The notes under the pieces were generated by a model, which was given only the letters and a program-made list of their open reading frames with translations, had not been told where the DNA came from and made no database searches. Of a stretch of 64,000 bases of DNA, positions 1 through 64,000 are shown one piece after another. Every line of letters begins with the position of its first letter. Within the stretch, counting starts at the first letter, position 1. Source of the stretch: Flavobacterium gelatinilyticum (GTDB lineage: Bacteria > Bacteroidota > Bacteroidia > Flavobacteriales > Flavobacteriaceae); assembly GCF_027111295.1 (NCBI RefSeq), contig NZ_CP114287.1, positions 3,286,001 through 3,350,000 on the forward strand. Reading direction: 5' to 3'. The position numbers and the translations under genes are program-made.

Positions 1-823
1 CTGTTGCCCATGCTACAGTATATCCTTTTTTCAGTGCGTTGTCGATAACATCGGTCATATCGTTTACTTTTACATTGTAAACCTGGTCAAGAGACCAATT
101 GTCCGGTACCATCATAGTTGTTTTTTGGTAGTACGGAGAAGTTGTAAACGACGACATTTCGATGTACTCATCCGGGTTAATCCCTACTACTTCTTTAGCA
201 AAAGACTGAGGTGTATAGTTTTTTCCTTTATACGCGAAGTTTTCAGGCACTTTTCCTAAATATGAATCAATTACTGCTGTATAGGCTTTCTGCCAGTTTG
301 GAGTCAATTGTCCGTTTGGATTTTTAACCACAGCAGCCAGAACACCTTCGATTAAAGCAGCCATTTCGGCAAATTTATTTTTATCTGTTCCGTAGTTTAA
401 TCCTGTGTAGACTTCTCTAGGAACGGTTCCGTATTTTTTGTACATATTAATTACGTCGTGAAGCGCACCGCCATCGCCCAATGTAATAGCGCCGTGCATG
501 CGTACATAATTTACGCCTTTATCTACATACACATTTCGGGCAGAAAATACCTGAGATAACTCAACAGGCTGTTTTCCTAAACGAATCATTTCTGACTCTA
601 AAAATGAGTTTGAAGCATAACTCCAGCAAGTTCCGGATGAACCCTGGTTTTTAATAGAGGTGGTTCCTAAGTTAACTACTTCGGTGAATTTAAAAGCTTC
701 TTTACTTTTATCACTCGCATTTAACTTTAATGAATTTACCAAAACGTCTTGTGCAAAACAGCTTCCGGCAGCAACAAAAAATGCTGAAGCGGCAAAAACT
801 GATTTAATTGTATTTTTATACAT
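1..823 (-). CDS. C1B-family cysteine aminopeptidase (bleomycin hydrolase / PepC-like), 3' end outside window
   Basis: The reverse strand reads open from an ATG at 823 to the window edge, giving 274 residues of a partial protein. A secretion signal spans about residues 1-24 (hydrophobic core AASAFFVAAG, then SCFAQ); the Cys22 context could also serve as a weak lipobox. The motif NQGSSGTCWSYAS holds the expected catalytic Cys66 and oxyanion Gln60 of papain-fold enzymes. The following SQVFSARN and the lid-like region fit the bleomycin hydrolase/aminopeptidase C group, which trims peptides from the N terminus. The catalytic His and Asn would lie beyond the window. An exported form is usual in Bacteroidota. 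It is divergent from the AraC regulator at 1069, with about 245 bases between. Confidence 0.85.
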   Translation of the reverse strand, partial: MYKNTIKSVFAASAFFVAAGSCFAQDVLVNSLKLNASDKSKEAFKFTEVVNLGTTSIKNQGSSGTCWSYASNSFLESEMIRLGKQPVELSQVFSARNVYVDKGVNYVRMHGAITLGDGGALHDVINMYKKYGTVPREVYTGLNYGTDKNKFAEMAALIEGVLAAVVKNPNGQLTPNWQKAYTAVIDSYLGKVPENFAYKGKNYTPQSFAKEVVGINPDEYIEMSSFTTSPYYQKTTMMVPDNWSLDQVYNVKVNDMTDVIDNALKKGYTVAWAT

Positions 824-1068
824 AATCAAAGGATTTAATAGTTGACTTATAAGTCGCTCTAATTTTATTTTTGTTACAAATCAATTAAATATTAGGTAAA
901 AAAACTATTATTTTTCCGTTAATGTTTACACAATGTTTTTATTAAGCATCCAAAACTTACAAATTCTGTAAAACGAAGGATGTTTTTTAGAATCTCAATC
1001 TGCCTTGTTTTTATTATCCAAATAAATAGTAATTTGGTTCCTGTTAAATGCCTCGCCAAAAACAGAAA

Positions 1069-1866
1069 ATGTACGAACTGGAAAAAGAAAAATACCTGGG
1101 CAATACCACCAATGTGTTTAATACGCAGCAGGGAATTGCAGTGGTTGAAACCGAGTACCAAAACAAGGTTTACGAAGGCTGGCATTCGCACAATAATGCC
1201 CATATAACCCTTTTCCTGAAAGGCGGTACAACCGAAAAACGAAAGAACTACAGCGAAACACTGGGCGCCGGATCTTTACTGTTTTATCACAGCGATGAAC
1301 TGCACCTAAACCAGAACACACTTTTTCCATCCCGAAATATCAATATTGAAATTGAAGACAATCTTTTAAAAGAACTAAGGATTGATGAAGCTGCAATCGA
1401 AAAATCAGTTCAAAACAGTGCGCTTGCCAAGTTTTTGATTTTGAAAATATTTAAGGAAACACAGAGAGCCGATACTTTTTCTAACGATACAATTAAAATG
1501 CTGTTTTTGCAATTGTCAAACCCGGCTTCGCATTTGGAACGATTTGACAAGAGTCCGTTTTGGGTAAAAAGCATCAATGAGTTATTAAACGACTGTTGGA
1601 ATGAAAACCCGAATTTAAAAGATTTAGCGCAGGTTTTAAACCTGAATCCGGTGACGATTTCTAAACATTTTCCGAAGTATTTTGGCTGTACGCTGGGCGA
1701 ATATATGCGTCGTATCAAGATTAATCGTTCGCTTTCGATGATTCAGTCCACAGAATGCAATTTAACCGAAATTGGCCTCGAATGCGGTTTTGCGGATCAG
1801 AGTCATTTTACGAGAACTTTTAAAGATCAGACGGGATTTTTACCTAAACAGTTTCAGAAATTATAA
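1069..1866 (+). CDS. AraC family transcriptional regulator
   Basis: This is a cytoplasmic DNA-binding regulator of about 265 residues. The N-terminal part has a cupin-like sensor (HSHNNAHITLFLKGG, then AGSLLFYHSDELH). The C-terminal 100 residues hold the two helix-turn-helix units of the AraC family, ending in the typical LECGFADQSHFTRTFKDQTGFLPKQF. An in-frame ATG also lies at 1048, but a likely -7 element (GTAATTTG, 1029-1036) with a TTG at 1005 would place the transcript start near 1043, so I prefer the ATG at 1069, which follows an A-rich stretch. The target is unknown; the adjacent CPBP protease gene 74 bases downstream is the nearest co-oriented gene and may be co-transcribed. Confidence 0.85.
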   Translation: MYELEKEKYLGNTTNVFNTQQGIAVVETEYQNKVYEGWHSHNNAHITLFLKGGTTEKRKNYSETLGAGSLLFYHSDELHLNQNTLFPSRNINIEIEDNLLKELRIDEAAIEKSVQNSALAKFLILKIFKETQRADTFSNDTIKMLFLQLSNPASHLERFDKSPFWVKSINELLNDCWNENPNLKDLAQVLNLNPVTISKHFPKYFGCTLGEYMRRIKINRSLSMIQSTECNLTEIGLECGFADQSHFTRTFKDQTGFLPKQFQKL

Positions 1867-1940
1867 AGAAGGCAAATTTCATTCTATTTTTTTATTTGGG
1901 GGCGCTGTAGATTTGCTTCAAATTAAAACCAAATTTAAAA

Positions 1941-2798
1941 ATGGAAACACTTACCACAAAACAAAAAATATTCAATTCGCCTGTTACCACCATTATCCTT
2001 GCCCTGCTTGTTTTTATGGCAGTTGTAATTGCCGGACAGCAGATTACATCAAAATTACTGGCTTTAACGCCTTTAGACAAAGATTACAGGAGTCTTTTAA
2101 AAGGACTTTTAGTTTCGGCCATGTGTGTGTACAGTTATATTCTTTTCTTTAAAAAATATGAAAAGAGAGAAGTTACCGAATTTGCTTCGAAAGAATTTAT
2201 CAAGAATATCCTCTTAGGAATTTTTGTTGGTTTCACACTTCAGGCTCTTACTATCCTGGTAATTTATCTTAACGGAAGTTATAGCGTTATAGCCGTAAAT
2301 CCGGTTTCGTTTATCCTGATTCCGCTTGCGCTTATGTTTACGGTTGCCATTATTGAGGAAATTCTGGTGCGTGGTATTTTATTTAGAATTGTCGAAGAAA
2401 AACTGGGCAGTTATATTTCTCTTCTTATTTCGGGCGTAACGTTCTGGATACTGCATCTTATCAATCCGCACAGCACTTTTCTTTCGGGATTATGTATTAC
2501 GGCTGCAGGTTTTTTATTCGGCGCAGCTTATATGTACAAGCGTAATTTGTGGTTTCCTATTGCAATTCATTTTGCATGGAATTTTACTCAATCAGGAATT
2601 TTTGGGGCTATTACTTCCGGAAACGAAAAAACAAATAGTCTGCTGGAGGCCAAAATACAGGGCTCTGAATTTATTACAGGAGGCGCATTTGGACCGGAAG
2701 GTTCTATTCAGGCTGTTGTTTTTTGTTTTGTGGGCACCTTTATTTTATTGGCTTTGTGCCATAGAGAAAATAAAATTGTGAAGCCTTATTGGAGATAA
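1941..2798 (+). CDS. CPBP family intramembrane metalloprotease
   Basis: This is a polytopic inner-membrane protein of 285 residues with about eight hydrophobic segments. It carries the signature motifs of the CPBP (Abi/CAAX-like) protease family: EEILVRGILF (E139, E140, R144), then WILHLINPHS with a His, and IAIHFAWNF with a second His. In this family these residues bind the metal and perform intramembrane proteolysis. In bacteria the substrates are mostly unknown; some members give bacteriocin self-immunity. The gene follows the AraC regulator by 74 bases and ends in a strong hairpin terminator. The first 10 residues are soluble and the start is the only nearby ATG. The family call is firm, the substrate unknown. 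Confidence 0.88.
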   Translation: METLTTKQKIFNSPVTTIILALLVFMAVVIAGQQITSKLLALTPLDKDYRSLLKGLLVSAMCVYSYILFFKKYEKREVTEFASKEFIKNILLGIFVGFTLQALTILVIYLNGSYSVIAVNPVSFILIPLALMFTVAIIEEILVRGILFRIVEEKLGSYISLLISGVTFWILHLINPHSTFLSGLCITAAGFLFGAAYMYKRNLWFPIAIHFAWNFTQSGIFGAITSGNEKTNSLLEAKIQGSEFITGGAFGPEGSIQAVVFCFVGTFILLALCHRENKIVKPYWR

Positions 2799-2836
2799 AT
2801 CTTTGATGCTGCGAATGGACACGAAATATAACTTAA

Positions 2837-2868
2837 ATCCCGAAACTATCGTTTCGGGATTTTTTTTT
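2837..2868 (+). terminator. Rho-independent terminator after the CPBP protease gene
   Basis: A perfect 10-bp stem (ATCCCGAAAC / GTTTCGGGAT) with a 4-base loop is followed by eight T residues. Confidence 0.9.
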
Positions 2869-2896
2869 ATAAAGGGAAAAAATTGTCAAAATGCAT

Positions 2897-4090
2897 TTAT
2901 CGCAGCCAGTTACTTCCAAAAACAATGTAATATGCCCAGTCTTCGGGGCCCCGGGCTACATCGACACCCATGCGGAGTTTGAATTTTCGGGCAATTAAAT
3001 AGCGAAATCCGGTTCCGTAACTGTATACAACAGGTTTTGCAAAAGCCTGATCCCAGTCGTTAAAAGCGCTAGCCAGACCGCCGTAACCCATTACGCTCCA
3101 GCGTTTGTAAACGTCCCATCGTAATTCGGCTTCTGTTACGATACTGGTTTTACCCTGATATCTTGCTGCAGGAATTCCTCTCAGGTTAATTCCCGGCAGT
3201 AAATAAAAAGGCGGACTCCCAAACGCCTGCTCCCCTTCTAACCTGAGCCCGCCAATTAATTTTTTTGATAACGGATAAAATCCTATTGCCGAAAAATTTA
3301 CGCGCCAGGCATCATAATCGCTTCCTATCGCATCATCTGACCAGAAAAAGTCGGACTGAAGACGTATTCCTTTATCTGGCGTAAATATATTATCGCGTCC
3401 GTCAAACTGAACGGCGAGTCCCACCTGACTTATTGTACTTTTAATATCTTTTGGATCTACAAAAGGAGGCGGTAAATTTAAATCAGGCAGGTTTATTTTT
3501 GAGTTTAAAAATAAATACTGCGGCCCTGCACTCCATTTTGGATTATTAAACTGTTTTAACCATTGTGTATAAAAAATAGTAGACCGGAAGTTAAGTTTAA
3601 ATTCCTGATCGCTTAAATTAGGCAGATTGTTGGCATAAAACGATAAGTTCATATCGCCGTACCCTGCCATCGCGCGATATAAAATTCGGGATTTTATAAG
3701 TGTTCCAGACCGGAATGCGCCTGCCATCCAGCTTTTATTTCCGGTATACATACCAATTCCTCCCGTAATATCCGGATTTATAAATCTTTTTTTGCCGTTT
3801 TCATCTACAACCGGTGCATGTTTTTTCAGAAAAACAGGCACAATGGCGCCTCCAATTCCGCCCAAAGCCGGTTCTGTAATTATCGTCGGCACTACAATAA
3901 AACCGTGTGCATAAATAATATAATCGCTTAAATCGAAAGCACCGTCAAGGGAATCTTTTGTACTTATATGAGGATGTTGTTTCTGCGCAATTGCAGTCTG
4001 AAATGAAAAAAGGCAGATAACAAATGTGAAAACTGTTTTTTGAAAAAGCTTTCTGTTTTTTATAGAACAATCTGAATAAGTATTTCTCAT
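2897..4090 (-). CDS. BamA/TamA family outer-membrane beta-barrel protein (surface antigen, D15-like)
   Basis: The 397-residue protein has a signal peptide (hydrophobic TVFTFVICLFSF, cleavage near AIAQ at 36). The body is a predicted 16-strand barrel of the D15/Omp85 type: alternating strands, the DGRDNIFTPDKGIRLQSDF motif typical of the last third of these barrels, LPGINLRGIPAARYQGK, and an end rich in aromatics (YYIVFGSNWLR). There is no room for POTRA domains, so it is not the essential BamA but one of the small accessory Omp85-like proteins common in Bacteroidota. It is the last gene of a minus-strand block and lies 55 bases after the porin-like gene. Its cargo or role is unknown. Confidence 0.8.
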   Translation of the reverse strand: MRNTYSDCSIKNRKLFQKTVFTFVICLFSFQTAIAQKQHPHISTKDSLDGAFDLSDYIIYAHGFIVVPTIITEPALGGIGGAIVPVFLKKHAPVVDENGKKRFINPDITGGIGMYTGNKSWMAGAFRSGTLIKSRILYRAMAGYGDMNLSFYANNLPNLSDQEFKLNFRSTIFYTQWLKQFNNPKWSAGPQYLFLNSKINLPDLNLPPPFVDPKDIKSTISQVGLAVQFDGRDNIFTPDKGIRLQSDFFWSDDAIGSDYDAWRVNFSAIGFYPLSKKLIGGLRLEGEQAFGSPPFYLLPGINLRGIPAARYQGKTSIVTEAELRWDVYKRWSVMGYGGLASAFNDWDQAFAKPVVYSYGTGFRYLIARKFKLRMGVDVARGPEDWAYYIVFGSNWLR

Positions 4091-4145
4091 TTAAATCAAT
4101 TTAAAATTTTCGCATTCAATTAAAAAACATCTGCTTTAAGCTGTT

Positions 4146-5105
4146 TTATCCTTTTTTTTCTTCTGCCAGACTAAATACGTGCGCCAGCGTTAAGAAAAAG
4201 GTATTTCCCTGAAAACGGCTCTGGGCACCCAGCTCAGAAACCCAGCGAAGTCCCGCCGAAGTTTTACTGCCAATATGAAAGTAATTTACTTCGGCACCCA
4301 AAGCCCCTATACGATCTTTGTCTGGTTCAAGGATTATATTTCCTACCGGAATTTTATCGTTTGAGACTTTGTACTGCAGATAATAAATAAGTCCCGCATT
4401 CAGGATTCCTTTTGGTGCAGTTTTTTCGGCATTGAGCATATAAAAGGTTTTTCCCAAACCGCCTTCGATGCTTAAAATATCTCCGGTTTTTATATCGGTA
4501 TCTTTCTTTTTTCCGTTGATTTCATAAGAAACCAGAGCCGAAAAATGAAAGGTCTTTTTATCGTTAAAAAACAAAGTTGTTCCAGCCGAAATTTCATTCA
4601 TAAACATTCCGAGTCCGGCATTATCCGAGGCTCCTGCATTGAATTTTCCGGTTGGAATATACATTTGATAACTAAAAACAAAATCGGCTCTTTTATTATG
4701 CCAGCCCAATTGTAAAGGCTGAATGTACATATCTGTAAAAGCCAGTGAATTTCTGGTATCGATAAAATTTCCCTGAATGGTATTCGAAGCAAAAGCTACT
4801 AAAATAGTGGCGCCGTAATTGGCTCCCAGAATTTTAAAATCGCTTACATATGCTGCTCCGACTCCTGTTAAAAACATGGTAAGGTCAGGATTGGCAACCT
4901 TGTCTCCGTCAGCGTTTCGAAGCGTTCCGGCATCATACAGATAAGCGGGTACATATACACTCAGAGTATTCGCAGGCGTTTGCGTTCCGGACTGCAGTCC
5001 CATTGCACCCAGTATATGACCGCCTTTCAGCTGTGCCTGAGTTACGGCACTTACAGCAAAAAACAAAACAGAAAATAGTAATTGCAGTATTGATTTTGAT
5101 TTCAT
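4146..5105 (-). CDS. Outer-membrane transporter-like beta-barrel (phenol-degradation MetA / SphA type)
   Basis: This 319-residue exported protein has a clear signal peptide ending at AVTQAQ (about residue 24). The start of the mature part, LKGGHILGAMGLQSGTQTPANT, with PAYLYDAGTLRNADG and the later SYQMYIPTGKFNAG, is the pattern of the Phenol_MetA_deg / SphA-like channel family, which forms outer-membrane pores for small organic solutes. The sequence alternates aromatic and glycine-rich strands throughout. It lies upstream of, and co-directional with, the BamA-like gene and follows the membrane AraC regulator by 61 bases. The substrate cannot be inferred. Confidence 0.7.
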   Translation of the reverse strand: MKSKSILQLLFSVLFFAVSAVTQAQLKGGHILGAMGLQSGTQTPANTLSVYVPAYLYDAGTLRNADGDKVANPDLTMFLTGVGAAYVSDFKILGANYGATILVAFASNTIQGNFIDTRNSLAFTDMYIQPLQLGWHNKRADFVFSYQMYIPTGKFNAGASDNAGLGMFMNEISAGTTLFFNDKKTFHFSALVSYEINGKKKDTDIKTGDILSIEGGLGKTFYMLNAEKTAPKGILNAGLIYYLQYKVSNDKIPVGNIILEPDKDRIGALGAEVNYFHIGSKTSAGLRWVSELGAQSRFQGNTFFLTLAHVFSLAEEKKG

Positions 5106-5166
5106 GGTTTCTTTGTATTAATTAGTCATCATGATTTTGTAATCATCGAAAAAGTCTGCCGTAATG

Positions 5167-6318
5167 CTACGGATTTACTCTGATTACTCTGAAATATTCT
5201 GAAGGAGATTTTCCTGTATGCTTTATAAAAGCCCTGAAACAGGTTGTTCTGGACTTAAAACCGGATGCCCACGCCATACCTTCGAGCGATAGTCCTTTCC
5301 AGTCTGAATCGTTTATTTTTTCTTTAAAATATTCAATTCGTTTGAGGTTTATATAATCCTGAAAATGCAGATTGAATTCGGAATTTATTAAATTGGAGAG
5401 ATTATTTACCGTTATTCCGGTTTCTTCGGCAATATCACGAATTACCAGATCTTTTTTCAGAAACAGTTTTTTTGAGGCAAAAGTGCTTTCAAGCAGTGCC
5501 AGATAAATTTGTTTTTTCTCGGGCGTTAATTCTTTTACGACCGGCATTACCGCCTGGGCTTCTTTGATGATGATTACATTATCATTTCCAAAATCAATTA
5601 CTTCAATTTGACCTTCTTCGGTTTCGTCGTAAAATATATGCGGCTTAAAATACAGCCATCCTACTGTAAAAACCAATACGGCCGAAATCAGTATATAACA
5701 CGATAAATTATCGGCTTTATTAATCAAAAAGAAGTGTACAAAAAGTGTCGAAAACAAGAACAAGGTCATAAGATTGTACACTCTGATCCATCCTAATATT
5801 TTCATTTTCTGAAGCTGATTTTCTTTGAACTTTTTCAGATCATAATTTAAAATCATCATCGTCTGGCAGAAAGCATAAACAAGCCAGATGCTAAGGCTGA
5901 GCATAGAAAACGGACTGTTTATTTTTACCGAAAGATAATTGATAAAGTAGATTTGAGTAAAATTCCCGATCCATACCCCAATAGTCAATAAAAAATACAC
6001 GATAAACGGAAAAAAATGCAGCCAGTCGTATTTTTTAAAGGAGGAATCTGAAAACAACACACTTCGCACATACAAAAAAGCGCATGGAGCTACCAGAAAT
6101 ATGAATGATTTTGTAATCATAAACAAATCCGGAAACTTCTTGAAAACATTTGCCGATAAATAGAAATTATAAATGCTTACAACGGCCAGACTGAACAAAA
6201 ACAGTCCCAGAAAAAAACTTCTTGAGTAGTTTTTCTTTGAAAAAAGAACCATAAACGAGGTCGCAAAACCCACGATTGTAGCAATAAAAAAGAAGAGTGA
6301 AAGTAAAATATCGATCAT
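5167..6318 (-). CDS. Membrane-anchored AraC-type regulator (seven-helix N terminus plus HTH)
   Basis: The first 240 of 383 residues form about seven hydrophobic helices (for example LLSLFFFIATIVGFATSFMVLF and FLFVHFFLINKADNLSCYILIS in part). The C-terminal 110 residues are an AraC HTH pair: VIRDIAEETGITVNNLSNLIN and a terminal GFKSRTTCFRAFIKHTGKSPSEYFR. This architecture, a 7TM sensor fused to an AraC output domain, is common in Bacteroidota, where the regulator presumably senses an envelope or membrane signal. It sits between the barrel genes and the DUF4136 lipoprotein, so it is a natural candidate controller of this envelope cluster. Its own target sites are not proven. Confidence 0.8.
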   Translation of the reverse strand: MIDILLSLFFFIATIVGFATSFMVLFSKKNYSRSFFLGLFLFSLAVVSIYNFYLSANVFKKFPDLFMITKSFIFLVAPCAFLYVRSVLFSDSSFKKYDWLHFFPFIVYFLLTIGVWIGNFTQIYFINYLSVKINSPFSMLSLSIWLVYAFCQTMMILNYDLKKFKENQLQKMKILGWIRVYNLMTLFLFSTLFVHFFLINKADNLSCYILISAVLVFTVGWLYFKPHIFYDETEEGQIEVIDFGNDNVIIIKEAQAVMPVVKELTPEKKQIYLALLESTFASKKLFLKKDLVIRDIAEETGITVNNLSNLINSEFNLHFQDYINLKRIEYFKEKINDSDWKGLSLEGMAWASGFKSRTTCFRAFIKHTGKSPSEYFRVIRVNP

Positions 6319-6445
6319 TTTTTAAGTTTATTTGTTTGTTGTATTCTTAAAAAAGAGTTTTCGAGCGGGGACCTTCATTTTATAAACAAATGTGCTTGTT
6401 TAAGACTGATAGACTAAGCACATTTGCTTTTTATACTGTTTCGGT

Positions 6446-7024
6446 TTATTTTTTAACCGAACCCGGAGGGAAATCCGCCAGTATTTTTTTGATAGAACTA
6501 TTGATAAATTCTTCCGGATTATCCGGCTTGCTGTCGATTTCTGCATTCCCGATTCCCTGCCACAGCAGTTTTTGGTTTTTGGCAGATACTATATCGATTA
6601 CAAGAGAGCCGTCAACATAGTCGTAGGTGTTAAAGGTCGTATTGGCACCGCCCATCATGGCACCGCCGCCCCAGTATCCGTAAGGTCTGTACATACCTCC
6701 GTATCCGTAAAAATCTGTATTGGCACTAACTGAAGTTCTGTTTTTTAAGATAGAAACCGCATTTACCTTTAAATCCGGGTTAGATGATTCTGTAAATCCT
6801 TTGGCAATCATTTCGTTTCGGATTGCTTTTGTCACTCGATCTACATTCAATTGATTTACTTGTCCTTCCTGCGCTCTTAAATCATAAACCGCAAAGGTTT
6901 TGTACTCACTGAAGTTGGCAGAATGATCGTAATCTGTTGTTACTTTTACTGTTGGCGAACAGCTGTAAAATAATCCCAAAAATAATACGGGAATTAGGCG
7001 AAGATTTGTTCTTTTAATATTCAT
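6446..7024 (-). CDS. DUF4136 domain lipoprotein
   Basis: The protein has 192 residues. A lipobox (LFYSC, Cys22) follows a short hydrophobic stretch, so it should be lipid-anchored in the envelope. The mature part has the DUF4136 pattern: VKVTTDYDHSANFSEYKTFAVYD near the start and YVDGSLVIDIVSAKNQKLLW with WQGIGNAEI near the end. A glycine/tyrosine-rich patch (YGYGGMYRPYGYWGGGAMMG) lies in the middle. The function of DUF4136 is not established. It is upstream of the 7TM AraC gene with about 127 bases between and is probably its own transcription unit. Confidence 0.85.
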   Translation of the reverse strand: MNIKRTNLRLIPVLFLGLFYSCSPTVKVTTDYDHSANFSEYKTFAVYDLRAQEGQVNQLNVDRVTKAIRNEMIAKGFTESSNPDLKVNAVSILKNRTSVSANTDFYGYGGMYRPYGYWGGGAMMGGANTTFNTYDYVDGSLVIDIVSAKNQKLLWQGIGNAEIDSKPDNPEEFINSSIKKILADFPPGSVKK

Positions 7025-7303
7025 GATGTCTTATTTAAAAAATTAATTATAAATGTGTTAAACTCGATGTATTAAAATCTTAAAAATCCTGAATGAACGA
7101 AAAATAGCACTTTTATATGTTAAAATACTACTAACCAATAAATTACTATACACTCAAAGATAGATTTTTTTCTGTAATCTCCACAATGAATCGCAAAAAT
7201 TCTTACTTAATTGAAAAATTATCATTCATAAAAACTTTAAAAAATCTTTTATGAATCTACTTACCTTATACGACTACATAATGCAGCCATCTTTTGAAAT
7301 CGT

Positions 7304-8704
7304 TCAGGTCTCTGCTGCAATTGGCAGTCGTCCTTGTTTAATTGCTTCTAACATTTTATTATAATCTGATTCATTTTGATTGGCATACAGAATCGAAAAT
7401 TCTGAAACTGCATTGGCAAATTCGTCCGAATCTCCTATATAACCAGACAGCACCGACGGATCTCCTGATCGTGCATGTGCCCTTGCAAGCGCCCATCCGC
7501 AGGCTTTTGCATATTCGCACAGGTTTTTGGGTTTCATAATTTCAAGAACAGGTTTCACCTTTGCATCCCGGAGCTGCCGGAGGTAGAAAAAACGGTTTTT
7601 ATTGTCGTTTGTCCAGCCCAGAAACAAATCAGAGGCAGACTGCATCAGTTTTTGTCCCATTACGATTCTTTCGCCCTGATGACTGTATTTTCCTTTATTC
7701 TTAACGTAAGGTTCCAATACACTTTTTCGGGCTTCTTTAAACTGTAAAAAAATCGGTTCTCCTGTTGCCGACATCAGCAGGCTAATCCCACAGAGTGTTC
7801 CCACACTGCCTACGCCTACCACCTTTACAGCTGCATCATGCAGGGCATATCGGCTGAGTAAGACCTGTTTGTCATCTGAAAGTGATTCGATATATCGTTT
7901 ATGAATGATATTGGCTTCTTTTAATATTTCTGATTGTTCGTTTCCGGAGGGATGAAATATTAGCGGAGGCTCATCTTTAATTCTTGCTCTTACACCATCG
8001 AGAGAGGTCATCTTGGCAAATTCCTTTTCATGGGCTGTATATTCTGACGCTTTCTTAATTCGTTTATGATGAAATTCCCTTATCTCTTTATCATGTCCCA
8101 TATCGATCAGTTCAGCCAGATCAATATCGGCATACCAGATCTGCAATGCTGATAATCTGCTGTATTCGATCATGTGTCTTTTGTAGCTGTCAGCCGCATT
8201 CCATGCAAATTCTTTACAATTTTTACCGGAAAACTTCAGCCATCTGCCTGCAATGACAAAACTGGCTGCTAATCGTTTTACATCCCATTCCCAGGGACCT
8301 GGAAAAGTTTCATCAAAATCATTAATATCAAAAACCAATTTCCGCTCCGGTGTGGCAAAACCGCCAAAATTCATTAAATGACAGTCTCCGCACAACTGGA
8401 GACTAATTCCGGAAATTGGCGTATGAGCCAGATCTGCTGCCATAATAGCTGCTGCACCTCTAAAAAAGGAAAATGGTGACTCCATCATTCTGCTGTAGCG
8501 GATAGGGAGTAAACTTTCTACCCTTCCAACACCTGTTTCAATTAAAATATCAACAGGATTTTTTCTGTTTTTAAAAGAGTTCCATTCTTTATGCCGCAAA
8601 AGAGGTGTCGTTTTCCTTATCGATACGCCTTTGGCATAACGTTCTGCTTTTGAGGCAGCCGGATCAAATACACTTTTATTATTTTCTCTAAATCCATCAG
8701 TCAT
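7304..8704 (-). CDS. DUF2252 family protein (kinase-like fold)
   Basis: The chosen start at 8704 gives 466 residues; an upstream in-frame ATG at 8773 would overlap the preceding gene by 46 bases and adds a signal-like stretch with no family match. The motif CGDCHLMNFGG followed by VFDINDFDETFPGPWEWDVKRLA resembles the catalytic HxxxxN and metal-binding DxD of aminoglycoside-phosphotransferase/choline-kinase folds, to which DUF2252 is thought to be related. The protein should be cytoplasmic. It is 23 bases downstream of an exported barrel-like gene in the block that also contains a HAD phosphatase and a sulfatase. The substrate is unknown; family call firm, kinase activity only inferred. Confidence 0.85.
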   Translation of the reverse strand: MTDGFRENNKSVFDPAASKAERYAKGVSIRKTTPLLRHKEWNSFKNRKNPVDILIETGVGRVESLLPIRYSRMMESPFSFFRGAAAIMAADLAHTPISGISLQLCGDCHLMNFGGFATPERKLVFDINDFDETFPGPWEWDVKRLAASFVIAGRWLKFSGKNCKEFAWNAADSYKRHMIEYSRLSALQIWYADIDLAELIDMGHDKEIREFHHKRIKKASEYTAHEKEFAKMTSLDGVRARIKDEPPLIFHPSGNEQSEILKEANIIHKRYIESLSDDKQVLLSRYALHDAAVKVVGVGSVGTLCGISLLMSATGEPIFLQFKEARKSVLEPYVKNKGKYSHQGERIVMGQKLMQSASDLFLGWTNDNKNRFFYLRQLRDAKVKPVLEIMKPKNLCEYAKACGWALARAHARSGDPSVLSGYIGDSDEFANAVSEFSILYANQNESDYNKMLEAIKQGRLPIAAET

Positions 8705-8727
8705 AATTTTTGATATTAAAAAAATAG

Positions 8728-9549
8728 TTAAGAACCCGGAAACACAAAAGCAATAACAGCTCTTAATCCCCAATCCGGTCTGATGGATTGATGCCCGACA
8801 ATTGGAATTAAAGGCTGTACGGAAAACTGAACAACCTGACTGCCAAATTTAGTAATGCCTCCCAATGAAGGGTTCAGAGAAATCAGGGTAGTATTGCCTT
8901 CCCAGTTTTGCGTAATTTCAGCATTGACTCCCCAGCTTGCACCGCTTTTATAACTATGAGATAAAAATATCTGTGTGTAAAAACTATTGAAATCTGCACG
9001 ATCAGATGCTCCGGCAACGGACCAAATCTGATTGGCAATAAATCCTACAGACAGTCCTTTGCCCTGATGCATGAGCAGTACACTTGGTCCAACTCCAAAT
9101 TTTTCTGTCCCTAAAACTTTTTCAGTAGCTGAAGGCACTAAAAATGCAGGCCCGGCTCCAAAGATTATTTTTTTTGTTTTAGGAGCAAAAAAAGCCGTCA
9201 CAGTTGCATCACTTAAACCAAATTCGTGCGTATTAAATCCTGTTATATTTCTTTGATCTACAACCGGAAGTATATAACGTGTAATTAAATTGAGATTATC
9301 CGATAATTTAAACGGAACAACCGGCTGTATATTGATTGTATACTTTACACCATTATACTGACCAATTCCGTAATTTAAATTGTTTTGAAGCGGTACACTG
9401 ATTAGACTTGCCACCGGATTTGCTAATTTGTCTGCCAGCTCCTGTGCACTGTTCCCTGGTTTTGGTTCTTCCTGCGCAAATACTGCAAAATGCAAAAGAA
9501 GAATAACAATCGTGCTTCTTAATCTTGTAAAATATTTTGCTTGTTTCAT
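8728..9549 (-). CDS. Exported beta-barrel-like protein, unknown function
   Basis: I chose the ATG at 9549 (273 residues) because it directly precedes a normal signal peptide (RSTIVILLLHFAVFAQEE, cleavage near residue 26); an ATG 13 codons upstream adds a non-signal extension. The mature protein has many short amphipathic strands, with LSDNLNLITRYILPV, FGAGPAFLVPSAT and LSVGFIANQIWSV, and a C terminus WGLRAVIAFVFPGS with aromatic residues. This is the look of a small outer-membrane porin or transporter related to the MetA/SphA group, but I cannot name a family securely. It lies between the HAD lipoprotein (70 bases) and DUF2252 (23 bases) and is likely co-transcribed with them. Confidence 0.7.
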   Translation of the reverse strand: MKQAKYFTRLRSTIVILLLHFAVFAQEEPKPGNSAQELADKLANPVASLISVPLQNNLNYGIGQYNGVKYTINIQPVVPFKLSDNLNLITRYILPVVDQRNITGFNTHEFGLSDATVTAFFAPKTKKIIFGAGPAFLVPSATEKVLGTEKFGVGPSVLLMHQGKGLSVGFIANQIWSVAGASDRADFNSFYTQIFLSHSYKSGASWGVNAEITQNWEGNTTLISLNPSLGGITKFGSQVVQFSVQPLIPIVGHQSIRPDWGLRAVIAFVFPGS

Positions 9550-9619
9550 ATTTATAGGGTGTAATAGTTTATTTGTAATAAAAAACAATACAATAAATTC
9601 TGAGACAAAATATATTTAG

Positions 9620-10636
9620 TTATTTTCCAGTAAAAATATTTTTCCAGTCGTCTTTCATACTTATCACATGCCATTTATTTTTGGCCGCTGCATTTAAGGA
9701 AGCATTATCCTTTTCCTGATAACCGTATTCTCTAACAGAATCATTGTGGTTTACCAGTAATTGAAAAGAAGGGTATTTATTTCCCTGCGAATATTCAAGC
9801 ATAGCAATATCTCCGCCCCCCCCTTCGTTACCACAGGCAAAAACCGGACGCTGCCCAATATGAAGCTGTATACCTGCAGGTTTTTCTTCTTTGTCATTAA
9901 AATGATTTAAAGCCGGTTCCCGCTGTATGGCATTTTTTGCCGGATCATATTTGTATTTAAAAGAAGTTCCCACAACCTGATTTTTCGGAACTCCATAAAA
10001 ATCCTGTGATATTCCTCTCACCACTTCTATCGTTCCTCCGGTTACTATATAGGTTTTGAATCCGTTGGCACGCAGATAATTCAAGAGTTCTAATTGCGGC
10101 TGATATCGTATTTGTTTTACAGGAACATTTTTACCGGGATATTTAGCATTTTTATAAAACTCTGCCACCGAAGCTTCAAACTCATCTTCAGTCATACCGG
10201 TATGAGTAGCCGCCACGAGTTCTATAAGCGCCTTATCGCCGCCTTTTTCAAAGTACGACTTATCTTTTTCTACTACTGCTTTGAATGGCTGTTTCTTTGC
10301 CAGTTCAGGTTTGGCTTCGACCATTTTCTGTACACGATAAAAAGCAAATAGTTCCTGCACATAGGGTTTTTCTGCCCATAGCGTACCGTCATTATCAAAT
10401 GTGGCAATACGATCCTCTATCGGGATAAAATCCGGGCTGCCTTTTTTGGTTACTTTTTCTACATATGCAATAATATCACTCTTAAGGGCGCCTTTGTTCC
10501 AGCTTGGCAGCGGATCGCCAATTATCCCCGTTTCAGATTGTGCAGTATCTGAAGACGGTGCAATTAAAGCATCTGATTTTTTACACGATACGAACAGAAA
10601 TAAAGTAACCAGTAAAAAAAATATTTTTTTAATCAT
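9620..10636 (-). CDS. HAD-superfamily phosphatase lipoprotein
   Basis: The 338-residue protein starts with a lipoprotein signal (TLFLFVSC, Cys18). HAD motif I is FDNDGTLW (nucleophile D81, general acid D83), motif II is in TYIVTGGT, and motif IV is the unusual CGNEGGGGDIAMLEYS. A helical cap lies between motifs I and II, as in the phosphoserine-phosphatase-like branch. An exported, lipid-anchored HAD should dephosphorylate a periplasmic or surface substrate. It is co-directional with the sulfatase upstream (61 bases) and the barrel downstream. An unbroken run of eight G residues (9816-9823 on the plus strand as C) encodes the glycine string of motif IV. Confidence 0.82.
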   Translation of the reverse strand: MIKKIFFLLVTLFLFVSCKKSDALIAPSSDTAQSETGIIGDPLPSWNKGALKSDIIAYVEKVTKKGSPDFIPIEDRIATFDNDGTLWAEKPYVQELFAFYRVQKMVEAKPELAKKQPFKAVVEKDKSYFEKGGDKALIELVAATHTGMTEDEFEASVAEFYKNAKYPGKNVPVKQIRYQPQLELLNYLRANGFKTYIVTGGTIEVVRGISQDFYGVPKNQVVGTSFKYKYDPAKNAIQREPALNHFNDKEEKPAGIQLHIGQRPVFACGNEGGGGDIAMLEYSQGNKYPSFQLLVNHNDSVREYGYQEKDNASLNAAAKNKWHVISMKDDWKNIFTGK

Positions 10637-10697
10637 ATCATTTTTTATTAACCAAAAGATCTAAACTTAAGCGCTTAAATCTTTTGGTGATTTATTT

Positions 10698-12377
10698 TTA
10701 CTTTTTCTTTTTTGCAGCAGCGGCCGCTTCTTCTTCTTTTATTACCCTAGGCAGGATATTTTTCTCAACATACTTCTCGGTTTTAATACTCTGTAATGTC
10801 TGATTAAGAATAGTCGTTGGATTGAAACTTGGAGGGAATGAACGCGGTGGATATTCTTTAAATGATTCAGCAAAGACAAATACATTATTCATTGCCCCGT
10901 AAACTCCTCCTACATGATCTATCAACCAATCCCAATATGTATTGGAAGTAAAATCAGCACGCTCGTAAGGATCCTGATACAAGTTGAATATTTTTTGAAG
11001 ACGAAGTTCTGTAAATGGTTCTGCCCACACCCCCATTGTTCCTGCCAGACGCTGTTCTGCAAATACATACTTGTAATCGCCCTGACGCAGCCCCACGAGT
11101 AATCCATCATCATCAGAATAGAAGAATTTATCTCTTACACTTTTTCCTCCTTTTAGTAATTGTGTCTGGTCAAATCCGTCTAAATGCACTTTATATGTTT
11201 TACCATTTGCATTGTAACCGCTCAAAAGTTTTTTTGTAATATTTGGTTCACCAGCAATCGATGCAAAGGTTGGAATCCAGTCATTATGACTCATCAATTC
11301 AGTGGTAATGGTTCCCGGTTTAATGTTACCCGGCCAGCGAACAATACAAGGAACGCGGAAGGCACCTTCCCAGTTTGTATTTTTTTCTGAACGGAAAGAG
11401 GTCATGGCACCATCAGGCCAGGTATTCATATGAGGCCCATTATCTGTTGAATATACTACGATTGTGTTTTCGGTAATTCCTAAATCATCGAGTACTTTTA
11501 AAATACTGCCAATAGTTTCATCATGTTCTATCATACCATCGATATACTCGCTGTCTCCGTGTGTATATCGTCCTCTGTGTTCTGCTCTTACGTGGGTACG
11601 AAGGTGCATACGAGTCGCATTAAACCAGCAGAAAAATGGTTTCCCTGCACTGTTTTGTCTTTTAATAAAATCAATAGCAGCTGCAGATGTTTCGTCATCT
11701 ACGGTTTCCATCCTTTTTTTGGTAAGTGCTCCGGTATCTTCAATTTTTTGTTTTCCTACTCTTCCAAAACGAGGATCTGTTGTGGCATCATCTACATTTG
11801 TTGCGGTACATTTCAGGACTCCTCTTGGTCCAAATTTCTTAACATATTCAGGATCTTTAGGATAATCCGGTAATTCAGGTTCTTCTTCTGCATTTAGGTG
11901 ATAGAGGTTACCAAAAAATTCATCGAAACCATTTACTGTAGGCAGACTTTCATTACGGTCTCCTACGTGGTTTTTACCAAATTGTCCCGTTGCATATCCC
12001 AAACTTTTCATTATTCCTCCTATAGAAGGATCTAACTGGCTCATTCCCATTGGAGCTCCGGGAAAACCTACTTTGGTAAGTCCGGTGCGTATACCATGCT
12101 GTCCGGTTAAAAAAGCGGCACGACCGGCTGTACAGCTCTGCTCTCCATAATAATGTAAAAATCGAAGTCCTTCATTTGCCAAACGGTCAATGTTGGGTGT
12201 TGTATACCCCATAAGACCATCACTGTAAGCACTAATATTTGTAATTCCAATATCATCGCCCCAAAGTACCAGTATATTAGGCTGTTTTTTACTTTGAGCT
12301 GATGATGCTGTAACACATAGTACTGCTATTAAAGCAATTGCATTATTAAACCTGCATTTTAATTTGAGTTGTTTCAT
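10698..12377 (-). CDS. Type I arylsulfatase (formylglycine-dependent sulfatase), exported
   Basis: The protein has 559 residues and a signal peptide ending near TASSAQ (residue 28). NILVLWGDDIG gives the metal-binding Asp pair D41/D42; SCTAGRAAFLTGQ contains the C-x-A-x-R formylglycine site with Cys82; later VVYSTDNGPH and SHNDWIPTF supply further metal ligands. The family hydrolyses sulfate esters after Cys maturation by a formylglycine-generating enzyme, not seen in this window. It is the first gene of a likely operon with the HAD phosphatase, barrel and DUF2252 protein. The C terminus is an odd Glu-Ala-Lys tail (EEEAAAAAKKKK). Two operator-like inverted repeats lie 240-310 bases upstream. 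Confidence 0.92.
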   Translation of the reverse strand: MKQLKLKCRFNNAIALIAVLCVTASSAQSKKQPNILVLWGDDIGITNISAYSDGLMGYTTPNIDRLANEGLRFLHYYGEQSCTAGRAAFLTGQHGIRTGLTKVGFPGAPMGMSQLDPSIGGIMKSLGYATGQFGKNHVGDRNESLPTVNGFDEFFGNLYHLNAEEEPELPDYPKDPEYVKKFGPRGVLKCTATNVDDATTDPRFGRVGKQKIEDTGALTKKRMETVDDETSAAAIDFIKRQNSAGKPFFCWFNATRMHLRTHVRAEHRGRYTHGDSEYIDGMIEHDETIGSILKVLDDLGITENTIVVYSTDNGPHMNTWPDGAMTSFRSEKNTNWEGAFRVPCIVRWPGNIKPGTITTELMSHNDWIPTFASIAGEPNITKKLLSGYNANGKTYKVHLDGFDQTQLLKGGKSVRDKFFYSDDDGLLVGLRQGDYKYVFAEQRLAGTMGVWAEPFTELRLQKIFNLYQDPYERADFTSNTYWDWLIDHVGGVYGAMNNVFVFAESFKEYPPRSFPPSFNPTTILNQTLQSIKTEKYVEKNILPRVIKEEEAAAAAKKKK

Positions 12378-12614
12378 GATAAAAAAAATTCGTTAGTAAT
12401 TCTTGTTATATATGAGGAGGTATTCAAATAAAAAACACGGAAAAACGGGTAGACTCAAAAATTATAAAAGTCCATTCATTTGATGCATTTTATCATCATT
12501 GTTTCATATTCATTCTATCATCGAATCTGCAACAAATCTTTTTTTAACTTTTTTTTAGCTTCTCAAAATTAAATAATCTAAATCCTAATATTTGAATTTA
12601 TAAGGCATGAGATG

Positions 12615-12636
12615 GTTTCATTTTATAACTTGAAAC
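12615..12636. promoter_or_regulatory. Operator-like inverted repeat GTTTCA-N10-TGAAAC (copy 1)
   Basis: A perfect 6-bp inverted repeat with a 10-base TTTTATAACT spacer. The centre is about 250 bases upstream of the sulfatase start. It is the same layout as copy 2, with 51 bases, close to five helical turns, between copies. The protein that would bind is unknown. Confidence 0.5.
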
Positions 12637-12665
12637 ATAAAAAGTATTTTATTTTGCTCCATAAC

Positions 12666-12687
12666 GTTTCATTTTACATCCTGAAAC
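12666..12687. promoter_or_regulatory. Operator-like inverted repeat GTTTCA-N10-TGAAAC (copy 2)
   Basis: The spacer is TTTTACATCC, also starting TTTTA as in copy 1. The conserved arms, spacing and spacer start argue for a protein-binding pair rather than chance. Confidence 0.5.
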
Positions 12688-12825
12688 ACAATAAATTATG
12701 TTTTGTTTCACATTTTTACAAAAATTATCAAACAAAAAGTTGCTTTTTCTGAAGCAAAGATTTTGACAGTCATGAAGAAAAAGGCATAAAAAGACTGTAA
12801 ACCGTCAGGAGGTAGTTTTATTCCA

Positions 12826-12855
12826 TAAAAAAAGCCATCTAAAAAGATGGCTTTT
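12826..12855 (-). terminator. Terminator of the pyk transcript
   Basis: Read on the minus strand, the 11-bp stem AAAAGCCATCT / AGATGGCTTTT with a 4-base loop is followed by a T run. Confidence 0.88.
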
Positions 12856-12883
12856 AACGTAATATATAGTTTTTTTATAAAAC

Positions 12884-14317
12884 TTAATCTATTTCAGAAA
12901 CTCTCATGGTGTTCACCATTCCTTTATCTTTAATTGGCATTGCAGCAAGGTTGATAAGGTAATCTCCTTTTGAAGCATATCCCTTATCGACAGCAATTTT
13001 GTTTACATCTGTAACCGTATCGTCTGTACTTACTTCATTATCGTAGTAGAATGATTTAACTCCCCATAGTAAATTCAATTGAGTTAAGATTCTTCTGTTT
13101 GAAGTAAATACTAAAATATGAGCCGTTGATGGTCTCCATGCTGAAATCTGGAAAGCTGTATAACCGCTGTTTGTTAAAGTACAAATAGCTTTAGCTTCAA
13201 TTTCGTTTGCTAATAATGCTGCCTGATGACAAACTGTTTTAGTAACGAAACGTTTTGTTTTAATTTGAGGTGTATTTTGAGGCACCTGAATAAGCGGAGA
13301 ATTTTCTACCGCTTCACAAATTTGCGCCATTCTCTGAATTACCTGTACAGGATAGTTTCCTGTTGCAGTTTCTCCTGATAACATTACTGCATCGGCACCG
13401 TCCATTACTGAGTTAGCAACGTCGTTTACCTCTGCTCTTGTTGGAGTTAAACTTGTAATCATTGTTTCCATCATTTGTGTAGCAACGATAACAGGGATTC
13501 TGGCTGTTTTAGCTCTTCTGATCAAATCTTTTTGTACCAATGGCACTTCGTGAGCAGGAAGCTCAACACCAAGGTCACCACGAGCCACCATTAAACCATC
13601 GCAGTACGCTACAATTTTATCCATGTTCTCAAGAGCTTCCGGCATTTCAATTTTAGCAACGATTGGAATTTTGTATTCAGAATGTTTCGCGATTAATTCT
13701 TGTAAATCCTGTAAATCGCGAGGTGTTTTCACGAATGAAAGTGCGATCCAGTCTACTTTTTGCTCAATTGCAAAAATTGCATCAGCGATATCTTTTTCAG
13801 TTAAAGCCGGTAAAGAAATTTTTGTGTTTGGAAGATTAACTCCTTTTTTAGATTTTAATTCCCCACCCTGAATAACTCTGGCAACAACTTCTGTTTTTTT
13901 ATCTGTTGAAACAATTTCAAAAATAAGTTTACCATCGTCAAGCAAAATACGCTCTCCAGGATTAACATCATTTGGGAAATTTTGATATTTCATGAACACT
14001 CTTTTTGATGTTCCTATAATATCTTCGGCAGTTGTAAAAGTGATTTCATCACCATCGTGCACAACTGTTCCTTCTTCCATTACACCTACTCTAAGTTTTG
14101 GTCCCTGCAAATCTCCAAGGATTGCTGTTGTGTAACCAAACTCTTCGTTAAGGCCTCTAATGATATCGATTTTCTCTTTTACTCCTTCGTAATCTGCATG
14201 CGAAAAATTGATTCTAAACACATTAACCCCTGCATCGATCATATCTTTGATAATCTCTCTTGTACTACATGCAGGACCAAGTGTAGCAACAATTTTGGTT
14301 TTCTTGTTTGTTAACAT
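12884..14317 (-). CDS. pyk: Pyruvate kinase
   Basis: This 477-residue enzyme transfers phosphate from phosphoenolpyruvate to ADP, the last step of glycolysis, in the cytoplasm. The N terminus TKIVATLGPACSTREII and RINFSHADYEG are standard; PIVAKIEMPEALENM contains the catalytic Lys and the Mg-binding Glu, followed by MVARGDLGVELP and VATQMMETM. The C-terminal allosteric domain is present, so length is normal. It is the downstream gene of a pair with the IPExxxVDY gene (5 bases apart) and ends in a good terminator. Confidence 0.97.
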   Translation of the reverse strand: MLTNKKTKIVATLGPACSTREIIKDMIDAGVNVFRINFSHADYEGVKEKIDIIRGLNEEFGYTTAILGDLQGPKLRVGVMEEGTVVHDGDEITFTTAEDIIGTSKRVFMKYQNFPNDVNPGERILLDDGKLIFEIVSTDKKTEVVARVIQGGELKSKKGVNLPNTKISLPALTEKDIADAIFAIEQKVDWIALSFVKTPRDLQDLQELIAKHSEYKIPIVAKIEMPEALENMDKIVAYCDGLMVARGDLGVELPAHEVPLVQKDLIRRAKTARIPVIVATQMMETMITSLTPTRAEVNDVANSVMDGADAVMLSGETATGNYPVQVIQRMAQICEAVENSPLIQVPQNTPQIKTKRFVTKTVCHQAALLANEIEAKAICTLTNSGYTAFQISAWRPSTAHILVFTSNRRILTQLNLLWGVKSFYYDNEVSTDDTVTDVNKIAVDKGYASKGDYLINLAAMPIKDKGMVNTMRVSEID

Positions 14318-14322
14318 TTTTT

Positions 14323-14811
14323 TTAAAAAATTAGATTGTTTTTTGATTTTATTTTATTGGTATCTACAGCATAAATTGCAGCTATACTTTCAATTGAATT
14401 TAATTTTTGTTGAATTTCTGAAAAATTGACAGTCTCCTCGCTGTTATCAATTTTCAGGAAAAAATCTACCTTTTTGAATTCAGGAAGTAAATGAATTGTT
14501 GTAGAAACCTCACTTGTTTCATTAGAAAACAAATTCTGGAAATCATTTGTACTCACAGAAATGATCTCATTTTTATTCTGAATCAAATTCCACGAAACCG
14601 CTTTTTCAGAATCATAATAATAAAATCTCGAAAAATTTGCCTCACCTTCTTTAGTCTGAGCATGAATCTCGTTTTTGCTCTTACTTAAGTTTATCGGAAG
14701 GTTTTGATTGATAAAATAGGCCAGTCTGTAATCTTCTAATGAAGTATGAATCGCCATTAAATAATAATCAATTTCGTCAAATTCGTCTAAATCCAATCTA
14801 TGAATAGCCAT
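14323..14811 (-). CDS. IPExxxVDY family protein
   Basis: A 162-residue cytoplasmic protein of unknown function, restricted to Bacteroidota. The family is named after a short motif; here it reads LLPEFKKVDFFLKI near residue 108. The N terminus DEIDYYLMAIHTSLEDYRLAYFIN and the acidic, aromatic composition fit. It is found next to pyruvate kinase across Flavobacteriia, and here its stop lies 5 bases before the pyk start, so the two are translationally linked. No catalytic residues are evident. Confidence 0.85.
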   Translation of the reverse strand: MAIHRLDLDEFDEIDYYLMAIHTSLEDYRLAYFINQNLPINLSKSKNEIHAQTKEGEANFSRFYYYDSEKAVSWNLIQNKNEIISVSTNDFQNLFSNETSEVSTTIHLLPEFKKVDFFLKIDNSEETVNFSEIQQKLNSIESIAAIYAVDTNKIKSKNNLIF

Positions 14812-14935
14812 GTCATGAAAAATCAGTTGTAAATATACTATTTCTTACGGAGCATCAATAGTTATTAGCAGTTTGTTTTTGTCAATTTATAAACGAAAAC
14901 GTTTTAGCGTTAAGATAATTACGTGTATTTTGTAG

Positions 14936-15676
14936 TTATTTCTTGTCAATTTTTTCCTGAAATGCAAAATATGCCCTTTGCGAAGCTTTTTCCTCTGCTT
15001 TCTTTTTTGAAGTCGCCCTTGCTCTTGCAACTACTTTATCATCGATACTTAATTTAACACCAAACAGGCGTTGTCCGTCAATACCATTATCTTCAAAAAT
15101 ATCATAATGAAAAACTCTTTTTTCTTTCTGACACCATTCGATAACCAAACTCTTGTAACTTATTACTTTTCCTTCAAGTCTTGCAATATCAACATAAGGT
15201 GTAATTACTCTTTTCTGAATAAACCTTTCGCAATACGAATACCCTTTATCTAAATAAATAGCACCTACCAGCGACTCAAAAATATTACCATGAATATTTT
15301 CTCCAAAATGCTGTACAGGAACCTTGCTCTCAACAAACTTTACTAAATTTAAGTCTTTGCCAAGTTCATTTAAATGTTCGCGGCTGACAATTTTTGAGCG
15401 CATTTTTGTTAAATAACCTTCGTCTCCGTTTGGAGCTTTATTAAACAGATGTGCAGCAATTACGGCACTTAACATAGCGTCTCCTAAAAATTCAAGTCGT
15501 TCGTAATTTATAGGATGTCCGTTTTCATCTAGTTTATTTGATGACCTATGTGTGAATGCTCTTCGATAAAATTCAATATTAACGGGCTGAAAACCAAGAA
15601 TTTTCTGAATAGTGTCAAAAAAAATCCCGTCTTCTAGAGAACGGGATTTAGAAAATATTTTTTTGATAATATTCAT
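14936..15676 (-). CDS. rnc: Ribonuclease III
   Basis: This 246-residue endonuclease cleaves double-stranded RNA in rRNA and mRNA processing. The catalytic domain carries the signature NYERLEFLGDAMLSAVIA, and the second Glu/Asp pair is in NIFESLVGAIYLDKGY. A C-terminal double-stranded-RNA-binding domain ends with ATSKKKAEEKASQRAYFAF. It starts 9 bases after the fabF stop, so acpP, fabF and rnc form the conserved order seen in many bacteria. It is separated from IPExxxVDY by 124 bases with an own promoter likely there. Confidence 0.96.
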   Translation of the reverse strand: MNIIKKIFSKSRSLEDGIFFDTIQKILGFQPVNIEFYRRAFTHRSSNKLDENGHPINYERLEFLGDAMLSAVIAAHLFNKAPNGDEGYLTKMRSKIVSREHLNELGKDLNLVKFVESKVPVQHFGENIHGNIFESLVGAIYLDKGYSYCERFIQKRVITPYVDIARLEGKVISYKSLVIEWCQKEKRVFHYDIFEDNGIDGQRLFGVKLSIDDKVVARARATSKKKAEEKASQRAYFAFQEKIDKK

Positions 15677-15685
15677 ATACGAAAA

Positions 15686-16939
15686 TTAGTCAGCCAATTT
15701 TTTAAACAATACACAAGCATTGTGTCCGCCAAAACCAAAAGTGTTACTCATAGCAACATTTACTTCTCTTTTCTGCGCTTTATTTAAAGTTAAATTAAGC
15801 GATGGATCAATATTCTCGTCTACTACAGTATGGTTAATCGTTGGAGGAACAATACCATGTTTCATTGCCAGGATAGAAGCAATTGCTTCGATAGCTCCGG
15901 CAGCACCAAGTAAGTGTCCTGTCATTGATTTTGTAGAGTTGATATTAATTGTTTTAGCATGATCTCCAAAAACAGCGCTGATCGCTTTTAACTCGGCAAC
16001 GTCTCCAAGCGGAGTAGAAGTTCCGTGTGTATTAATATGATCAACATCTTCCGGATTCATACCAGCATCTCTTAAAGTATTTTCCATTACGGCAATAACT
16101 CCAATTCCTTCCGGATGCGGTGCTGTTAAGTGGTAAGCATCAGATGACATTCCGCCTCCGCCAATTTCGCAGTAGATTTTTGCACCTCTTGCTTTAGCGT
16201 GTTCGTAATCTTCAAGAACCAAAGCTCCTGCTCCTTCCCCTAAAACGAAACCATCTCTGGTTGCGTCAAACGGTCTTGAAGCTGTTTCTGGACTTTCGTT
16301 TCTTGTAGACAATGCGTGCATCGAGCTGAAACCTCCCATACCGGCAATGGTAACAGCTGCTTCAGAACCACCTGAAACAATAACATCGCACATTCCTAAG
16401 CGGATGTAGTTAAAAGCATCGATTAATGCATTTGCAGAAGATGCACATGCAGAAACAGTCGTGTAGTTTGGCCCCATATAACCGTTACGCATCGAAATGT
16501 GTGCCGGTGCTATATCAGCGATCATTTTAGGAATGAAAAACGGATTAAACTTTGGAGTTCCGTCTCCTTTTGCATAATACATTACTTCATCCTGAAAAGT
16601 CTCTAAACCTCCAATTCCTGCTCCCCAGATAACACCAACTCTTTGTTTGTTAACGTTATCATTTGTAATTCCTGCATCTTTAATAGCTTCATCACTGGCA
16701 GCAATTGCATATTGAGCAAATTTATCAAGTCTGCGGGATTCCTTGCGATCCATGTAATCTTCAATATTGAAGTTTTTCACTTCGCACGCAAATTTCGTTT
16801 TATGCTTCTCTGTATCATAATATGTGATAGGAGCGGCTCCGCTTACTCCATTCACAAGTGCATCCCAATATTCCTGGATATTATTCCCTATAGGAGTAAG
16901 TGCACCTAATCCTGTTACAACAACTCGCCTTAATGCCAT
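15686..16939 (-). CDS. fabF: 3-oxoacyl-[acyl-carrier-protein] synthase II
   Basis: This condensing enzyme elongates acyl-ACP with malonyl-ACP in type II fatty acid synthesis. The start at 16939 (MALRRVVVTGLGALTPIG) gives 417 residues; an ATG 13 codons upstream only adds unrelated residues. The active Cys is in TVSACASSANALIDAF, and the two His residues in NTHGTSTPLGD and KSMTGHLLGAAGA. The C terminus NTFGFGGHNACVLFKK is typical. It is downstream of acpP, whose product is its substrate carrier, and upstream of rnc. The 242-base acpP-fabF gap contains a long hairpin. Confidence 0.97.
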   Translation of the reverse strand: MALRRVVVTGLGALTPIGNNIQEYWDALVNGVSGAAPITYYDTEKHKTKFACEVKNFNIEDYMDRKESRRLDKFAQYAIAASDEAIKDAGITNDNVNKQRVGVIWGAGIGGLETFQDEVMYYAKGDGTPKFNPFFIPKMIADIAPAHISMRNGYMGPNYTTVSACASSANALIDAFNYIRLGMCDVIVSGGSEAAVTIAGMGGFSSMHALSTRNESPETASRPFDATRDGFVLGEGAGALVLEDYEHAKARGAKIYCEIGGGGMSSDAYHLTAPHPEGIGVIAVMENTLRDAGMNPEDVDHINTHGTSTPLGDVAELKAISAVFGDHAKTININSTKSMTGHLLGAAGAIEAIASILAMKHGIVPPTINHTVVDENIDPSLNLTLNKAQKREVNVAMSNTFGFGGHNACVLFKKLAD

Positions 16940-17073
16940 AAAATATGTGTTTTGTGTCTTTAAACAAATAAAACCCATGCTTTCTTAACTGTATTGCTAC
17001 TTAAGAGCCATGGGTATTACAATATAAGTATATCTTTTTGATTGAAAATCAATCGAATTTTAAATTTTAAAAA

Positions 17074-17183
17074 AATAATAACACCCGATCCTTAAAAATT
17101 TCAAATTTCAAAAAACAAATTCCAAAATTGGAGTCTGGAATTTCAAAAAATTGGGATTTTTAGAAATCGGGTGTGGTATTATT
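17074..17183 (-). repeat. Long imperfect hairpin between acpP and fabF
   Basis: The outer arms pair AATAATA-ACACCCGAT (17074-17089) with ATCGGGTGT-GG-TATTATT (17166-17183). A second stem CTTAAAAAT / ATTTTTAG continues inward, and an inner AAATTCC / GGAATTT closes the structure, which is about 110 nt in all. The right arm touches the acpP stop codon. It is on the acpP-fabF transcript and could limit read-through or stabilise the upstream acpP message. Confidence 0.65.
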
Positions 17184-17418
17184 ATTTTTTTGCTTCCTCG
17201 ATATAAGAAATAGCTTGACCTACAGTAGCAATGTTTTCTGCTTGATCGTCTGGAATTTGAATATCAAATTCTTTTTCGAATTCCATAATAAGCTCAACAG
17301 TGTCTAATGAGTCAGCTCCTAAATCATTAGTGAAGCTTGCTTCTGTTACAACTTCGTTTTCGTCAACACCTAATTTGTCTACGATAATCGCTTTTACTCT
17401 TGATGCAATGTCTGACAT
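17182..17418 (-). CDS. acpP: Acyl carrier protein
   Basis: The 78-residue acidic helical protein carries growing acyl chains on a phosphopantetheine arm. The attachment motif is [12 protein letters not shown] with Ser37. The sequence [20 protein letters not shown] and the C-terminal [20 protein letters not shown] are standard. It is the first gene of acpP-fabF-rnc and is divergent from purN (175 bases). High ACP demand would fit the hairpin that directly follows its stop. Confidence 0.97.
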
Positions 17419-17593
17419 AATCTTTAATTTTAGAATTTAATTTGTTGGCAAAAATAAAAAACTTTATTTTAAAACAACTATTTAGTTTATAAATGTGACA
17501 CTAATTTATAAAATTAATTTCAAGAAAGGCCTTTTAAAGCTATTTATTTTCGATTTTTATTCCGTTTTTTGCATTCTAAAAATAACTTAAATC

Positions 17594-18169
17594 ATGAAAA
17601 AAATTATCGTTTTTGCCTCAGGATCAGGATCTAATGCAGAAAACATTATAAAATATTTTTCAAAGACCGAATTCGCCGGGGTCGTTTCTGTTTTTACAAA
17701 TAACGCTTCGGCAAAAGTGATTGAAAGAGCAAAAAATCATCAAATTCCTGTTGAAATCTTCTCAAAAAACGAACTTTTAGAAGGAAATGTACTACAAAAA
17801 ATACAAGAAATCGACCCGGATTTGATAGTTCTGGCCGGTTTTTTACTGAAATTTCCAGAGAACATAATTGAGCACTATCCAAACAGCATAATAAACATTC
17901 ATCCGGCACTTTTACCTAACTATGGAGGCAAAGGAATGTACGGAATGCACATTCACAGAGCAATCATTAATAATAAGGAGAAAGAAACCGGAATTTCTAT
18001 TCATTATGTCAATGAACATTATGACGAAGGCGGGATTATTTTTCAGACAAACGTTGCTTTAACCAATGAGGACACGCCGGAAACAGTGGCAGAGAAGATT
18101 CACGAACTGGAACAAAAGCATTTCCCTGAGATTATTCATAAAATCCTTCTGGATAATTCTAAAATATAA
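17594..18169 (+). CDS. purN: Phosphoribosylglycinamide formyltransferase
   Basis: This 191-residue enzyme transfers a formyl group from 10-formyltetrahydrofolate to GAR in purine synthesis. The nucleotide-binding start is FASGSGSNAENIIKYF; the catalytic Asn-His pair is in INIHPALLPNYGGKGMYG, and the conserved Asp in HYVNEHYDEGGIIFQ. It is divergent from acpP and followed 70 bases later by rnhA. The short gap to rnhA is filled by AATCTAAAAT-like repeats without a clear terminator, so co-transcription is possible. Confidence 0.95.
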   Translation: MKKIIVFASGSGSNAENIIKYFSKTEFAGVVSVFTNNASAKVIERAKNHQIPVEIFSKNELLEGNVLQKIQEIDPDLIVLAGFLLKFPENIIEHYPNSIINIHPALLPNYGGKGMYGMHIHRAIINNKEKETGISIHYVNEHYDEGGIIFQTNVALTNEDTPETVAEKIHELEQKHFPEIIHKILLDNSKI

Positions 18170-18239
18170 ATTCTAAGAATCTAAAATAATTGCAAACCAA
18201 AGCAATCTAAAATCTAAAATCTCCAATCTAAAATAAATA

Positions 18240-18719
18240 ATGACTCACGAAGTACATATATATACTGACGGCGCTGCTAAAGGAAATCCCGGAAACGGCG
18301 GCTACGGAGTGGTGATGGAATTGGTGGGGACACCACATAAAAAAGAATTCTACGAAGGCTTCCGCCTTACAACAAATAACAGAATGGAACTTCTGGCTGT
18401 AATTGTAGGTCTTGAAAAACTCAAAAAACCGAATATGAAAGTGCTTGTAGTTTCGGATTCTAAATATGTTGTGGATTCTGTTGAAAAAAAATGGGTTCTG
18501 GGCTGGGAGAAAAAAAAGTTCGCCGGCAGAAAAAACTCTGATCTATGGAAACGCTTTCTAATTGCATACCGCAAACATCAAGTTGACTTTAAATGGATAA
18601 AAGGTCACAATAACCATCCTCAAAACGAACGCTGCGATCAATTGGCTGTTATGGCATCTATGCAGCCCAATCTTTCTATTGATTCTTTTTATGAAACAAC
18701 CGATTCTAAATTGATATAA
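18240..18719 (+). CDS. rnhA: Ribonuclease HI
   Basis: A 159-residue enzyme that removes the RNA strand of RNA-DNA hybrids. The four acidic residues of the DEDD site are visible in YTDGAAKGNPG, TTNNRMELLAVI, VVSDSKYV and NERCDQLA. The handle helix WEKKKFAGRKNSDLWKRF is intact. The start has no strong ribosome-binding site, normal for this group. It follows purN and ends 4 bases before a convergent hairpin terminator shared with the DUF6249 gene. Confidence 0.95.
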   Translation: MTHEVHIYTDGAAKGNPGNGGYGVVMELVGTPHKKEFYEGFRLTTNNRMELLAVIVGLEKLKKPNMKVLVVSDSKYVVDSVEKKWVLGWEKKKFAGRKNSDLWKRFLIAYRKHQVDFKWIKGHNNHPQNERCDQLAVMASMQPNLSIDSFYETTDSKLI

Positions 18720-18722
18720 AAA

Positions 18723-18760
18723 AATAACGTATCGAAAACCAAGGTTCACGATACGTTATT
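18723..18760. terminator. Bidirectional terminator between rnhA and the DUF6249 gene
   Basis: A perfect 12-bp inverted repeat (AATAACGTATCG / CGATACGTTATT) with a 14-base loop that itself contains AACC-AA-GGTT. It separates two convergent genes. Confidence 0.75.
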
Positions 18761-18777
18761 AGCACTAACTTAAATTT

Positions 18778-19128
18778 TTATTCCTCTTTGTCCAGATCTT
18801 TTGCCGTTTTAAATCCGGTTAAAAGTCCTATACCTGCCATTATAAATATAATCGAAGGATAAACCGCACCATCATTAAGAGTTGTGTAGGTCGTAATTAA
18901 TAAAGCAATAAAAATTCCGATACCGCTTCCTATTAATAAGAAAGCCAGATTTACAACAAAGATTTTCCATGCAGCAACGCCTTTTCCTGTTCCTTTTAAA
19001 AATATACTCGCATCTACTCCTTTTTCTATAAGTGCCAGACGTTCTCTGTTCCTTGTTGAATAAATAAGATATACAATTCCGAAGATCATTGCGAAAAGGC
19101 TGACTGGTACTAAAATTTGTGGTCCCAT
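18778..19128 (-). CDS. DUF6249 family small membrane protein
   Basis: The 116-residue protein has an N-terminal membrane helix (ILVPVSLFAMIFGIVYLIY), a basic loop with RERLALIEKGVDASIF, and two further helices. The RERLALIEKG pattern after the first helix is the DUF6249 hallmark. These proteins are usually beside ECF sigma/anti-sigma genes, as here (divergent from the sigma gene). The function is unknown; a role in the envelope stress output of that sigma factor is an inference from position. Confidence 0.8.
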   Translation of the reverse strand: MGPQILVPVSLFAMIFGIVYLIYSTRNRERLALIEKGVDASIFLKGTGKGVAAWKIFVVNLAFLLIGSGIGIFIALLITTYTTLNDGAVYPSIIFIMAGIGLLTGFKTAKDLDKEE

Positions 19129-19331
19129 AATTTTATATTTTTTTTAATTGATTGATACTCCATATGACGACAGCTTTTAAATTGAGGTTACAACTAAAAT
19201 GAAAAAAAATCATTTTTTTTTCATTCCCAATTACAAAACTCTATGAATTTTAAATTCAACCTGAACTGTACAGTTTAATTACTTTAAATTTGATTTATTA
19301 AAGCTTTGGAATTTATTTTTTCAAAATTCTT

Positions 19332-19357
19332 GTAACCTAAACAAACATCTTGTCGTC
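19332..19357 (+). promoter_or_regulatory. Candidate ECF-sigma-dependent promoter
   Basis: The pattern TGTAAC at 19331-19336, then 17 bases, then CGTC at 19354-19357 matches the common ECF promoter shape (AAC ... CGTC). It ends 9 bases before the sigma start codon, which suggests autoregulation with a very short leader. Confidence 0.45.
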
Positions 19358-19366
19358 CTATATAAT

Positions 19367-19954
19367 ATGAGTACATTACATGATCAACATTATATCGACA
19401 AAATCCTGCAGGGCGAAACCAATGCTTTTGCAGTACTCGTTGATCGTTATAAGGATATGATCTTTTCTTTGTCTCTGAAAATGATGAAAAATAAGGAAGA
19501 AGCCGAAGAGGCGGCACAGGATACTTTTATAAAAACATTCAATTCCCTAAGCAAATTTAAAGGCGATTCTAAATTTTCAACATGGATTTATAAAATATCT
19601 TATAATACATGCCTGGATCGTTTAAAGAAAAACAAAAAAGAAGAAAACAACATTTCAATTGATGAATTTTCTTCTCATTTAATTAAAACAATGGACAATG
19701 CTTTATCGGCATTAGAAGATAAAGAAAAAAGGCAGACCATTCAAAATTGTTTAAATCTGCTTCCCCGAGAAGAAAATTTCCTGCTGACTTTGTTTTATTT
19801 TGAAGAACAGAATTTAGAGGAAATTGGAAAAATAATGAATATAAACGCTAATAATGTCAAAGTAAAATTATTTAGGAGCCGACAAAAATTAGCCGTAATT
19901 TTGAAAAAGCAGTTAGAACCGGAAATAATAGAGTGTTATGAAAGAGAGCGATAA
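19367..19954 (+). CDS. ECF-type RNA polymerase sigma factor (sigma-70 family)
   Basis: The 195-residue protein contains region 2 (AFAVLVDRYKDMIFSLSLKMM, EEAEEAAQDTFIKTFNSL, FSTWIYKISYNTCLDRLKK) and region 4 (QTIQNCLNLLPREENFLLTLFYFEEQNLEEIGKIM, partly shown, with HTH NNVKVKLFRSRQKL). There is no region 1 or 3, as usual for ECF factors. Its C terminus overlaps the start of the next gene by 17 bases, so sigma and anti-sigma are translationally coupled. An ECF-like promoter lies just upstream, pointing to a self-regulated stress regulon. Confidence 0.93.
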   Translation: MSTLHDQHYIDKILQGETNAFAVLVDRYKDMIFSLSLKMMKNKEEAEEAAQDTFIKTFNSLSKFKGDSKFSTWIYKISYNTCLDRLKKNKKEENNISIDEFSSHLIKTMDNALSALEDKEKRQTIQNCLNLLPREENFLLTLFYFEEQNLEEIGKIMNINANNVKVKLFRSRQKLAVILKKQLEPEIIECYERER

Positions 19955-20333
19955 AAACTTAGAAAATCTTATTGATAAAATGATGGCAGAAGAAACCCTT
20001 CAATCACCATCTGCCAACTTTACTTCAAATATAATGTCTCAGATTCTGGTTTCTGAAAAAGCAAAAGCAAAACCATACAAGCCATTGATTTCGAACTTAG
20101 TATGGATTTTCATTGGAGTTGTTTTATTGTTTTTAGCCGGATATTATACCTTTTTTACGGGTACTGAGAATAATCTTGAAACAGGAAAATCATATTCGGA
20201 TAAAATTGCTGCTGTCTTCTCCGGAATTCATTTTTCGCAAACCATATTCTATGCAGTTTTAATTGTATCTTTTATGACTCTGGTTCAGGTTGGGGTTTTA
20301 AAAAATTATTTTGATAAGAAGTACGAGTTGTAA
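19938..20333 (+). CDS. Putative anti-sigma factor, membrane protein
   Basis: A 131-residue protein with a soluble N-terminal helix region (DKNLENLIDKMMAEETLQSPS), a first membrane helix (LVWIFIGVVLLFLAGYYTFF) and a second near residue 105 (FYAVLIVSFMTLVQVGVL). No zinc-binding HxxxCxxC is present, so it is not a classical ZAS anti-sigma. The role is inferred from the 17-base overlap with the sigma gene. The N-terminal 45 residues would bind sigma in the cytoplasm. Confidence 0.65.
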   Translation: MKESDKNLENLIDKMMAEETLQSPSANFTSNIMSQILVSEKAKAKPYKPLISNLVWIFIGVVLLFLAGYYTFFTGTENNLETGKSYSDKIAAVFSGIHFSQTIFYAVLIVSFMTLVQVGVLKNYFDKKYEL

Positions 20334-20350
20334 TTCCATTTTTAAAAGAA

Positions 20351-20523
20351 ATGAAAAATAAACCGGCGTTTTTTAAAAGCATTCCAGGAGCAAAAAGAAT
20401 GTACGCGTATTTCCTTTTAATGCTTTTGTTTTTTCTTACTGGTAATGCGTCTGCAATCCCGCGTTTTCCGACTCTAAAGAACCTATGAAAGATGCAATCA
20501 ATTGGATAAAAAATATTAATTAA
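20351..20523 (+). pseudogene. Small secreted peptide gene, apparently split by a -1 frameshift
   Basis: From the ATG at 20351 the frame gives 45 residues: a basic start (MKNKPAFFKSIPGAKRM), a hydrophobic core (YFLLMLLFFLTG) and an AxA signal-peptidase site (NASA), then only a 10-residue tail IPRFPTLKNL and a stop at 20486. Reading from 20455 in the -1 frame, directly at the cleavage site, gives a plausible 22-residue mature peptide (NPAFSDSKEP...) ending at 20521-20523. A frameshift at about 20455 would therefore restore a signal-peptide/mature-peptide layout of about 57 residues. It lies 17 bases after the anti-sigma gene. This may be a real decay, a sequencing error or chance. Confidence 0.4.
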
Positions 20524-20700
20524 TAAAGAGCATTTTTAAGAAGCTGTAAAATAATCGCATTTTTTTTCAAAAAAGTTGCAGCTTAACTCTAAAAAACCTA
20601 TTTTAAACTCAGAAAAAATCAATTTTAACCAATTCATTTACAATAGTTTTACTTCGAAAACGTTGTCATTTTTTTAAGAAAATTTTGCGAACCTAAACCG

Positions 20701-20731
20701 TTGCAAGATTGTAACTTATGAAGTATCTTTG
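20701..20731 (+). promoter_or_regulatory. Bacteroidota-type promoter of the PfkB kinase gene
   Basis: TTG at 20701, 20 bases, then TATCTTTG at 20724-20731 match the TTG/TAnnTTTG consensus; the kinase ATG follows 23 bases later. Confidence 0.65.
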
Positions 20732-20754
20732 CACCCTAATTCGAAATTCATAAA

Positions 20755-21678
20755 ATGAATAAACTATTGATTGTTGGAACAGTTGCTTTCGACGCGATTG
20801 AAACTCCTTTCGGAAAAACAGATAAAATTTTAGGTGGTGCTGCAACCTACATCGGATTATCAGCGTCATTTTTTAACTTGCAATCGGCCATTGTTTCTGT
20901 AGTTGGCGACGATTTTCCTCAAGAACATTTAGATTTATTGACTTCAAAAAATATCGATATCTCCGGTATCGAAATTGTAAAAGGAGGAAAAACCTTTTTC
21001 TGGAGCGGTTTGTACCACAACGATTTAAATTCAAGAGATACTTTAGTTACTGAATTGAACGTTTTAGCTGATTTTCAGCCAAAAGTTCCTCAAAACTACA
21101 AAGATGCTGACGTTGTAATGTTAGGAAACTTACACCCATTAGTACAAAGCAGTGTTTTAGATCAATTAGAAAAAAAACCAAAATTAGTTGTTTTAGACAC
21201 AATGAACTTTTGGATGGACTGCGCTCTTCCGGAATTATTAGACGTTATTAAACGTGTAGATGTTATTACAATCAATGACGAAGAAGCAAGACAGCTTTCC
21301 GGTGAATATTCATTAGTAAAAGCGGCTGCGAAAATCCAGGATATGGGACCAAAATATGTGGTGATCAAAAAAGGAGAACACGGAGCACTTTTATTCCACA
21401 ACAGAGAGGTATTCTTTGCACCAGCTTTACCACTAGAAGAGGTTTTCGATCCTACAGGAGCCGGAGACACTTTTGCAGGCGGTTTTTCAGGATTTATTGC
21501 ACAAAGCGAAAACATTTCATTTGGCAACATGAAAAACGCAATTATTTACGGTTCAAATTTAGCCTCGTTCTGCGTAGAAAAATTTGGAACCGAAAGGATG
21601 GAAACATTAAGCAAAGCCGAAGTAGCGATTCGATTACAGCAATTTAAGTCGTTAACTCAGTTTGACATAGAAATATAA
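20755..21678 (+). CDS. PfkB family carbohydrate/nucleoside kinase
   Basis: The 307-residue cytoplasmic kinase has the PfkB N-terminal motif GGAATYIGLSASFF and the C-terminal signature DPTGAGDTFAGGFSGF, which holds the catalytic Asp and anion hole. GLYHNDLN may belong to the lid. The family phosphorylates sugars or nucleosides such as ribose or adenosine. In this group the gene stands before purF, which suggests a purine-related substrate, but the specificity is not visible. It has its own promoter and terminator. Confidence 0.9.
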   Translation: MNKLLIVGTVAFDAIETPFGKTDKILGGAATYIGLSASFFNLQSAIVSVVGDDFPQEHLDLLTSKNIDISGIEIVKGGKTFFWSGLYHNDLNSRDTLVTELNVLADFQPKVPQNYKDADVVMLGNLHPLVQSSVLDQLEKKPKLVVLDTMNFWMDCALPELLDVIKRVDVITINDEEARQLSGEYSLVKAAAKIQDMGPKYVVIKKGEHGALLFHNREVFFAPALPLEEVFDPTGAGDTFAGGFSGFIAQSENISFGNMKNAIIYGSNLASFCVEKFGTERMETLSKAEVAIRLQQFKSLTQFDIEI

Positions 21679-21686
21679 TGCCCAAG

Positions 21687-21712
21687 AGCCTCGATAAAAC
21701 GGGGCTTTTTTT
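21687..21712 (+). terminator. Terminator after the PfkB kinase gene
   Basis: Stem AGCCTCG / CGGGGCT (one G-T pair) with a 6-base loop, then seven T residues. Confidence 0.85.
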
Positions 21713-21760
21713 ATTACGTTAATACACACAACTTACAACAACACACAAAATAAAAAAACA

Positions 21761-23659
21761 ATGAGCGACGCTTTAAAACACGAATGTGGTATAGCCTTAG
21801 TCAGACTTCTTAAACCGCTTGAATATTATAAAGAAAAATACGGAACTGCTTTCTACGGAATCCAGAAGATGTATTTAATGATGGAAAAACAACACAACCG
21901 CGGACAAGACGGAGCGGGATTTGCCAGCATTAAATTTGATGTTGATCCGGGACAGCGATATATCAGCAGAGTGCGTTCTAACCACTCGCAGCCTATTCAG
22001 GACGTTTTTAAACAAATTAATGAGCGCATCAGTGAAGAATTAAAAGCCAATCCGGAACTAGGAGATGATATTAAGGAGCTAAAAGCAAATATTCCATACA
22101 TTGGAGAATTGTTTTTAGGCCACGTTCGTTACGGAACTTTTGGAAAAAACAGCATCGAAAGCGTTCACCCCTTTTTACGTCAGAGCAACTGGATGCATCG
22201 TAATTTAATTTTGGCAGGAAACTTTAATATGACAAATGTTAAAGAACTTTTCCAAAATCTGGTTGAACTTGGACAGCATCCTAAAGAAATGGCTGACACC
22301 GTTACGGTAATGGAAAAAATTGGTCACTTCTTAGACAAAGAAGTTATGCAATTGTATCAAGACTGTAAAGCCGAAGGTTATTCTAAAAAAGATGCTTCTC
22401 CGGTAATTGCAGAACGTCTGGATATTGCCAAAATATTAGCCCGTTCAGCTAAAAACTTAGACGGAGGTTACGCTATGGCCGGTTTATTAGGTCATGGAGA
22501 CGCTTTTGTTTTTAGAGATCCTGCAGGAATTCGTCCAGCTTACTTTTATCAGGATGATGAAGTTGTTGTTGTAGCTTCAGAAAGACCGGTTATTCAGACT
22601 GTATTTAACGTCCCTTTTGACAGTGTTCAGGAAATCGATCCGGGGAATGCCTTGATTATCAAAAAAAACGGAACCGTTACCATGAATCAAATCCTGGAAC
22701 CAACCGTAAAAAAAGCGTGTTCATTCGAAAGAATTTATTTCTCAAGAGGAAGTGATGCCGAAATCTATCAGGAGCGTAAAGATTTAGGTAAATTGATTTT
22801 ACCGGCAGTTCTTAAGGCAATTGACAGCGATACAGACAACACTGTTTTCTCTTATATACCAAATACAGCCGAAACTTCATTTTACGGTTTAGTAGAAGCT
22901 GCACAGGATTTCTTAAACCAAAGAAAGAACAATTACATTCTTGAAAACAGAAACACACTTACTGCAGAAACCCTTCAGGAACTTTTATCTGTAAAAATAC
23001 GCACAGAGAAAGTAGCAATTAAAGATGCTAAACTTAGAACTTTTATCACCGAAGACAGCAGTCGAGACGACTTGGTTGCACACGTTTATGACGTTACATA
23101 CGGCGTTATTAAGCCAGAAGACAACTTAGTTATAATTGACGACAGTATTGTGCGCGGTACGACGCTAAAAATGAGCATTATTAAGATGATGGATCGTTTA
23201 AATCCAAAACGTATTGTTATCGTTTCATCTGCTCCTCAAATTCGTTATCCGGATTGTTACGGAATCGATATGGCAAAACTAGAAGGACTTGTTGCTTTTA
23301 GAGCAGCTTTAACTTTATTAAAAGAGAGAAACTTATATCATATTGTCGATGAAGTATATGCAAAATGTAAAGCACAAGAAAACTTCGCCGATAAAGACGT
23401 TGTAAACTATGTAACTGAAATTTACAATCAGTTTACACAAGAAGAAATATCAGATAAAATCGCGGAAATGTTAAGTTCTCCGGAAATTAACGCCGAAGTA
23501 AAAATTATTTTCCAAACCGTGGAAGATCTTCATAAAGCCTGTCCTAAAAATTTAGGCGACTGGTATTTTACAGGTGACTACCCAACCCCGGGCGGAAATC
23601 GTGTTGTGAACCGTGCCTTTATGAATTTTTACGAAGGAAAAGACGCGCGAGCTTATTAA
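21761..23659 (+). CDS. purF: Amidophosphoribosyltransferase, long Bacteroidota form
   Basis: This enzyme makes phosphoribosylamine from PRPP and glutamine, the committed step of purine synthesis. The N-terminal class II glutamine amidotransferase has its Cys nucleophile at residue 9 (HECGIAL), with LGHVRYGTFG and AGNFNMTN. The C-terminal phosphoribosyltransferase has the PRPP loop VIIDDSIVRGTTLKMSI. The length of 632 is about 130 more than classical PurF, with additional helical segments in the amidotransferase part (residues about 75-105 and 165-210) and a C-terminal extension ending YEGKDARAY. No obvious Fe-S cysteines. The downstream gap contains two repeated RNA-like elements. Confidence 0.88.
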   Translation: MSDALKHECGIALVRLLKPLEYYKEKYGTAFYGIQKMYLMMEKQHNRGQDGAGFASIKFDVDPGQRYISRVRSNHSQPIQDVFKQINERISEELKANPELGDDIKELKANIPYIGELFLGHVRYGTFGKNSIESVHPFLRQSNWMHRNLILAGNFNMTNVKELFQNLVELGQHPKEMADTVTVMEKIGHFLDKEVMQLYQDCKAEGYSKKDASPVIAERLDIAKILARSAKNLDGGYAMAGLLGHGDAFVFRDPAGIRPAYFYQDDEVVVVASERPVIQTVFNVPFDSVQEIDPGNALIIKKNGTVTMNQILEPTVKKACSFERIYFSRGSDAEIYQERKDLGKLILPAVLKAIDSDTDNTVFSYIPNTAETSFYGLVEAAQDFLNQRKNNYILENRNTLTAETLQELLSVKIRTEKVAIKDAKLRTFITEDSSRDDLVAHVYDVTYGVIKPEDNLVIIDDSIVRGTTLKMSIIKMMDRLNPKRIVIVSSAPQIRYPDCYGIDMAKLEGLVAFRAALTLLKERNLYHIVDEVYAKCKAQENFADKDVVNYVTEIYNQFTQEEISDKIAEMLSSPEINAEVKIIFQTVEDLHKACPKNLGDWYFTGDYPTPGGNRVVNRAFMNFYEGKDARAY

Positions 23660-23723
23660 AAAAGTATTAAAAAAAGGTTAATTTGTGCATTTCATCGGTT
23701 TTTTTTGCCGTTCATCCTGTTTC

Positions 23724-23755
23724 TTTGGTAAAAATGAAATGCTGCAATACTTTTG
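23724..23755 (+). promoter_or_regulatory. Promoter of small RNA candidate copy 1
   Basis: TTTG at 23724-23727, 20 bases, TACTTTTG at 23748-23755: both elements and the spacing fit the Bacteroidota consensus. The next gene on this strand is far away, so it should drive the adjacent 77-base element. Confidence 0.6.
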
Positions 23756-23758
23756 AGA

Positions 23759-23835
23759 TACCATAACATTAGTAGGTTAAGTTTATGGTAGATTTGGGGC
23801 AAAAAGGGTGGAAGAAATTCCACCTTTTTTATTTT
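23759..23835 (+). ncRNA. Putative small RNA, copy 1 of a tandem pair
   Basis: The element has a first hairpin (TACCATAA / TTATGGTA, 16-base loop with AGTAGG), a linker GATTTGGGGCAAAAA and a second hairpin (GGTGGAA-GAAA-TTCCACC) followed by TTTTTTATTTT. The layout is promoter, two hairpins, terminator, about 75 nt. Copy 2 lies 187 bases on. The in-frame small ORF starting MVDLGQK is not preserved: all three substitutions between copies change the residue, whereas they preserve pairing. Confidence 0.6.
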
Positions 23836-23945
23836 ATACTACTCACAAGTATTTCTAAAATAACCTATTACTATCACTTTATCGGAAATATTTACCTTTC
23901 GTCTGAAAAGTTTCTTTACTACATACAACTCACATACCTTTACTA

Positions 23946-24022
23946 TACCATAAAATTTAGTAGGTAAGTTTATGGTAGATTTGGGGCAAAAAAGGTGGAA
24001 GATATTCCGCCTTTTTTATTTT
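23946..24022 (+). ncRNA. Putative small RNA, copy 2 of a tandem pair
   Basis: About 72 of 78 aligned columns match copy 1 by eye. The terminator stem reads GGTGGAA / TTCCGCC, in which an A-to-G change gives a G-U pair, and the loop differs (GATA). The upstream -7 element TACCTTTA (23935-23942) is at the same distance from the first hairpin as in copy 1 but departs from consensus in its last base, and no good TTTG lies 20 bases upstream. Copy 2 may be weaker or depend on read-through. Confidence 0.55.
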
Positions 24023-24059
24023 CCAAAATAACCAAATTAAGAAAATGTAAAATGTAGAT

Positions 24060-24101
24060 AAAAAAAATAGACGAACAATCTTTTGCGATCATCCGTCTAT
24101 T
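24060..24101 (-). terminator. Terminator of the superoxide dismutase gene
   Basis: On the minus strand, stem AATAGACG / CGTCTATT with an internal 20-base loop is followed by a T run. It also closes the intergenic gap on the left. Confidence 0.7.
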
Positions 24102-24122
24102 AATATGTCTTTACTTTATTTC

Positions 24123-24734
24123 TTATTTATCTAAAGCAAATCTTCTTGCAACTTCTGTCCAGTTAATTACACTGAAGAAAGCTTCAATATAGTCTGGTCT
24201 TCTGTTTTGGTAGTTTAAATAGTAAGCGTGTTCCCAAACGTCCATTCCTAAGATTGGCGTTCCACCATTACCAGCAACTTCCGGCATTAATGGATTATCC
24301 TGATTTGGAGTTCCTACAACTTCTAATTTACCGCCTTTTTGAACAACTAACCAAGCCCATCCTGAACCGAATTGAGTTGCTCCAGCTTTAGCAAATTTTG
24401 CTTTAAACTCTTCAAATGATCCAAAAGAAGACTCAATAGCAGCTAATAAATCGCCTGTTGGCAATCCTCCTCCGTTTGGAGACATTACAGTCCAGAATAA
24501 ATTGTGGTTGTAGAAACCACCGCCATTGTTACGAACTGCTGCGTTTGATTTATCTAAATTAATTAAGATGTTTTCAATCGTTTTTCCTTCTAAATCTGTT
24601 CCTGCAATTGCTGCATTTAGATTAGTAGTATAAGCATTGTGGTGCTTTGTATGATGGATTTCCATTGTACGCGCATCAATATGTGGTTCTAATGCATCGT
24701 ATGCATAAGGTAATTGTGGTAATTCAAAAGCCAT
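24123..24734 (-). CDS. Superoxide dismutase (Fe/Mn family, Mn-type features)
   Basis: The 203-residue enzyme converts superoxide to oxygen and peroxide. Metal ligands by my count are H27 ([11 protein letters not shown]), H77 ([11 protein letters not shown]), D165 and H169 ([12 protein letters not shown]). The NQDNPLM segment with a Gln is the Mn-type second-sphere pattern (Fe types usually have the Gln elsewhere), so I expect Mn or cambialistic use. No signal peptide, so cytoplasmic. A possible -7 element TAAATTTG lies about 37-44 bases upstream. Confidence 0.95.
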
Positions 24735-24873
24735 GGTATTAGGATTTTTATGGTTTATACTAATTTATTCCAAATTTAAACATTTAACTTTGGAATTGAA
24801 AATACTATTTCGTTATAATTCAATTTAATTAATTGATAAATCGACATTTTACAACATAATTTGTTGTAAATCT

Positions 24874-25548
24874 TTATTTTCCGTTGAAAGTTGTCATAGT
24901 ATTTTCTAATCCGGCAGTTCCAAAAGTTTTTATTATTTCGGCTGAAGTTTCTAAACGTTCCGGCAGTTTTGCCTCTTCTTCGGCATTCCACTCTCCTAAA
25001 ACATAATCGATCTGCTGGCCTTTTTTAAATTGATCGCTGATACCAAATCTATAACGGGTATAGTTTTGTGTATTCAGCACCAGATTAATATTTTTAAGTC
25101 CGTTGTGACCACCGTCGCTTCCTTTCGGCTTAATTCTTATAGTTCCGAAAGAAAGATTTAAATCGTCTGTAATTACAAAAATATTTTCTAAAGGTATATT
25201 TTCTTTGTCCATCCAGTATTTTACAGCCTTTCCGCTTAAATTCATATAGGTATTTGGCTTTAGAAGAAAAAAAGTTCTTCCCTTAAATTTATATTCTGCC
25301 ATTGAACCTAATTTCACCGTTTCAAACGAAATCCCTTCTTTTTTAGCTAAAAAATCAAGAACCTTAAACCCAATGTTATGTCTGGTATTAACGTATTCTG
25401 CACCTATATTTCCTAATCCTACGATTAAATATTTTTTACTCACGCTTTTTATGTTGTTTTTGGGGTGTTCGTGAACCTCCGGTTTTATATTGTCTATGTT
25501 CTCTTCGTTTTGTGTTGATGAAAACAGTTTTGTTATCCATTTTATCAT
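24874..25548 (-). CDS. pth: Peptidyl-tRNA hydrolase
   Basis: This 224-residue enzyme releases tRNA from stalled peptidyl-tRNA. The catalytic core starts near residue 40 with KYLIVGLGNIGAEYVNTRHNIGF (Asn and the catalytic His) and continues with FLLKPNTYMNLSGKAV and GSDGGHNGLKNI. The first 38 residues are a polar extension without homology that I can see; there is no in-frame Met close to the core, so the start is kept. A gap of 348 bases separates it from rplY. Confidence 0.95.
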   Translation of the reverse strand: MIKWITKLFSSTQNEENIDNIKPEVHEHPKNNIKSVSKKYLIVGLGNIGAEYVNTRHNIGFKVLDFLAKKEGISFETVKLGSMAEYKFKGRTFFLLKPNTYMNLSGKAVKYWMDKENIPLENIFVITDDLNLSFGTIRIKPKGSDGGHNGLKNINLVLNTQNYTRYRFGISDQFKKGQQIDYVLGEWNAEEEAKLPERLETSAEIIKTFGTAGLENTMTTFNGK

Positions 25549-25697
25549 TTGGCAAAAGTAAGGTTAATTAGGGAATTAGAAAATGTGTCAATTAGATAAT
25601 TTCCTGCTGGTCGTGGTTTGTTTAACCGCAAAGCACGCTAAGATTTACGCAGAGAGCGCGAAGATATTAAAAACTATCTTAGATGTAGACATTCAAA

Positions 25698-25737
25698 AAG
25701 TTCGCAAAGCTTGATTTGGACATAGCTTTGCGAACTT
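25698..25737. repeat. 14-bp perfect inverted repeat
   Basis: AAGTTCGCAAAGCT (25698-25711) and AGCTTTGCGAACTT (25724-25737) with a 12-base loop. No T run follows on either strand, so it is not a standard terminator. Confidence 0.7.
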
Positions 25738-25842
25738 AAAATTTAAATATTGTTTACGCTCCAATTAAAACACCTTAGGGTACTTTGCGGTTAAAAAACA
25801 CTTAGAATCTCAGAAAATTAGCATCTTAGCCACTTAGCACCT

Positions 25843-25874
25843 CAAAAAAAAGCCCCAATCGTAAGATTGAGGCT
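25843..25874 (-). terminator. Terminator of rplY
   Basis: On the minus strand the stem AGCCTCAATC / GATTGGGGCT (one G-T pair, 4-base loop) is followed by eight T residues. Confidence 0.88.
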
Positions 25875-25896
25875 TTTTGTATTGAGTGAAAAAAAA

Positions 25897-26508
25897 TTAT
25901 TTTTTCTTTCCTTTTGCAGGTGCTTTTGCAGCTTTTGCAGCCTCTTGAGCAGCTTTCATAGCAGCACGAGAGATTCTCACTTGACAAACAACTGTGTTGT
26001 CTGGGTGCATAATTTTGTACTCTGGTTTTCCAACTTTAGTAACGTATAATTTGTTACCCATTTCAAGTGGAGTGATGTCAGCTTCAACAAAATCAGGAAG
26101 ATTTGATGGTAAAGCTTTTACTTTTAATTTACGTTGGTTTAAACGTAAAACACCTCCGGCAAGAACACCTTTAGATGTACCAACGATTTTCACAGGAACT
26201 TCCATTGTGATTTCTTTATCATCAAATAATTGGAAGAAGTCAATGTGTAAAATTTTGTCAGATACTGGGTGAACCTGGATGTCCTGTAAAATTGCATTGA
26301 ATGATTTTCCTTTTCCAAGTTCGATCACAACTGTGTGAGCGTTTGGAGTGTAAACCAAGTTTTTGAATGCAGTAACGTCTGCTGAGAAGTGTACTGCCTG
26401 GTTTCCTCCGTATAAAACGCAAGGTACCTGTCCAGCATTACGTAAGGCTTTAGTTGACACTTTACCCACGCTTTCTCTTTCTGATCCTTTAATTGTAATC
26501 GATTTCAT
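25897..26508 (-). CDS. rplY: 50S ribosomal protein L25 (CTC form)
   Basis: The 203-residue protein binds 5S rRNA. It has the L25 core ([28 protein letters not shown] in part) and the longer CTC C-terminal beta domain ([31 protein letters not shown] in part) seen in general-stress forms. The C terminus is an Ala-Lys-Pro-rich tail ([14 protein letters not shown]), a common variable extension. It follows prs in the same direction with 123 bases between, the conserved prs-rplY-pth order. Confidence 0.95.
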
Positions 26509-26549
26509 TGTAAAAAAAATATAGTTATTAATAAAAAATATTCTGTTTT

Positions 26550-26626
26550 GCTGTAAGCCTTAAGCAATTAGCTTTAGGCTTTTTATGCAAGGTAAACAAG
26601 CTTACGGCCTAAAGCCTAAAGCGTAT
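26550..26626. repeat. Imperfect inverted repeats between prs and rplY
   Basis: The words GCTTAC/GTAAGC and GCCTAAAGC/GCTTTAGGC recur on both strands (for example AAGCCTTAAGC and GCTTTAGGCTT with one mismatch). On the minus strand this gives a hairpin with a short T run, so it may end part of the prs transcripts. Confidence 0.5.
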
Positions 26627-26631
26627 TACTT

Positions 26632-27573
26632 TTACATAATAAATTTTCCACTAATGGAATTGTTGTGGTGCACCATGTGCATAACTTCGGCAAAAAGAGG
26701 TGCACAACTCACTACTCTGATTTTATCTGACTGCCTTTTTAACGGAATTGAATCGGTTACGATTAATTCTGTCAATTTCGAATTTTCAATTTTATCATAC
26801 GCCCCGCCAGATAATATAGCGTGTGTACAAATTGCTCTTACGCTTAGTGCTCCTTTTTCGATCATAAGGTCGGCAGCTTTTGCTAACGTTCCTCCTGTAT
26901 CAATCATGTCGTCTACTAAAATTACGTTACGGCCTTTTACTTCACCAATCAGCTCCATAGTATCGATAACGTTGGCTGCTTTTCTTTGTTTGTAACAGAT
27001 TACTACATCTGATTCTAAAAACTTAGAGTAAGCATATGCTCTTTTTGAACCTCCCATATCCGGAGATGCAATGGTTAAATTTTCTAAATTTAAACTTTGC
27101 ACGTAAGGCAAAAAGATTGTAGATGCAAATAAATGATCTACTGGTTTTTCAAAGAATCCCTGAATCTGATCTGCATGCAGGTCCATTGTCATGATTCTTG
27201 TTGCTCCTGCAGCAGTTAATAGGTTTGCTACTAACTTAGCTCCAATCGGCACTCTTGGCTTGTCTTTTCTATCCTGTCTTGCCCAGCCAAAATAAGGCAT
27301 AACAGCTGTAATATGTCTTGCCGATGCGCGTTTTGCCGCATCAATCATTAACAACAATTCCATCAGATTATCTGCACTTGGAAAAGTTGAACACACGATG
27401 AAAACGCGTAAACCTCTTATTGATTCTTCGTAAGACGGCTGAAATTCTCCGTCACTATACGTTGACATCGTTACTTTTCCTAACGGAATCCCGTAGTCTT
27501 TTGCAATCTTTTCTGCAAGATAAACACTTTGTGAACAAGCAAAAATTTTAGCTTCTGGTTCTAGGTGCGACAT
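26632..27573 (-). CDS. prs: Ribose-phosphate pyrophosphokinase (PRPP synthetase)
   Basis: This enzyme makes PRPP from ribose 5-phosphate and ATP. The start at 27573 (MSHLEPEAKIFACSQS) gives 313 residues, the normal family length; an ATG 9 codons upstream is less likely. The N-terminal flexible loop residues are in MMDAAKRA-like MIDAAKRASARHITAVMPYFGWARQDRK, partly shown, and the PRPP-binding loop is VILVDDMIDTGGTLAKAADL. It is divergent from the tRNA-Leu gene. Confidence 0.96.
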   Translation of the reverse strand: MSHLEPEAKIFACSQSVYLAEKIAKDYGIPLGKVTMSTYSDGEFQPSYEESIRGLRVFIVCSTFPSADNLMELLLMIDAAKRASARHITAVMPYFGWARQDRKDKPRVPIGAKLVANLLTAAGATRIMTMDLHADQIQGFFEKPVDHLFASTIFLPYVQSLNLENLTIASPDMGGSKRAYAYSKFLESDVVICYKQRKAANVIDTMELIGEVKGRNVILVDDMIDTGGTLAKAADLMIEKGALSVRAICTHAILSGGAYDKIENSKLTELIVTDSIPLKRQSDKIRVVSCAPLFAEVMHMVHHNNSISGKFIM

Positions 27574-27765
27574 TATAATGTGTTGTTTTATCCGCTGCAA
27601 TGCATCAAATCGACTATTTCGTTTGTCGTAGCCAGATCAATGTATTTGCCTCGGGTGTAGTTAGTTGTGTGTGCGTCGTTTTAACGAGCTGCAAATTTAT
27701 AAAATTTATTGAACACTGAAAGCAAATATTTAAGTATTTTTAGTAGAATTTTTAATTTTATTTTT

Positions 27766-27773
27766 TACATTTG
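27766..27773 (+). promoter_or_regulatory. -7 element TACATTTG of the tRNA-Leu gene
   Basis: Exact match to TAnnTTTG, 84 bases before the tRNA; the upstream -33 TTG is not clear. Confidence 0.5.
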
Positions 27774-27857
27774 CACCGTGTTAAAGGAATGGGCACATTA
27801 TTGATCTCATTCTATTGCGTTAAAATAATCGCTTTTGATTATTATTTCGTCTGCTAA

Positions 27858-27937
27858 GCCCGGATGGCGGAATTGGTAGACGCGCTGGTCTCAAACACCT
27901 GTGGGAAACCGTGCCGGTTCGACTCCGGCTCCGGGTA
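27858..27937 (+). tRNA. tRNA-Leu (anticodon CAA)
   Basis: The acceptor arms GCCCGGA / TCCGGGT pair fully (with one G-U), the D-loop has AATTGGTAGAC, the anticodon loop is CTCAAAC giving CAA, there is a class II variable arm, and the T arm is GCCGG-TTCGACT-CCGGC. The CCA end is only partly encoded (ACA, then A). The anticodon stem CTGGT / ACCTG carries a T-T mismatch at its second pair. A terminator follows directly. Confidence 0.93.
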
Positions 27938-27942
27938 CAAAA

Positions 27943-27972
27943 AACCTCTTCTTAGCGGAAGAGGTTTTTTTA
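27943..27972 (+). terminator. Terminator of the tRNA-Leu transcript
   Basis: Stem AACCTCTTC / GAAGAGGTT with a 6-base loop followed by a run of T. Confidence 0.9.
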
Positions 27973-28053
27973 TGTCTTTTTTAAACCATATAAGCCATAT
28001 AAGAAAATATAACTGAACGCTTAAAGCTCTATATTTAAATAAACTTATATCAC

Positions 28054-28524
28054 TTATATGGTGGAAACCTCACAACTCGCATTATGCAAAACCGGAAAAT
28101 TGCATGAATTAGCAATAAAACACAATTGATTGGCTTTAAAATGAAGCTCATTAGCCAGTTCTATCTTGTTTTTGTTTACAATTGTAACATTTGGGTTTAA
28201 ACGAACCTCAACGAAACGACCGCTTCCGTCGGGATTTACTTCGAGTGTTGCTTCTGCATTGTCTGAATAACTAATCACTTCTATTCCGTTTTGAGAGCAG
28301 ACATATAAATAGGACATCATGTGACACGAAACCAAACTACTTAGCAATAAATCTTCCGGATTATATAATTCCGGATCACCTTTGAAAGCTTTGGCTGCTG
28401 AAACTTCTAAAATTGGTTTCCCTTCAATTTGAATTTGATGGGTTTTACTGTAGAATTTCTTTGATACTTCAGCTGAGCTCTGTTTGAAAATCCAGTTTAA
28501 TTGTGCTTTGAATAAATGTTTCAT
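28054..28524 (-). CDS. OsmC family peroxiredoxin-like protein
   Basis: The 156-residue protein belongs to the OsmC/Ohr group, which reduces organic peroxides with two cysteines. The first Cys is in LLSSLVSCHMMSYLYVCSQNG and the second in CFIANSCNFPVLHNASCEV, the usual spacing. It is cytoplasmic and lies 19 bases after the leucine-rich repeat lipoprotein gene, probably a shared transcript. A thiol partner is not seen. Confidence 0.85.
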   Translation of the reverse strand: MKHLFKAQLNWIFKQSSAEVSKKFYSKTHQIQIEGKPILEVSAAKAFKGDPELYNPEDLLLSSLVSCHMMSYLYVCSQNGIEVISYSDNAEATLEVNPDGSGRFVEVRLNPNVTIVNKNKIELANELHFKANQLCFIANSCNFPVLHNASCEVSTI

Positions 28525-28543
28525 TTAGATAATATCATTTTCT

Positions 28544-29422
28544 TTAATAAATAAAAGCTGTTCCTGTCATTTTAGTTTCAAACTTTGAAATTATTGTTTT
28601 ATCAATTTTATTGCCATCAAGAGTAATCGATTTTAATCCTTTCATTTCAAGCAAGTTGTCTGGAAGATTTGTTAATTCATTTTCATACAAATTCAGTTCT
28701 TCCAAATTATTAAGTAATGAGATTTCTCTTGGAAGTTCCTTAATATGATTAACACTTAAATGAATTGTTTTAAGTTTTTTGCATTTAGAAAGTCCTAAAA
28801 TGACATTTTTAACATCAATTTTATCTTGTCTAATATATCCAAAGGTTTCAAGATTAATTAATTTTTCGAATTGAATATTCAAATTCTTAATTTGATTATT
28901 TCCTAGGTTCAGTTCTTTGAGATTTTTAAATCTATGAATTTTTGATAAATTAGCTGAAAAATCAAACTCGAACATACTTGTCATATCAAGTTCTTCAATT
29001 TCATCGTTGTTTTGGTAAAATGATTCTGGAAATGTTTTAATATCATTCCACCAAATATCTAATACTTTTAAATTTTTAAGAGTTGTTACCTCATTCGGCA
29101 ATATTTTAAAATCATTCATTCCGATATTTAAAATTTGCAGCTTTTTTAATTTGTCAATACCATTTAAATCAGATAAATAATTTTCCGAAACATTTAGTTC
29201 TTGAAGATTTGAAAGTTCAAATACAACTTCAGGAAGTTTTTTTAAACCTTTTTTTGACAGGTCAAGACGATAAACCTTGTCTAAATCTTTTGGCAAACTA
29301 TCTAAGTTATTGTAACTTTTTAAGTCGTTAATTTTATCTAATGAGAATTGTTTTAATTCTTGTTTCTTTGAACAAGATAATAAAGTGAAAAGTAGAAAGA
29401 TTGAAACATAATAATTTCTCAT
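28544..29422 (-). CDS. Leucine-rich repeat lipoprotein
   Basis: The 292-residue protein begins with a lipoprotein signal (FTLLSC, Cys17). From residue about 48 it has nine or so leucine-rich repeats with the LxxLxxLxLxxNxL pattern, for example LSNLQELNVSENYLSDL and LNNLEELNLYENELTNL. Such proteins bind other proteins or peptides, on the surface or in the periplasm. The DNA looks more AT-rich than its neighbours, with many AAA/TTT codons, a possible sign of recent arrival. No toxin or secretion genes are next to it. Function unknown. Confidence 0.8.
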   Translation of the reverse strand: MRNYYVSIFLLFTLLSCSKKQELKQFSLDKINDLKSYNNLDSLPKDLDKVYRLDLSKKGLKKLPEVVFELSNLQELNVSENYLSDLNGIDKLKKLQILNIGMNDFKILPNEVTTLKNLKVLDIWWNDIKTFPESFYQNNDEIEELDMTSMFEFDFSANLSKIHRFKNLKELNLGNNQIKNLNIQFEKLINLETFGYIRQDKIDVKNVILGLSKCKKLKTIHLSVNHIKELPREISLLNNLEELNLYENELTNLPDNLLEMKGLKSITLDGNKIDKTIISKFETKMTGTAFIY

Positions 29423-29485
29423 ATGAAAGCTTTTAGTTCTTTACAACTAATCAAATGTAAAAAAATTAACAGTTAGTTTTCAAAA

Positions 29486-29520
29486 TAAAAAACCTCGAAA
29501 GCTTATCACTTTCGAGGTTT
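29486..29520 (-). terminator. Terminator of the araBDA-galM operon
   Basis: A perfect 12-bp stem AAACCTCGAAAG / CTTTCGAGGTTT with a 7-base loop; a T-rich tail follows on the minus strand. Confidence 0.9.
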
Positions 29521-29554
29521 CTTAGAGAACTAAATTAATAAACAAAAGCTAAAA

Positions 29555-30739
29555 CTATTTCTTTACAGAAAATTTAAAAGTCGTTTTAGTTTTATAATTT
29601 TCTCCCGGGTTTAAAACCGTGGTTGGGAAATTTTTCTGGTTTGGAGAATCCGGATAATGTTCTGTTTCCAGACATAATCCTGTTCTGTGTGCAAAAGTTC
29701 CTCCGTTTGGCATTGGCAATGTTCCGTCAAGGAAGTTTCCAGAATAGAACTGAATTCCAGGTTCGTCTGTTGTCATTTCCATAACTCTTCCGCTTGCTGC
29801 GTGGTATACTTTTGCAATGATTGTTTTTCCTTTTTCAGGATTGTTCAATACCCAGCAGTGGTCGTAACCTTTTCCTCTTTCTAACTGCTCGTTTTTAACA
29901 TTGATATCTTTTCCAATTAATTTTGGCGTTCTGAAATCGAAAGGAGTACCCGCTACATCATCTAATTTTCCTGTTGGAATCAAAGTCGCGTCAACCGGAA
30001 CTAATTTATCTGCATTTAAAGTCAATTCGTGATCTAAGATTGTTTTTGTAAAATCTCCGGATAAATTGAAGTATGAATGTTGTGTCAGGTTAACAACGGT
30101 AGTTTTGTCTGTTGTTGCTTCGTAAAGCACTTCCAACTGATTGTCATTTGTCAATGTATATGTTACAATAACTTTCAGGTTTCCCGGATAACCTTCTTCC
30201 ATATCTTTACTTAAATACGATAATTTTAAAGAAGCTGTATCGCCGGATTTAACCTCATCAGCTTTCCAAACTACATTAAAAAATCCTTGCGGACCTCCGT
30301 GTAAAGCATTTGGAGCGTTGTTAATTGCCAATTGATATTCTTTTCCATCAAGCGAAAATTTACCTTTTGCAATTCGGTTTCCGTATCTTCCGATTAAAGC
30401 TCCAAAAAATGGATTTTCTTTTTCGTATTGCGCCAAATTACTGAATCCGATTACTACATTTTCAGAAACACCTTCTTTATTTGGCACTTTCAAATCTGTA
30501 ATTCTTCCTCCAAAAGTGATGATGTCAACCTCCATCCCATTTTGGTTTTTCAGTTTATAGCTCTCTACTTTTTCGCCTTTGGCAGTAGTTCCATACTCTG
30601 ATTTATCGATTGTAACTAATGCTTTTTCATCAGTGGCAACTTTTTCTGTATCGGCTTTTTTATCGCCTTTACACTGAATTGAAACTGCAGCCAAACTTAA
30701 AAGGCTTAGACCGAAAACACAACGTTTTAATGCATTCAT
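29555..30739 (-). CDS. galM: Aldose 1-epimerase, lipoprotein form
   Basis: This 394-residue mutarotase interconverts alpha and beta forms of aldoses. A lipoprotein signal (AAVSIQC, Cys23) and a linker of charged residues precede the catalytic domain. The two His residues lie in NALHGGPQGF and HSYFNLSG, and the catalytic Glu in CLETEHYPDSPNQKNFP. It is the last gene of the araB-araD-araA-galM run, 109 bases after araA. A lipid-anchored copy would act on arabinose or galactose in the periplasm, unlike the cytoplasmic galM copy at 53275. Confidence 0.9.
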   Translation of the reverse strand: MNALKRCVFGLSLLSLAAVSIQCKGDKKADTEKVATDEKALVTIDKSEYGTTAKGEKVESYKLKNQNGMEVDIITFGGRITDLKVPNKEGVSENVVIGFSNLAQYEKENPFFGALIGRYGNRIAKGKFSLDGKEYQLAINNAPNALHGGPQGFFNVVWKADEVKSGDTASLKLSYLSKDMEEGYPGNLKVIVTYTLTNDNQLEVLYEATTDKTTVVNLTQHSYFNLSGDFTKTILDHELTLNADKLVPVDATLIPTGKLDDVAGTPFDFRTPKLIGKDINVKNEQLERGKGYDHCWVLNNPEKGKTIIAKVYHAASGRVMEMTTDEPGIQFYSGNFLDGTLPMPNGGTFAHRTGLCLETEHYPDSPNQKNFPTTVLNPGENYKTKTTFKFSVKK

Positions 30740-30848
30740 AAATGATAGTTTTTTTAAGTTAGTAAAGTCTTAAAGTCGAAAGTCTTAAAGTCTTTTCCTC
30801 AAAGTAACTAAAACTTTCCGACTTTATGACATTAGACTTTTGACTAAA

Positions 30849-32357
30849 TTAAAGTCCGTGTTGAAACAAATGGAAATAGGCTTCGTTGGCATTGATTTTA
30901 TCTTTAAACTCTCTTACAGTTGTTTTTTCATCAATTACCAATAATTCGATTCCTGCAATGTCTGCGAAATCTTCCATATATTCTGTTGTGATAGATTGGC
31001 TGTAAACCGTATGGTGCGCTCCTCCAGCTAAAATCCAAGCCGTTGCTGCCACTTCTAAATTTGGTTTACAATCCCAAAGAACGCGTGCAACTGGAAGTTT
31101 TGGTAATTCTGCCATTGGTTTAACAGCTTCAACTTCGTTCACGATTAAACGGAAACGAGTTCCCATATCCACCAAAGAAACGTTAATTGCATCACCTGCA
31201 GGAGAATTGAACACCAAACGAGCTGGATCTTCTTTTCCTCCAATTCCTAATGGATGCACTTCGCAAGAAGGTTTTCCGTCAGCGATTGATGGACAGATTT
31301 CTAACATGTGAGAACCTAAAACGTATGATTTTTGTGGTGTAAAGTGATAAGTGTAATCTTCCATGAAAGAAGTTCCGCCTTCAAGACCAACACACATTAC
31401 CTTTAAAGCTCTAACCATTGCAGCTGTTTTCCAGTCTCCTTCGCCGCCAAAACCATAACCATCGGCCATTAATCTTTGCGTTGCGATTCCCGGTAATTGT
31501 TTCCAAACTCCAAGGTTTTCAAATGTATCTGTAAAAGCGCCGAATCCTCCTTCTTCAAGGAAAGCTCTTAATCCTAATTCGATTTTTGCTGCTTCAACTA
31601 ATGAACTTCTTTGTGCGCCGCCTTCTTTTAAAGAATCGGTTAAGTTATAAGAAGACTCATAAACTGCTAATAAATCAGCTAGTTGTTTGTCTGTTACTTT
31701 TTCGATATGTTTTGTAACGTCTGAAGAATCGTATCCGTTTACCGACATTCCGAAACGAATTTGCGCCTCAACTTTGTCACCTTCAGTAACGGCAACTTCA
31801 CGCATATTGTCTCCAATACGAGCTACTTTTAAGTTTTGAAGTTCGTCCCATCCAAGAACGACTCTTGACCAGATTCCTAATTGTTTTTGAACTCTTTGGT
31901 CTTCCCAATGTCCTACAACAACTTTACGTTTTTTACGTAAACGAGACATCATGAAACCAAATTCACGATCTCCGTGAGCCGATTGGTTCAGGTTCATGAA
32001 ATCCATATCAATGCTTCCCCATGGAATTTCAGCGTTGTATTGTGTATGTAAATGGCATAATGGTTTTTTAAGGATGTTTAAACCGCCAATCCACATTTTT
32101 GCTGGAGAGAAAGTGTGCATCCAGGCAATAATTCCGATACAGTTTTTAGCTGAATTCGCCGCCAAACATACATCTAAAATTTGCGATGGAGATTTTACCA
32201 CATCTTTATAAACCACTTTTACCGGAATTGAAGATGAAGCATCTAATCCTTTTGCAATAATCTGAGAATGTTCTGCTACTTTTCTAAGTGTTTCTTCACC
32301 ATATAATTCCTGGCTTCCTACTACAAACCATACTTCTTTTTGAGAAATGTCTATCAT
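30849..32357 (-). CDS. araA: L-arabinose isomerase
   Basis: This 502-residue enzyme converts L-arabinose to L-ribulose, the first cytoplasmic step of arabinose use. The N terminus [18 protein letters not shown] is the AraA start, and [28 protein letters not shown] and [18 protein letters not shown] are the conserved catalytic and Mn-binding regions. Length is normal. It follows araD by 163 bases of repetitive sequence; together with araB and araD it forms the complete arabinose pathway to xylulose 5-phosphate. Confidence 0.97.
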
Positions 32358-32442
32358 TGTTTTTTATTTTTGTTTCAAGTTTTCTTTGTTTCAAGTTTCA
32401 AGTTGAAATGCGGAAAATCTTTGTTATATATTGTTTTTGTTA

Positions 32443-32509
32443 TTTTGTTTCAAGTTCCAGGTTTCAGGTTACGTTCCAACAACTTGAAACAAAAAAAACC
32501 TGAAACCTG
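32443..32509. repeat. Interleaved inverted repeats between araD and araA
   Basis: Arm A TTTTGTTTCAAGTT (32443-32456) pairs with 32481-32494, and arm B CAGGTTTCAGGTT (32458-32470) pairs with 32497-32509. The order A-B-A'-B' makes the two stems mutually exclusive or a pseudoknot. Both are 13-14 bp and perfect. GTTTCAAG words also recur at 32371-32400. Confidence 0.65.
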
Positions 32510-32520
32510 AAACAAAATCA

Positions 32521-33222
32521 TTACTGTCCGTAGTACGAATCTTTTCCGTGTTTACGGTTGTAATGTTTCTTTATTAATGAATCTTTTAATCTTGGTGCGT
32601 TTGGATTTATTTGTAAAGTCAGGTACGCCATTTCTGCCACAACTTCTAAAACTTTACTGTTGTAAACTGCTTTTGCCGCATTTTTCCCCCATGCAAACGG
32701 ACCGTGATTTCCAATCAAAATCATTTCTACTTCTTCATAAGAAAGATTTTTTTCTTTGAAACAATCCAAAATCTGAATTCCGGTATTGTGTTCGTAGTTT
32801 CCTTCAATTAAATGATCTGCCATCGGGGGCGCACACGGAATATCAGCCGTTAAGTGATCAGCATGCGTAGTTCCAAAAATTGGAATATCCTGCTGCGATT
32901 GTGCCCAAGCTACAGAATATGTTGCGTGCGTATGCGCCACTCCGCCAATATTTGGCCAGTGTTTGTACAAATAAGCATGTGTTTTTGTGTCTGAAGACGG
33001 ACGCAAATTTCCTTCGATAACATTGTTGTCGAAATCGACAATAACGATATCTTCAGGCTTTAAATCTTCGTAAGGAACACCGCTTGGTTTAATGGCAAAA
33101 ACACCATTTTTTCTGTCCACGGCGCTTACGTTTCCGAAAGTATAGACAACCAAATTCAATGCATTCAACTGCATGTTGGCTTCGTAACATTCTTGTTTTA
33201 AATCTTTATAAAGAGAACTCAT
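32521..33222 (-). CDS. araD: L-ribulose-5-phosphate 4-epimerase
   Basis: This enzyme converts L-ribulose 5-phosphate to D-xylulose 5-phosphate. The start at 33222 (MSSLYKDLKQECYEAN) gives 233 residues, the family length, and overlaps the araB stop by 17 bases; an ATG 12 codons earlier lies inside araB. The class II aldolase-type zinc site is in GVAHTHATYSVAWA and TTHADHL, and GNVSAVDRKNG is the phosphate-binding start. Translational coupling to araB is likely. Confidence 0.96.
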   Translation of the reverse strand: MSSLYKDLKQECYEANMQLNALNLVVYTFGNVSAVDRKNGVFAIKPSGVPYEDLKPEDIVIVDFDNNVIEGNLRPSSDTKTHAYLYKHWPNIGGVAHTHATYSVAWAQSQQDIPIFGTTHADHLTADIPCAPPMADHLIEGNYEHNTGIQILDCFKEKNLSYEEVEMILIGNHGPFAWGKNAAKAVYNSKVLEVVAEMAYLTLQINPNAPRLKDSLIKKHYNRKHGKDSYYGQ

Positions 33223-34897
33223 TTTGAGAAATTTTAATAGTTGGATCTGCAAAAGCACTTAATTGTTCGTAAGCAATCAGCAATTTATTATAAGCAGCTA
33301 CTTTATCTAATTGAGGGAAATATTCTCCGTCAAAATCACTTCCGATTTTTTGGCTTGCTTCGATTACGTTTGGATAAATTCCAGCTGCAACGGCTGCATA
33401 AATTGCCGCTCCTAAAGCAGGAGTCTGGTCTGAAGCTGCCACTTTAATTGGCTTGTTTAAAACGTTAGCCAAAGTCTGCATAATGAAAGGCGATTTACGA
33501 GCAACACCACCGATCCCGATAACGCTGTCGATTTTTACACCTTCTTCTTCAAAACGGTCTACAATTTTCTTCGCTCCAAAACAAATTGCGTTTACTAAAG
33601 CTTTAAAAATATGCGGTGCTTTTGTTCCTAAAGATAAATTCGAAATAGCACTTTTTACTTCCTGATTTGCATCTGGAGTTCTTCGTCCGTTAATCCAGTC
33701 TAGAGCAATTGGAAGACTTTCTGAAACTGGAATTTTCTCTGCTTCTTTCGTTAATTCAACAATTAATTTATCGCTGAATTCTTCTCTTAATTGTTCTTTT
33801 TGAGCATCATTTAAAGTTGATGAAGAAGCTAATAAATGTTCTGTAGGCCACATTAATAATTCTTTGTACCAAGCCAATAAATCGCCAAAAGCAGATTGTC
33901 CTGCTTCCAGACCAATAAATCCCGGAATTACAGATCCATCAACCTGACCGCAGATTCCGCGAACGGTTTTTGTCCCAACTTCGTCATAAGAACCAACAAG
34001 GATATCACAAGTTGAAGTTCCCATAACACGAACTAATGTATTTTCTTCGATTTTAGCTCCAACTGCTCCTGAATGTGCGTCGAAAGTTCCAACAGCCACA
34101 ACTGTTTCTGTAGAAAGCCCTAAACGGTCTGCCCATTCTTGGCTTAATTTTCCAGCTACTAAATCTGAAGTATAGGTTTCATCGTATAAATTGCCGCGTA
34201 AAGCCGCTAAATATGGATGCAATTTTTCTAAGAATTCAACTGGCGGTAATCCGTTCCAGTCTGCGTGCCACATGGCTTTGTGACCTGCCGCACAACGGCT
34301 TCTTTTGAAGGTTTTTAAATCTTTATCTTCAATCAATAAATACGTCATTAAATCGCAGTGTTCCATCCAGGTGTGTGCTGCATTTCTAACCGCTTCGTCT
34401 TGTCTAGCAATGTGAAGGATTTTTGCCCAAAACCATTCAGAAGAATAAATTCCTCCAACGTATTTTGTCACGTCTTCTCCGCCCCAGCTTACTGCCAGTT
34501 CGTTGATTTCGTTTGCTTCATTTATAGCAGTGTGATCTTTCCATAAAACCATCATCGCATTCGGGTTTTCTTCAAAACCTTTTGTCAATGCCAATGGCGT
34601 TCCGTCTTTTGTAACCGGAACCGGAGAAGATCCTGTTGTATCAATACAAATTCCGCGAACCAATGCTGGATCAACTTTACTTTCTTTTACAACATTTTGA
34701 ATTGTAGTTTCCAATCCTTCGATATGATCCAAAGGATGCTGGCGGAATTGATTTATAGAGGCGTCACAATATTGTTTGTTTTTCCATCTTTTGTAATGAG
34801 AAACATTCGATGCCAGCTCCTGCCCATTTTCTGTGTCAATAAGCACCGCGCGAACAGAATCTGTTCCGTAGTCCAATCCTATTACATAATTTTTCAT
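33206..34897 (-). CDS. araB: Ribulokinase
   Basis: The 563-residue FGGY-family kinase phosphorylates L-ribulose. The N-terminal ATP domain begins YVIGLDYGTDSVRAVLID, and the C-terminal domain has the ATP motif IGIGGVARKSPFIMQTLANV and DQTPALGAAIYAAVAAG. The length fits AraB rather than xylulokinase. It is the first gene of araB-araD-araA-galM. The start is preceded by a TATATTTG -7 element and two operator palindromes for AraR. Confidence 0.95.
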   Translation of the reverse strand: MKNYVIGLDYGTDSVRAVLIDTENGQELASNVSHYKRWKNKQYCDASINQFRQHPLDHIEGLETTIQNVVKESKVDPALVRGICIDTTGSSPVPVTKDGTPLALTKGFEENPNAMMVLWKDHTAINEANEINELAVSWGGEDVTKYVGGIYSSEWFWAKILHIARQDEAVRNAAHTWMEHCDLMTYLLIEDKDLKTFKRSRCAAGHKAMWHADWNGLPPVEFLEKLHPYLAALRGNLYDETYTSDLVAGKLSQEWADRLGLSTETVVAVGTFDAHSGAVGAKIEENTLVRVMGTSTCDILVGSYDEVGTKTVRGICGQVDGSVIPGFIGLEAGQSAFGDLLAWYKELLMWPTEHLLASSSTLNDAQKEQLREEFSDKLIVELTKEAEKIPVSESLPIALDWINGRRTPDANQEVKSAISNLSLGTKAPHIFKALVNAICFGAKKIVDRFEEEGVKIDSVIGIGGVARKSPFIMQTLANVLNKPIKVAASDQTPALGAAIYAAVAAGIYPNVIEASQKIGSDFDGEYFPQLDKVAAYNKLLIAYEQLSAFADPTIKISQNEFSL

Positions 34898-34920
34898 TCG
34901 TATTTATTTTAAAATATTGA

Positions 34921-34964
34921 CAAATATACTTATAAATAATTTATAAGTGTACAAAAAACACTTA
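34921..34964 (-). promoter_or_regulatory. araB promoter with 21-bp palindrome and AraR operator A
   Basis: On the minus strand TATATTTG (34928-34921) is an exact -7 element. A perfect palindrome ACTTATAAAT-A-ATTTATAAGT covers 34928-34948. It overlaps the operator TAAGTGT-N7-ACACTTA at 34944-34964 (7-bp perfect arms). A TTG at 34954-34952 would be the -33 element. A bound protein would block RNA polymerase directly. Confidence 0.7.
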
Positions 34965-35030
34965 ATAAAATTTTACTCACTAATTTTTACAAAAAATGCA
35001 TCAAAACAAAGATTTAAGCTCAAAACAAAA

Positions 35031-35055
35031 AATAAATGTCAATGTTACATTTATT
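35031..35055. promoter_or_regulatory. AraR operator B upstream of araB
   Basis: The 9-bp perfect arms AATAAATGT / ACATTTATT with a 7-base spacer CAATGTT. Its centre is 89 bases from the centre of operator A. It lies between the GH51 stop and araB. Confidence 0.65.
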
Positions 35056-35064
35056 ATGCTGCGA

Positions 35065-37050
35065 TTATTTCATCTTAATCTTCAAAACAGTCACAGAATA
35101 AGCAGGAAAATCGTATTGAACTTTGTTGCCGCTTACCTTAAACTGACTTTCTTTAGGGCTGATTTTTGTTGGAGATGCAAATGAATTTTCATCTTTTAAA
35201 CCATCGCCTTTCAAAGTAACCGCTGTTCCTTTTGAATCCAGTTTTGCTCCTTTTAAATCAATAGAAGCATTTTGAGATGATGCCGATGTGTTTACGATTT
35301 TTAAAATCACTTCTTTCGAATTGACATCTTTTACTGCCGAAGCAAATAAATCGTTTTGTCCTGTAATCGCTTTTCCGTCTTTTGTAATACTGATTAAATC
35401 TGTTCCTTTATTGTTTGAAAACAGTTTTTGAACGTAGTAATTTGGTGTTCCAAATGATTGTAAATTATTGAACCAAATCATATCCGGTGTCCATTGCCAG
35501 CCTTCTTCATGAGCCAATAATGGCGCATAAGATGTTAAATGAACCACCTCAGCGTTACGTTCCATTCCGGTCATAAAAGCCGCTTCAGAGAAAGCACATT
35601 CCCAGTTATTTTTGTTGTCCGGACTTGCAATACCTACACTTTGTGCAGCATATTCTCCTGCAAAAATCTTTGGTCCTTTTCTGTCATAATTGTCATAACG
35701 TGTTGCATTCTGGCGGAACCATTCCGGGTTTTTATAATAATGTTCGTCTACTATTTCTGCGTTTAGTTTTTTCAGTTCTTTCATTCCGTATTCGAAGAAA
35801 TCGCCGTCAGGGAAAGGTCCTGTTCCTGAAACAATGGTGATGTTTGGATATTTACTTTTGATGGCTTTTTCGAATACTTTAAAACGTTCAATATAATCTG
35901 GTCCCCATTGCTCATTTCCAACTCCTATAAATTTTAAATTGAATGGTTTTGGATGTCCCATATCGGCTCTCACTTTTCCCCAGGCTGTTTCTGTTCCGCC
36001 ATTTGCGAATTCAATTAAATCTAAAGCATCTTGTACATACGGATCGATCTGATCCATCGGAACAAGTTCTCCTGTGTTGAACTGACAAGCCATTCCACAG
36101 CTTAAAATTGGGAGCGGCGAAGCACCGATATCTTCTGAAAGCTGGAAATATTCAAAAAATCCCAATCCGAAACTCTGAAAATAATCTGGTGCAGGTCTGT
36201 GTCCGAATTCCATATTCCAGCGGTTTACAGCAGTTTCCCTATCTTCAACTTTTCCTATAGATTTTTTCCATTGGTAACGTTCTGCCAAAGTTCTTCCTTC
36301 GACAATACACCCTCCCGGGAAACGTAAAAATCCTGGTTTTAAATCGTATAACAATTGCACTAAATCTTTACGAAGTCCGTTTTTTCTTCCTGCCCAGGTA
36401 TCTTCAGGAAATAATGAAATATTATCTAAATCAATTACCCCGTTTCCTTCAAAAGTGATTTTTAATTTCGCTTTAGCTTCTGTTCCTGTCGAAGTTAGTT
36501 GAGCCGAATAATTTGACCAGTCTTTTGAATTTGGAACAACCGAAGTTTCTCCCAAAACTTTATTGTCTTTATCAATAAATTGGAATTTAATTTTAGAAAT
36601 ATTACCTGATATTTTAGCTGCTTTTAAGGTCAGATTGTATTTCAAATCTTTCTTGATTCCCATTCCTCTGAAACCTTCATTTACCAATTGATAGCCGTTT
36701 GCATCATTAATCGTAACGCGGCAGTAATTATGATTGGTTCCTTTTTGCGAATACTGAATAACATTGGCAATTCCGGACTGCTGGTTTAATTTATGACGGT
36801 CGCTGTTTGGTTCCTGCCATCCCATCATTGGAAACAAGAATTCAAACGATCTGTTTTTGATCATTTCGGCGTACAATCCTCCGTCGGCAGCAAAATTGAT
36901 GTCTTCAAAAAACACTCCGTACATGGTAGGCTGAATTTTGGTAATCGATTTGGCTGCTTCTACTTCAAAGTTGTTTTTTTGTGCCGATGTGTACATGCTC
37001 GTCAGCAGTGCGCCGCAAAGGGTGATTTTGGTAATAAAATTGGTATTCAT
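35065..37050 (-). CDS. GH51 alpha-L-arabinofuranosidase (661 residues, exported)
   Basis: The enzyme removes terminal alpha-L-arabinofuranose from arabinan side chains. A signal peptide ends at TSAQ (residue 24). A carbohydrate-binding-like beta domain lies around residues 90-215. The catalytic domain carries the acid/base in GVGNEQWG (E380 by my count) and the nucleophile in FAGEYAAQS (E466). The long form with a lectin-like insert is typical of eukaryote-like and Bacteroidota GH51. It is the last glycosidase of the susC-directed run. A second, shorter GH51 lies at 43241. Confidence 0.92.
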   Translation of the reverse strand: MNTNFITKITLCGALLTSMYTSAQKNNFEVEAAKSITKIQPTMYGVFFEDINFAADGGLYAEMIKNRSFEFLFPMMGWQEPNSDRHKLNQQSGIANVIQYSQKGTNHNYCRVTINDANGYQLVNEGFRGMGIKKDLKYNLTLKAAKISGNISKIKFQFIDKDNKVLGETSVVPNSKDWSNYSAQLTSTGTEAKAKLKITFEGNGVIDLDNISLFPEDTWAGRKNGLRKDLVQLLYDLKPGFLRFPGGCIVEGRTLAERYQWKKSIGKVEDRETAVNRWNMEFGHRPAPDYFQSFGLGFFEYFQLSEDIGASPLPILSCGMACQFNTGELVPMDQIDPYVQDALDLIEFANGGTETAWGKVRADMGHPKPFNLKFIGVGNEQWGPDYIERFKVFEKAIKSKYPNITIVSGTGPFPDGDFFEYGMKELKKLNAEIVDEHYYKNPEWFRQNATRYDNYDRKGPKIFAGEYAAQSVGIASPDNKNNWECAFSEAAFMTGMERNAEVVHLTSYAPLLAHEEGWQWTPDMIWFNNLQSFGTPNYYVQKLFSNNKGTDLISITKDGKAITGQNDLFASAVKDVNSKEVILKIVNTSASSQNASIDLKGAKLDSKGTAVTLKGDGLKDENSFASPTKISPKESQFKVSGNKVQYDFPAYSVTVLKIKMK

Positions 37051-37396
37051 GTTTATTTATTTAAATGTGTTTTATAACACGCGATAACACTGACTCACTA
37101 AAGTGAAAACGCAGGTTAAAAAACGGATTTTACTTTTTTTGTTTCACGCAGATCTAACAGATTCTGGCAGATTTATTTTTCTAATCTTTTTAATCATTTA
37201 ATCTGCGGCTTTATTTTCTTAACACATAGAATCATCGTGTTTGTTTGTGTATAGAAGGTATTTCATTCTTTTAAACAAACATCAGCTATGTGTTTACTTT
37301 TTTGTTTCTCGCTAATTTTGCAGATTGAGCAGCTTTAAAAAGATAAAATTCAAATCTTGCTGCTTTTCTATATTCTTAATACTTAATTCTCGCTGC
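37051..37396. other. 346-base region between GH51 and GH127 genes, with nested hairpin
   Basis: AACACATAG (37221-37229) pairs with CTATGTGTT (37286-37294) and, inside, TGTTTGTTT pairs with AAACAAACA (37273-37281). No promoter of the TAnnTTTG type is clear. A related hairpin lies at 41481. No gene seen. Confidence 0.55.
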
Positions 37397-39379
37397 TTAA
37401 TTCCCTTTATAATCCAGCCAAACCTTCATTTTTCCTACTCCTCTGTTTGACCATGAATAATACGGAATGGCCTTGAATTTTGAATTTTCGATTACATTTA
37501 CGCCTTGCAATAAATTGGCTTCTTTTCTCACTTTGAATGTATCTGAAGCTGAAATATCAATCTTGTCAAAATTGTTTTTGTTGTCAATTTCTTCAACCGC
37601 ATACACTAACGGACCGTATTCTAAAGAGACTTTGTTTTTATTGGTTTCAACTTTAGAATTTGTTTCTACTTCCTGAACTTCCATTGGGAAATTAAGCGCG
37701 ATTTTGTCTCCTTTTTTCCAATTTCTGGTTACGTTGAAATAACCGTTTTCAGGCTGAATTGTTAGTGTTTCTCCGTTTACTGTAATAGTTGGTTTTTGAG
37801 TCGAAGCTTTTTTATACGTATATAAATCTCCTGGCAAAACTTCATTTCTAGCCCAGCCCGGAACGCGAAGTTTAATCGTGAACTGGCTTTCTTTTTTAGG
37901 ATTAACCGAGATTCCGACTTTTCCGTTCCAAGGATACGAAGTTTGTTGTGAAATCTGTAAATCGGTTTTTCCTAATGTAAACGAAGCATCGTTTGAAGCA
38001 TATAAATTGACATATAAATCATTCTTTGTTTTAGAATAAATCAATCCCGGAATCGACGGAATAAAACGAATTAAGTTGGTTGGACAGCAAGAACAGTCAA
38101 ACCATGCCTGACGTGTGCACGAACCTCGGTTTGATTTGTAAACACCATCGGCTTCTAAGGCATTTGGGTAGAAAAATTGTTTTCCGTCAAGCGAAATACC
38201 TGAAATTAATCCGTTATACATCGTTCTTTCGATCACATCAAAATATTGTGATTTTCCGTATAAATTATGCAATCTGTGGTTCCAGTATACATCGCCGATT
38301 GCAGCACAGGTTTCGTTGTAAGCGGTTAAGTTTGGCAGTTCGTAATTTACACCAAAAGCTTCGCCGTCATGTCTGGACCCGATTCCGCCCGTGATATACA
38401 TTTTTTTGTTTACCATGTTATTCCATAAATTATTTACGGCATTTTCATAGGCTTTATCTTTGGTTAAAGCTACAATATCAGTCATTCCCGCATACATGTA
38501 AACCGCTCTTACGGCATGTCCTACGACTTCATTCTGTTGTGTAACCGGTATATGATCCTGAGCGTATTCTCCATATAATTTATGGTTGTTTGGATTCCCG
38601 CGATTATCCAGATAGTATTTTGCCAGTTTCAGATAGTCTTTGTTTCCGGTAATCTGATACAATTTCAGTAATCCGGTTTCAACAATCTGATGTCCAGGAA
38701 CGCCTTTTACCTGTCCCGGATTATCTCCAAAAGTTCGCACCAGCATATCGGCCGCTTTTATGGCAATGTCCAGAAAATTGGTTTTTCCTGTTGCTTCGTA
38801 ATGCACGATTGCAGCTTCAATCAAATGCCCCGGATTATATAATTCGTGGCTGATCTGTAATGATTCCCAACGTTTTCCTTCGATCACCGGAACCCAGGGT
38901 GCCGGCGGTTTAGCCGGATTTATAGTTCGCCAGGTGGTAATATATCCGTCTGGTTCCTGACCGATTTTTACGATGGCAATCATCGAATCCAGAACCCTTT
39001 CGAGTTTAGGATTTGGAGCACTGATTAACGTATTTGAGGCACCTTCGATTATTTTATAAACATCGGTGTCATCAAAGGGCATATCGCCTCTGGTTGTTCC
39101 TGTTTTTTGTTTTCCTGCGATTAAGAAATTTTCGAAACGGCCTTCTTCATTACATTTTTGGATGGCATATTCGATTGTAATTTCCTGTACTCTTTTGATA
39201 ATTGGCAACCAAAAAGAATCTGTTAGTTTTACATTTTGAATGTTTACTGGCTCAATTTCATAACCTGCATTTTTAGCAGAAGTTTTACTCTTCAATTCAT
39301 TGTTTTTGGTTTCTTTACAGGAAACAAAAACAAGAAGCGATAGAAAAAGTGTAATTGTAGGGAGGGTATATTTCTTCAT
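37397..39379 (-). CDS. GH127 beta-L-arabinofuranosidase (lipoprotein)
   Basis: The 660-residue protein starts with a lipoprotein signal (LLVFVSC, Cys21). The family pattern is clear: an N-terminal substrate region (KQKTGTTRGDMPFDDTDVYKI), TAYNETCAAIG with the conserved Glu and Cys, and CSCCPTNLIRF, the Zn-binding cysteine cluster whose Cys acts as nucleophile. GH127 removes beta-linked arabinofuranose, as found on some plant extensins and arabinans. It starts 17 bases after the GH43 stop, so the two are co-transcribed. Confidence 0.92.
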   Translation of the reverse strand: MKKYTLPTITLFLSLLVFVSCKETKNNELKSKTSAKNAGYEIEPVNIQNVKLTDSFWLPIIKRVQEITIEYAIQKCNEEGRFENFLIAGKQKTGTTRGDMPFDDTDVYKIIEGASNTLISAPNPKLERVLDSMIAIVKIGQEPDGYITTWRTINPAKPPAPWVPVIEGKRWESLQISHELYNPGHLIEAAIVHYEATGKTNFLDIAIKAADMLVRTFGDNPGQVKGVPGHQIVETGLLKLYQITGNKDYLKLAKYYLDNRGNPNNHKLYGEYAQDHIPVTQQNEVVGHAVRAVYMYAGMTDIVALTKDKAYENAVNNLWNNMVNKKMYITGGIGSRHDGEAFGVNYELPNLTAYNETCAAIGDVYWNHRLHNLYGKSQYFDVIERTMYNGLISGISLDGKQFFYPNALEADGVYKSNRGSCTRQAWFDCSCCPTNLIRFIPSIPGLIYSKTKNDLYVNLYASNDASFTLGKTDLQISQQTSYPWNGKVGISVNPKKESQFTIKLRVPGWARNEVLPGDLYTYKKASTQKPTITVNGETLTIQPENGYFNVTRNWKKGDKIALNFPMEVQEVETNSKVETNKNKVSLEYGPLVYAVEEIDNKNNFDKIDISASDTFKVRKEANLLQGVNVIENSKFKAIPYYSWSNRGVGKMKVWLDYKGN

Positions 39380-39394
39380 TGTAAATTGATTATG

Positions 39395-40375
39395 CTATTT
39401 TAAAATCGGCCAGAAATCTGCGTCCCATTGTATTTCTCTGACTATTAATTTTGGTGTTCCGTTGCTTTTCTTTTCGTATGCGTGATAAAACATATAATCT
39501 TTTCCGTCGAAAGTATACGTGCTGTTATGTCCTTCTCCAAAATAATTTTCATCGCCCTGCACGACTAAACTTCCTCCTCCTTCATTTAATGATTTTCCAT
39601 CTTTATCCAAATACGGTCCGGTTACATTTTTTGATCTCCCAACAACAACTTTATAGGTGCTTTTTTCGCCTCGGCAGCACAAATCCCATGAAAGAAATTG
39701 GTAATAATAACCGTTTTTCTTAAAGATAAAAGGAGCCTCAAGTGCACCATCTCCAGGGTCAGAATCAGGTAATTCGAAGGTTCTTTTACGTTTTGCAATC
39801 GTGTGCCATTCCTGAGGCTGTGCAATCGATTTTAAATCGGGATTTAATTTTACCAGTTTTAATCCTTCCCAAAAAGAACCAAACGAAAGCCAGGGCGTAT
39901 TGTTTTCATCAAAAACCAAATTCGGATCGATGGCATTCCACATATCTCTGTTGGGCTCTGACTGAATCACAATTCCCTGATCGACCCATTTGTAATTTTT
40001 GTCTTTTGGATCTAAAGTAGTATTGGTCGCAACGCCAATCGCCGATGTATTTTTGGCGAAAGCCGAAACTGAATAATACAGGTAATAAGTATTGTTATGG
40101 AATGAAATATCCGGTGCCCAGATGTGGTTTTTAAAATCGGCTGCAACGCCATCTGCCCAAACGGGTTTGTCTTTGAAAACCTGAGGTTCTTTGTTCCATT
40201 TTTTTAAATCTTTCGAACTAAAAACACTGATTCCGTTACCCGTACAGTACAAATAATAGGTGTCTTTTTGTTTAATAACAACCGGATCATGCACCACAAT
40301 TTCCTGAGCAGTAACCACTGAAGCAGTAAGCATCAGAAAAACCGAAATTGCATATTTTATGTTTTTGTAAACCAT
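39395..40375 (-). CDS. GH43 arabinanase/arabinofuranosidase, exported
   Basis: The 326-residue protein has a signal peptide (cleavage near TAQE) and a five-bladed propeller. The three catalytic acids are in IVVHDPVVIK (D30), NAIDPNLVF and GALEAPFIF. The NRDMWNAIDPN and DLCCRGEKSTYKVVVGRS segments suit the endo-arabinanase-like subfamily, which cleaves alpha-1,5-arabinan. It is a soluble, periplasmic candidate. It lies 15 bases upstream of GH127. Confidence 0.9.
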   Translation of the reverse strand: MVYKNIKYAISVFLMLTASVVTAQEIVVHDPVVIKQKDTYYLYCTGNGISVFSSKDLKKWNKEPQVFKDKPVWADGVAADFKNHIWAPDISFHNNTYYLYYSVSAFAKNTSAIGVATNTTLDPKDKNYKWVDQGIVIQSEPNRDMWNAIDPNLVFDENNTPWLSFGSFWEGLKLVKLNPDLKSIAQPQEWHTIAKRKRTFELPDSDPGDGALEAPFIFKKNGYYYQFLSWDLCCRGEKSTYKVVVGRSKNVTGPYLDKDGKSLNEGGGSLVVQGDENYFGEGHNSTYTFDGKDYMFYHAYEKKSNGTPKLIVREIQWDADFWPILK

Positions 40376-40469
40376 ATAAGTGATATAAGTAAATTTAAGT
40401 TTTGGTTACTGGAAACCTTAGCAGAACAGTTACTGCAGCAAAATTGAAAACTGCGACTGCGACTGAACA

Positions 40470-41411
40470 CTATTGTATTCCTTCGGAAGTCATTACAACA
40501 CGCTTCATAGTTCCGTCTTTGTTATAGAATAATTTATCGACGCAGACAGATCTTCTGAAACTTCCGCCATGCGGAATTGAAGCTCCGTTGTGATAAATGA
40601 AATACGATTGTCCTTTAAAATCAATTATAGATTGATGGTTTGTGTTGCTGTTTCCGGCAATTTCGTTCAGGATTCCTTTATATTCCCACGGTCCTGTAAT
40701 GGATTTGCTCATGGCGTAGGCAATTTTTTCAGGAAATTCGTAAGCATATGATAAATAATACCATTCTTTATGCTTATGAATCCAAGGTGCTTCGGTAAAA
40801 TTAGGCAGTTTTATGTGATGAATTTCTCCATCAATTTCCGTCATGTTTTCTTTTAATTTAGCATAATGGCAGGCGGTATTTCCCCAAAACAAATACGCTT
40901 GTCCGTCATTATCGATATAAACCGTCGGATCGATATCGTCCCAGCTTATATCGGTAAATTTGGTCATATCGTTGGTGATTAACGCTTTTCCTAATGCATC
41001 TTTAAAAGGTCCAAGCGGATTGTCTGCTACGGCAACTCCAATAGATTTTCCGTGCACCGAGCCATGTTCAACGGTTACATACCAGTAAAATTTTCCGTTT
41101 CTTTCGATTACCTGCGAAGCCCATGCATCACTTTTTGCCCATTTAAAATCAGTTACTTTTAACGGTACCGGATGTGATTCCCATTTTTTCATATCAGAAG
41201 ATGAATACACGAGCCATTCATTCATTTTATAGAAATGAAAATCGTTTGGTGCTTCGTCATGACCGGCATACAGATACACTTTGTCTTTGTACACCAGTGC
41301 GGCAGGATCTCCTGTGTATTTATCGGTAATAATAGGATTGTTGAATTTTACCGATTGGGCGCTTGCTATCGATAAGAACAAAATGGACAGGCTTGTAAAT
41401 AGTTTTTTCAT
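40470..41411 (-). CDS. GH43 family arabinosidase, exported
   Basis: A 313-residue protein with signal peptide ending ASAQS. Catalytic acids lie in YTGDPAALVY, ISWDDIDPTVY and FTEAPWIHKH, which is the arabinofuranosidase/xylosidase-type layout rather than the endo-arabinanase type. YLYAGHDEAP near the start and HNGASIPHGGSFRRSVCVD at the end are typical of the arabinoxylan/arabinan debranching subfamilies. The exact subfamily is not resolved. It is 95 bases upstream of the next GH43. Confidence 0.85.
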   Translation of the reverse strand: MKKLFTSLSILFLSIASAQSVKFNNPIITDKYTGDPAALVYKDKVYLYAGHDEAPNDFHFYKMNEWLVYSSSDMKKWESHPVPLKVTDFKWAKSDAWASQVIERNGKFYWYVTVEHGSVHGKSIGVAVADNPLGPFKDALGKALITNDMTKFTDISWDDIDPTVYIDNDGQAYLFWGNTACHYAKLKENMTEIDGEIHHIKLPNFTEAPWIHKHKEWYYLSYAYEFPEKIAYAMSKSITGPWEYKGILNEIAGNSNTNHQSIIDFKGQSYFIYHNGASIPHGGSFRRSVCVDKLFYNKDGTMKRVVMTSEGIQ

Positions 41412-41480
41412 TATTGGTATTATTTGTTATTTCATTTTGCCGCAGATTAAATGATTTTTTTAATCTGTGTCTTTAATTTT

Positions 41481-41541
41481 AACATATAGAAACATAGTCT
41501 TCCTTTGTATATATAGGCATTAAATCAGATAGTTATATGTT
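41481..41541. repeat. Intergenic hairpin between two GH43 genes
   Basis: AACATATA (41481-41488) pairs with TATATGTT (41534-41541). Together with nearby ACATAGTC and GATAGTTA words it resembles the structure at 37221. The gap has no clear promoter. Confidence 0.45.
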
Positions 41542-41609
41542 TTTTCATTCTAATAAAATGCTTTTTTTACATTATTAAATTCTATGTTCCTACATGTCTA
41601 AATATTGAT

Positions 41610-43232
41610 TTAATTTATTTTTTTACCCCAAACCGATAATCCTGCGCTGTTGATTCCGGTATAGGTTAAAGTTACTTTTCTTGTTGCCGATTCCCAGTCC
41701 CAGGCATCTACTACATTGCATTTCACTCCGTTTATTGTAGCGATTTTTTTAGCTGCATCGTATGACCAGGTTCCGTTTATGTCACCGCTTATTTTTTTAT
41801 CTGCGGTTAAGTGAATCGTAACCGATTTCTGCATGGTTTTGTATTGGTAATTCATTGTGATCTGTTCCCATGTTCCTACGAGACTTACATCTGCGATTGT
41901 AGTTGTTGGTACTCCTGCATAACGTTCCGGTTCTACGACAGGCCAGCCGTCTTCTGTCCATTGAATACCGTGAATATGTCCCATCATAACCGCATTTGAA
42001 ACATTGATTCCTCCAACTCCTTCGGGCAGACGTGCCTGCGAAGCGTAAAACCATTGTTTTGAAGTTGGATTTTGAAAAACAGCACAATGCGCAAAACCAA
42101 CCCAGCCTGTGTGATTTTTAAATTGGTACGGATGTGTTATAATTGGAAAACATTCGGCACCGGTTGTAATGCTGATTCCGGTATTGGTTACATAAGGTCC
42201 AAGAATGCTTTTGGAACGGGCAACACGTGTATTATAAGCCACCGATAATTCATCATAAGCCAAAAACAAATAATAGTACTGCGTTTCCGGATTGTAGATA
42301 ATTTCAGGTCCTTCAAGTGCCTGCCAGCGATTTGAATTTACATTTCCGCGTCCTGCAATTCTAACTCCGTAATCGTCGATTGTTTTTAATTTATCAGGTT
42401 TTCCTGTTGCCGGGTTTAGTTTTAAAGCCGCGATTCCGGAATGCCATGAACCGTAAATTAAATATTGTTCCCCTTCCGGAGTTTCAATAAAACTCGGATC
42501 GATGGCGTTGAATTTAAAATAGGCATCCCAGTCGTTTCCGCCGTTTCGAACATAACTTTTTACGCCGTCAGGTTCAGAGCAGACTACCATTCCTTTGTCA
42601 ACCCAGTTATTAGATGCCAAATCTGTCGTTTCGGCCAGACCTATAAAAGCCCGTTCTGTCCACGAAGTATTGGTATCTGTTCCTGTAATTGGATTAGTTA
42701 CGACAATGCTGTAATACATTCTGAAAACATTCCCCACTTTTCGAACGCATGGCGCCCAATATCCGTAATTTGGATTTTCGATTGGCGGAAGTGCCGGAGT
42801 CATTCTGGCTCTTTTATTATTTAAAGAATCTTTTACCCAAGCCGGAGCCTGGGCCATTGAAGAGCCCATAAATTCCCAATTGATTAAATCTTTGGATCTT
42901 CTGTAGAAAAAATGTCCGTTGCCGTCGTGTGCATTTCCGTATGAAGCATCGGTTTGGTACATATAATAGTATTCTCCCGATTTTTCGACTGACGGATCAT
43001 GTACATTGGCTAAATTCCATTGTGTACGGCTTCCCCAGCTTGCAATTGCGGTATAATTATCAGGATAAGAAGGTCCCGGAAATGCCGGAGTAACCACAGG
43101 CGGATCAACGACTACCGGTGGATTTGGTTCTTCCAGCGCCGGATCGTCTTTGGAACAGCTGACTAGTAAAATCGCTGCTGCAAAAAATCCAATGCAGGAA
43201 ATGTTTTTTAATATGAAGTTTTGGTTTTTCAT
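41610..43232 (-). CDS. GH43 arabinanase with C-terminal beta domain, surface lipoprotein candidate
   Basis: The 540-residue protein has a lipoprotein signal (ILLVSC, Cys26) followed by acidic residues (KDDPALEEP), then a proline/valine linker. The GH43 acids are in ANVHDPSVEK, NAIDPSFIE and LEGPEIIYN. The last 90 residues are a separate beta domain (VGTWEQITMNYQYK ... LTADKKISGDI), as in arabinanases of the GH43_4 type. The acidic string after Cys fits the export signal that places lipoproteins on the outer surface. It starts 8 bases after the GH51 stop. Confidence 0.88.
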   Translation of the reverse strand: MKNQNFILKNISCIGFFAAAILLVSCSKDDPALEEPNPPVVVDPPVVTPAFPGPSYPDNYTAIASWGSRTQWNLANVHDPSVEKSGEYYYMYQTDASYGNAHDGNGHFFYRRSKDLINWEFMGSSMAQAPAWVKDSLNNKRARMTPALPPIENPNYGYWAPCVRKVGNVFRMYYSIVVTNPITGTDTNTSWTERAFIGLAETTDLASNNWVDKGMVVCSEPDGVKSYVRNGGNDWDAYFKFNAIDPSFIETPEGEQYLIYGSWHSGIAALKLNPATGKPDKLKTIDDYGVRIAGRGNVNSNRWQALEGPEIIYNPETQYYYLFLAYDELSVAYNTRVARSKSILGPYVTNTGISITTGAECFPIITHPYQFKNHTGWVGFAHCAVFQNPTSKQWFYASQARLPEGVGGINVSNAVMMGHIHGIQWTEDGWPVVEPERYAGVPTTTIADVSLVGTWEQITMNYQYKTMQKSVTIHLTADKKISGDINGTWSYDAAKKIATINGVKCNVVDAWDWESATRKVTLTYTGINSAGLSVWGKKIN

Positions 43233-43240
43233 GTTCTGTT

Positions 43241-44779
43241 TTATTTTCCTTCTAAAACAACTACTGAGAAAGGAGGAATTGTGATTTCAAGTTTTCCTTT
43301 TTTGTTTTCGAAACCTTTAAAAACTGTCGGAACAATTTTGTTTGGGCTCTCAAATGAATTGTAATCTTGTAATTTAGCCGATGTTATAACCGTTCCTGTG
43401 AAGTTTTTCAAATTCAGATCTTTTACATCAATTTCGATTTTGTTCTTATTTTTTGCATCAACATTGACCAATGAAATATGAACAGACCCGCTTTTATCTT
43501 TTGATGCCGATACTGAAACTGCAGGAAGTGTTTCTCCGTTAAAAGTATATAATGGCGACTGAAAGCTTACCGGCAATAATTTTGCGTCCTGATGCACGCT
43601 GTACATTTTCATTACATGATAGGTTGGTGTTGTAATCATTTTGGCTTTATCGGTAAGGATTACGGCTTGTAAAACATTAACACATTGTGCCAAATTTGCC
43701 ATACGAACACGGTCTGCGTGGTTATTGAAAATGTTTAAGGTCGCTCCGGCCAGAACAGCATCACGCATTGTATTCTGCTGGTATAAAAACCCAGGATTGG
43801 TTCCTTTTTCTACTTCGTACCAGCCTCCCCATTCGTCAACAATCATGGCTACTTTTTTCTCAGGATCGTATTTGTCCATAATAGCCGAATGTTTGGTCAC
43901 AAGTTCTTCCATTTTTAAGGCTGACTGCATGGTTTTGAAATAGCCTTCTTCTGTAAATTCTCTGTCGCTTCCTTTTTTGCCCCAGTCAATTACAGCATAA
44001 TGATGAACACCTACACCGCCTAACATATTTAACGGAATACCTTTCATTAAGACTTCTGTCCAGTTGTAATCGGCGCTGTTTGATCCTGACGCAATTCTTG
44101 TAATGCCTCCTGTATTTTCCCAGTCTGACATAAAAGTAGCATATTTACGGTATTCGCCTGCGTAATATTCTGCGGTCATGTTGCCGCCGCATCCCCAGGC
44201 TTCATTTCCAATTCCCCAGTATTTTACTTTCCAAGGTTCTTTTCTTCCATTTTTCGCACGTAAATCACTCATCGGACTTTTACCGCTGAAATTCGTGTAC
44301 TGAACCCAGTCGGCCAGTTCCTGAACCGTTCCGCTTCCTACGTTTCCGGATAAATACGGTTCTGCTCCAAGAAGTTCACACATATTCAGGAAATCGTGTG
44401 TTCCAAAACTGTTGTCTTCGGTTACGCCACCCCACCATTTGTTTACAATAGTTGGTCTTTGTTCTTTTGGTCCAATTCCGTCTTTCCAGTGATAGGTATC
44501 GGCAAAACAGCCGCCCGGCCATCTCAGGTTTGGAATTTTTAAATCTTTTAAAGCCTTTACAATATCATTTCTTACTCCGTTTGTATTTGGAATTTTCGAA
44601 GTGTCTCCCACAAAGAAACCTCCGTAAATACAACGGCCTAAATGCTCCGCAAAGTGACCGTAAATGTTTTTGTCGATTGTTGGCGCATCAGCCGTATTTT
44701 TAATGGTTACTGCTGTTTGTGCAAAACTAAACTGATTGCAAAACGTAATAAGAAATGTGATTAAAAGTGCTTTTTTCAT
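43241..44779 (-). CDS. GH51 alpha-L-arabinofuranosidase (512 residues, exported)
   Basis: The start at 44779 gives a normal signal peptide (LLITFLITFCNQFSFAQ); an ATG 10 codons upstream adds no signal. Acid/base is in GIGNEAWGCGG (E193) and nucleophile in MIVDEWGGWY (E316, by my count). The C-terminal beta-sandwich ends KLEITIPPFSVVVLEG. It removes arabinofuranose from oligosaccharides and is likely periplasmic. It is 8 bases upstream of the GH43 lipoprotein and 54 bases downstream of the first GH43. Confidence 0.93.
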   Translation of the reverse strand: MKKALLITFLITFCNQFSFAQTAVTIKNTADAPTIDKNIYGHFAEHLGRCIYGGFFVGDTSKIPNTNGVRNDIVKALKDLKIPNLRWPGGCFADTYHWKDGIGPKEQRPTIVNKWWGGVTEDNSFGTHDFLNMCELLGAEPYLSGNVGSGTVQELADWVQYTNFSGKSPMSDLRAKNGRKEPWKVKYWGIGNEAWGCGGNMTAEYYAGEYRKYATFMSDWENTGGITRIASGSNSADYNWTEVLMKGIPLNMLGGVGVHHYAVIDWGKKGSDREFTEEGYFKTMQSALKMEELVTKHSAIMDKYDPEKKVAMIVDEWGGWYEVEKGTNPGFLYQQNTMRDAVLAGATLNIFNNHADRVRMANLAQCVNVLQAVILTDKAKMITTPTYHVMKMYSVHQDAKLLPVSFQSPLYTFNGETLPAVSVSASKDKSGSVHISLVNVDAKNKNKIEIDVKDLNLKNFTGTVITSAKLQDYNSFESPNKIVPTVFKGFENKKGKLEITIPPFSVVVLEGK

Positions 44780-44833
44780 AGTGATATTGGGTTGTAGAGG
44801 AAAGTCCAAAAACTTTCCTCTGAATTTTATTTT

Positions 44834-45838
44834 TTAATAAGAAAGTGCTGGCCATCCTGACGCCCATGTAAAATATACGATTTCGAGTTTTGGATTTCCG
44901 TTATCGGCTTTGTCATAATAATGAACAGCTCCTTTTTGAGTTCCTGTGATTCTGGACAAATGTCCCGGACCAATATAATTTCCCTGAGAAGCCAGGACGG
45001 TTGTACCGCCGCCATTTTTTAGAGAAACTCCGTTTTTATCTACAAAAGGTCCAAACGGACTTGCAGAGCGGCCTACAACAATGTAATATGTACTGTTTAC
45101 GCCATTGCAGCAAGTACCTCTATTAACAAACATATAATAATAGCTTCCTTCTTTAATTAGGCACGGAGCTTCCCAAGAAGCACTGTTTCCGCCGGCAACA
45201 ATGGTTCTGCTTCCTGTGGCTTTTCCTGTTGATGGATTAATCTGAATCACGCCAATTCCGGCATGCCACGAACCATACGCCATGTAAACGTTGTTTCCAT
45301 CAACTAAAATAGAAGGATCGATTGCATTTACATCTGATGCTGATGAAGAAGAAACTACAACACCTCGGTCTGTCCAGTTTGTTCCTGCACTCTGTGAAAT
45401 AGCCGGAGTTGTTACAAGTCCGATTGCCGAAGTTGCGGCACCAAAAGTAGAACAGGAATAATACAAGTTCCATCTGTTATTAAACCAGGCAACATCCGGT
45501 GCCCAGAAAGTCTTAACAAATCCCGGAACATAACCCGAAATCCATCCGGGCGTAGAGGAGAAAACCGATGTTCCCCATGCCCAGCTTGTTAAGTTTGTTG
45601 AATATGTTACCGGTATATTATCTCCGGTTGTAAATACATAATAATTAACCCCGCTTTTTACAATGGTGCTTGGATCGTGCGAAGGCACATTTCCGGCGAC
45701 TGTTTTGGCAGTTACATTTTTAACCTGTGAATCCTGAGCGTCTGCAGCTGCAACAGCTGTCTCTGTTGGGACAATATCTTCATTCTGGCAACCTAATACT
45801 AATACTGCTAATAAAACCAAACTTATAATTGTTTTCAT
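44834..45838 (-). CDS. GH43 endo-arabinanase, surface lipoprotein candidate
   Basis: The 334-residue protein has a lipobox (VLVLGC, Cys17) followed by QNEDIVPTET. The acids are in VPSHDPSTIV, NAIDPSILV and SWEAPCLIK, and the CC pair in RGTCCNGVNSTYYIVVGRS as in the 39395 paralogue. The endo-arabinanase subfamily is favoured. It follows susD by about 127 bases and would cut arabinan at the cell surface to feed SusCD. Confidence 0.88.
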   Translation of the reverse strand: MKTIISLVLLAVLVLGCQNEDIVPTETAVAAADAQDSQVKNVTAKTVAGNVPSHDPSTIVKSGVNYYVFTTGDNIPVTYSTNLTSWAWGTSVFSSTPGWISGYVPGFVKTFWAPDVAWFNNRWNLYYSCSTFGAATSAIGLVTTPAISQSAGTNWTDRGVVVSSSSASDVNAIDPSILVDGNNVYMAYGSWHAGIGVIQINPSTGKATGSRTIVAGGNSASWEAPCLIKEGSYYYMFVNRGTCCNGVNSTYYIVVGRSASPFGPFVDKNGVSLKNGGGTTVLASQGNYIGPGHLSRITGTQKGAVHYYDKADNGNPKLEIVYFTWASGWPALSY

Positions 45839-45965
45839 TGTGATATAATTTTAGTTACTGATAAAAATTGTTACTCGTGTATTCCAAATTCTAAGGCATA
45901 ATATCATGTGAAGATTTTTACGCCTTCACATGATATCAGGTATTTAAACTAACTCAAACTAAATA

Positions 45966-47525
45966 TTAATAACTGTCATTTTGAACGGTTCCGGGATTGT
46001 TATCCATTTCTAACTGCGGAATCGGGTAGTATTCTCTTCCTTTTGTATAGGAATTAAACTCGGCATCCCTTGCTTTTAACCAGTTTAGTTTTTCCAGATT
46101 ATCGAGCCATCCCCAACGGCGGATATCATCAAAACGATGTCCTTCAAGAGGGAATTCAAGGAATCTTTCGTGGCCAATCTGCTCTCTCATCTGCTCCTGA
46201 CTCATTCCTGGTTTTGCCACAGATAAATCCGGCAGGTTTACACGGTTTCTTACCATTTGAATGTAAGTATAAGCTCCTGGTGTGTCGCCTGTTTCGTTTA
46301 AACATTCGGCGTACATTAAAAGGATATCGGCGTAGCGTAACAATCGCTCGTTTATACCGGAACGCCAGTCGTATTCGTCTGCAAATTCTCCATCAGAGTT
46401 TTGGTATTTTCTACAGAATAAATCGTTTAGATCGCCTGGACTTGCAGCGTAGAAAGTGGCAAAATCTTTTCCATATAATTTTGTTCCCGGTTTATTATAG
46501 AAGATAGTAGCATCTAAACGAGGATCATCTTCTCCTGTTTTTGTTTTTTCCTGTTTAAATTCATTAAACAATGCCCAGGTTGGCTGCACATCCGTCCATC
46601 CGAATGCTCTAGGTGCATACGTAATAGCTCTGGCCGATGTTTTTCCCCAGCCGGAAGCAGGTGCACCTCCCCAGCCTAAATCTACTCCTCCGGCATCTCT
46701 GCTGAATTGTACTTCAAAAAGAGACTCAGAATTGTTTTCATTTGCGGTTGTAAAATTATCCCTGTAATTGGCTACTAAAGAATAAACTCCTAAATCTATT
46801 ACCTGCTTAAAAGTAGTTCTTGCGTTGGTAAAATCTTTGGTAAATAAATAGGCTTTTCCTAAATATCCTAATGCTGCCCCTTTTGTTGCACGTCCTTTTT
46901 GTCCGGCATCCAGTCCAGAAATTCCGTCATACGATGTTGGCAGTAATTCGGCTGCTGCTTTGAAATCGGCTATAACCTGCGCCCAGCCGTCTGCCTGGCT
47001 TTTTTGAGGATAATAAACGGCTAATTCTGTTGGCAGCGGTACATTTTTAAACAAGTTTACAGCGTGAAAAAAATACAATCCTCTTAAAAAATAAGCCTGT
47101 CCTAAGATTCGGTTTTTAAGGGCTGCATCTGCAAATTCAATGTCCGGAACTTTAGTCAGAACCTGATTGGCTCTGTAAATCCCCTGATAATAGGTTTCGA
47201 AAGCCCATCCATAAATTGAAGCATCGGCTACATTCGAGTTAAAGTGCCCTGCATTGTACATAGAACCCCAAGGGCTGTTGGTACGGGCATCATCGGCTCT
47301 GGCATCAAGAAGTAATGGTGTACTTCTCATATAGGTTCCATCTGTTAATAAGCTTCCGTAAGCGGCATTTACGCCCAAAATTGCATCTTCATCTGTCTGC
47401 CAGAATGTATCGACAGCATCATTATTTGGGTCAAGCTGGATCAAATCTTCATCTTCAACACAGCTTGTCGTTACTACAGCCAGTGAAAAGAAAATTGCTA
47501 TATAGTTAAATATTTTATATTTCAT
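45966..47525 (-). CDS. SusD/RagB-type glycan-binding lipoprotein
   Basis: The 519-residue protein has a lipoprotein signal (VVTTSC, Cys22) and acidic residues after Cys (VEDEDLIQLDPN), then the TPR-rich SusD fold (ILGQAYFLRGLYFFHAV, ATKGAALGYLGKAYLFTKDF, RYADILLMYAECLNETGD). SusD caps the SusC channel and captures oligosaccharides on the surface. It starts 31 bases after the susC stop. No SusE/F-type binding proteins follow, so this is a minimal pair. Confidence 0.94.
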   Translation of the reverse strand: MKYKIFNYIAIFFSLAVVTTSCVEDEDLIQLDPNNDAVDTFWQTDEDAILGVNAAYGSLLTDGTYMRSTPLLLDARADDARTNSPWGSMYNAGHFNSNVADASIYGWAFETYYQGIYRANQVLTKVPDIEFADAALKNRILGQAYFLRGLYFFHAVNLFKNVPLPTELAVYYPQKSQADGWAQVIADFKAAAELLPTSYDGISGLDAGQKGRATKGAALGYLGKAYLFTKDFTNARTTFKQVIDLGVYSLVANYRDNFTTANENNSESLFEVQFSRDAGGVDLGWGGAPASGWGKTSARAITYAPRAFGWTDVQPTWALFNEFKQEKTKTGEDDPRLDATIFYNKPGTKLYGKDFATFYAASPGDLNDLFCRKYQNSDGEFADEYDWRSGINERLLRYADILLMYAECLNETGDTPGAYTYIQMVRNRVNLPDLSVAKPGMSQEQMREQIGHERFLEFPLEGHRFDDIRRWGWLDNLEKLNWLKARDAEFNSYTKGREYYPIPQLEMDNNPGTVQNDSY

Positions 47526-47556
47526 TTTAATACGTTTTTAATTGATTGAACCAAGT

Positions 47557-50500
47557 TTAGAAATTTACCTCAACACCCAAAGAAATAGTTCTTGGATTTG
47601 GGAAAGATCCCGCATCATATCCTCTTGAAAGCAAACCCTCGCTTGTAAAATCAGGATCATATCCTTTATACTTTGTGATCGTTAGTAAATTCTGTCCATT
47701 AATATAAACCTTCGCTTTTTGAATAAATTTGTCTTTTAAAGGAATATTATAGCCAATTTCCATTGTTTGTAGTCGCAGATAGTTACCACTTTCAATAAAG
47801 CGGTCCGAATCTCTTGCGTTCCCGTTTGGATCACCAATAACCGGAGCCGGTATATTCGTATTTGTATTTGTAGGTGTCCAGTAATTCAATTCGTCTTTAT
47901 GGTGATTGGTGTATTGTCCAATCATTAAATTGCGGTACATGGCATTAAATATTTTGTTTCCGCCTGCTCCCTGCCAGAACATAGAGAAATCAAAATTTGC
48001 ATAAGAAGCACTAAAGTTCATTCCGAAACTATATTTAGGAATGGTTGTACCCTGAAAAGTTCTGTCGGCATCTGTAATGATTCCGTCACCATTTACATCT
48101 CTAAACTTAACATCTCCGGGAGCAGCACCTGTTTGTTTTGGTGAAGAAGCTACCTCAGCCGCGCTCTGGAAAATACCAATCGCTTCCCATGCATAAAGTT
48201 CTCCAACAGATCGTCCTACTTCTGTTTTTGCAACCACTCCGTAAAGTGGATTTCCGTTTACCCCTATTTTGGTAACTTCATTTTTTAACGTACCGAAATT
48301 AGCCGAAATATCATATTTAAATTTATGATGGTGATTGCTGTAAGAAGCTGTAAATTCCAATCCTTTATTTTGCATATCTGCGGCATTGGTGAAAATACTG
48401 GCTGGAAAAGCACCTGTAGAATATGGCAGCGGCACTGTTACTAAAATATCTGTAACTTTCTTTTTAAAATATTCTGCCGTAAACTGCAGGTCATTATCAA
48501 AAAAGCCCAATTCTAAAGCAATATTACTGCTGGCTGTTTTTTCCCATTTTACATTAGGGTCAAGTGAACTTACTACAGTAGTACCGGGAGCTAGTTCGTT
48601 GTTAAAATCATAACTTGCAAAACTATTTACTGTAGAAGCAAAAAAGTATTGTGTAATCGTATTATTTCCTAATGTACCATAACCTCCTCTAAGCTTTATA
48701 TTGCTTACCCATGATGGCAGTTTAATGAATTTTTCGTTGCTGATTTTCCATCCTCCTGAAAAAGAGTAAAAATTTGCAGAATTGTTAATCGCACTAAAAA
48801 GAGACGTTTTATCCTGTCTGAAATTTGCCTGAAGCAAATAACGATCATCAAAAGCATAATTCAGCCTGCTGATATACGATATACCTGTAATGGTAAATTT
48901 ATATTCGCCGCCGTCTCTCGAATCAGCGTATTGAAGCATACTAATTTCGCCCGGTTTGTATCCTACGCCTCTTGACCAGTGGTTATAGTTATCTCTTCTT
49001 TCCTGAATCCATCCTGCTAAGGCATCCAGTTTATGTCTTCCTAGCGTAATTTCGTAAGTCAATAAATTGTTCATGAACGTTCTTAGTTCATTTCCGTTCG
49101 AAATATCCAAAGAAGCTTCATCATTTGTGGTAATATAATACCATCCTAAATCACTTGGCGGCATGAATTTGCGGTTCTGCCAGTCGGTTCTGTCGTAACT
49201 TACATCCAGTTTATATTTTAAACCCGGTAAGATTTCAAGTTCTCCCCATATATCCCCAAGGAAACGATTTCTTTTTCCATTATTTTCAATCAGGTTATTA
49301 AACCCAATCGGGTTCATTGAAATAGCTCTTTGTGTCAGGTTATCGGTTCCTCCATAGCCTCCCAGTCTATTTGGATCATAAACCGGCATTGTTGGAACAG
49401 CTCCTAATATATCGCTGATAACAGTCTGACCGGCATTGTACTCATTAAAAATTTCTTTGTCAGATTGTGTATATGCTATTTTAGCCCCGTATTTAAATTT
49501 TCCTTTTTTACCATTTAAATTTAAATTTGTTGACAATCTCTCATATTCCTGAGGTGTTCTGATATAACTGGAGTTTTTAAAGTAATCAACATTAAAGCTG
49601 TAAGCCATGCTTTCTGCACCTCCGTTAAGAGTAAGTGCCTGATTTTGTACCACTCCGGTCTGAAAAGATTCTTTCTGCCAGTCTGTGTTTACATTTGTAA
49701 TATACGATGGGCTGCTTGGGTCATTTCCGGGTGCAATATTCACGGCAACTCCTGCTCTTAAGTCTCTGTTGCGTTCTGCTTCGCTGGTAATTCTCTGATA
49801 TTCTGCACGATCTGTTACGTCCCATTTCTTTGTTACATTCTGAAGCCCCACAATGGATTTAAATTTAACATCCATTCTTCCCGTTTTGCCCTTTTTAGTT
49901 GTAATAATTATAACTCCATTGGCACCGCGAACTCCATAAATAGAAGCAGAAGAAGCATCTTTTAAAACCTGCATCGATTCGATTTCTCCAGGTGCAAAAT
50001 CATAAGGAGCATCTACCATAATACCGTCAATTACGAAAAGCGGATTATTGTTTGTAAATGAAGTTATCCCTCGAATTTTTACATTTACAAAGCCGCCCGG
50101 TTCTCCAGAAGATTGTACCGTAACACCCGGCACCTGCCCCTGAAGCATTTTTGCAGCATCGTACGTAACTGTTTTTTTAGCTGATTCTAAGTTCACCACA
50201 CTTACAGATCCCGTTAAATCTGATTTCTTTTGAGTTCCGTAACCAATTACGACTACCTCATTAAGCTTATTGGTGTCTTCTGTAAGCACAGCATTTACTT
50301 TGGTTTGAGATCCTACTGTGATTTCTTTGTTAATAAACCCTATAAATGAAAAAACTAAAACATCATTTGGCGATGCATTAATCGTGTACTCTCCGTCAAA
50401 ACCGGATACGGCAACGGTTTTGGTTCCTTTAATTACAATGTTAACACCCGGCAGCGGTAAGTTGTCCTGACCCGATGTAACAACACCGCTAATCGTTTTG

Positions 50501-50610
50501 CCCTGAGCAGACATTTGATTAACAGCAAAAGCCAGCATTACAAATGCTAAAAGCCATTCTTTTTTTGGCAGCAATAAATTGCAGTAAAAAATTAATTTTT
50601 GGTTAGTCAT
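47557..50610 (-). CDS. SusC/RagA-type TonB-dependent outer-membrane transporter
   Basis: The 1017-residue protein has a signal peptide (cleaved near NQMSAQ, residue 36), a CarboxypepD-like domain (GVVTSGQDNLPLPGVNIVIK), the TonB box/plug region (VVVIGYGTQKKSDLTGSV, GVRGANGVIIITTKKG) and a 22-strand barrel ending PRTISLGVEVNF. It imports oligosaccharides, here arabino-oligosaccharides by context. It is the first gene of the arabinan locus. Two AraR-type operators lie in the 575-base region upstream. Confidence 0.95.
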   Translation of the reverse strand: MTNQKLIFYCNLLLPKKEWLLAFVMLAFAVNQMSAQGKTISGVVTSGQDNLPLPGVNIVIKGTKTVAVSGFDGEYTINASPNDVLVFSFIGFINKEITVGSQTKVNAVLTEDTNKLNEVVVIGYGTQKKSDLTGSVSVVNLESAKKTVTYDAAKMLQGQVPGVTVQSSGEPGGFVNVKIRGITSFTNNNPLFVIDGIMVDAPYDFAPGEIESMQVLKDASSASIYGVRGANGVIIITTKKGKTGRMDVKFKSIVGLQNVTKKWDVTDRAEYQRITSEAERNRDLRAGVAVNIAPGNDPSSPSYITNVNTDWQKESFQTGVVQNQALTLNGGAESMAYSFNVDYFKNSSYIRTPQEYERLSTNLNLNGKKGKFKYGAKIAYTQSDKEIFNEYNAGQTVISDILGAVPTMPVYDPNRLGGYGGTDNLTQRAISMNPIGFNNLIENNGKRNRFLGDIWGELEILPGLKYKLDVSYDRTDWQNRKFMPPSDLGWYYITTNDEASLDISNGNELRTFMNNLLTYEITLGRHKLDALAGWIQERRDNYNHWSRGVGYKPGEISMLQYADSRDGGEYKFTITGISYISRLNYAFDDRYLLQANFRQDKTSLFSAINNSANFYSFSGGWKISNEKFIKLPSWVSNIKLRGGYGTLGNNTITQYFFASTVNSFASYDFNNELAPGTTVVSSLDPNVKWEKTASSNIALELGFFDNDLQFTAEYFKKKVTDILVTVPLPYSTGAFPASIFTNAADMQNKGLEFTASYSNHHHKFKYDISANFGTLKNEVTKIGVNGNPLYGVVAKTEVGRSVGELYAWEAIGIFQSAAEVASSPKQTGAAPGDVKFRDVNGDGIITDADRTFQGTTIPKYSFGMNFSASYANFDFSMFWQGAGGNKIFNAMYRNLMIGQYTNHHKDELNYWTPTNTNTNIPAPVIGDPNGNARDSDRFIESGNYLRLQTMEIGYNIPLKDKFIQKAKVYINGQNLLTITKYKGYDPDFTSEGLLSRGYDAGSFPNPRTISLGVEVNF

Positions 50611-50651
50611 AAGTGGTATTTTTATAAGTGGTTAGATAGTATGCAGAATAT

Positions 50652-50671
50652 TAAGTGTTAATTCTACATTT
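50652..50671. promoter_or_regulatory. AraR operator before susC (distal to coding end: site 1)
   Basis: TAAGTGT-N7-ACATTT with spacer TAATTCT. Its right arm also makes TACATTTG, a -7 element on the plus strand. Centre about 99 bases from site 2. Confidence 0.6.
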
Positions 50672-50750
50672 GTAAATTTAACTAAAAAAAAAGCGCAATA
50701 ACAAATTAAAACTGCAAAAAAAGCCTCAAAAAAAAATACATATCGCAAAT

Positions 50751-50771
50751 TAAGTGTGTATATAACATTTA
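50751..50771. promoter_or_regulatory. AraR operator before susC (site 2)
   Basis: TAAGTGT-GTATATA-ACATTTA, with 7-bp arms that match at six positions. Confidence 0.6.
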
Positions 50772-51112
50772 ATTTTTCATGTATTTTTCAAAAATTACAA
50801 CGTTTTCTTAAAGTTAATTGTGTAAAAAATACACTTTTTATTAAAAAGTAGTTTTTTAATCAAAAAACTGTAGTTTTAATAAAAATTACAAATAAGCTGT
50901 TTTTTAGTAATTTGAATGGAAAAAAAATGTATTTTTGAAAGAAAAATACTGTTTATTTTTAATGCTTTTTTATGAAACAATCTTATTTTTTATAAAAAAC
51001 CATCCTTCTCTGTCCTGTTTTTGTCTTAAAAAAACCTTAAAAGAGAAAAATGAATGTTATTTTTATGTAAAAAGTCATTTTTTAAACTCTATTTTTGATG
51101 AGTTATTTATGC

Positions 51113-51131
51113 AAGTGTAAAATCTACATTA
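51113..51131. promoter_or_regulatory. AraR operator before araR
   Basis: AAGTGT-AAAATCT-ACATTA; one base off the family pattern. It is 55 bases before the araR start, which suggests autoregulation. Confidence 0.55.
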
Positions 51132-51185
51132 ATAAATTATGAAACAAATCAGGAAGTTTATATATTTACACATAAATTATTGAAT

Positions 51186-51875
51186 ATGCTAAACACTTAT
51201 AGCTCTGCCGATAAGGTCCTACTTGCGGTAGACTGCATCATTTTCGGATTCGACAATGAAGGCTTGAAAATACTTCTGATCAAAAGGGATTTTGAACCTG
51301 AAAAAGGAAAATGGTCTTTGATTGGAGGGTTCTTAAAAAAAGACGAAGTCCTGGATGATGCTGCCATGAGAATTCTAAATACCTACACCGGTTTACACGA
51401 TATATATATGGAGCAGCTTTATGCTTACAGTGAAATTAATCGTGACCCGGTCGAAAGAACTATTTCGGTTTCTTACTACGCCCTGATCAATATTGAAAAT
51501 CACAATGCTGAATTAATAAAAAATTACCATGCTGAATGGTTCCCTATTAATGATGCACCAACCCTGATTTTTGACCATAACGAAATGCTTCATAATGCTG
51601 TTAAGCGACTTCGTTATAAAACATCGATTAAGCCAATCGGGTTTGAACTGCTGCCGGAAAAATTCACTATGCGTCAGTTATTAGAATTATACGAGGCTAT
51701 TTTGAGCAAGGAATTAGATAAGAGAAATTTTATCAGTAAAATAAATTCTTTGGAAATCCTGAACAAACTCGATGAAAAAGATATGCAGTCGTCCAGAAAA
51801 GGATCTTATTTGTATACTTTTAATAAAGAAAAATACGAGGAGAAACTGCTTAACGATTTCGTCCTGAACCTATAA
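51186..51875 (+). CDS. araR: Nudix-type L-arabinose regulator, AraR-like
   Basis: The 229-residue protein has an N-terminal Nudix fold (KVLLAVDCIIFGFDNEGLKILLIKRDF in part) and a C-terminal winged helix (GFELLPEKFTMRQLLELYEAI, FISKINSLEILNKLDE). The Nudix box GGFLKKDEVLDDAAMRIL keeps G, E and R but lacks the REUxEE glutamates, so it should bind a sugar and not hydrolyse. This is the architecture of AraR in Bacteroides thetaiotaomicron. An ATG start at 51186 is chosen over a TTG two codons before. It is divergent from susC and ends in a strong terminator. Confidence 0.85.
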   Translation: MLNTYSSADKVLLAVDCIIFGFDNEGLKILLIKRDFEPEKGKWSLIGGFLKKDEVLDDAAMRILNTYTGLHDIYMEQLYAYSEINRDPVERTISVSYYALINIENHNAELIKNYHAEWFPINDAPTLIFDHNEMLHNAVKRLRYKTSIKPIGFELLPEKFTMRQLLELYEAILSKELDKRNFISKINSLEILNKLDEKDMQSSRKGSYLYTFNKEKYEEKLLNDFVLNL

Positions 51876-51881
51876 AAAAAC

Positions 51882-51915
51882 AAAACCCTGAAATCCACAA
51901 CTTTCAGGGTTTTTT
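51882..51915 (+). terminator. Terminator after araR
   Basis: 12-bp stem AAAACCCTGAAA / TTTCAGGGTTTT with an 8-base loop and T run. Confidence 0.9.
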
Positions 51916-51975
51916 CTTCAATAAAACTACTATTAAAAAAAATAAACAAAATTATTATCTTTTAACCTTTGTGTA

Positions 51976-52003
51976 AAACGGTCATTATGAACACTAACCG
52001 TTT
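51976..52003. repeat. Hairpin AAACGGT / ACCGTTT in the araR-gntR gap
   Basis: 7-bp arms, 14-base loop. A second hairpin at 52102-52132 uses the same AACCGTT word. Confidence 0.5.
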
Positions 52004-52017
52004 AATATAAAAATTAA

Positions 52018-52038
52018 TAAGTGTGTATTTTACATTTG
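52018..52038. promoter_or_regulatory. Orphan AraR-type operator with embedded -7 element
   Basis: TAAGTGT-GTATTTT-ACATTTG. The right arm also makes TACATTTG, an exact -7 element reading rightward. No gene follows on that strand; the next CDS is gntR on the opposite strand. See findings. Confidence 0.5.
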
Positions 52039-52101
52039 CAAATGAAGTAAAATAATTGGTTAAAAACAAGAAAAATTACGCCGTTATTCTTTTTATTAAT
52101 T

Positions 52102-52132
52102 AACCGTTATTTTTTTGAACAAAAGAACGGTT
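52102..52132. repeat. Hairpin AACCGTT / AACGGTT near the gntR 3' end
   Basis: 7-bp arms with a T-rich/A-rich loop in which TTTTG and CAAAA could extend the stem. It may end an RNA starting at the orphan site or the gntR transcript, though no clean T tail follows. Confidence 0.45.
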
Positions 52133-52173
52133 ATTTGTGACATAATCCAAGAAATTTCGACAAAATAGTTTCT

Positions 52174-53172
52174 TTATAGAGAATTTCGAATAATGAGTGA
52201 TGACTTGTTTTCGATTTGTTCTTTTTTCCCTCTCAGCACCATCTGTGCCAAAATTTTTCCCATAGCTTCAAAATGAGTCGAAATTGTCGTGATGCCGCTG
52301 GCCACAATTTTCTTTAACGGTGTTTCATTGTACGATATAATTCCAAAATCAGTTCCGAGTTTTAAATTTTTATCTCTTGCATTCTCAATTACACGCACCA
52401 AATCCCGGTCATTGGGTATAATGTACAAATCTCCTGATGTAATTTCTCTGTTTGTAAACTCGGTAATAATTTCCGACTCAAAATGGTATTCTGCACAAAA
52501 ATCTTCAAAACCCATTTTCATTCCCAGCGGTTCCCGAAATCCCGGAAAAATCAAAATCAGTTTTTTGTACTTGCTCAGTTTTTCTTTTCCTTTGCTCAAC
52601 CCTTCAAAAATATCCTTCTGGTGATTTTGATAAATGGCAGGATACATTTTTAAATCCGGATTGGTCTGATCCAGTATGATAACATCCGCTACTGGTAGGG
52701 TTTTTATCGAAGCCACAATATTTTTCAGATTTGTAGGCATTAAAATGTATTTGGTATAATTTCCATTACTGTCATTTATCAGTTTTTGAAAAACTTCGCT
52801 GTTAAAATGATGGAAGAAAATTTCGACCTGAACATTTTTTCCAATATTATTCAAAAACGAATTATAAATGTCTTCTTTAAAACTGTTCAATTCATCAAAT
52901 AATAAAAAAATCTTCTGTTTTATAGTGATTTCAACGCTTTTAACATAATATCCCTTGCCAGGAATGGCATAAATTATCCCTCTTTTTTTCAGGTCGTCAT
53001 AGGCTAATAAAACGGTATCCCGCGACAACGAAAACGCAAGACAAACTTTATTTACTGAAGGCAGCCGGTCGCCTTTTGCCAGTTTTTCTTCTTCAATTCC
53101 TTTTTCAATTGAAAGAATAATCTGCTTATATTTTGGAAGTCCAATATTATTCTGAATGGATATGATATTCAT
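52174..53172 (-). CDS. GntR-type regulator with LacI-like sensor domain
   Basis: The 332-residue protein has a GntR winged helix at residues 1-72 (PKYKQIILSIEKGIEEEKLAKGDRLPSVN in part, with SRDTVLLAYDDLKKRGIIYAIPGKGYYV) and a periplasmic-binding-like sensor domain after it (KTLPVADVIILDQTNP, TDFGIISYNETPLKKIV). Members of this type in Bacteroidota regulate sugar use. It is divergent from galM-galK-galT, and a tandem repeat between the promoters is its likely operator, so a galactose-responsive role is inferred. Confidence 0.85.
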   Translation of the reverse strand: MNIISIQNNIGLPKYKQIILSIEKGIEEEKLAKGDRLPSVNKVCLAFSLSRDTVLLAYDDLKKRGIIYAIPGKGYYVKSVEITIKQKIFLLFDELNSFKEDIYNSFLNNIGKNVQVEIFFHHFNSEVFQKLINDSNGNYTKYILMPTNLKNIVASIKTLPVADVIILDQTNPDLKMYPAIYQNHQKDIFEGLSKGKEKLSKYKKLILIFPGFREPLGMKMGFEDFCAEYHFESEIITEFTNREITSGDLYIIPNDRDLVRVIENARDKNLKLGTDFGIISYNETPLKKIVASGITTISTHFEAMGKILAQMVLRGKKEQIENKSSLIIRNSL

Positions 53173-53191
53173 AAAAGAAATATTTTAGCAG

Positions 53192-53249
53192 CAAATATAC
53201 AAAACTGGTAGGTACTGGTATGTAAAATTAAAAGTTGTTTTTATTTTTG
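53192..53249. promoter_or_regulatory. Divergent gntR/galM promoters with tandem operator
   Basis: TATATTTG (minus strand, 53199-53192) faces gntR, TATTTTTG (53242-53249) faces galM. Between them are two 10-bp direct repeats ACTGGTAGGT and ACTGGTATGT (53204-53223), one helical turn apart. A regulator bound there would affect both promoters. Confidence 0.7.
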
Positions 53250-53274
53250 AATTTCAACTATTAGTAAAAATACT

Positions 53275-54330
53275 ATGGAAATAAAACATAAATCACATTT
53301 TCAGGATACATCTTTTTTTAAATCTTTTGGTTTAATGCCGGATGGCAGCGAAATTTTTGTTTTTGAACTGCAAAACAAAAACGGAATGAAAGCTGAAATA
53401 CTTAATTACGGAGCAGCTGTAAAATCGATACAAATTCCGGTCGATGGAAAACTGGTTGATGTTGTTTTAGGTTTCGATTCTCTCCAGTCGTATTTAGAAT
53501 CCTATAATCTGCCAAGTGCCCCTTACTTTGGAACTACAGTTGGCCGATATGCCGGAAGAATTCACAACGGCGTTTTTTCTTTAAACGGAAAAACCTATGA
53601 ACTGGCGAAAAACAATAATGGTAATTCGCTTCATGGCGGTAATTTGGGTTTCTGCAAAAAGGCATGGATTGTAAGCAATCAGACTTCGGGAGAAAATCCA
53701 TCAGTCACTTTTACGCTTGTAAGTGAAGACGGAGACGAAAATTATCCGGGCGAACTTACAGTGGATTTAACCTATACCCTAACAGAAGAAAATGAATTGA
53801 AACTGGAATACAAAGCGGTTTCTACAGAAGATACGGTTATAAATTTAACGCATCACAGTTATTTTAATCTTGACGGTCATGACGGAAATGTTCTTAACCA
53901 AAAGGTTTTTGTTGAGTCTGAAAAAATACTGGAAACAGATTCAGATAATATTCCAACCGGAAATTTTACGGATCTTAACAATCATAAATTCGATTTCAGA
54001 TCGCCGCAGCAATGTCCGGAATCTATCGACAATTCGTTTGTAGTAGAAAAAACAAATCATGCTGCTGCTGCTGTCTTATACAGCTCTAAAAACAACCTGA
54101 AAATGGATGTTTACACAGATCAGCCAAGTGTACATATATATGTAGGCGGTAATTGTTTTGATATTTTAAAAGGAAAAAACAATACTACATACCACAAAAC
54201 AAGCGGTATTTGCTTTGAAACTCAAAACTTTCCAGATGCACCTAACCAAAAGCATTTCCCAAATTCTGTTTTGAAAAAAGGCGAAGAATACACACAGAAA
54301 ACCATTTACAAGTTCGAAAATATAAGCTAA
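53275..54330 (+). CDS. galM: Aldose 1-epimerase, cytoplasmic copy
   Basis: The 351-residue mutarotase has no signal peptide. The catalytic residues are in SLHGGNLGFCKKAW, THHSYFNLDGHDGN and CFETQNFPDAPNQKHFPNS. First gene of the galM-galK-galT operon. It supplies alpha-galactose for the kinase. The paralogue at 29555 is lipid-anchored instead. Confidence 0.94.
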   Translation: MEIKHKSHFQDTSFFKSFGLMPDGSEIFVFELQNKNGMKAEILNYGAAVKSIQIPVDGKLVDVVLGFDSLQSYLESYNLPSAPYFGTTVGRYAGRIHNGVFSLNGKTYELAKNNNGNSLHGGNLGFCKKAWIVSNQTSGENPSVTFTLVSEDGDENYPGELTVDLTYTLTEENELKLEYKAVSTEDTVINLTHHSYFNLDGHDGNVLNQKVFVESEKILETDSDNIPTGNFTDLNNHKFDFRSPQQCPESIDNSFVVEKTNHAAAAVLYSSKNNLKMDVYTDQPSVHIYVGGNCFDILKGKNNTTYHKTSGICFETQNFPDAPNQKHFPNSVLKKGEEYTQKTIYKFENIS

Positions 54331-54361
54331 AAGCTAACTACCAATTACCAATACAAAAAAA

Positions 54362-55522
54362 ATGAATGAAATTTTAATACAAAACACCACTGCTTTTTTT
54401 GAAAAGTCTTTTGGGTCTGCTCCTCAAAAAGTAGTTCTTTCTCCTGGAAGAATTAATATCATTGGAGAACATATTGATTATAATGACGGTTACGTACTGC
54501 CTGCCGCTATTGATAAAGTAATTTGTTTTGCTTTCGAAAAAAACAATACAAAGACATCAAAAATCATTGCAATCGACTTAAATGAAGAGTTTGAAATCGA
54601 TTTGACTGCCAAAGTTGAGCTTAATGATGTGGTTTGGACCAATTATATCCGTGGTGTAATTAAGCAATTACAGGATAACGGATTTTCTTTTGAAGGATTT
54701 AACTGCGTTTTCAGCAGTAACATTCCGGTTGGTTCAGGATTGTCATCTTCGGCTGCTTTAGAGTGCGGGATGATCTTCGGCATTAAATCTCTTTTTGATT
54801 TAAAAATTGAAAAAGTCGATATAGCATTATTAGGACAAAAAGCAGAACACTGGGTAGGTATCAACTGCGGTATTATGGACCAGTTTTCCAGCGTACACGG
54901 TCTTGAAAATAAAGTAATAAAATTAGACTGCAATACACTGGATTTTGAATATCACAATGCTGATTTCAAAGATTATTCGCTTGTTTTGTTTGACAGTAAT
55001 GTAAAACATTCTCTTTTTACATCTGAATACAACACCCGCAGAATCGAATGTGAAGAAGGTTTATCGATTATAAAAAGTAATTTTCCTGAAGTAAAAAGTT
55101 TTAGGGATGCTTCTGAAGAACAGGTTTTGAGTCTTAAAGATAAAATGAGCGCAAAAGTTTTCAGCCGTGTTCATTTTGTTGTAAAAGAAATCAACCGCGT
55201 TGTAAAAGCCTGCGAAGCCCTGGATCAGGGAAATATAGAACTATTAGGACAATTGCTGTTTGATACTCATTACGGATTATCTCAGGAATATGAGGTAAGC
55301 TGCGCTGAACTTGACATGCTTGTAGACACGGCAAAAGCCGATGATTCGATCATAGGATCGCGTCTTATGGGAGGCGGATTTGGAGGCTGCACCATAAATT
55401 TAATAAAAAAAGGTCACGAAAATGAGGTAAAAAGTAAGTTTTCAAATCTTTATTTAGATACATTTGGGATTGAATTAAAATTCTATGATGTAAAAATCTC
55501 AAATGGAACAACATTACTTTAA
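54362..55522 (+). CDS. galK: Galactokinase
   Basis: This GHMP kinase (386 residues) phosphorylates alpha-D-galactose. The motifs are SPGRINIIGEHIDYNDGYVL, IPVGSGLSSSAALECG (ATP loop) and GSRLMGGGFGGCTINL. It starts 31 bases after galM and ends 14 bases before galT. The catalytic Asp is in NCGIMDQFSS. Confidence 0.96.
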   Translation: MNEILIQNTTAFFEKSFGSAPQKVVLSPGRINIIGEHIDYNDGYVLPAAIDKVICFAFEKNNTKTSKIIAIDLNEEFEIDLTAKVELNDVVWTNYIRGVIKQLQDNGFSFEGFNCVFSSNIPVGSGLSSSAALECGMIFGIKSLFDLKIEKVDIALLGQKAEHWVGINCGIMDQFSSVHGLENKVIKLDCNTLDFEYHNADFKDYSLVLFDSNVKHSLFTSEYNTRRIECEEGLSIIKSNFPEVKSFRDASEEQVLSLKDKMSAKVFSRVHFVVKEINRVVKACEALDQGNIELLGQLLFDTHYGLSQEYEVSCAELDMLVDTAKADDSIIGSRLMGGGFGGCTINLIKKGHENEVKSKFSNLYLDTFGIELKFYDVKISNGTTLL

Positions 55523-55536
55523 TACAAGACAGCACA

Positions 55537-56598
55537 ATGAAAAATTTTGACATTAACGAAGATCCGCACAGACGTTTTAATCCGCTAATCAACGAATGGG
55601 TTTTAGTATCACCTCATCGCGCAAAACGTCCGTGGCAGGGACAAAATGAAACTATTTCTACAGAATCACTTCCTAAATACGACGAGACATGTTATTTATG
55701 TCCGGGAAATGTTCGTGCAAATGGCGTAAGCAACCCTGCATATAAAAACAGTTTTGTTTTTGATAATGATTTTGCCGCAATGAAACAGGACGAAATTATT
55801 TTTGAAGAAGATATTAAACATACTTTTTTTAAAGCAAAACCGGAACAGGGAATTTCGAGAGTAGTTTGTTTTTCACCAAGACATGATCTTACGCTTCCTG
55901 AAATGGAAGTTGCCGATATCGAAAACATTGTAAGAACCTGGCAGAAAGAATATACAGATCTTGGAAGTATTAAATACATCAACCACGTTCAGATTTTTGA
56001 AAATAAAGGAAGTGTTATGGGATGCAGCAACCCGCACCCGCACGGACAAATCTGGGCACAGTCATCACTGCCTACTCAGGTTGAGAAAACGCACAACAGC
56101 TTAAAAGCCTATTACGATAAAAACCAAAGAACGCTTTTAGAAGATTACGTTCAGGCCGAATTAAGAGTAGGAACCCGAGTTGTACTCGAAAACGATCATT
56201 TCGTGGCATTGGTTCCGTTCTGGGCAATCTGGCCTTACGAAACAATGATTGTAAGTAAAAAAGCCATCAGTAAAATCACTGATTTTAATGCTGATGAAGT
56301 TAAGGCTTATGCTAAAATCTTAAAGCAATTAACGATTAAATACGATAATTTATTCAGCACCTCGTTCCCGTATTCATCAGGAATCCATCAGGCACCAACA
56401 GATGGTTTTGATCATCCGGAATGGCATTTCCACATGCATTTTTACCCGCCTTTGTTACGTTCGGCTACGGTAAAAAAATTCATGGTAGGGTACGAAATGA
56501 TGGGAGAATCGCAAAGAGATATTACTCCTGAAAAAAGTGCCGAAATTTTAAGGCAGCAGGCTGAAATACATTATAAAGCAGCAGTAAAAATTGACTAA
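55537..56598 (+). CDS. galT: Galactose-1-phosphate uridylyltransferase
   Basis: The 353-residue enzyme exchanges galactose 1-phosphate with UDP-glucose. The nucleophile motif is NPHPHGQIWA (His-Pro-His). A Cys pair in TCYLCPGNVRANG likely binds Zn, as in E. coli GalT. The C-terminal YSSGIHQAPTDG and HFHMHFYPPLLR are typical. No galE is present in the window, so epimerisation must come from elsewhere. Confidence 0.96.
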   Translation: MKNFDINEDPHRRFNPLINEWVLVSPHRAKRPWQGQNETISTESLPKYDETCYLCPGNVRANGVSNPAYKNSFVFDNDFAAMKQDEIIFEEDIKHTFFKAKPEQGISRVVCFSPRHDLTLPEMEVADIENIVRTWQKEYTDLGSIKYINHVQIFENKGSVMGCSNPHPHGQIWAQSSLPTQVEKTHNSLKAYYDKNQRTLLEDYVQAELRVGTRVVLENDHFVALVPFWAIWPYETMIVSKKAISKITDFNADEVKAYAKILKQLTIKYDNLFSTSFPYSSGIHQAPTDGFDHPEWHFHMHFYPPLLRSATVKKFMVGYEMMGESQRDITPEKSAEILRQQAEIHYKAAVKID

Positions 56599-56650
56599 AA
56601 ATAGTAATGTAACAGGCGCCGGATAAAAATTTAACAGAATATCCTGCAGA

Positions 56651-56671
56651 TAAATGTAAATAATACATTTA
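56651..56671. promoter_or_regulatory. AraR operator upstream of the sugar symporter
   Basis: TAAATGT-AAATAAT-ACATTTA, a perfect 7-bp inverted repeat with the family spacing. It lies 28 bases upstream of a -7 element TAAATTTG (56699-56706), that is, at or near the -33 region. Confidence 0.65.
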
Positions 56672-56698
56672 AAATAACAGATTTATCAGTTTTTATTT

Positions 56699-56706
56699 TA
56701 AATTTG
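56699..56706 (+). promoter_or_regulatory. -7 element of the symporter promoter
   Basis: Exact TAnnTTTG match (TAAATTTG), about 140 bases before the start codon. It separates the symporter from the galactose operon as a transcription unit. Confidence 0.55.
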
Positions 56707-56846
56707 GCTCCTGTTCATGTTTTAATAAAAAAATAACACTATAAAAACACATATTACATTTTTAATCAAATTAAACCACACAAAAACCATTTTCAAACTT
56801 TAAACAAACAAATACCTTATACTAATTATCTAAAATACTATTAACA

Positions 56847-58532
56847 ATGAACCAAAACCTCTCCTTCGCAGATTATGCGGTTTTTATTATCTATTTTATT
56901 GTAGTCTCTGTCTACGGCTACACCGTTTACCGCAAGCGTAAACAAGACGAGCAGGACGCTAAAGCATACTTTTTGGCCGAAGGTAACTTAACCTGGTGGG
57001 CTATTGGGGCTTCATTAATTGCTTCTAACATCTCAGCAGAACAATTCATCGGAATGAGCGGTGAAGGTTTCTTTTTAGGAATCGCTGTTGCAGCTTACGA
57101 ATGGCTTGCAGCTGTTGCTCTTATTATTGTTGCCGTATGGTTCATTCCTGTATATCTTAAAAATAAGATTTACACTATGCCACAATTCTTAAAAACACGT
57201 TATAACGAGTCTACTGCACTTATTATGGCTGTTTTCTGGTTGTTTTTATACGTTTTCGTAAACTTAACTTCTATTTTATATTTAGGAGCTGTAGCCATCA
57301 ACGGATTAGCGGGAGGTGAATATCTTCACGTAATTATGGTTGGTTTAGCAGTATTTGCTTTGTTCATTTCGTTAGGAGGAATGAAAGTGGTTGCTTATAC
57401 TGACGTTATTCAGGTTGCCGTGTTAATCATTGGAGGTTTAGTAACTTCTTATATCGCTCTTACTACTGTTGGAGAATATTTTGGCGTGGGCCAGGATGCT
57501 ATCGCAGGTTTCAAAGTCTTAATGAGAGAAGCCCCTGAGCATTTCAAAATGATTATTCCGGAACCAACTGCCACTTCATCTCAGGAAGAAATCAATAAAT
57601 ATTTAACTTTCCCTGGTTTAATGTCTTATGTTGCCGGTATCTGGATCATTAACTTAAACTATTGGGGATGTAACCAGTACATTACACAAAGAGCTCTTGG
57701 TGCAGATTTACAAACAGCCCGTACTGGAATTTTATTTGCCGGTATGTTAAAATTATTAATGCCGCTTATCGTAATGCTTCCGGGTATTGCTGCTTATGTT
57801 TTATATACAAACGGACATTTACCTCAATTAGTTGGAGGAAAAGACGGTGCTTACTCTGCTGTATTAACATTCCTTCCAACCGGATTAAAAGGACTTTCTG
57901 TTGCGGCTTTAACTGCTGCGATCGTAGCTTCATTAGCTGGAAAAGTAAACAGTATCTCTACTATCTATACTTTAGATATTCATAAAAAATACATCCAGAA
58001 AGAAGCCGGCGAAAAACAACAGGTAAACATTGGTAGAATTGCCGTTTTTGCTGCTATGCTTTTAGCAGTATTATTTACATGGAATGATATCTTAGGAATT
58101 GGCGGTGTCGGCGGATTCACTTATATCCAGAAATATACAGGATTCATCAGCCCTGGAGTATTTGCAATGTTCTTCCTTGGTATGTTCTGGAAAAGAACTA
58201 CAGGAGCAGCTGCAATTGTGGGTGTAATTTTAGGATTTGTATTATCTGTTTTATTCAACGAATATGCTCCGGCTTTATTCGGAAACGAAACACTTTTATA
58301 TACAGCTTATCCTAACGGAAAAGGCGCTTTCGAAATTCCATTCCATATTTGTATGGGATTATCATTCTTCATCACCATGTTAGTAATGATCTTAATGAGT
58401 TTCGCAGGACCAAAAGTTAACCCTAAAGCATTCGAGACTGAACCTGGAATGTTTAAAGTTAAACCACAAACAACGGTTTTAATTGTTATTACAATGTTGA
58501 TTATCGTAGCATTATACGTTAAATTCTGGTAA
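56847..58532 (+). CDS. Sodium/sugar symporter (SSS family)
   Basis: The 561-residue inner-membrane protein has about 14 helices. QDAKAYFLAEGNLTWWAIGASLIASNISAEQFIGMSG in part is the SSS sodium/sugar start, followed by LTSILYLGAVAING and NYWGCNQYITQRALGA, typical of vSGLT-type galactose/glucose and related transporters. It moves a monosaccharide with sodium. Position after galT first suggests galactose, but an AraR-type operator and own promoter upstream suggest arabinose uptake, or both. Strong terminator after it. Confidence 0.9.
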   Translation: MNQNLSFADYAVFIIYFIVVSVYGYTVYRKRKQDEQDAKAYFLAEGNLTWWAIGASLIASNISAEQFIGMSGEGFFLGIAVAAYEWLAAVALIIVAVWFIPVYLKNKIYTMPQFLKTRYNESTALIMAVFWLFLYVFVNLTSILYLGAVAINGLAGGEYLHVIMVGLAVFALFISLGGMKVVAYTDVIQVAVLIIGGLVTSYIALTTVGEYFGVGQDAIAGFKVLMREAPEHFKMIIPEPTATSSQEEINKYLTFPGLMSYVAGIWIINLNYWGCNQYITQRALGADLQTARTGILFAGMLKLLMPLIVMLPGIAAYVLYTNGHLPQLVGGKDGAYSAVLTFLPTGLKGLSVAALTAAIVASLAGKVNSISTIYTLDIHKKYIQKEAGEKQQVNIGRIAVFAAMLLAVLFTWNDILGIGGVGGFTYIQKYTGFISPGVFAMFFLGMFWKRTTGAAAIVGVILGFVLSVLFNEYAPALFGNETLLYTAYPNGKGAFEIPFHICMGLSFFITMLVMILMSFAGPKVNPKAFETEPGMFKVKPQTTVLIVITMLIIVALYVKFW

Positions 58533-58555
58533 TAACTATCAATATAATTTTTAAG

Positions 58556-58584
58556 AAGGATCTCATTACTGAGATCCTTTTTTT
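58556..58584 (+). terminator. Terminator after the symporter
   Basis: 9-bp stem AAGGATCTC / GAGATCCTT, 6-base loop, T run. Confidence 0.9.
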
Positions 58585-58739
58585 ATGGATTATCACCAAA
58601 TAAAACACCTAAGCTATTGATAATGAATGTCTAAAAATTTTAACGAGAGAAATAATAATAAATACAGGTTTTAACGATCTCTTTTAACTACTTTCGTGCC
58701 TAAATTTTGACACCCATTTTCACTAAAAACAAGACCAAT

Positions 58740-60362
58740 ATGATTAAAAAACTACTCTTTATTTTACTCTTTTTCTGTGCTTTTTTTCAGGGGCATTCGC
58801 AGAAAGAATTATCAACTGACTACAAATACGATGTAAGCGCGCCTTACAAAGTTAGAGATGCCGAAGCCAAATATTATTTTGCACAAGGCAATGAAGTTGT
58901 TGCGATAAAATTTTACAAGAAAAAAATTTACATCCAGAAGTTTAATGCAGATAAGCCAGAATTTATTTCTGAAAAGGAATACGAAAAATACTTTCCAAAA
59001 GATCGTGTAATCGAAGCTGTTAAGGAAATCAACAACAATTTTTATATTTTCTATTCTATTTACGAAGATAAAAAAGAACAATTGTACAGCCAGCAGATTG
59101 ATTTTGCAAAAGGAGAATTTTCAGGGAGCCCAAAACTTCTGATTACGGTTAACGAAAAAATAGTCCCAACTTATTTAGAGAGCGGCTACAAGTTTAACAT
59201 TCTTCCCACTTTAGATAAAAAGTCTCTTTTGGTAAAATATCGTAAAAAACCGGAGTTTAAAAACGATAAAAAAAGTTTTGACATCATAGGATTATATGCT
59301 TTTGACGGAAACCTGAATAAAGTTTCAGACAAAGAAATTACAATGCCTTATACAGAACGCCGTATGGATAATCTGGATTACAAGATTGACAACAAATCAA
59401 ATTTGTATATGCTGACCAAAGTATTTCATGATGACAGTAATGATGATAAAAAAAGTAAAAACGATACTGTAGCGAACTACCATATCGAATTGTTTACCAT
59501 TTCGCCCGATTCTGAAAAAATGAACATTACAAAGATTGAGAATAAAGACAAATTTATTACCCGTCTCTGGATGTTTGATTCGCCTAAAGGAGGCGCATTT
59601 GTAGGCGGTTATTATAATAACGGAAAAGGAAAAGACTTTGCTGACAACTGCGATGGTATTATTTTGTATAAAATGAAAGAAGACGGCAGTTTGACTGATC
59701 AGTACAGTTATCAAATTCCTTTGGATTTAATTAACGAATACAGCAGCGAAAAAGAGAAGAAAAGAAACAACAAAAAAGAGGAAAAAGGCGAAGGTGCCAA
59801 AATAAAAAATTTAAAGCTGAAAGACCTTCATATGCGTGAAGACGGAAGCATTGTTCTCGTTGGCGAACAGGATTATACGGTTACCACAACCATAACCAGT
59901 TTCTCAAACGGAAGCACCAGTACGCATACCTCAACCAGTTATTATTTTAACGATATAATTGCTGCCAAAATTAACCCTGACGGAAAATTAGGATGGATGA
60001 AAAAAATCCCGAAGTTCCAAAGAGGTGGTGCCGGTCAGGGCAGTATGTCTTATAAATTTTTCTGTAACGATACCGATAATTTCTTCGTGTTTCTGGACAA
60101 TGTAAAAAATATTGATCTTCCAATCGATAAAACACCTGCCATGCATTCAGACAAATACGGAGGTTACTTAACAGCGGTAAAGATCAATGATAAAACCGGA
60201 GAACTAAAAAAAGGTTCGATCATGAACCTGCGCGAAATAGAAGATTTTGAACTTTATCAGTTTTCTACAAAACGTTTAACCAAAACAAGCGACACGACTT
60301 TTGTGCTTGAAGCATACAAAAAGAAAAAAGAAGATGTAATGCTTAAAGTTACTTTAAAATAA
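58740..60362 (+). CDS. Secreted protein of unknown function (540 residues)
   Basis: I do not recognise this family. The start at 58740 gives a clear signal peptide (LLFILLFFCAFFQGHSQ). The mature part is rich in charged residues and beta-strand-like segments such as RLWMFDSPKGGAFVGGYYNN, VLVGEQDYTVTT and LGWMKKIPKFQRGG, spaced like a propeller of the kind found in secreted Bacteroidota proteins. A Lys/Glu-rich stretch at about residues 337-365 (KEKKRNNKKEEKGEG) is a likely flexible linker. There is no C-terminal sorting domain. It stands alone between two terminators. Confidence 0.7.
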   Translation: MIKKLLFILLFFCAFFQGHSQKELSTDYKYDVSAPYKVRDAEAKYYFAQGNEVVAIKFYKKKIYIQKFNADKPEFISEKEYEKYFPKDRVIEAVKEINNNFYIFYSIYEDKKEQLYSQQIDFAKGEFSGSPKLLITVNEKIVPTYLESGYKFNILPTLDKKSLLVKYRKKPEFKNDKKSFDIIGLYAFDGNLNKVSDKEITMPYTERRMDNLDYKIDNKSNLYMLTKVFHDDSNDDKKSKNDTVANYHIELFTISPDSEKMNITKIENKDKFITRLWMFDSPKGGAFVGGYYNNGKGKDFADNCDGIILYKMKEDGSLTDQYSYQIPLDLINEYSSEKEKKRNNKKEEKGEGAKIKNLKLKDLHMREDGSIVLVGEQDYTVTTTITSFSNGSTSTHTSTSYYFNDIIAAKINPDGKLGWMKKIPKFQRGGAGQGSMSYKFFCNDTDNFFVFLDNVKNIDLPIDKTPAMHSDKYGGYLTAVKINDKTGELKKGSIMNLREIEDFELYQFSTKRLTKTSDTTFVLEAYKKKKEDVMLKVTLK

Positions 60363-60366
60363 AAAA

Positions 60367-60398
60367 AATAAGAGACCTACGGGTCTCTTATTTTTTTT
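60367..60398. terminator. Terminator after the 540-residue protein gene
   Basis: 11-bp perfect stem AATAAGAGACC / GGTCTCTTATT with 4-base loop TACG and T runs; A runs precede, so it can act both ways, including for the small gene at 60417. Confidence 0.85.
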
Positions 60399-60416
60399 AT
60401 TTACTTTTATAAAGAT

Positions 60417-60545
60417 CTATTTCTCTTTTAATAATTTTTCCAAATATTCAATTTTTTCTTTTTCAGCCTGAACCAAACGTTCATACAATTCAACAACTTT
60501 GTCAAGGGGATTGAATGTTGGCTGAAATTGAACATTTGAATTCAT
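60417..60545 (-). CDS. Small coiled-coil protein (42 residues)
   Basis: An ATG at 60545 opens a 42-codon frame with the helical heptad segment KVVELYERLVQAEKEKIEYL. Such a tail also occurs at the C terminus of XRE-type regulators, so it might be a remnant or a free oligomerisation peptide. It lies downstream of the oxidoreductase terminator, on the same strand. Short, but the composition is protein-like. Confidence 0.5.
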   Translation of the reverse strand: MNSNVQFQPTFNPLDKVVELYERLVQAEKEKIEYLEKLLKEK

Positions 60546-60564
60546 CGAAGCATTGTCATCTCAG

Positions 60565-60594
60565 CAAAAAAAAGCCCTGATTATTCAGAGCTTT
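60565..60594 (-). terminator. Terminator overlapping the oxidoreductase stop codon
   Basis: On the minus strand AAAGCTCTGA / TCAGGGCTTT (one G-T pair) with the TAA stop inside the 4-base loop, then eight T residues. The last codons are thus inside the hairpin. Confidence 0.8.
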
Positions 60595-61831
60595 GTTCTT
60601 TTTGCATATTTAGTAAATACGCCATATTGGCTATTACGTGATCGTGTTTTTTGACGAATGAATTTTCTTCGTCCCAGACATAACCCGCTAAAACAGCGCA
60701 TATTTTTTCTTTTACTTCCGGGTTTTCGGGCTGATGGAAAAACAACGTCTGCAGGTTTCCTGTGTACCATTCTTGTACATAAGTAGTAAAAACTGCAATT
60801 CCGCGTTTCATGTATTGCGTGAATTCTTCCTCCCAATCAACAGGAATTCCTTGTGATTCTTTCAAATATAATTTTGCAGCCAGCATTCCGGACTCAGTTG
60901 CAAAAGCTACACCTGATGAAAATACAGGATCAAGGAATTCAGAACTATTTCCGGTTAAGGCAAAACCATCACCGTACATTCTTTTTACCGCTCTTGAATA
61001 GTTTTCAAGCTTTACAGGTTCAAATAAAAATTCTGTTCCTTTAAATCTTTTGATATAATAATCAGATTTCTGAATGGCATTTCGCAAAGCCTCAGCATTA
61101 TCTTTATTTTCAGAAAGCGAATTGATAAAATCTGTTGGACCAACAACTCCTAAACTTGTATTTCCGTTTGAGAACGGAATTACCCAAAGCCAGACTTCGG
61201 TTTCCAGAATATCAAATGAAATTTGAGTTCCCTCTTCGCCTTCTTCTCTGTTAATGTCTTTTACATGAGTAAAAATAGATGAATGCGGATCTAATTTAGA
61301 CGGCGTATCCAAATCTAAAAGTCTTGGTAAAACACGTCCGTATCCGCTGGAATCGATAATAAAATCAGCGTGGATTTCTTTTAAATTTCCGTCTTTATCT
61401 TTTACGATAGTTTTTGATTTTTTTCCTTCAAAAGAAACTTCCAAAACTTCGGTTTCAAATTCCAGATCAATACCTTTACGAACTACTTCCTGAGCCATAG
61501 TATTGTCAAAATCAGCACGCGGCACCTGCCAGGTCCAGTCCCAGCCTTCTCCAAATTTTTTACTGAAGTCAAAAACACATATTTCTTCTCCCCTGATAAA
61601 ACGGGCACCTAGCTTTTTTTCAAAATTCATAGAATCAAGAGCTTCAAAAAGCTCAGCTTCAGCAAAATGATCCATTACACGAGGAATTAAACTTTCGCCA
61701 ACCACAAGTCTCGGAAACTTTGTTTTTTCTACAACTTTTACTTTTACATTATTTTTATGAAGATATGATGCAGAAACACATCCTGAGGGTCCTGCCCCAA
61801 TGACTAAAACATCTACAAACTCCTTTGTCAT
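60581..61831 (-). CDS. FAD-dependent oxidoreductase (halogenase/geranylgeranyl-reductase-like), probable flexirubin cluster gene
   Basis: The 416-residue cytoplasmic protein has an N-terminal Rossmann FAD motif (VDVLVIGAGPSGCVSASYLH) and the second FAD motif GDGFALTGNSSEFLDPVFSSG. The segment WDWTWQVPRADFDNTM is typical of the flavin monooxygenase group related to tryptophan halogenases. The lysine-containing PRLVVGESLIPR follows the halogenase layout, but I do not see a WxWxIP tryptophan-halogenase core. In flavobacteria this gene stands next to tyrosine ammonia-lyase in flexirubin/aryl-polyene clusters. It is divergent from that gene. Confidence 0.8.
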   Translation of the reverse strand: MTKEFVDVLVIGAGPSGCVSASYLHKNNVKVKVVEKTKFPRLVVGESLIPRVMDHFAEAELFEALDSMNFEKKLGARFIRGEEICVFDFSKKFGEGWDWTWQVPRADFDNTMAQEVVRKGIDLEFETEVLEVSFEGKKSKTIVKDKDGNLKEIHADFIIDSSGYGRVLPRLLDLDTPSKLDPHSSIFTHVKDINREEGEEGTQISFDILETEVWLWVIPFSNGNTSLGVVGPTDFINSLSENKDNAEALRNAIQKSDYYIKRFKGTEFLFEPVKLENYSRAVKRMYGDGFALTGNSSEFLDPVFSSGVAFATESGMLAAKLYLKESQGIPVDWEEEFTQYMKRGIAVFTTYVQEWYTGNLQTLFFHQPENPEVKEKICAVLAGYVWDEENSFVKKHDHVIANMAYLLNMQKEQSSE

Positions 61832-61870
61832 AATAAAAATATTATCAATTATTAACCTACATTTGCCATC

Positions 61871-61896
61871 ATCAAAATAACTACATTTATTTTGAT
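61871..61896. promoter_or_regulatory. Palindrome between the oxidoreductase and TAL genes
   Basis: A perfect 10-bp inverted repeat ATCAAAATAA-CTACAT-TTATTTTGAT between two divergent genes (40 bases from one start, 37 from the other). Both strands read TTATTTTG, a near -7 element. Confidence 0.55.
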
Positions 61897-61932
61897 AAAT
61901 AAAATTAAATTAGCACAACTAAAATCGATTTA

Positions 61933-63453
61933 ATGAATACAATTAATGAATTTCTAAGTTTAGAAGAATTCGAGGCAATAATCTTTGGAAATCAAAAAGT
62001 TACAATTAGCGAAGTGGTTCTAAACCGAGTGAACGAAAGCTTTAATTTTCTAAAAGAATTCTCCGGAAACAAAGTAATTTACGGCGTAAATACCGGATTT
62101 GGGCCTATGGCTCAGTACAGAATTAAAGAATCCGATCAAATTCAGCTTCAATATAACTTAATCCGAAGCCACTCTTCCGGAACAGGAAAACCTTTAAGTC
62201 CGGCTTGTGCTAAAGCAGCGATATTAGCTAGATTGAATACACTTTCATTAGGAAATTCAGGAGTTCATCCTTCTGTAATTCATTTAATGGCAGAGTTAAT
62301 CAACAAAGATATTACACCTCTTATTTTCGAACACGGCGGTGTTGGGGCAAGCGGCGATTTAGTTCAGTTATCACACTTAGCTTTAGTTTTAATTGGCGAA
62401 GGCGAAGTTTTTTATAAAGGAGACAGAAGACCAACTCAGGAAGTTTTTGAAATTGAAGGTTTAAAACCAATTCAGGTAGAAATCAGAGAAGGTCTGGCGT
62501 TAATCAACGGAACTTCTGTAATGACCGGAATTGGCGTTGTAAATATTCATCATGCCAAAAAATTATTAGACTGGTCATTAAAATCTTCATGTGCAATCAA
62601 TGAACTGGTTCAGGCATATGATGATCATTTCTCTGCCGAATTAAACCAGACAAAACGCCATAAAGGACAACAGGAAGTGGCAGCGCAGATGCGTAAAAAT
62701 CTTTCCGACAGTACTTTGATCCGTAAAAGAGAAGACCATTTATATTCTGGTGAAAATACCGAGGAAATCTTCAAAGAAAAAGTTCAGGAATATTATTCTT
62801 TAAGATGTGTTCCTCAAATTCTTGGGCCGGTTTTAGAAACTATCAACAATGTAGCTTCTATTCTGGAAGACGAGTTTAACTCTGCAAATGACAACCCGAT
62901 TATCGACGTTAAAAACAAACACGTTTATCACGGAGGAAATTTCCACGGAGATTATATTTCGCTGGAAATGGATAAACTGAAAATCGTTATTACCAAATTA
63001 ACGATGCTGGCAGAACGTCAGTTGAATTATTTATTAAATTCAAAAATCAACGAATTACTGCCTCCTTTTGTAAATTTAGGAACATTAGGATTTAATTTCG
63101 GAATGCAGGGTGTACAGTTTACCGCAACCTCAACCACTGCCGAAAGCCAGATGTTATCGAACCCAATGTACGTACACAGCATCCCGAACAATAACGACAA
63201 TCAGGATATTGTAAGTATGGGAACAAATTCGGCTGTAATTACATCAAAAGTGATCGAAAATGCGTTTGAAGTATTAGCAATCGAGATGATCACCATTGTT
63301 CAGGCAATTGATTATTTAGGACAAAAAGACAAAGTTTCATCTGTAACCAAAAAATGGTACGATGATGTCCGCCAAATAATTCCAACATTTAAGGAAGATC
63401 AGGTTATGTATCCTTTTGTTCAAAACGTAAAAGATTATCTGATTAACAGTTAA
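61933..63453 (+). CDS. Tyrosine ammonia-lyase (HAL/PAL family)
   Basis: The 506-residue enzyme removes ammonia from an aromatic amino acid to give a cinnamate. The MIO cofactor triad A139-S140-G141 is in GGVGASGDLVQLSHLAL; the catalytic Tyr is in IYGVNTGFG (Y50); NDNPII and MQGVQFTATSTTAE follow. The overall sequence is very close, from memory, to the tyrosine ammonia-lyase of Flavobacterium johnsoniae, which supplies 4-coumarate for flexirubin pigments. The substrate-pocket pair reads S79-H80. The gene is divergent from the flavin oxidoreductase. Confidence 0.92.
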   Translation: MNTINEFLSLEEFEAIIFGNQKVTISEVVLNRVNESFNFLKEFSGNKVIYGVNTGFGPMAQYRIKESDQIQLQYNLIRSHSSGTGKPLSPACAKAAILARLNTLSLGNSGVHPSVIHLMAELINKDITPLIFEHGGVGASGDLVQLSHLALVLIGEGEVFYKGDRRPTQEVFEIEGLKPIQVEIREGLALINGTSVMTGIGVVNIHHAKKLLDWSLKSSCAINELVQAYDDHFSAELNQTKRHKGQQEVAAQMRKNLSDSTLIRKREDHLYSGENTEEIFKEKVQEYYSLRCVPQILGPVLETINNVASILEDEFNSANDNPIIDVKNKHVYHGGNFHGDYISLEMDKLKIVITKLTMLAERQLNYLLNSKINELLPPFVNLGTLGFNFGMQGVQFTATSTTAESQMLSNPMYVHSIPNNNDNQDIVSMGTNSAVITSKVIENAFEVLAIEMITIVQAIDYLGQKDKVSSVTKKWYDDVRQIIPTFKEDQVMYPFVQNVKDYLINS

Positions 63454-63492
63454 AATTTTTTACCCTATATTATTAATATTGAATTTTAAATC

Positions 63493-64000
63493 ATGAAAAA
63501 AACACTTATTTTTTTGCTGCTATTCTTTATTCAATTTGTTAATAGTCAAGAATTGGCATTAGTTAAAAAGAATTCAAAAATTGGATATATTTCCAAAGAC
63601 GGATCTTTTAAAATCGAACCTCAATACAAATCAGCCAGAAGTTTTTCTGAAGGTTTAGCAGCTGTTGAAAACGGCGGCAAATGGGGATATATAGACTCTA
63701 AAGGAAGCTGGGTAATTCCTGCTGATTTTAAAGATGCCAAAGATTTTAACAACGGAATAGCAATCGTACAGAAAGATAAGGAATGGGTTTATATTAATAC
63801 AAAAGGAGAAATCCAGAAAGCACCCGCTTCTGAAAAATTATATGATTTTAATGACGGTGTGGCTTTTATCAAACAAAACAATAAAATAGGGCTTATCAAT
63901 AACAAAATGGCTGTGGTTTTAGAACCAAAGTACGATATGATCAAACCTTTTGAAAATGGTTTTGCAAGGGTCGAACTAAACAAAAACTGGGGAATTATTA
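63493..64000 (+). CDS. WG-repeat protein, 3' end outside window
   Basis: From ATG 63493 the frame stays open to the window edge (169 codons). After a signal peptide (LLLFFIQFVNSQE) it has repeated units of about 23-25 residues with the form GYISKDGSFKIEPQYKSARSF, GYIDSKGSWVIPADFKDAKDF and GLINNKMAVVLEPKYDMIKPF, the WG beta-repeat pattern. Exported WG-repeat proteins in Bacteroidota are of unknown function. It lies 39 bases after the TAL gene and may be co-transcribed. Confidence 0.8.
   Translation, partial: MKKTLIFLLLFFIQFVNSQELALVKKNSKIGYISKDGSFKIEPQYKSARSFSEGLAAVENGGKWGYIDSKGSWVIPADFKDAKDFNNGIAIVQKDKEWVYINTKGEIQKAPASEKLYDFNDGVAFIKQNNKIGLINNKMAVVLEPKYDMIKPFENGFARVELNKNWGII

Follow-up and report, generated by a model that had tools for sequence, protein, structure and literature searches.

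A tandem pair of predicted small RNA genes with paired LytTR-like operator boxes between purF and sod in Flavobacterium gelatinilyticum and its relatives

Several near-identical small RNAs (sRNAs) can answer to one response regulator, as do the Qrr sRNAs under LuxO and the csRNAs under CiaR. Among Bacteroidota, the available part of one report describes FopS as a paralogous sRNA family of Bacteroides, about 65-70 nt long, with sigma-ABfr promoters and a terminator hairpin, whose genes are intergenic in nine cases, antisense in four and derived from a 3'UTR in one (PMC11697453). The accessible portion of a study of F. psychrophilum describes Rfp18 as conserved within Flavobacterium and as having an effect on two metalloprotease mRNAs (PMC9723704), and RNA-seq of F. 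columnare has yielded candidate sRNAs without an Rfam match, according to excerpts of that work (PMC5395568). LytTR regulators, as far as the available part of a further source sets out, recognise two repeats of 9-11 nt separated by spacers of 11-13 nt, the motif of YpdB being GGCATTTCAT (PMC4847170).

The window analysed here is the whole 64,000-nt stretch at positions 3286001-3350000 of the 5.83-Mb chromosome of Flavobacterium gelatinilyticum. Two copies of an element lie in it at 23759-23833 and 23946-24020, between the convergent genes purF and sod, whose names are those of the best NCBIfam models at scores below the curated cut-offs. From its sequence, each copy is predicted to encode an sRNA some 72 nt long, served by a promoter and an intrinsic terminator of its own. 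Bit scores of the copies refer to a covariance model (R1) built on 44 sequences, and those of the boxes to a position weight matrix (PWM) of the box pair. The features are as follows.

21761..23659, forward strand: purF, conserved upstream neighbour
23688..23696, forward strand: box A of copy 1 (CATTTCATC), at -71 from the element start
23708..23716, forward strand: box B of copy 1 (CCGTTCATC), 20 bp after box A
23724..23727, forward strand: -33 element TTTG of copy 1, followed by N20 and TACTTTTG
23748..23755, forward strand: -7 element TACTTTTG of copy 1, TAnnTT position conserved
23759..23833, forward strand: predicted sRNA copy 1 (model span), 106.2 bits with R1, whose training set includes it; fold z -4.40
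about 23759-23761 to about 23830, forward strand: predicted transcript of copy 1
23760..23789, forward strand: 5' hairpin of copy 1, ACCAT/ATGGT stem with a conserved loop
23790..23800, forward strand: linker AGATTTGGGGC of copy 1, nearly invariant, candidate seed
23801..23830, forward strand: intrinsic terminator of copy 1, 8 of 13 pairs with two-sided changes across the family
23875..23883, forward strand: box A of copy 2 (CACTTTATC), half of a 39.6-bit PWM pair
23895..23903, forward strand: box B of copy 2 (CCTTTCGTC), the other half of that pair
23935..23942, forward strand: -7-like element TACCTTTA of copy 2, at the same distance from the element as in copy 1
23946..24020, forward strand: predicted sRNA copy 2, 91.9 bits with R1; fold z -5.47
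23977..23987, forward strand: linker AGATTTGGGGC of copy 2, where the linker complement matches exactly
24123..24734, reverse strand: sod, conserved convergent downstream neighbour

The first-pass annotation of this DNA, made from the letters alone, had proposed a duplicated small RNA: two near-identical tandem copies, a TTTG-N20-TACTTTTG promoter before the first, a weakened -7 element at the same distance before the second, and convergent purF and sod on either side. All of these were recovered at the positions listed, with slightly revised spans for the copies. Its proposal of hairpins holds in that both copies fold better than their shuffles (0/200 as stable; z -4.40 and -5.47), but only about 5 bp of the 5' stem (ACCAT/ATGGT) are kept across the family. 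Of 121 distinct alignment rows, 41 have a non-standard pair at the next position, and the inner pair of the helix is often broken. With so short a stem, conservation of the large loop is one of sequence; the helix itself is nearly invariant and thus yields no covariation evidence. The conserved core, ACCATAACATaAGTAGGTTAAGTTyATGGTAGATTTGGGGC, is about 40 nt long and almost fixed across genera. Covariation comes from the terminator helix, in which 8 of 13 pairs have two-sided changes (167 such cells in the 121 distinct rows) in alignment A2, which had been fitted to the structure of the model; controls with slid partners showed double changes in as many as 7 pairs, but in no more than 14 cells. 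In the unfitted alignment A1, two-sided changes were seen in 3 pairs and 21 cells.

Homologues of the element, which the annotation had asked for in other genomes, are widespread and carry these covarying terminator stems. At E 0.01, a BLAST search with the 77-mer of copy 1 found matches in 171 of the 199 Flavobacterium genomes searched, eight of them weak (E above 1e-4). At the same threshold, R1 found the element in 369 of 396 Flavobacterium genomes (340 strong) and in 344 of 395 genomes of a family sample (332 strong), covering 184 of the 203 genera in that sample; strong here means a best E below 1e-6, counted by hand (369 less 29; 344 less 12). A second model (R2), built on 150 matches and with strong set at 65 bits or more, was run at E 0.001 on an order sample, where 33 of 146 genomes matched (24 in the family, the nine others all below 38 bits), and on a phylum sample, where 14 of 148 matched (11 in the family, three others at 31-35 bits). 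No strong R2 match was thus found outside the family in either sample. Carriers among the matches listed include Flavobacterium, Winogradskyella, Formosa, Aquimarina, Tamlana, Lacinutrix, Mangrovimonas and Salegentibacter. The element was also matched in a MAG that bears the name Lentimicrobium (L189) and may be misbinned. The conserved core, covarying terminator, fixed -7 element and conservation throughout the genus and family all favour the small RNA that the annotation had put forward as a candidate, whereas the operator boxes, the family-wide multicopy nature and the candidate regulator described below had escaped it.

The locus is also conserved. A PurF homologue lies upstream in 114 of 139 neighbourhood loci, which were not deduplicated, so that some genomes are counted twice; 88 of these read PurF(+)-RNA-Sod(-) and the other 26 share the upstream PurF. 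Tandem arrangements of the element are frequent. In two related genomes (L116 and L117), the sRNA lies away from purF with variant boxes still 20 bp apart, and an ORF beside it in L116 has a C-terminus like DnaJ/DjlA, below the NCBIfam cut-off. Flavobacterium orientale (L242, near 5737) has an sRNA pair away from purF, directly preceded by an ORF for a protein that by eye resembles a receiver domain.

The promoter geometry is held most firmly at the -7 element. Of 378 distinct upstream sequences, 345 have TAnnTT exactly at -11 relative to the element start and every one has it between -13 and -9; TTTG at -35, its distance in copy 1, is found in only 93. At multicopy Flavobacterium loci the later copies have a weaker promoter, mostly with CATACATTTAC replacing TACTTTTG, a form similar to the TACCTTTA of copy 2 here. 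By sequence, the element therefore has what marks an independent sRNA gene, a promoter at a fixed distance and an intrinsic terminator.

We then asked how the element relates to described RNAs. Over the whole window, Rfam 15 returned at gathering only a tRNA at 27858-27937, and the comparison with Rfam that the annotation had called for thus gave no family for the element; Flavo-1, which it had named and which we take to be an Rfam family, was absent from the 20 matches up to E 5. The best sub-threshold match was STnc40 (26.8 bits against a gathering score of 45), and it rests on the terminator. FopS (RF04319) was rejected, the two copies scoring 18.7 (E 0.37) and 15.3 bits against a gathering score of 56. 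As far as the available text on FopS goes, the two share size, promoter type, multicopy nature, a terminator hairpin and a Bacteroidota host, but the copies in the window stand in tandem at purF with a paired operator (PMC11697453). In the open-licence literature, we found no paper on the priA-rpsF LytTR gene discussed below or on a matching sRNA.

The chief doubt about the novelty of the element concerns Rfp18 or a sister Rfp RNA. It is a tentative but serious possibility that the F. psychrophilum member of the family is already known as Rfp11, 13, 15 or 18 (Guerin et al. 2021, PMC9723704). As described in the accessible portion of that study, these four are structured and conserved in other species, a homologue of Rfp18 is expressed in F. 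columnare, and Rfp18 and the other Rfp RNAs are, like the element here, structured sRNAs conserved in Flavobacterium. The same portion has Rfp18 pairing through a third stem-loop, however, whereas one unit here has two, and the words "LytTR" and "purF" occur nowhere in the main text of PMC9723704. F. psychrophilum was not among the matches listed in the scan of named genomes.

Whatever its name, the RNA most likely would act in trans on several mRNAs, pairing through the loop AGTAGGTTAAG and the linker GATTTGGGGC. A search of the F. gelatinilyticum genome for the linker complement gave 52 matches with at most one mismatch, against 31 for the control. Of the 50 non-self matches, four fall in the 60 nt that precede an ORF start (L315, L322, L332, which is inside another ORF, and L336), where about 1.3 were expected by our own estimate. 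This search brought out no convincing targets, which leaves some room for a rather unlikely alternative, namely that the RNA is a decoy for a protein or the ribosome and that its loop and linker form a protein site with no mRNA pairing. The nearly fixed stretch of about 40 nt across genera, which is above the usual need of a seed, speaks for a decoy; against it, there is no candidate protein, and a G-rich unpaired linker 5' of the terminator is typical of pairing sRNAs.

Upstream of the promoter, a box of the form C..TTYRTC (counted as C..TTYRWC) recurs with a 20-bp period. In 139 thinned upstream sequences drawn from 230 distinct ones, self-identity at lag 20 had a z of 18.7, the next lag, 21, reaching 3.9, and 107 boxes were counted against 7.8 in mononucleotide shuffles. 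Box positions in this set were most commonly -51 (36) and -71 (27) from the element start, and the exact spacing of 20 was seen in just 20 box pairs under the strict pattern, the next commonest spacing accounting for 4. Among distinct Flavobacterium upstreams, 84 of 140 have the strict two-box pattern. The PWM scores the pair of copy 1 at 53.3 bits, its locus being in the training set, and that of copy 2 at 39.6 bits. Both window copies thus share one operator, as in the logic of the Qrr genes; fewer copies do so in the thinned family set.

The 9-nt boxes and 11-nt spacer of both window copies have the layout of a LytTR site. Other LytTR sites have a period of 21-22 bp, and the boxes here, at 20 bp, are one short. 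Compared with the direct-repeat operators of YpdB and other LytTR regulators, as described in the available part of PMC4847170, the repeats are likewise about 9-10 nt with an 11-nt spacer and the half-site letters are nearly the same; the difference is that the predicted targets here are sRNA genes.

Elsewhere in the genome, the exact pattern TTYRTCG-N10-C-N2-TTYRTC occurs at three sites, both copies and one other (L041), and with one mismatch allowed the two-box pattern was rarer than its reversed control (45 vs 58). The L041 site, at 1497-1531 of that locus (G000:C1, about 3655590), has a PWM score of 8.2 and precedes an ORF that runs to 463 aa or more, predicted to be secreted from a start that by eye resembles a signal peptide; the ORF had no Pfam match. 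A further two-box site with a 20-bp period and one mismatch (L064 1497-1531; G000:C1, about 3561763; PWM about 0) precedes a gene for a thermolysin-type (M4) metalloprotease, with a TACTTTTA element seen by eye about 30 bp past the start of box B. This metalloprotease recalls the metalloprotease mRNAs given as targets of Rfp18 in the accessible portion of PMC9723704.

We next looked for a protein that might bind these boxes. The F. gelatinilyticum genome encodes 22 LytTR proteins over the cut-off, and no site with a positive PWM score was found in any of 23 LytTR loci of this genome (3 kb each). One of the proteins, L252, is 232 aa long with receiver and LytTR domains, and its gene lies between priA and rpsF-rpsR (NCBIfam names), with no kinase nearby in the stretch seen. 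Small genomes of the family narrow the choice. Of 17 that are RNA-positive, 15 have one or two LytTR proteins and two (G601 and G745) have none, while none was found in six small RNA-negative ones; many of these are draft assemblies with a completeness of 90-99%, in which a missing gene may reflect a gap. In the eight RNA-positive genomes with a single LytTR protein (G522, G693, G594, G584, G487, G793, G563 and G719), its best match in F. gelatinilyticum is L252, at 35-57% identity. Among the seven with two, an L252-type protein is present in G711, G818, G484, G583 and G289 and not in G321, the status of G671 being left unassigned in the tally.

Co-occurrence was then scored at 158 loci (54 RNA-positive, 77 negative and 27 weak), with rpsF as anchor and an L252-type protein within about 1.5 kb. 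The negatives comprise 50 of 51 RNA-negative family genomes (no rpsF was found in G723) and all 27 RNA-negative Flavobacterium, the negative status being inferred from gaps in the listed matches for 31 of the 51 and 7 of the 27. The weak set is 27 of 41 (12/12 family and 15/29 genus), and the 54 positives are non-random, namely family handles in order plus low-scoring and exceptional genomes (no rpsF was found in G434). The regulator lies near rpsF in 49 of 54 positive, 6 of 77 negative and 14 of 27 weak genomes, the positives without it at priA-rpsF being G321, G601, G745, G612 and G753. In 43 of the 71 negatives without a regulator, no priA was detected beside rpsF, so the regulator gene may be elsewhere; when the regulator is scored as absent only at loci with priA next to rpsF, it is present in 49 of 52 positive and 6 of 34 negative genomes. 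Since 12 of the 15 weak Flavobacterium genomes have the regulator, some weak matches are probably real but diverged copies.

The Fisher test at the tips (p 1e-23) is inflated by relatedness. A tree of 132 taxa was therefore built from three small ribosomal proteins, with the weak genomes omitted. On it, 4 of the 10 regulator changes share a branch with one of the RNA changes, which number 14; 0.76 were expected (p 0.00165). Nine independent pairs differing in the regulator gave eight concordant, none discordant and one tie, G321, in which the RNA is present and the regulator absent; restricted to priA adjoining rpsF, the result was seven, none and one tie. It is likely, from this genomic association, that the regulator of the sRNA copies is the orphan REC-LytTR protein of priA-rpsF. 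An operator bound by some other regulator, of the LytTR or another family, with an indirect co-occurrence, is unlikely: the 22 LytTR proteins of F. gelatinilyticum offer other candidates, and there are exceptions both ways, including the two RNA-positive genomes with no LytTR protein, but the priA-rpsF type is the only one found in eight small RNA-positive genomes, and the tests that take account of phylogeny point the same way.

Of 83 aligned regulator sequences, 69 retain the phospho-acceptor Asp of the receiver domain, four have a gap there and ten have S, E, K or A in its place (L351, L355, L356, L358, L359, L361, L362, L363, L366 and L524, the last from G462), these ten all coming from genomes of 2.2 Mb or less. 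Upstream of the regulator gene itself (57 thinned sequences), no 20-bp period stood out (z 1.6 at lag 20), though z was 4.2 at lag 21 and 3.9 at lag 31, with nine boxes against 4.2 in shuffles, which reached 12. In one sub-lineage (L483, L489, L505 and L481, from G477, G475, G449 and G485), a TTTATCGATG- or TTTAACGATG-like box stands upstream of the regulator, a hint of autoregulation there. Predicted pairing of the RNA with the start of the regulator mRNA, over 69 related sequences, averaged -8.8 kcal/mol for the loop, a small shift from the -7.95 obtained after mononucleotide shuffling (sd 1.89), and -9.71 against -9.36 for the linker.

It is very improbable that the conserved feature is a short ORF (MVDLGQK...) whose start lies in the stem. 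The commonest predicted peptides do all start with MVDLGQK, but their length and C-terminus vary with the A-run and the terminator, from 8 to at least 18 codons, and in alignment A1 the third positions of ATG GTA GAT TTG GGG CAA are fixed, the sole change, GAT to AAT, being nonsynonymous; the coding reading was rejected on these two grounds. A terminator-only repeat, the annotation's own refuting case, or a mobile one has next to no likelihood: the element is multicopy, its terminator is palindromic and the STnc40 match rests on that terminator, but it sits mostly at one locus beside purF, R1 finds only the two purF-sod copies in the F. gelatinilyticum genome, and promoter and operator are conserved. 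Searches of viral contigs gave no exact match to the core, phage matches were weak and scattered and no plasmid match was found, and a mobile element was rejected on this basis.

We consider it probable that the locus is a multicopy sRNA system driven by a response regulator, whose RNAs pair with mRNAs through the invariant loop and G-rich linker. Each copy would be a gene for a regulatory RNA of about 72 nt, transcribed from a sigma-A-type promoter to an intrinsic terminator. A LytTR response regulator, probably the orphan REC-LytTR protein encoded between priA and rpsF, would bind the two boxes 20 bp apart, directly upstream of the -33 region, and, as we infer activation rather than repression, would switch on all copies together. 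The copies being near-identical, tandem copies would add dose. Such a two-level switch would run from the regulator on its paired boxes, through near-identical sRNAs, to pairing with mRNAs. It would resemble the Qrr and csRNA systems in placing its sRNAs under one response regulator, and would differ from them in phylum and regulator family.

A broader reading, for which the chances seem evenly balanced, is that the priA-rpsF LytTR gene and the purF-sod array form an ancestral module of the Flavobacteriaceae, a regulatory axis that spans the family and is retained even in small genomes with no other LytTR system left; the receivers without a phospho-acceptor Asp in some small genomes would then mean that the input there is no longer phosphorylation. 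To our knowledge, characterised trans-acting sRNAs are few in Bacteroidota, and little is known of what the many LytTR regulators of these bacteria sense and control. An almost fixed 40-nt core over most of the sampled genera of this large family, together with a candidate regulator, may offer a tractable entry point.
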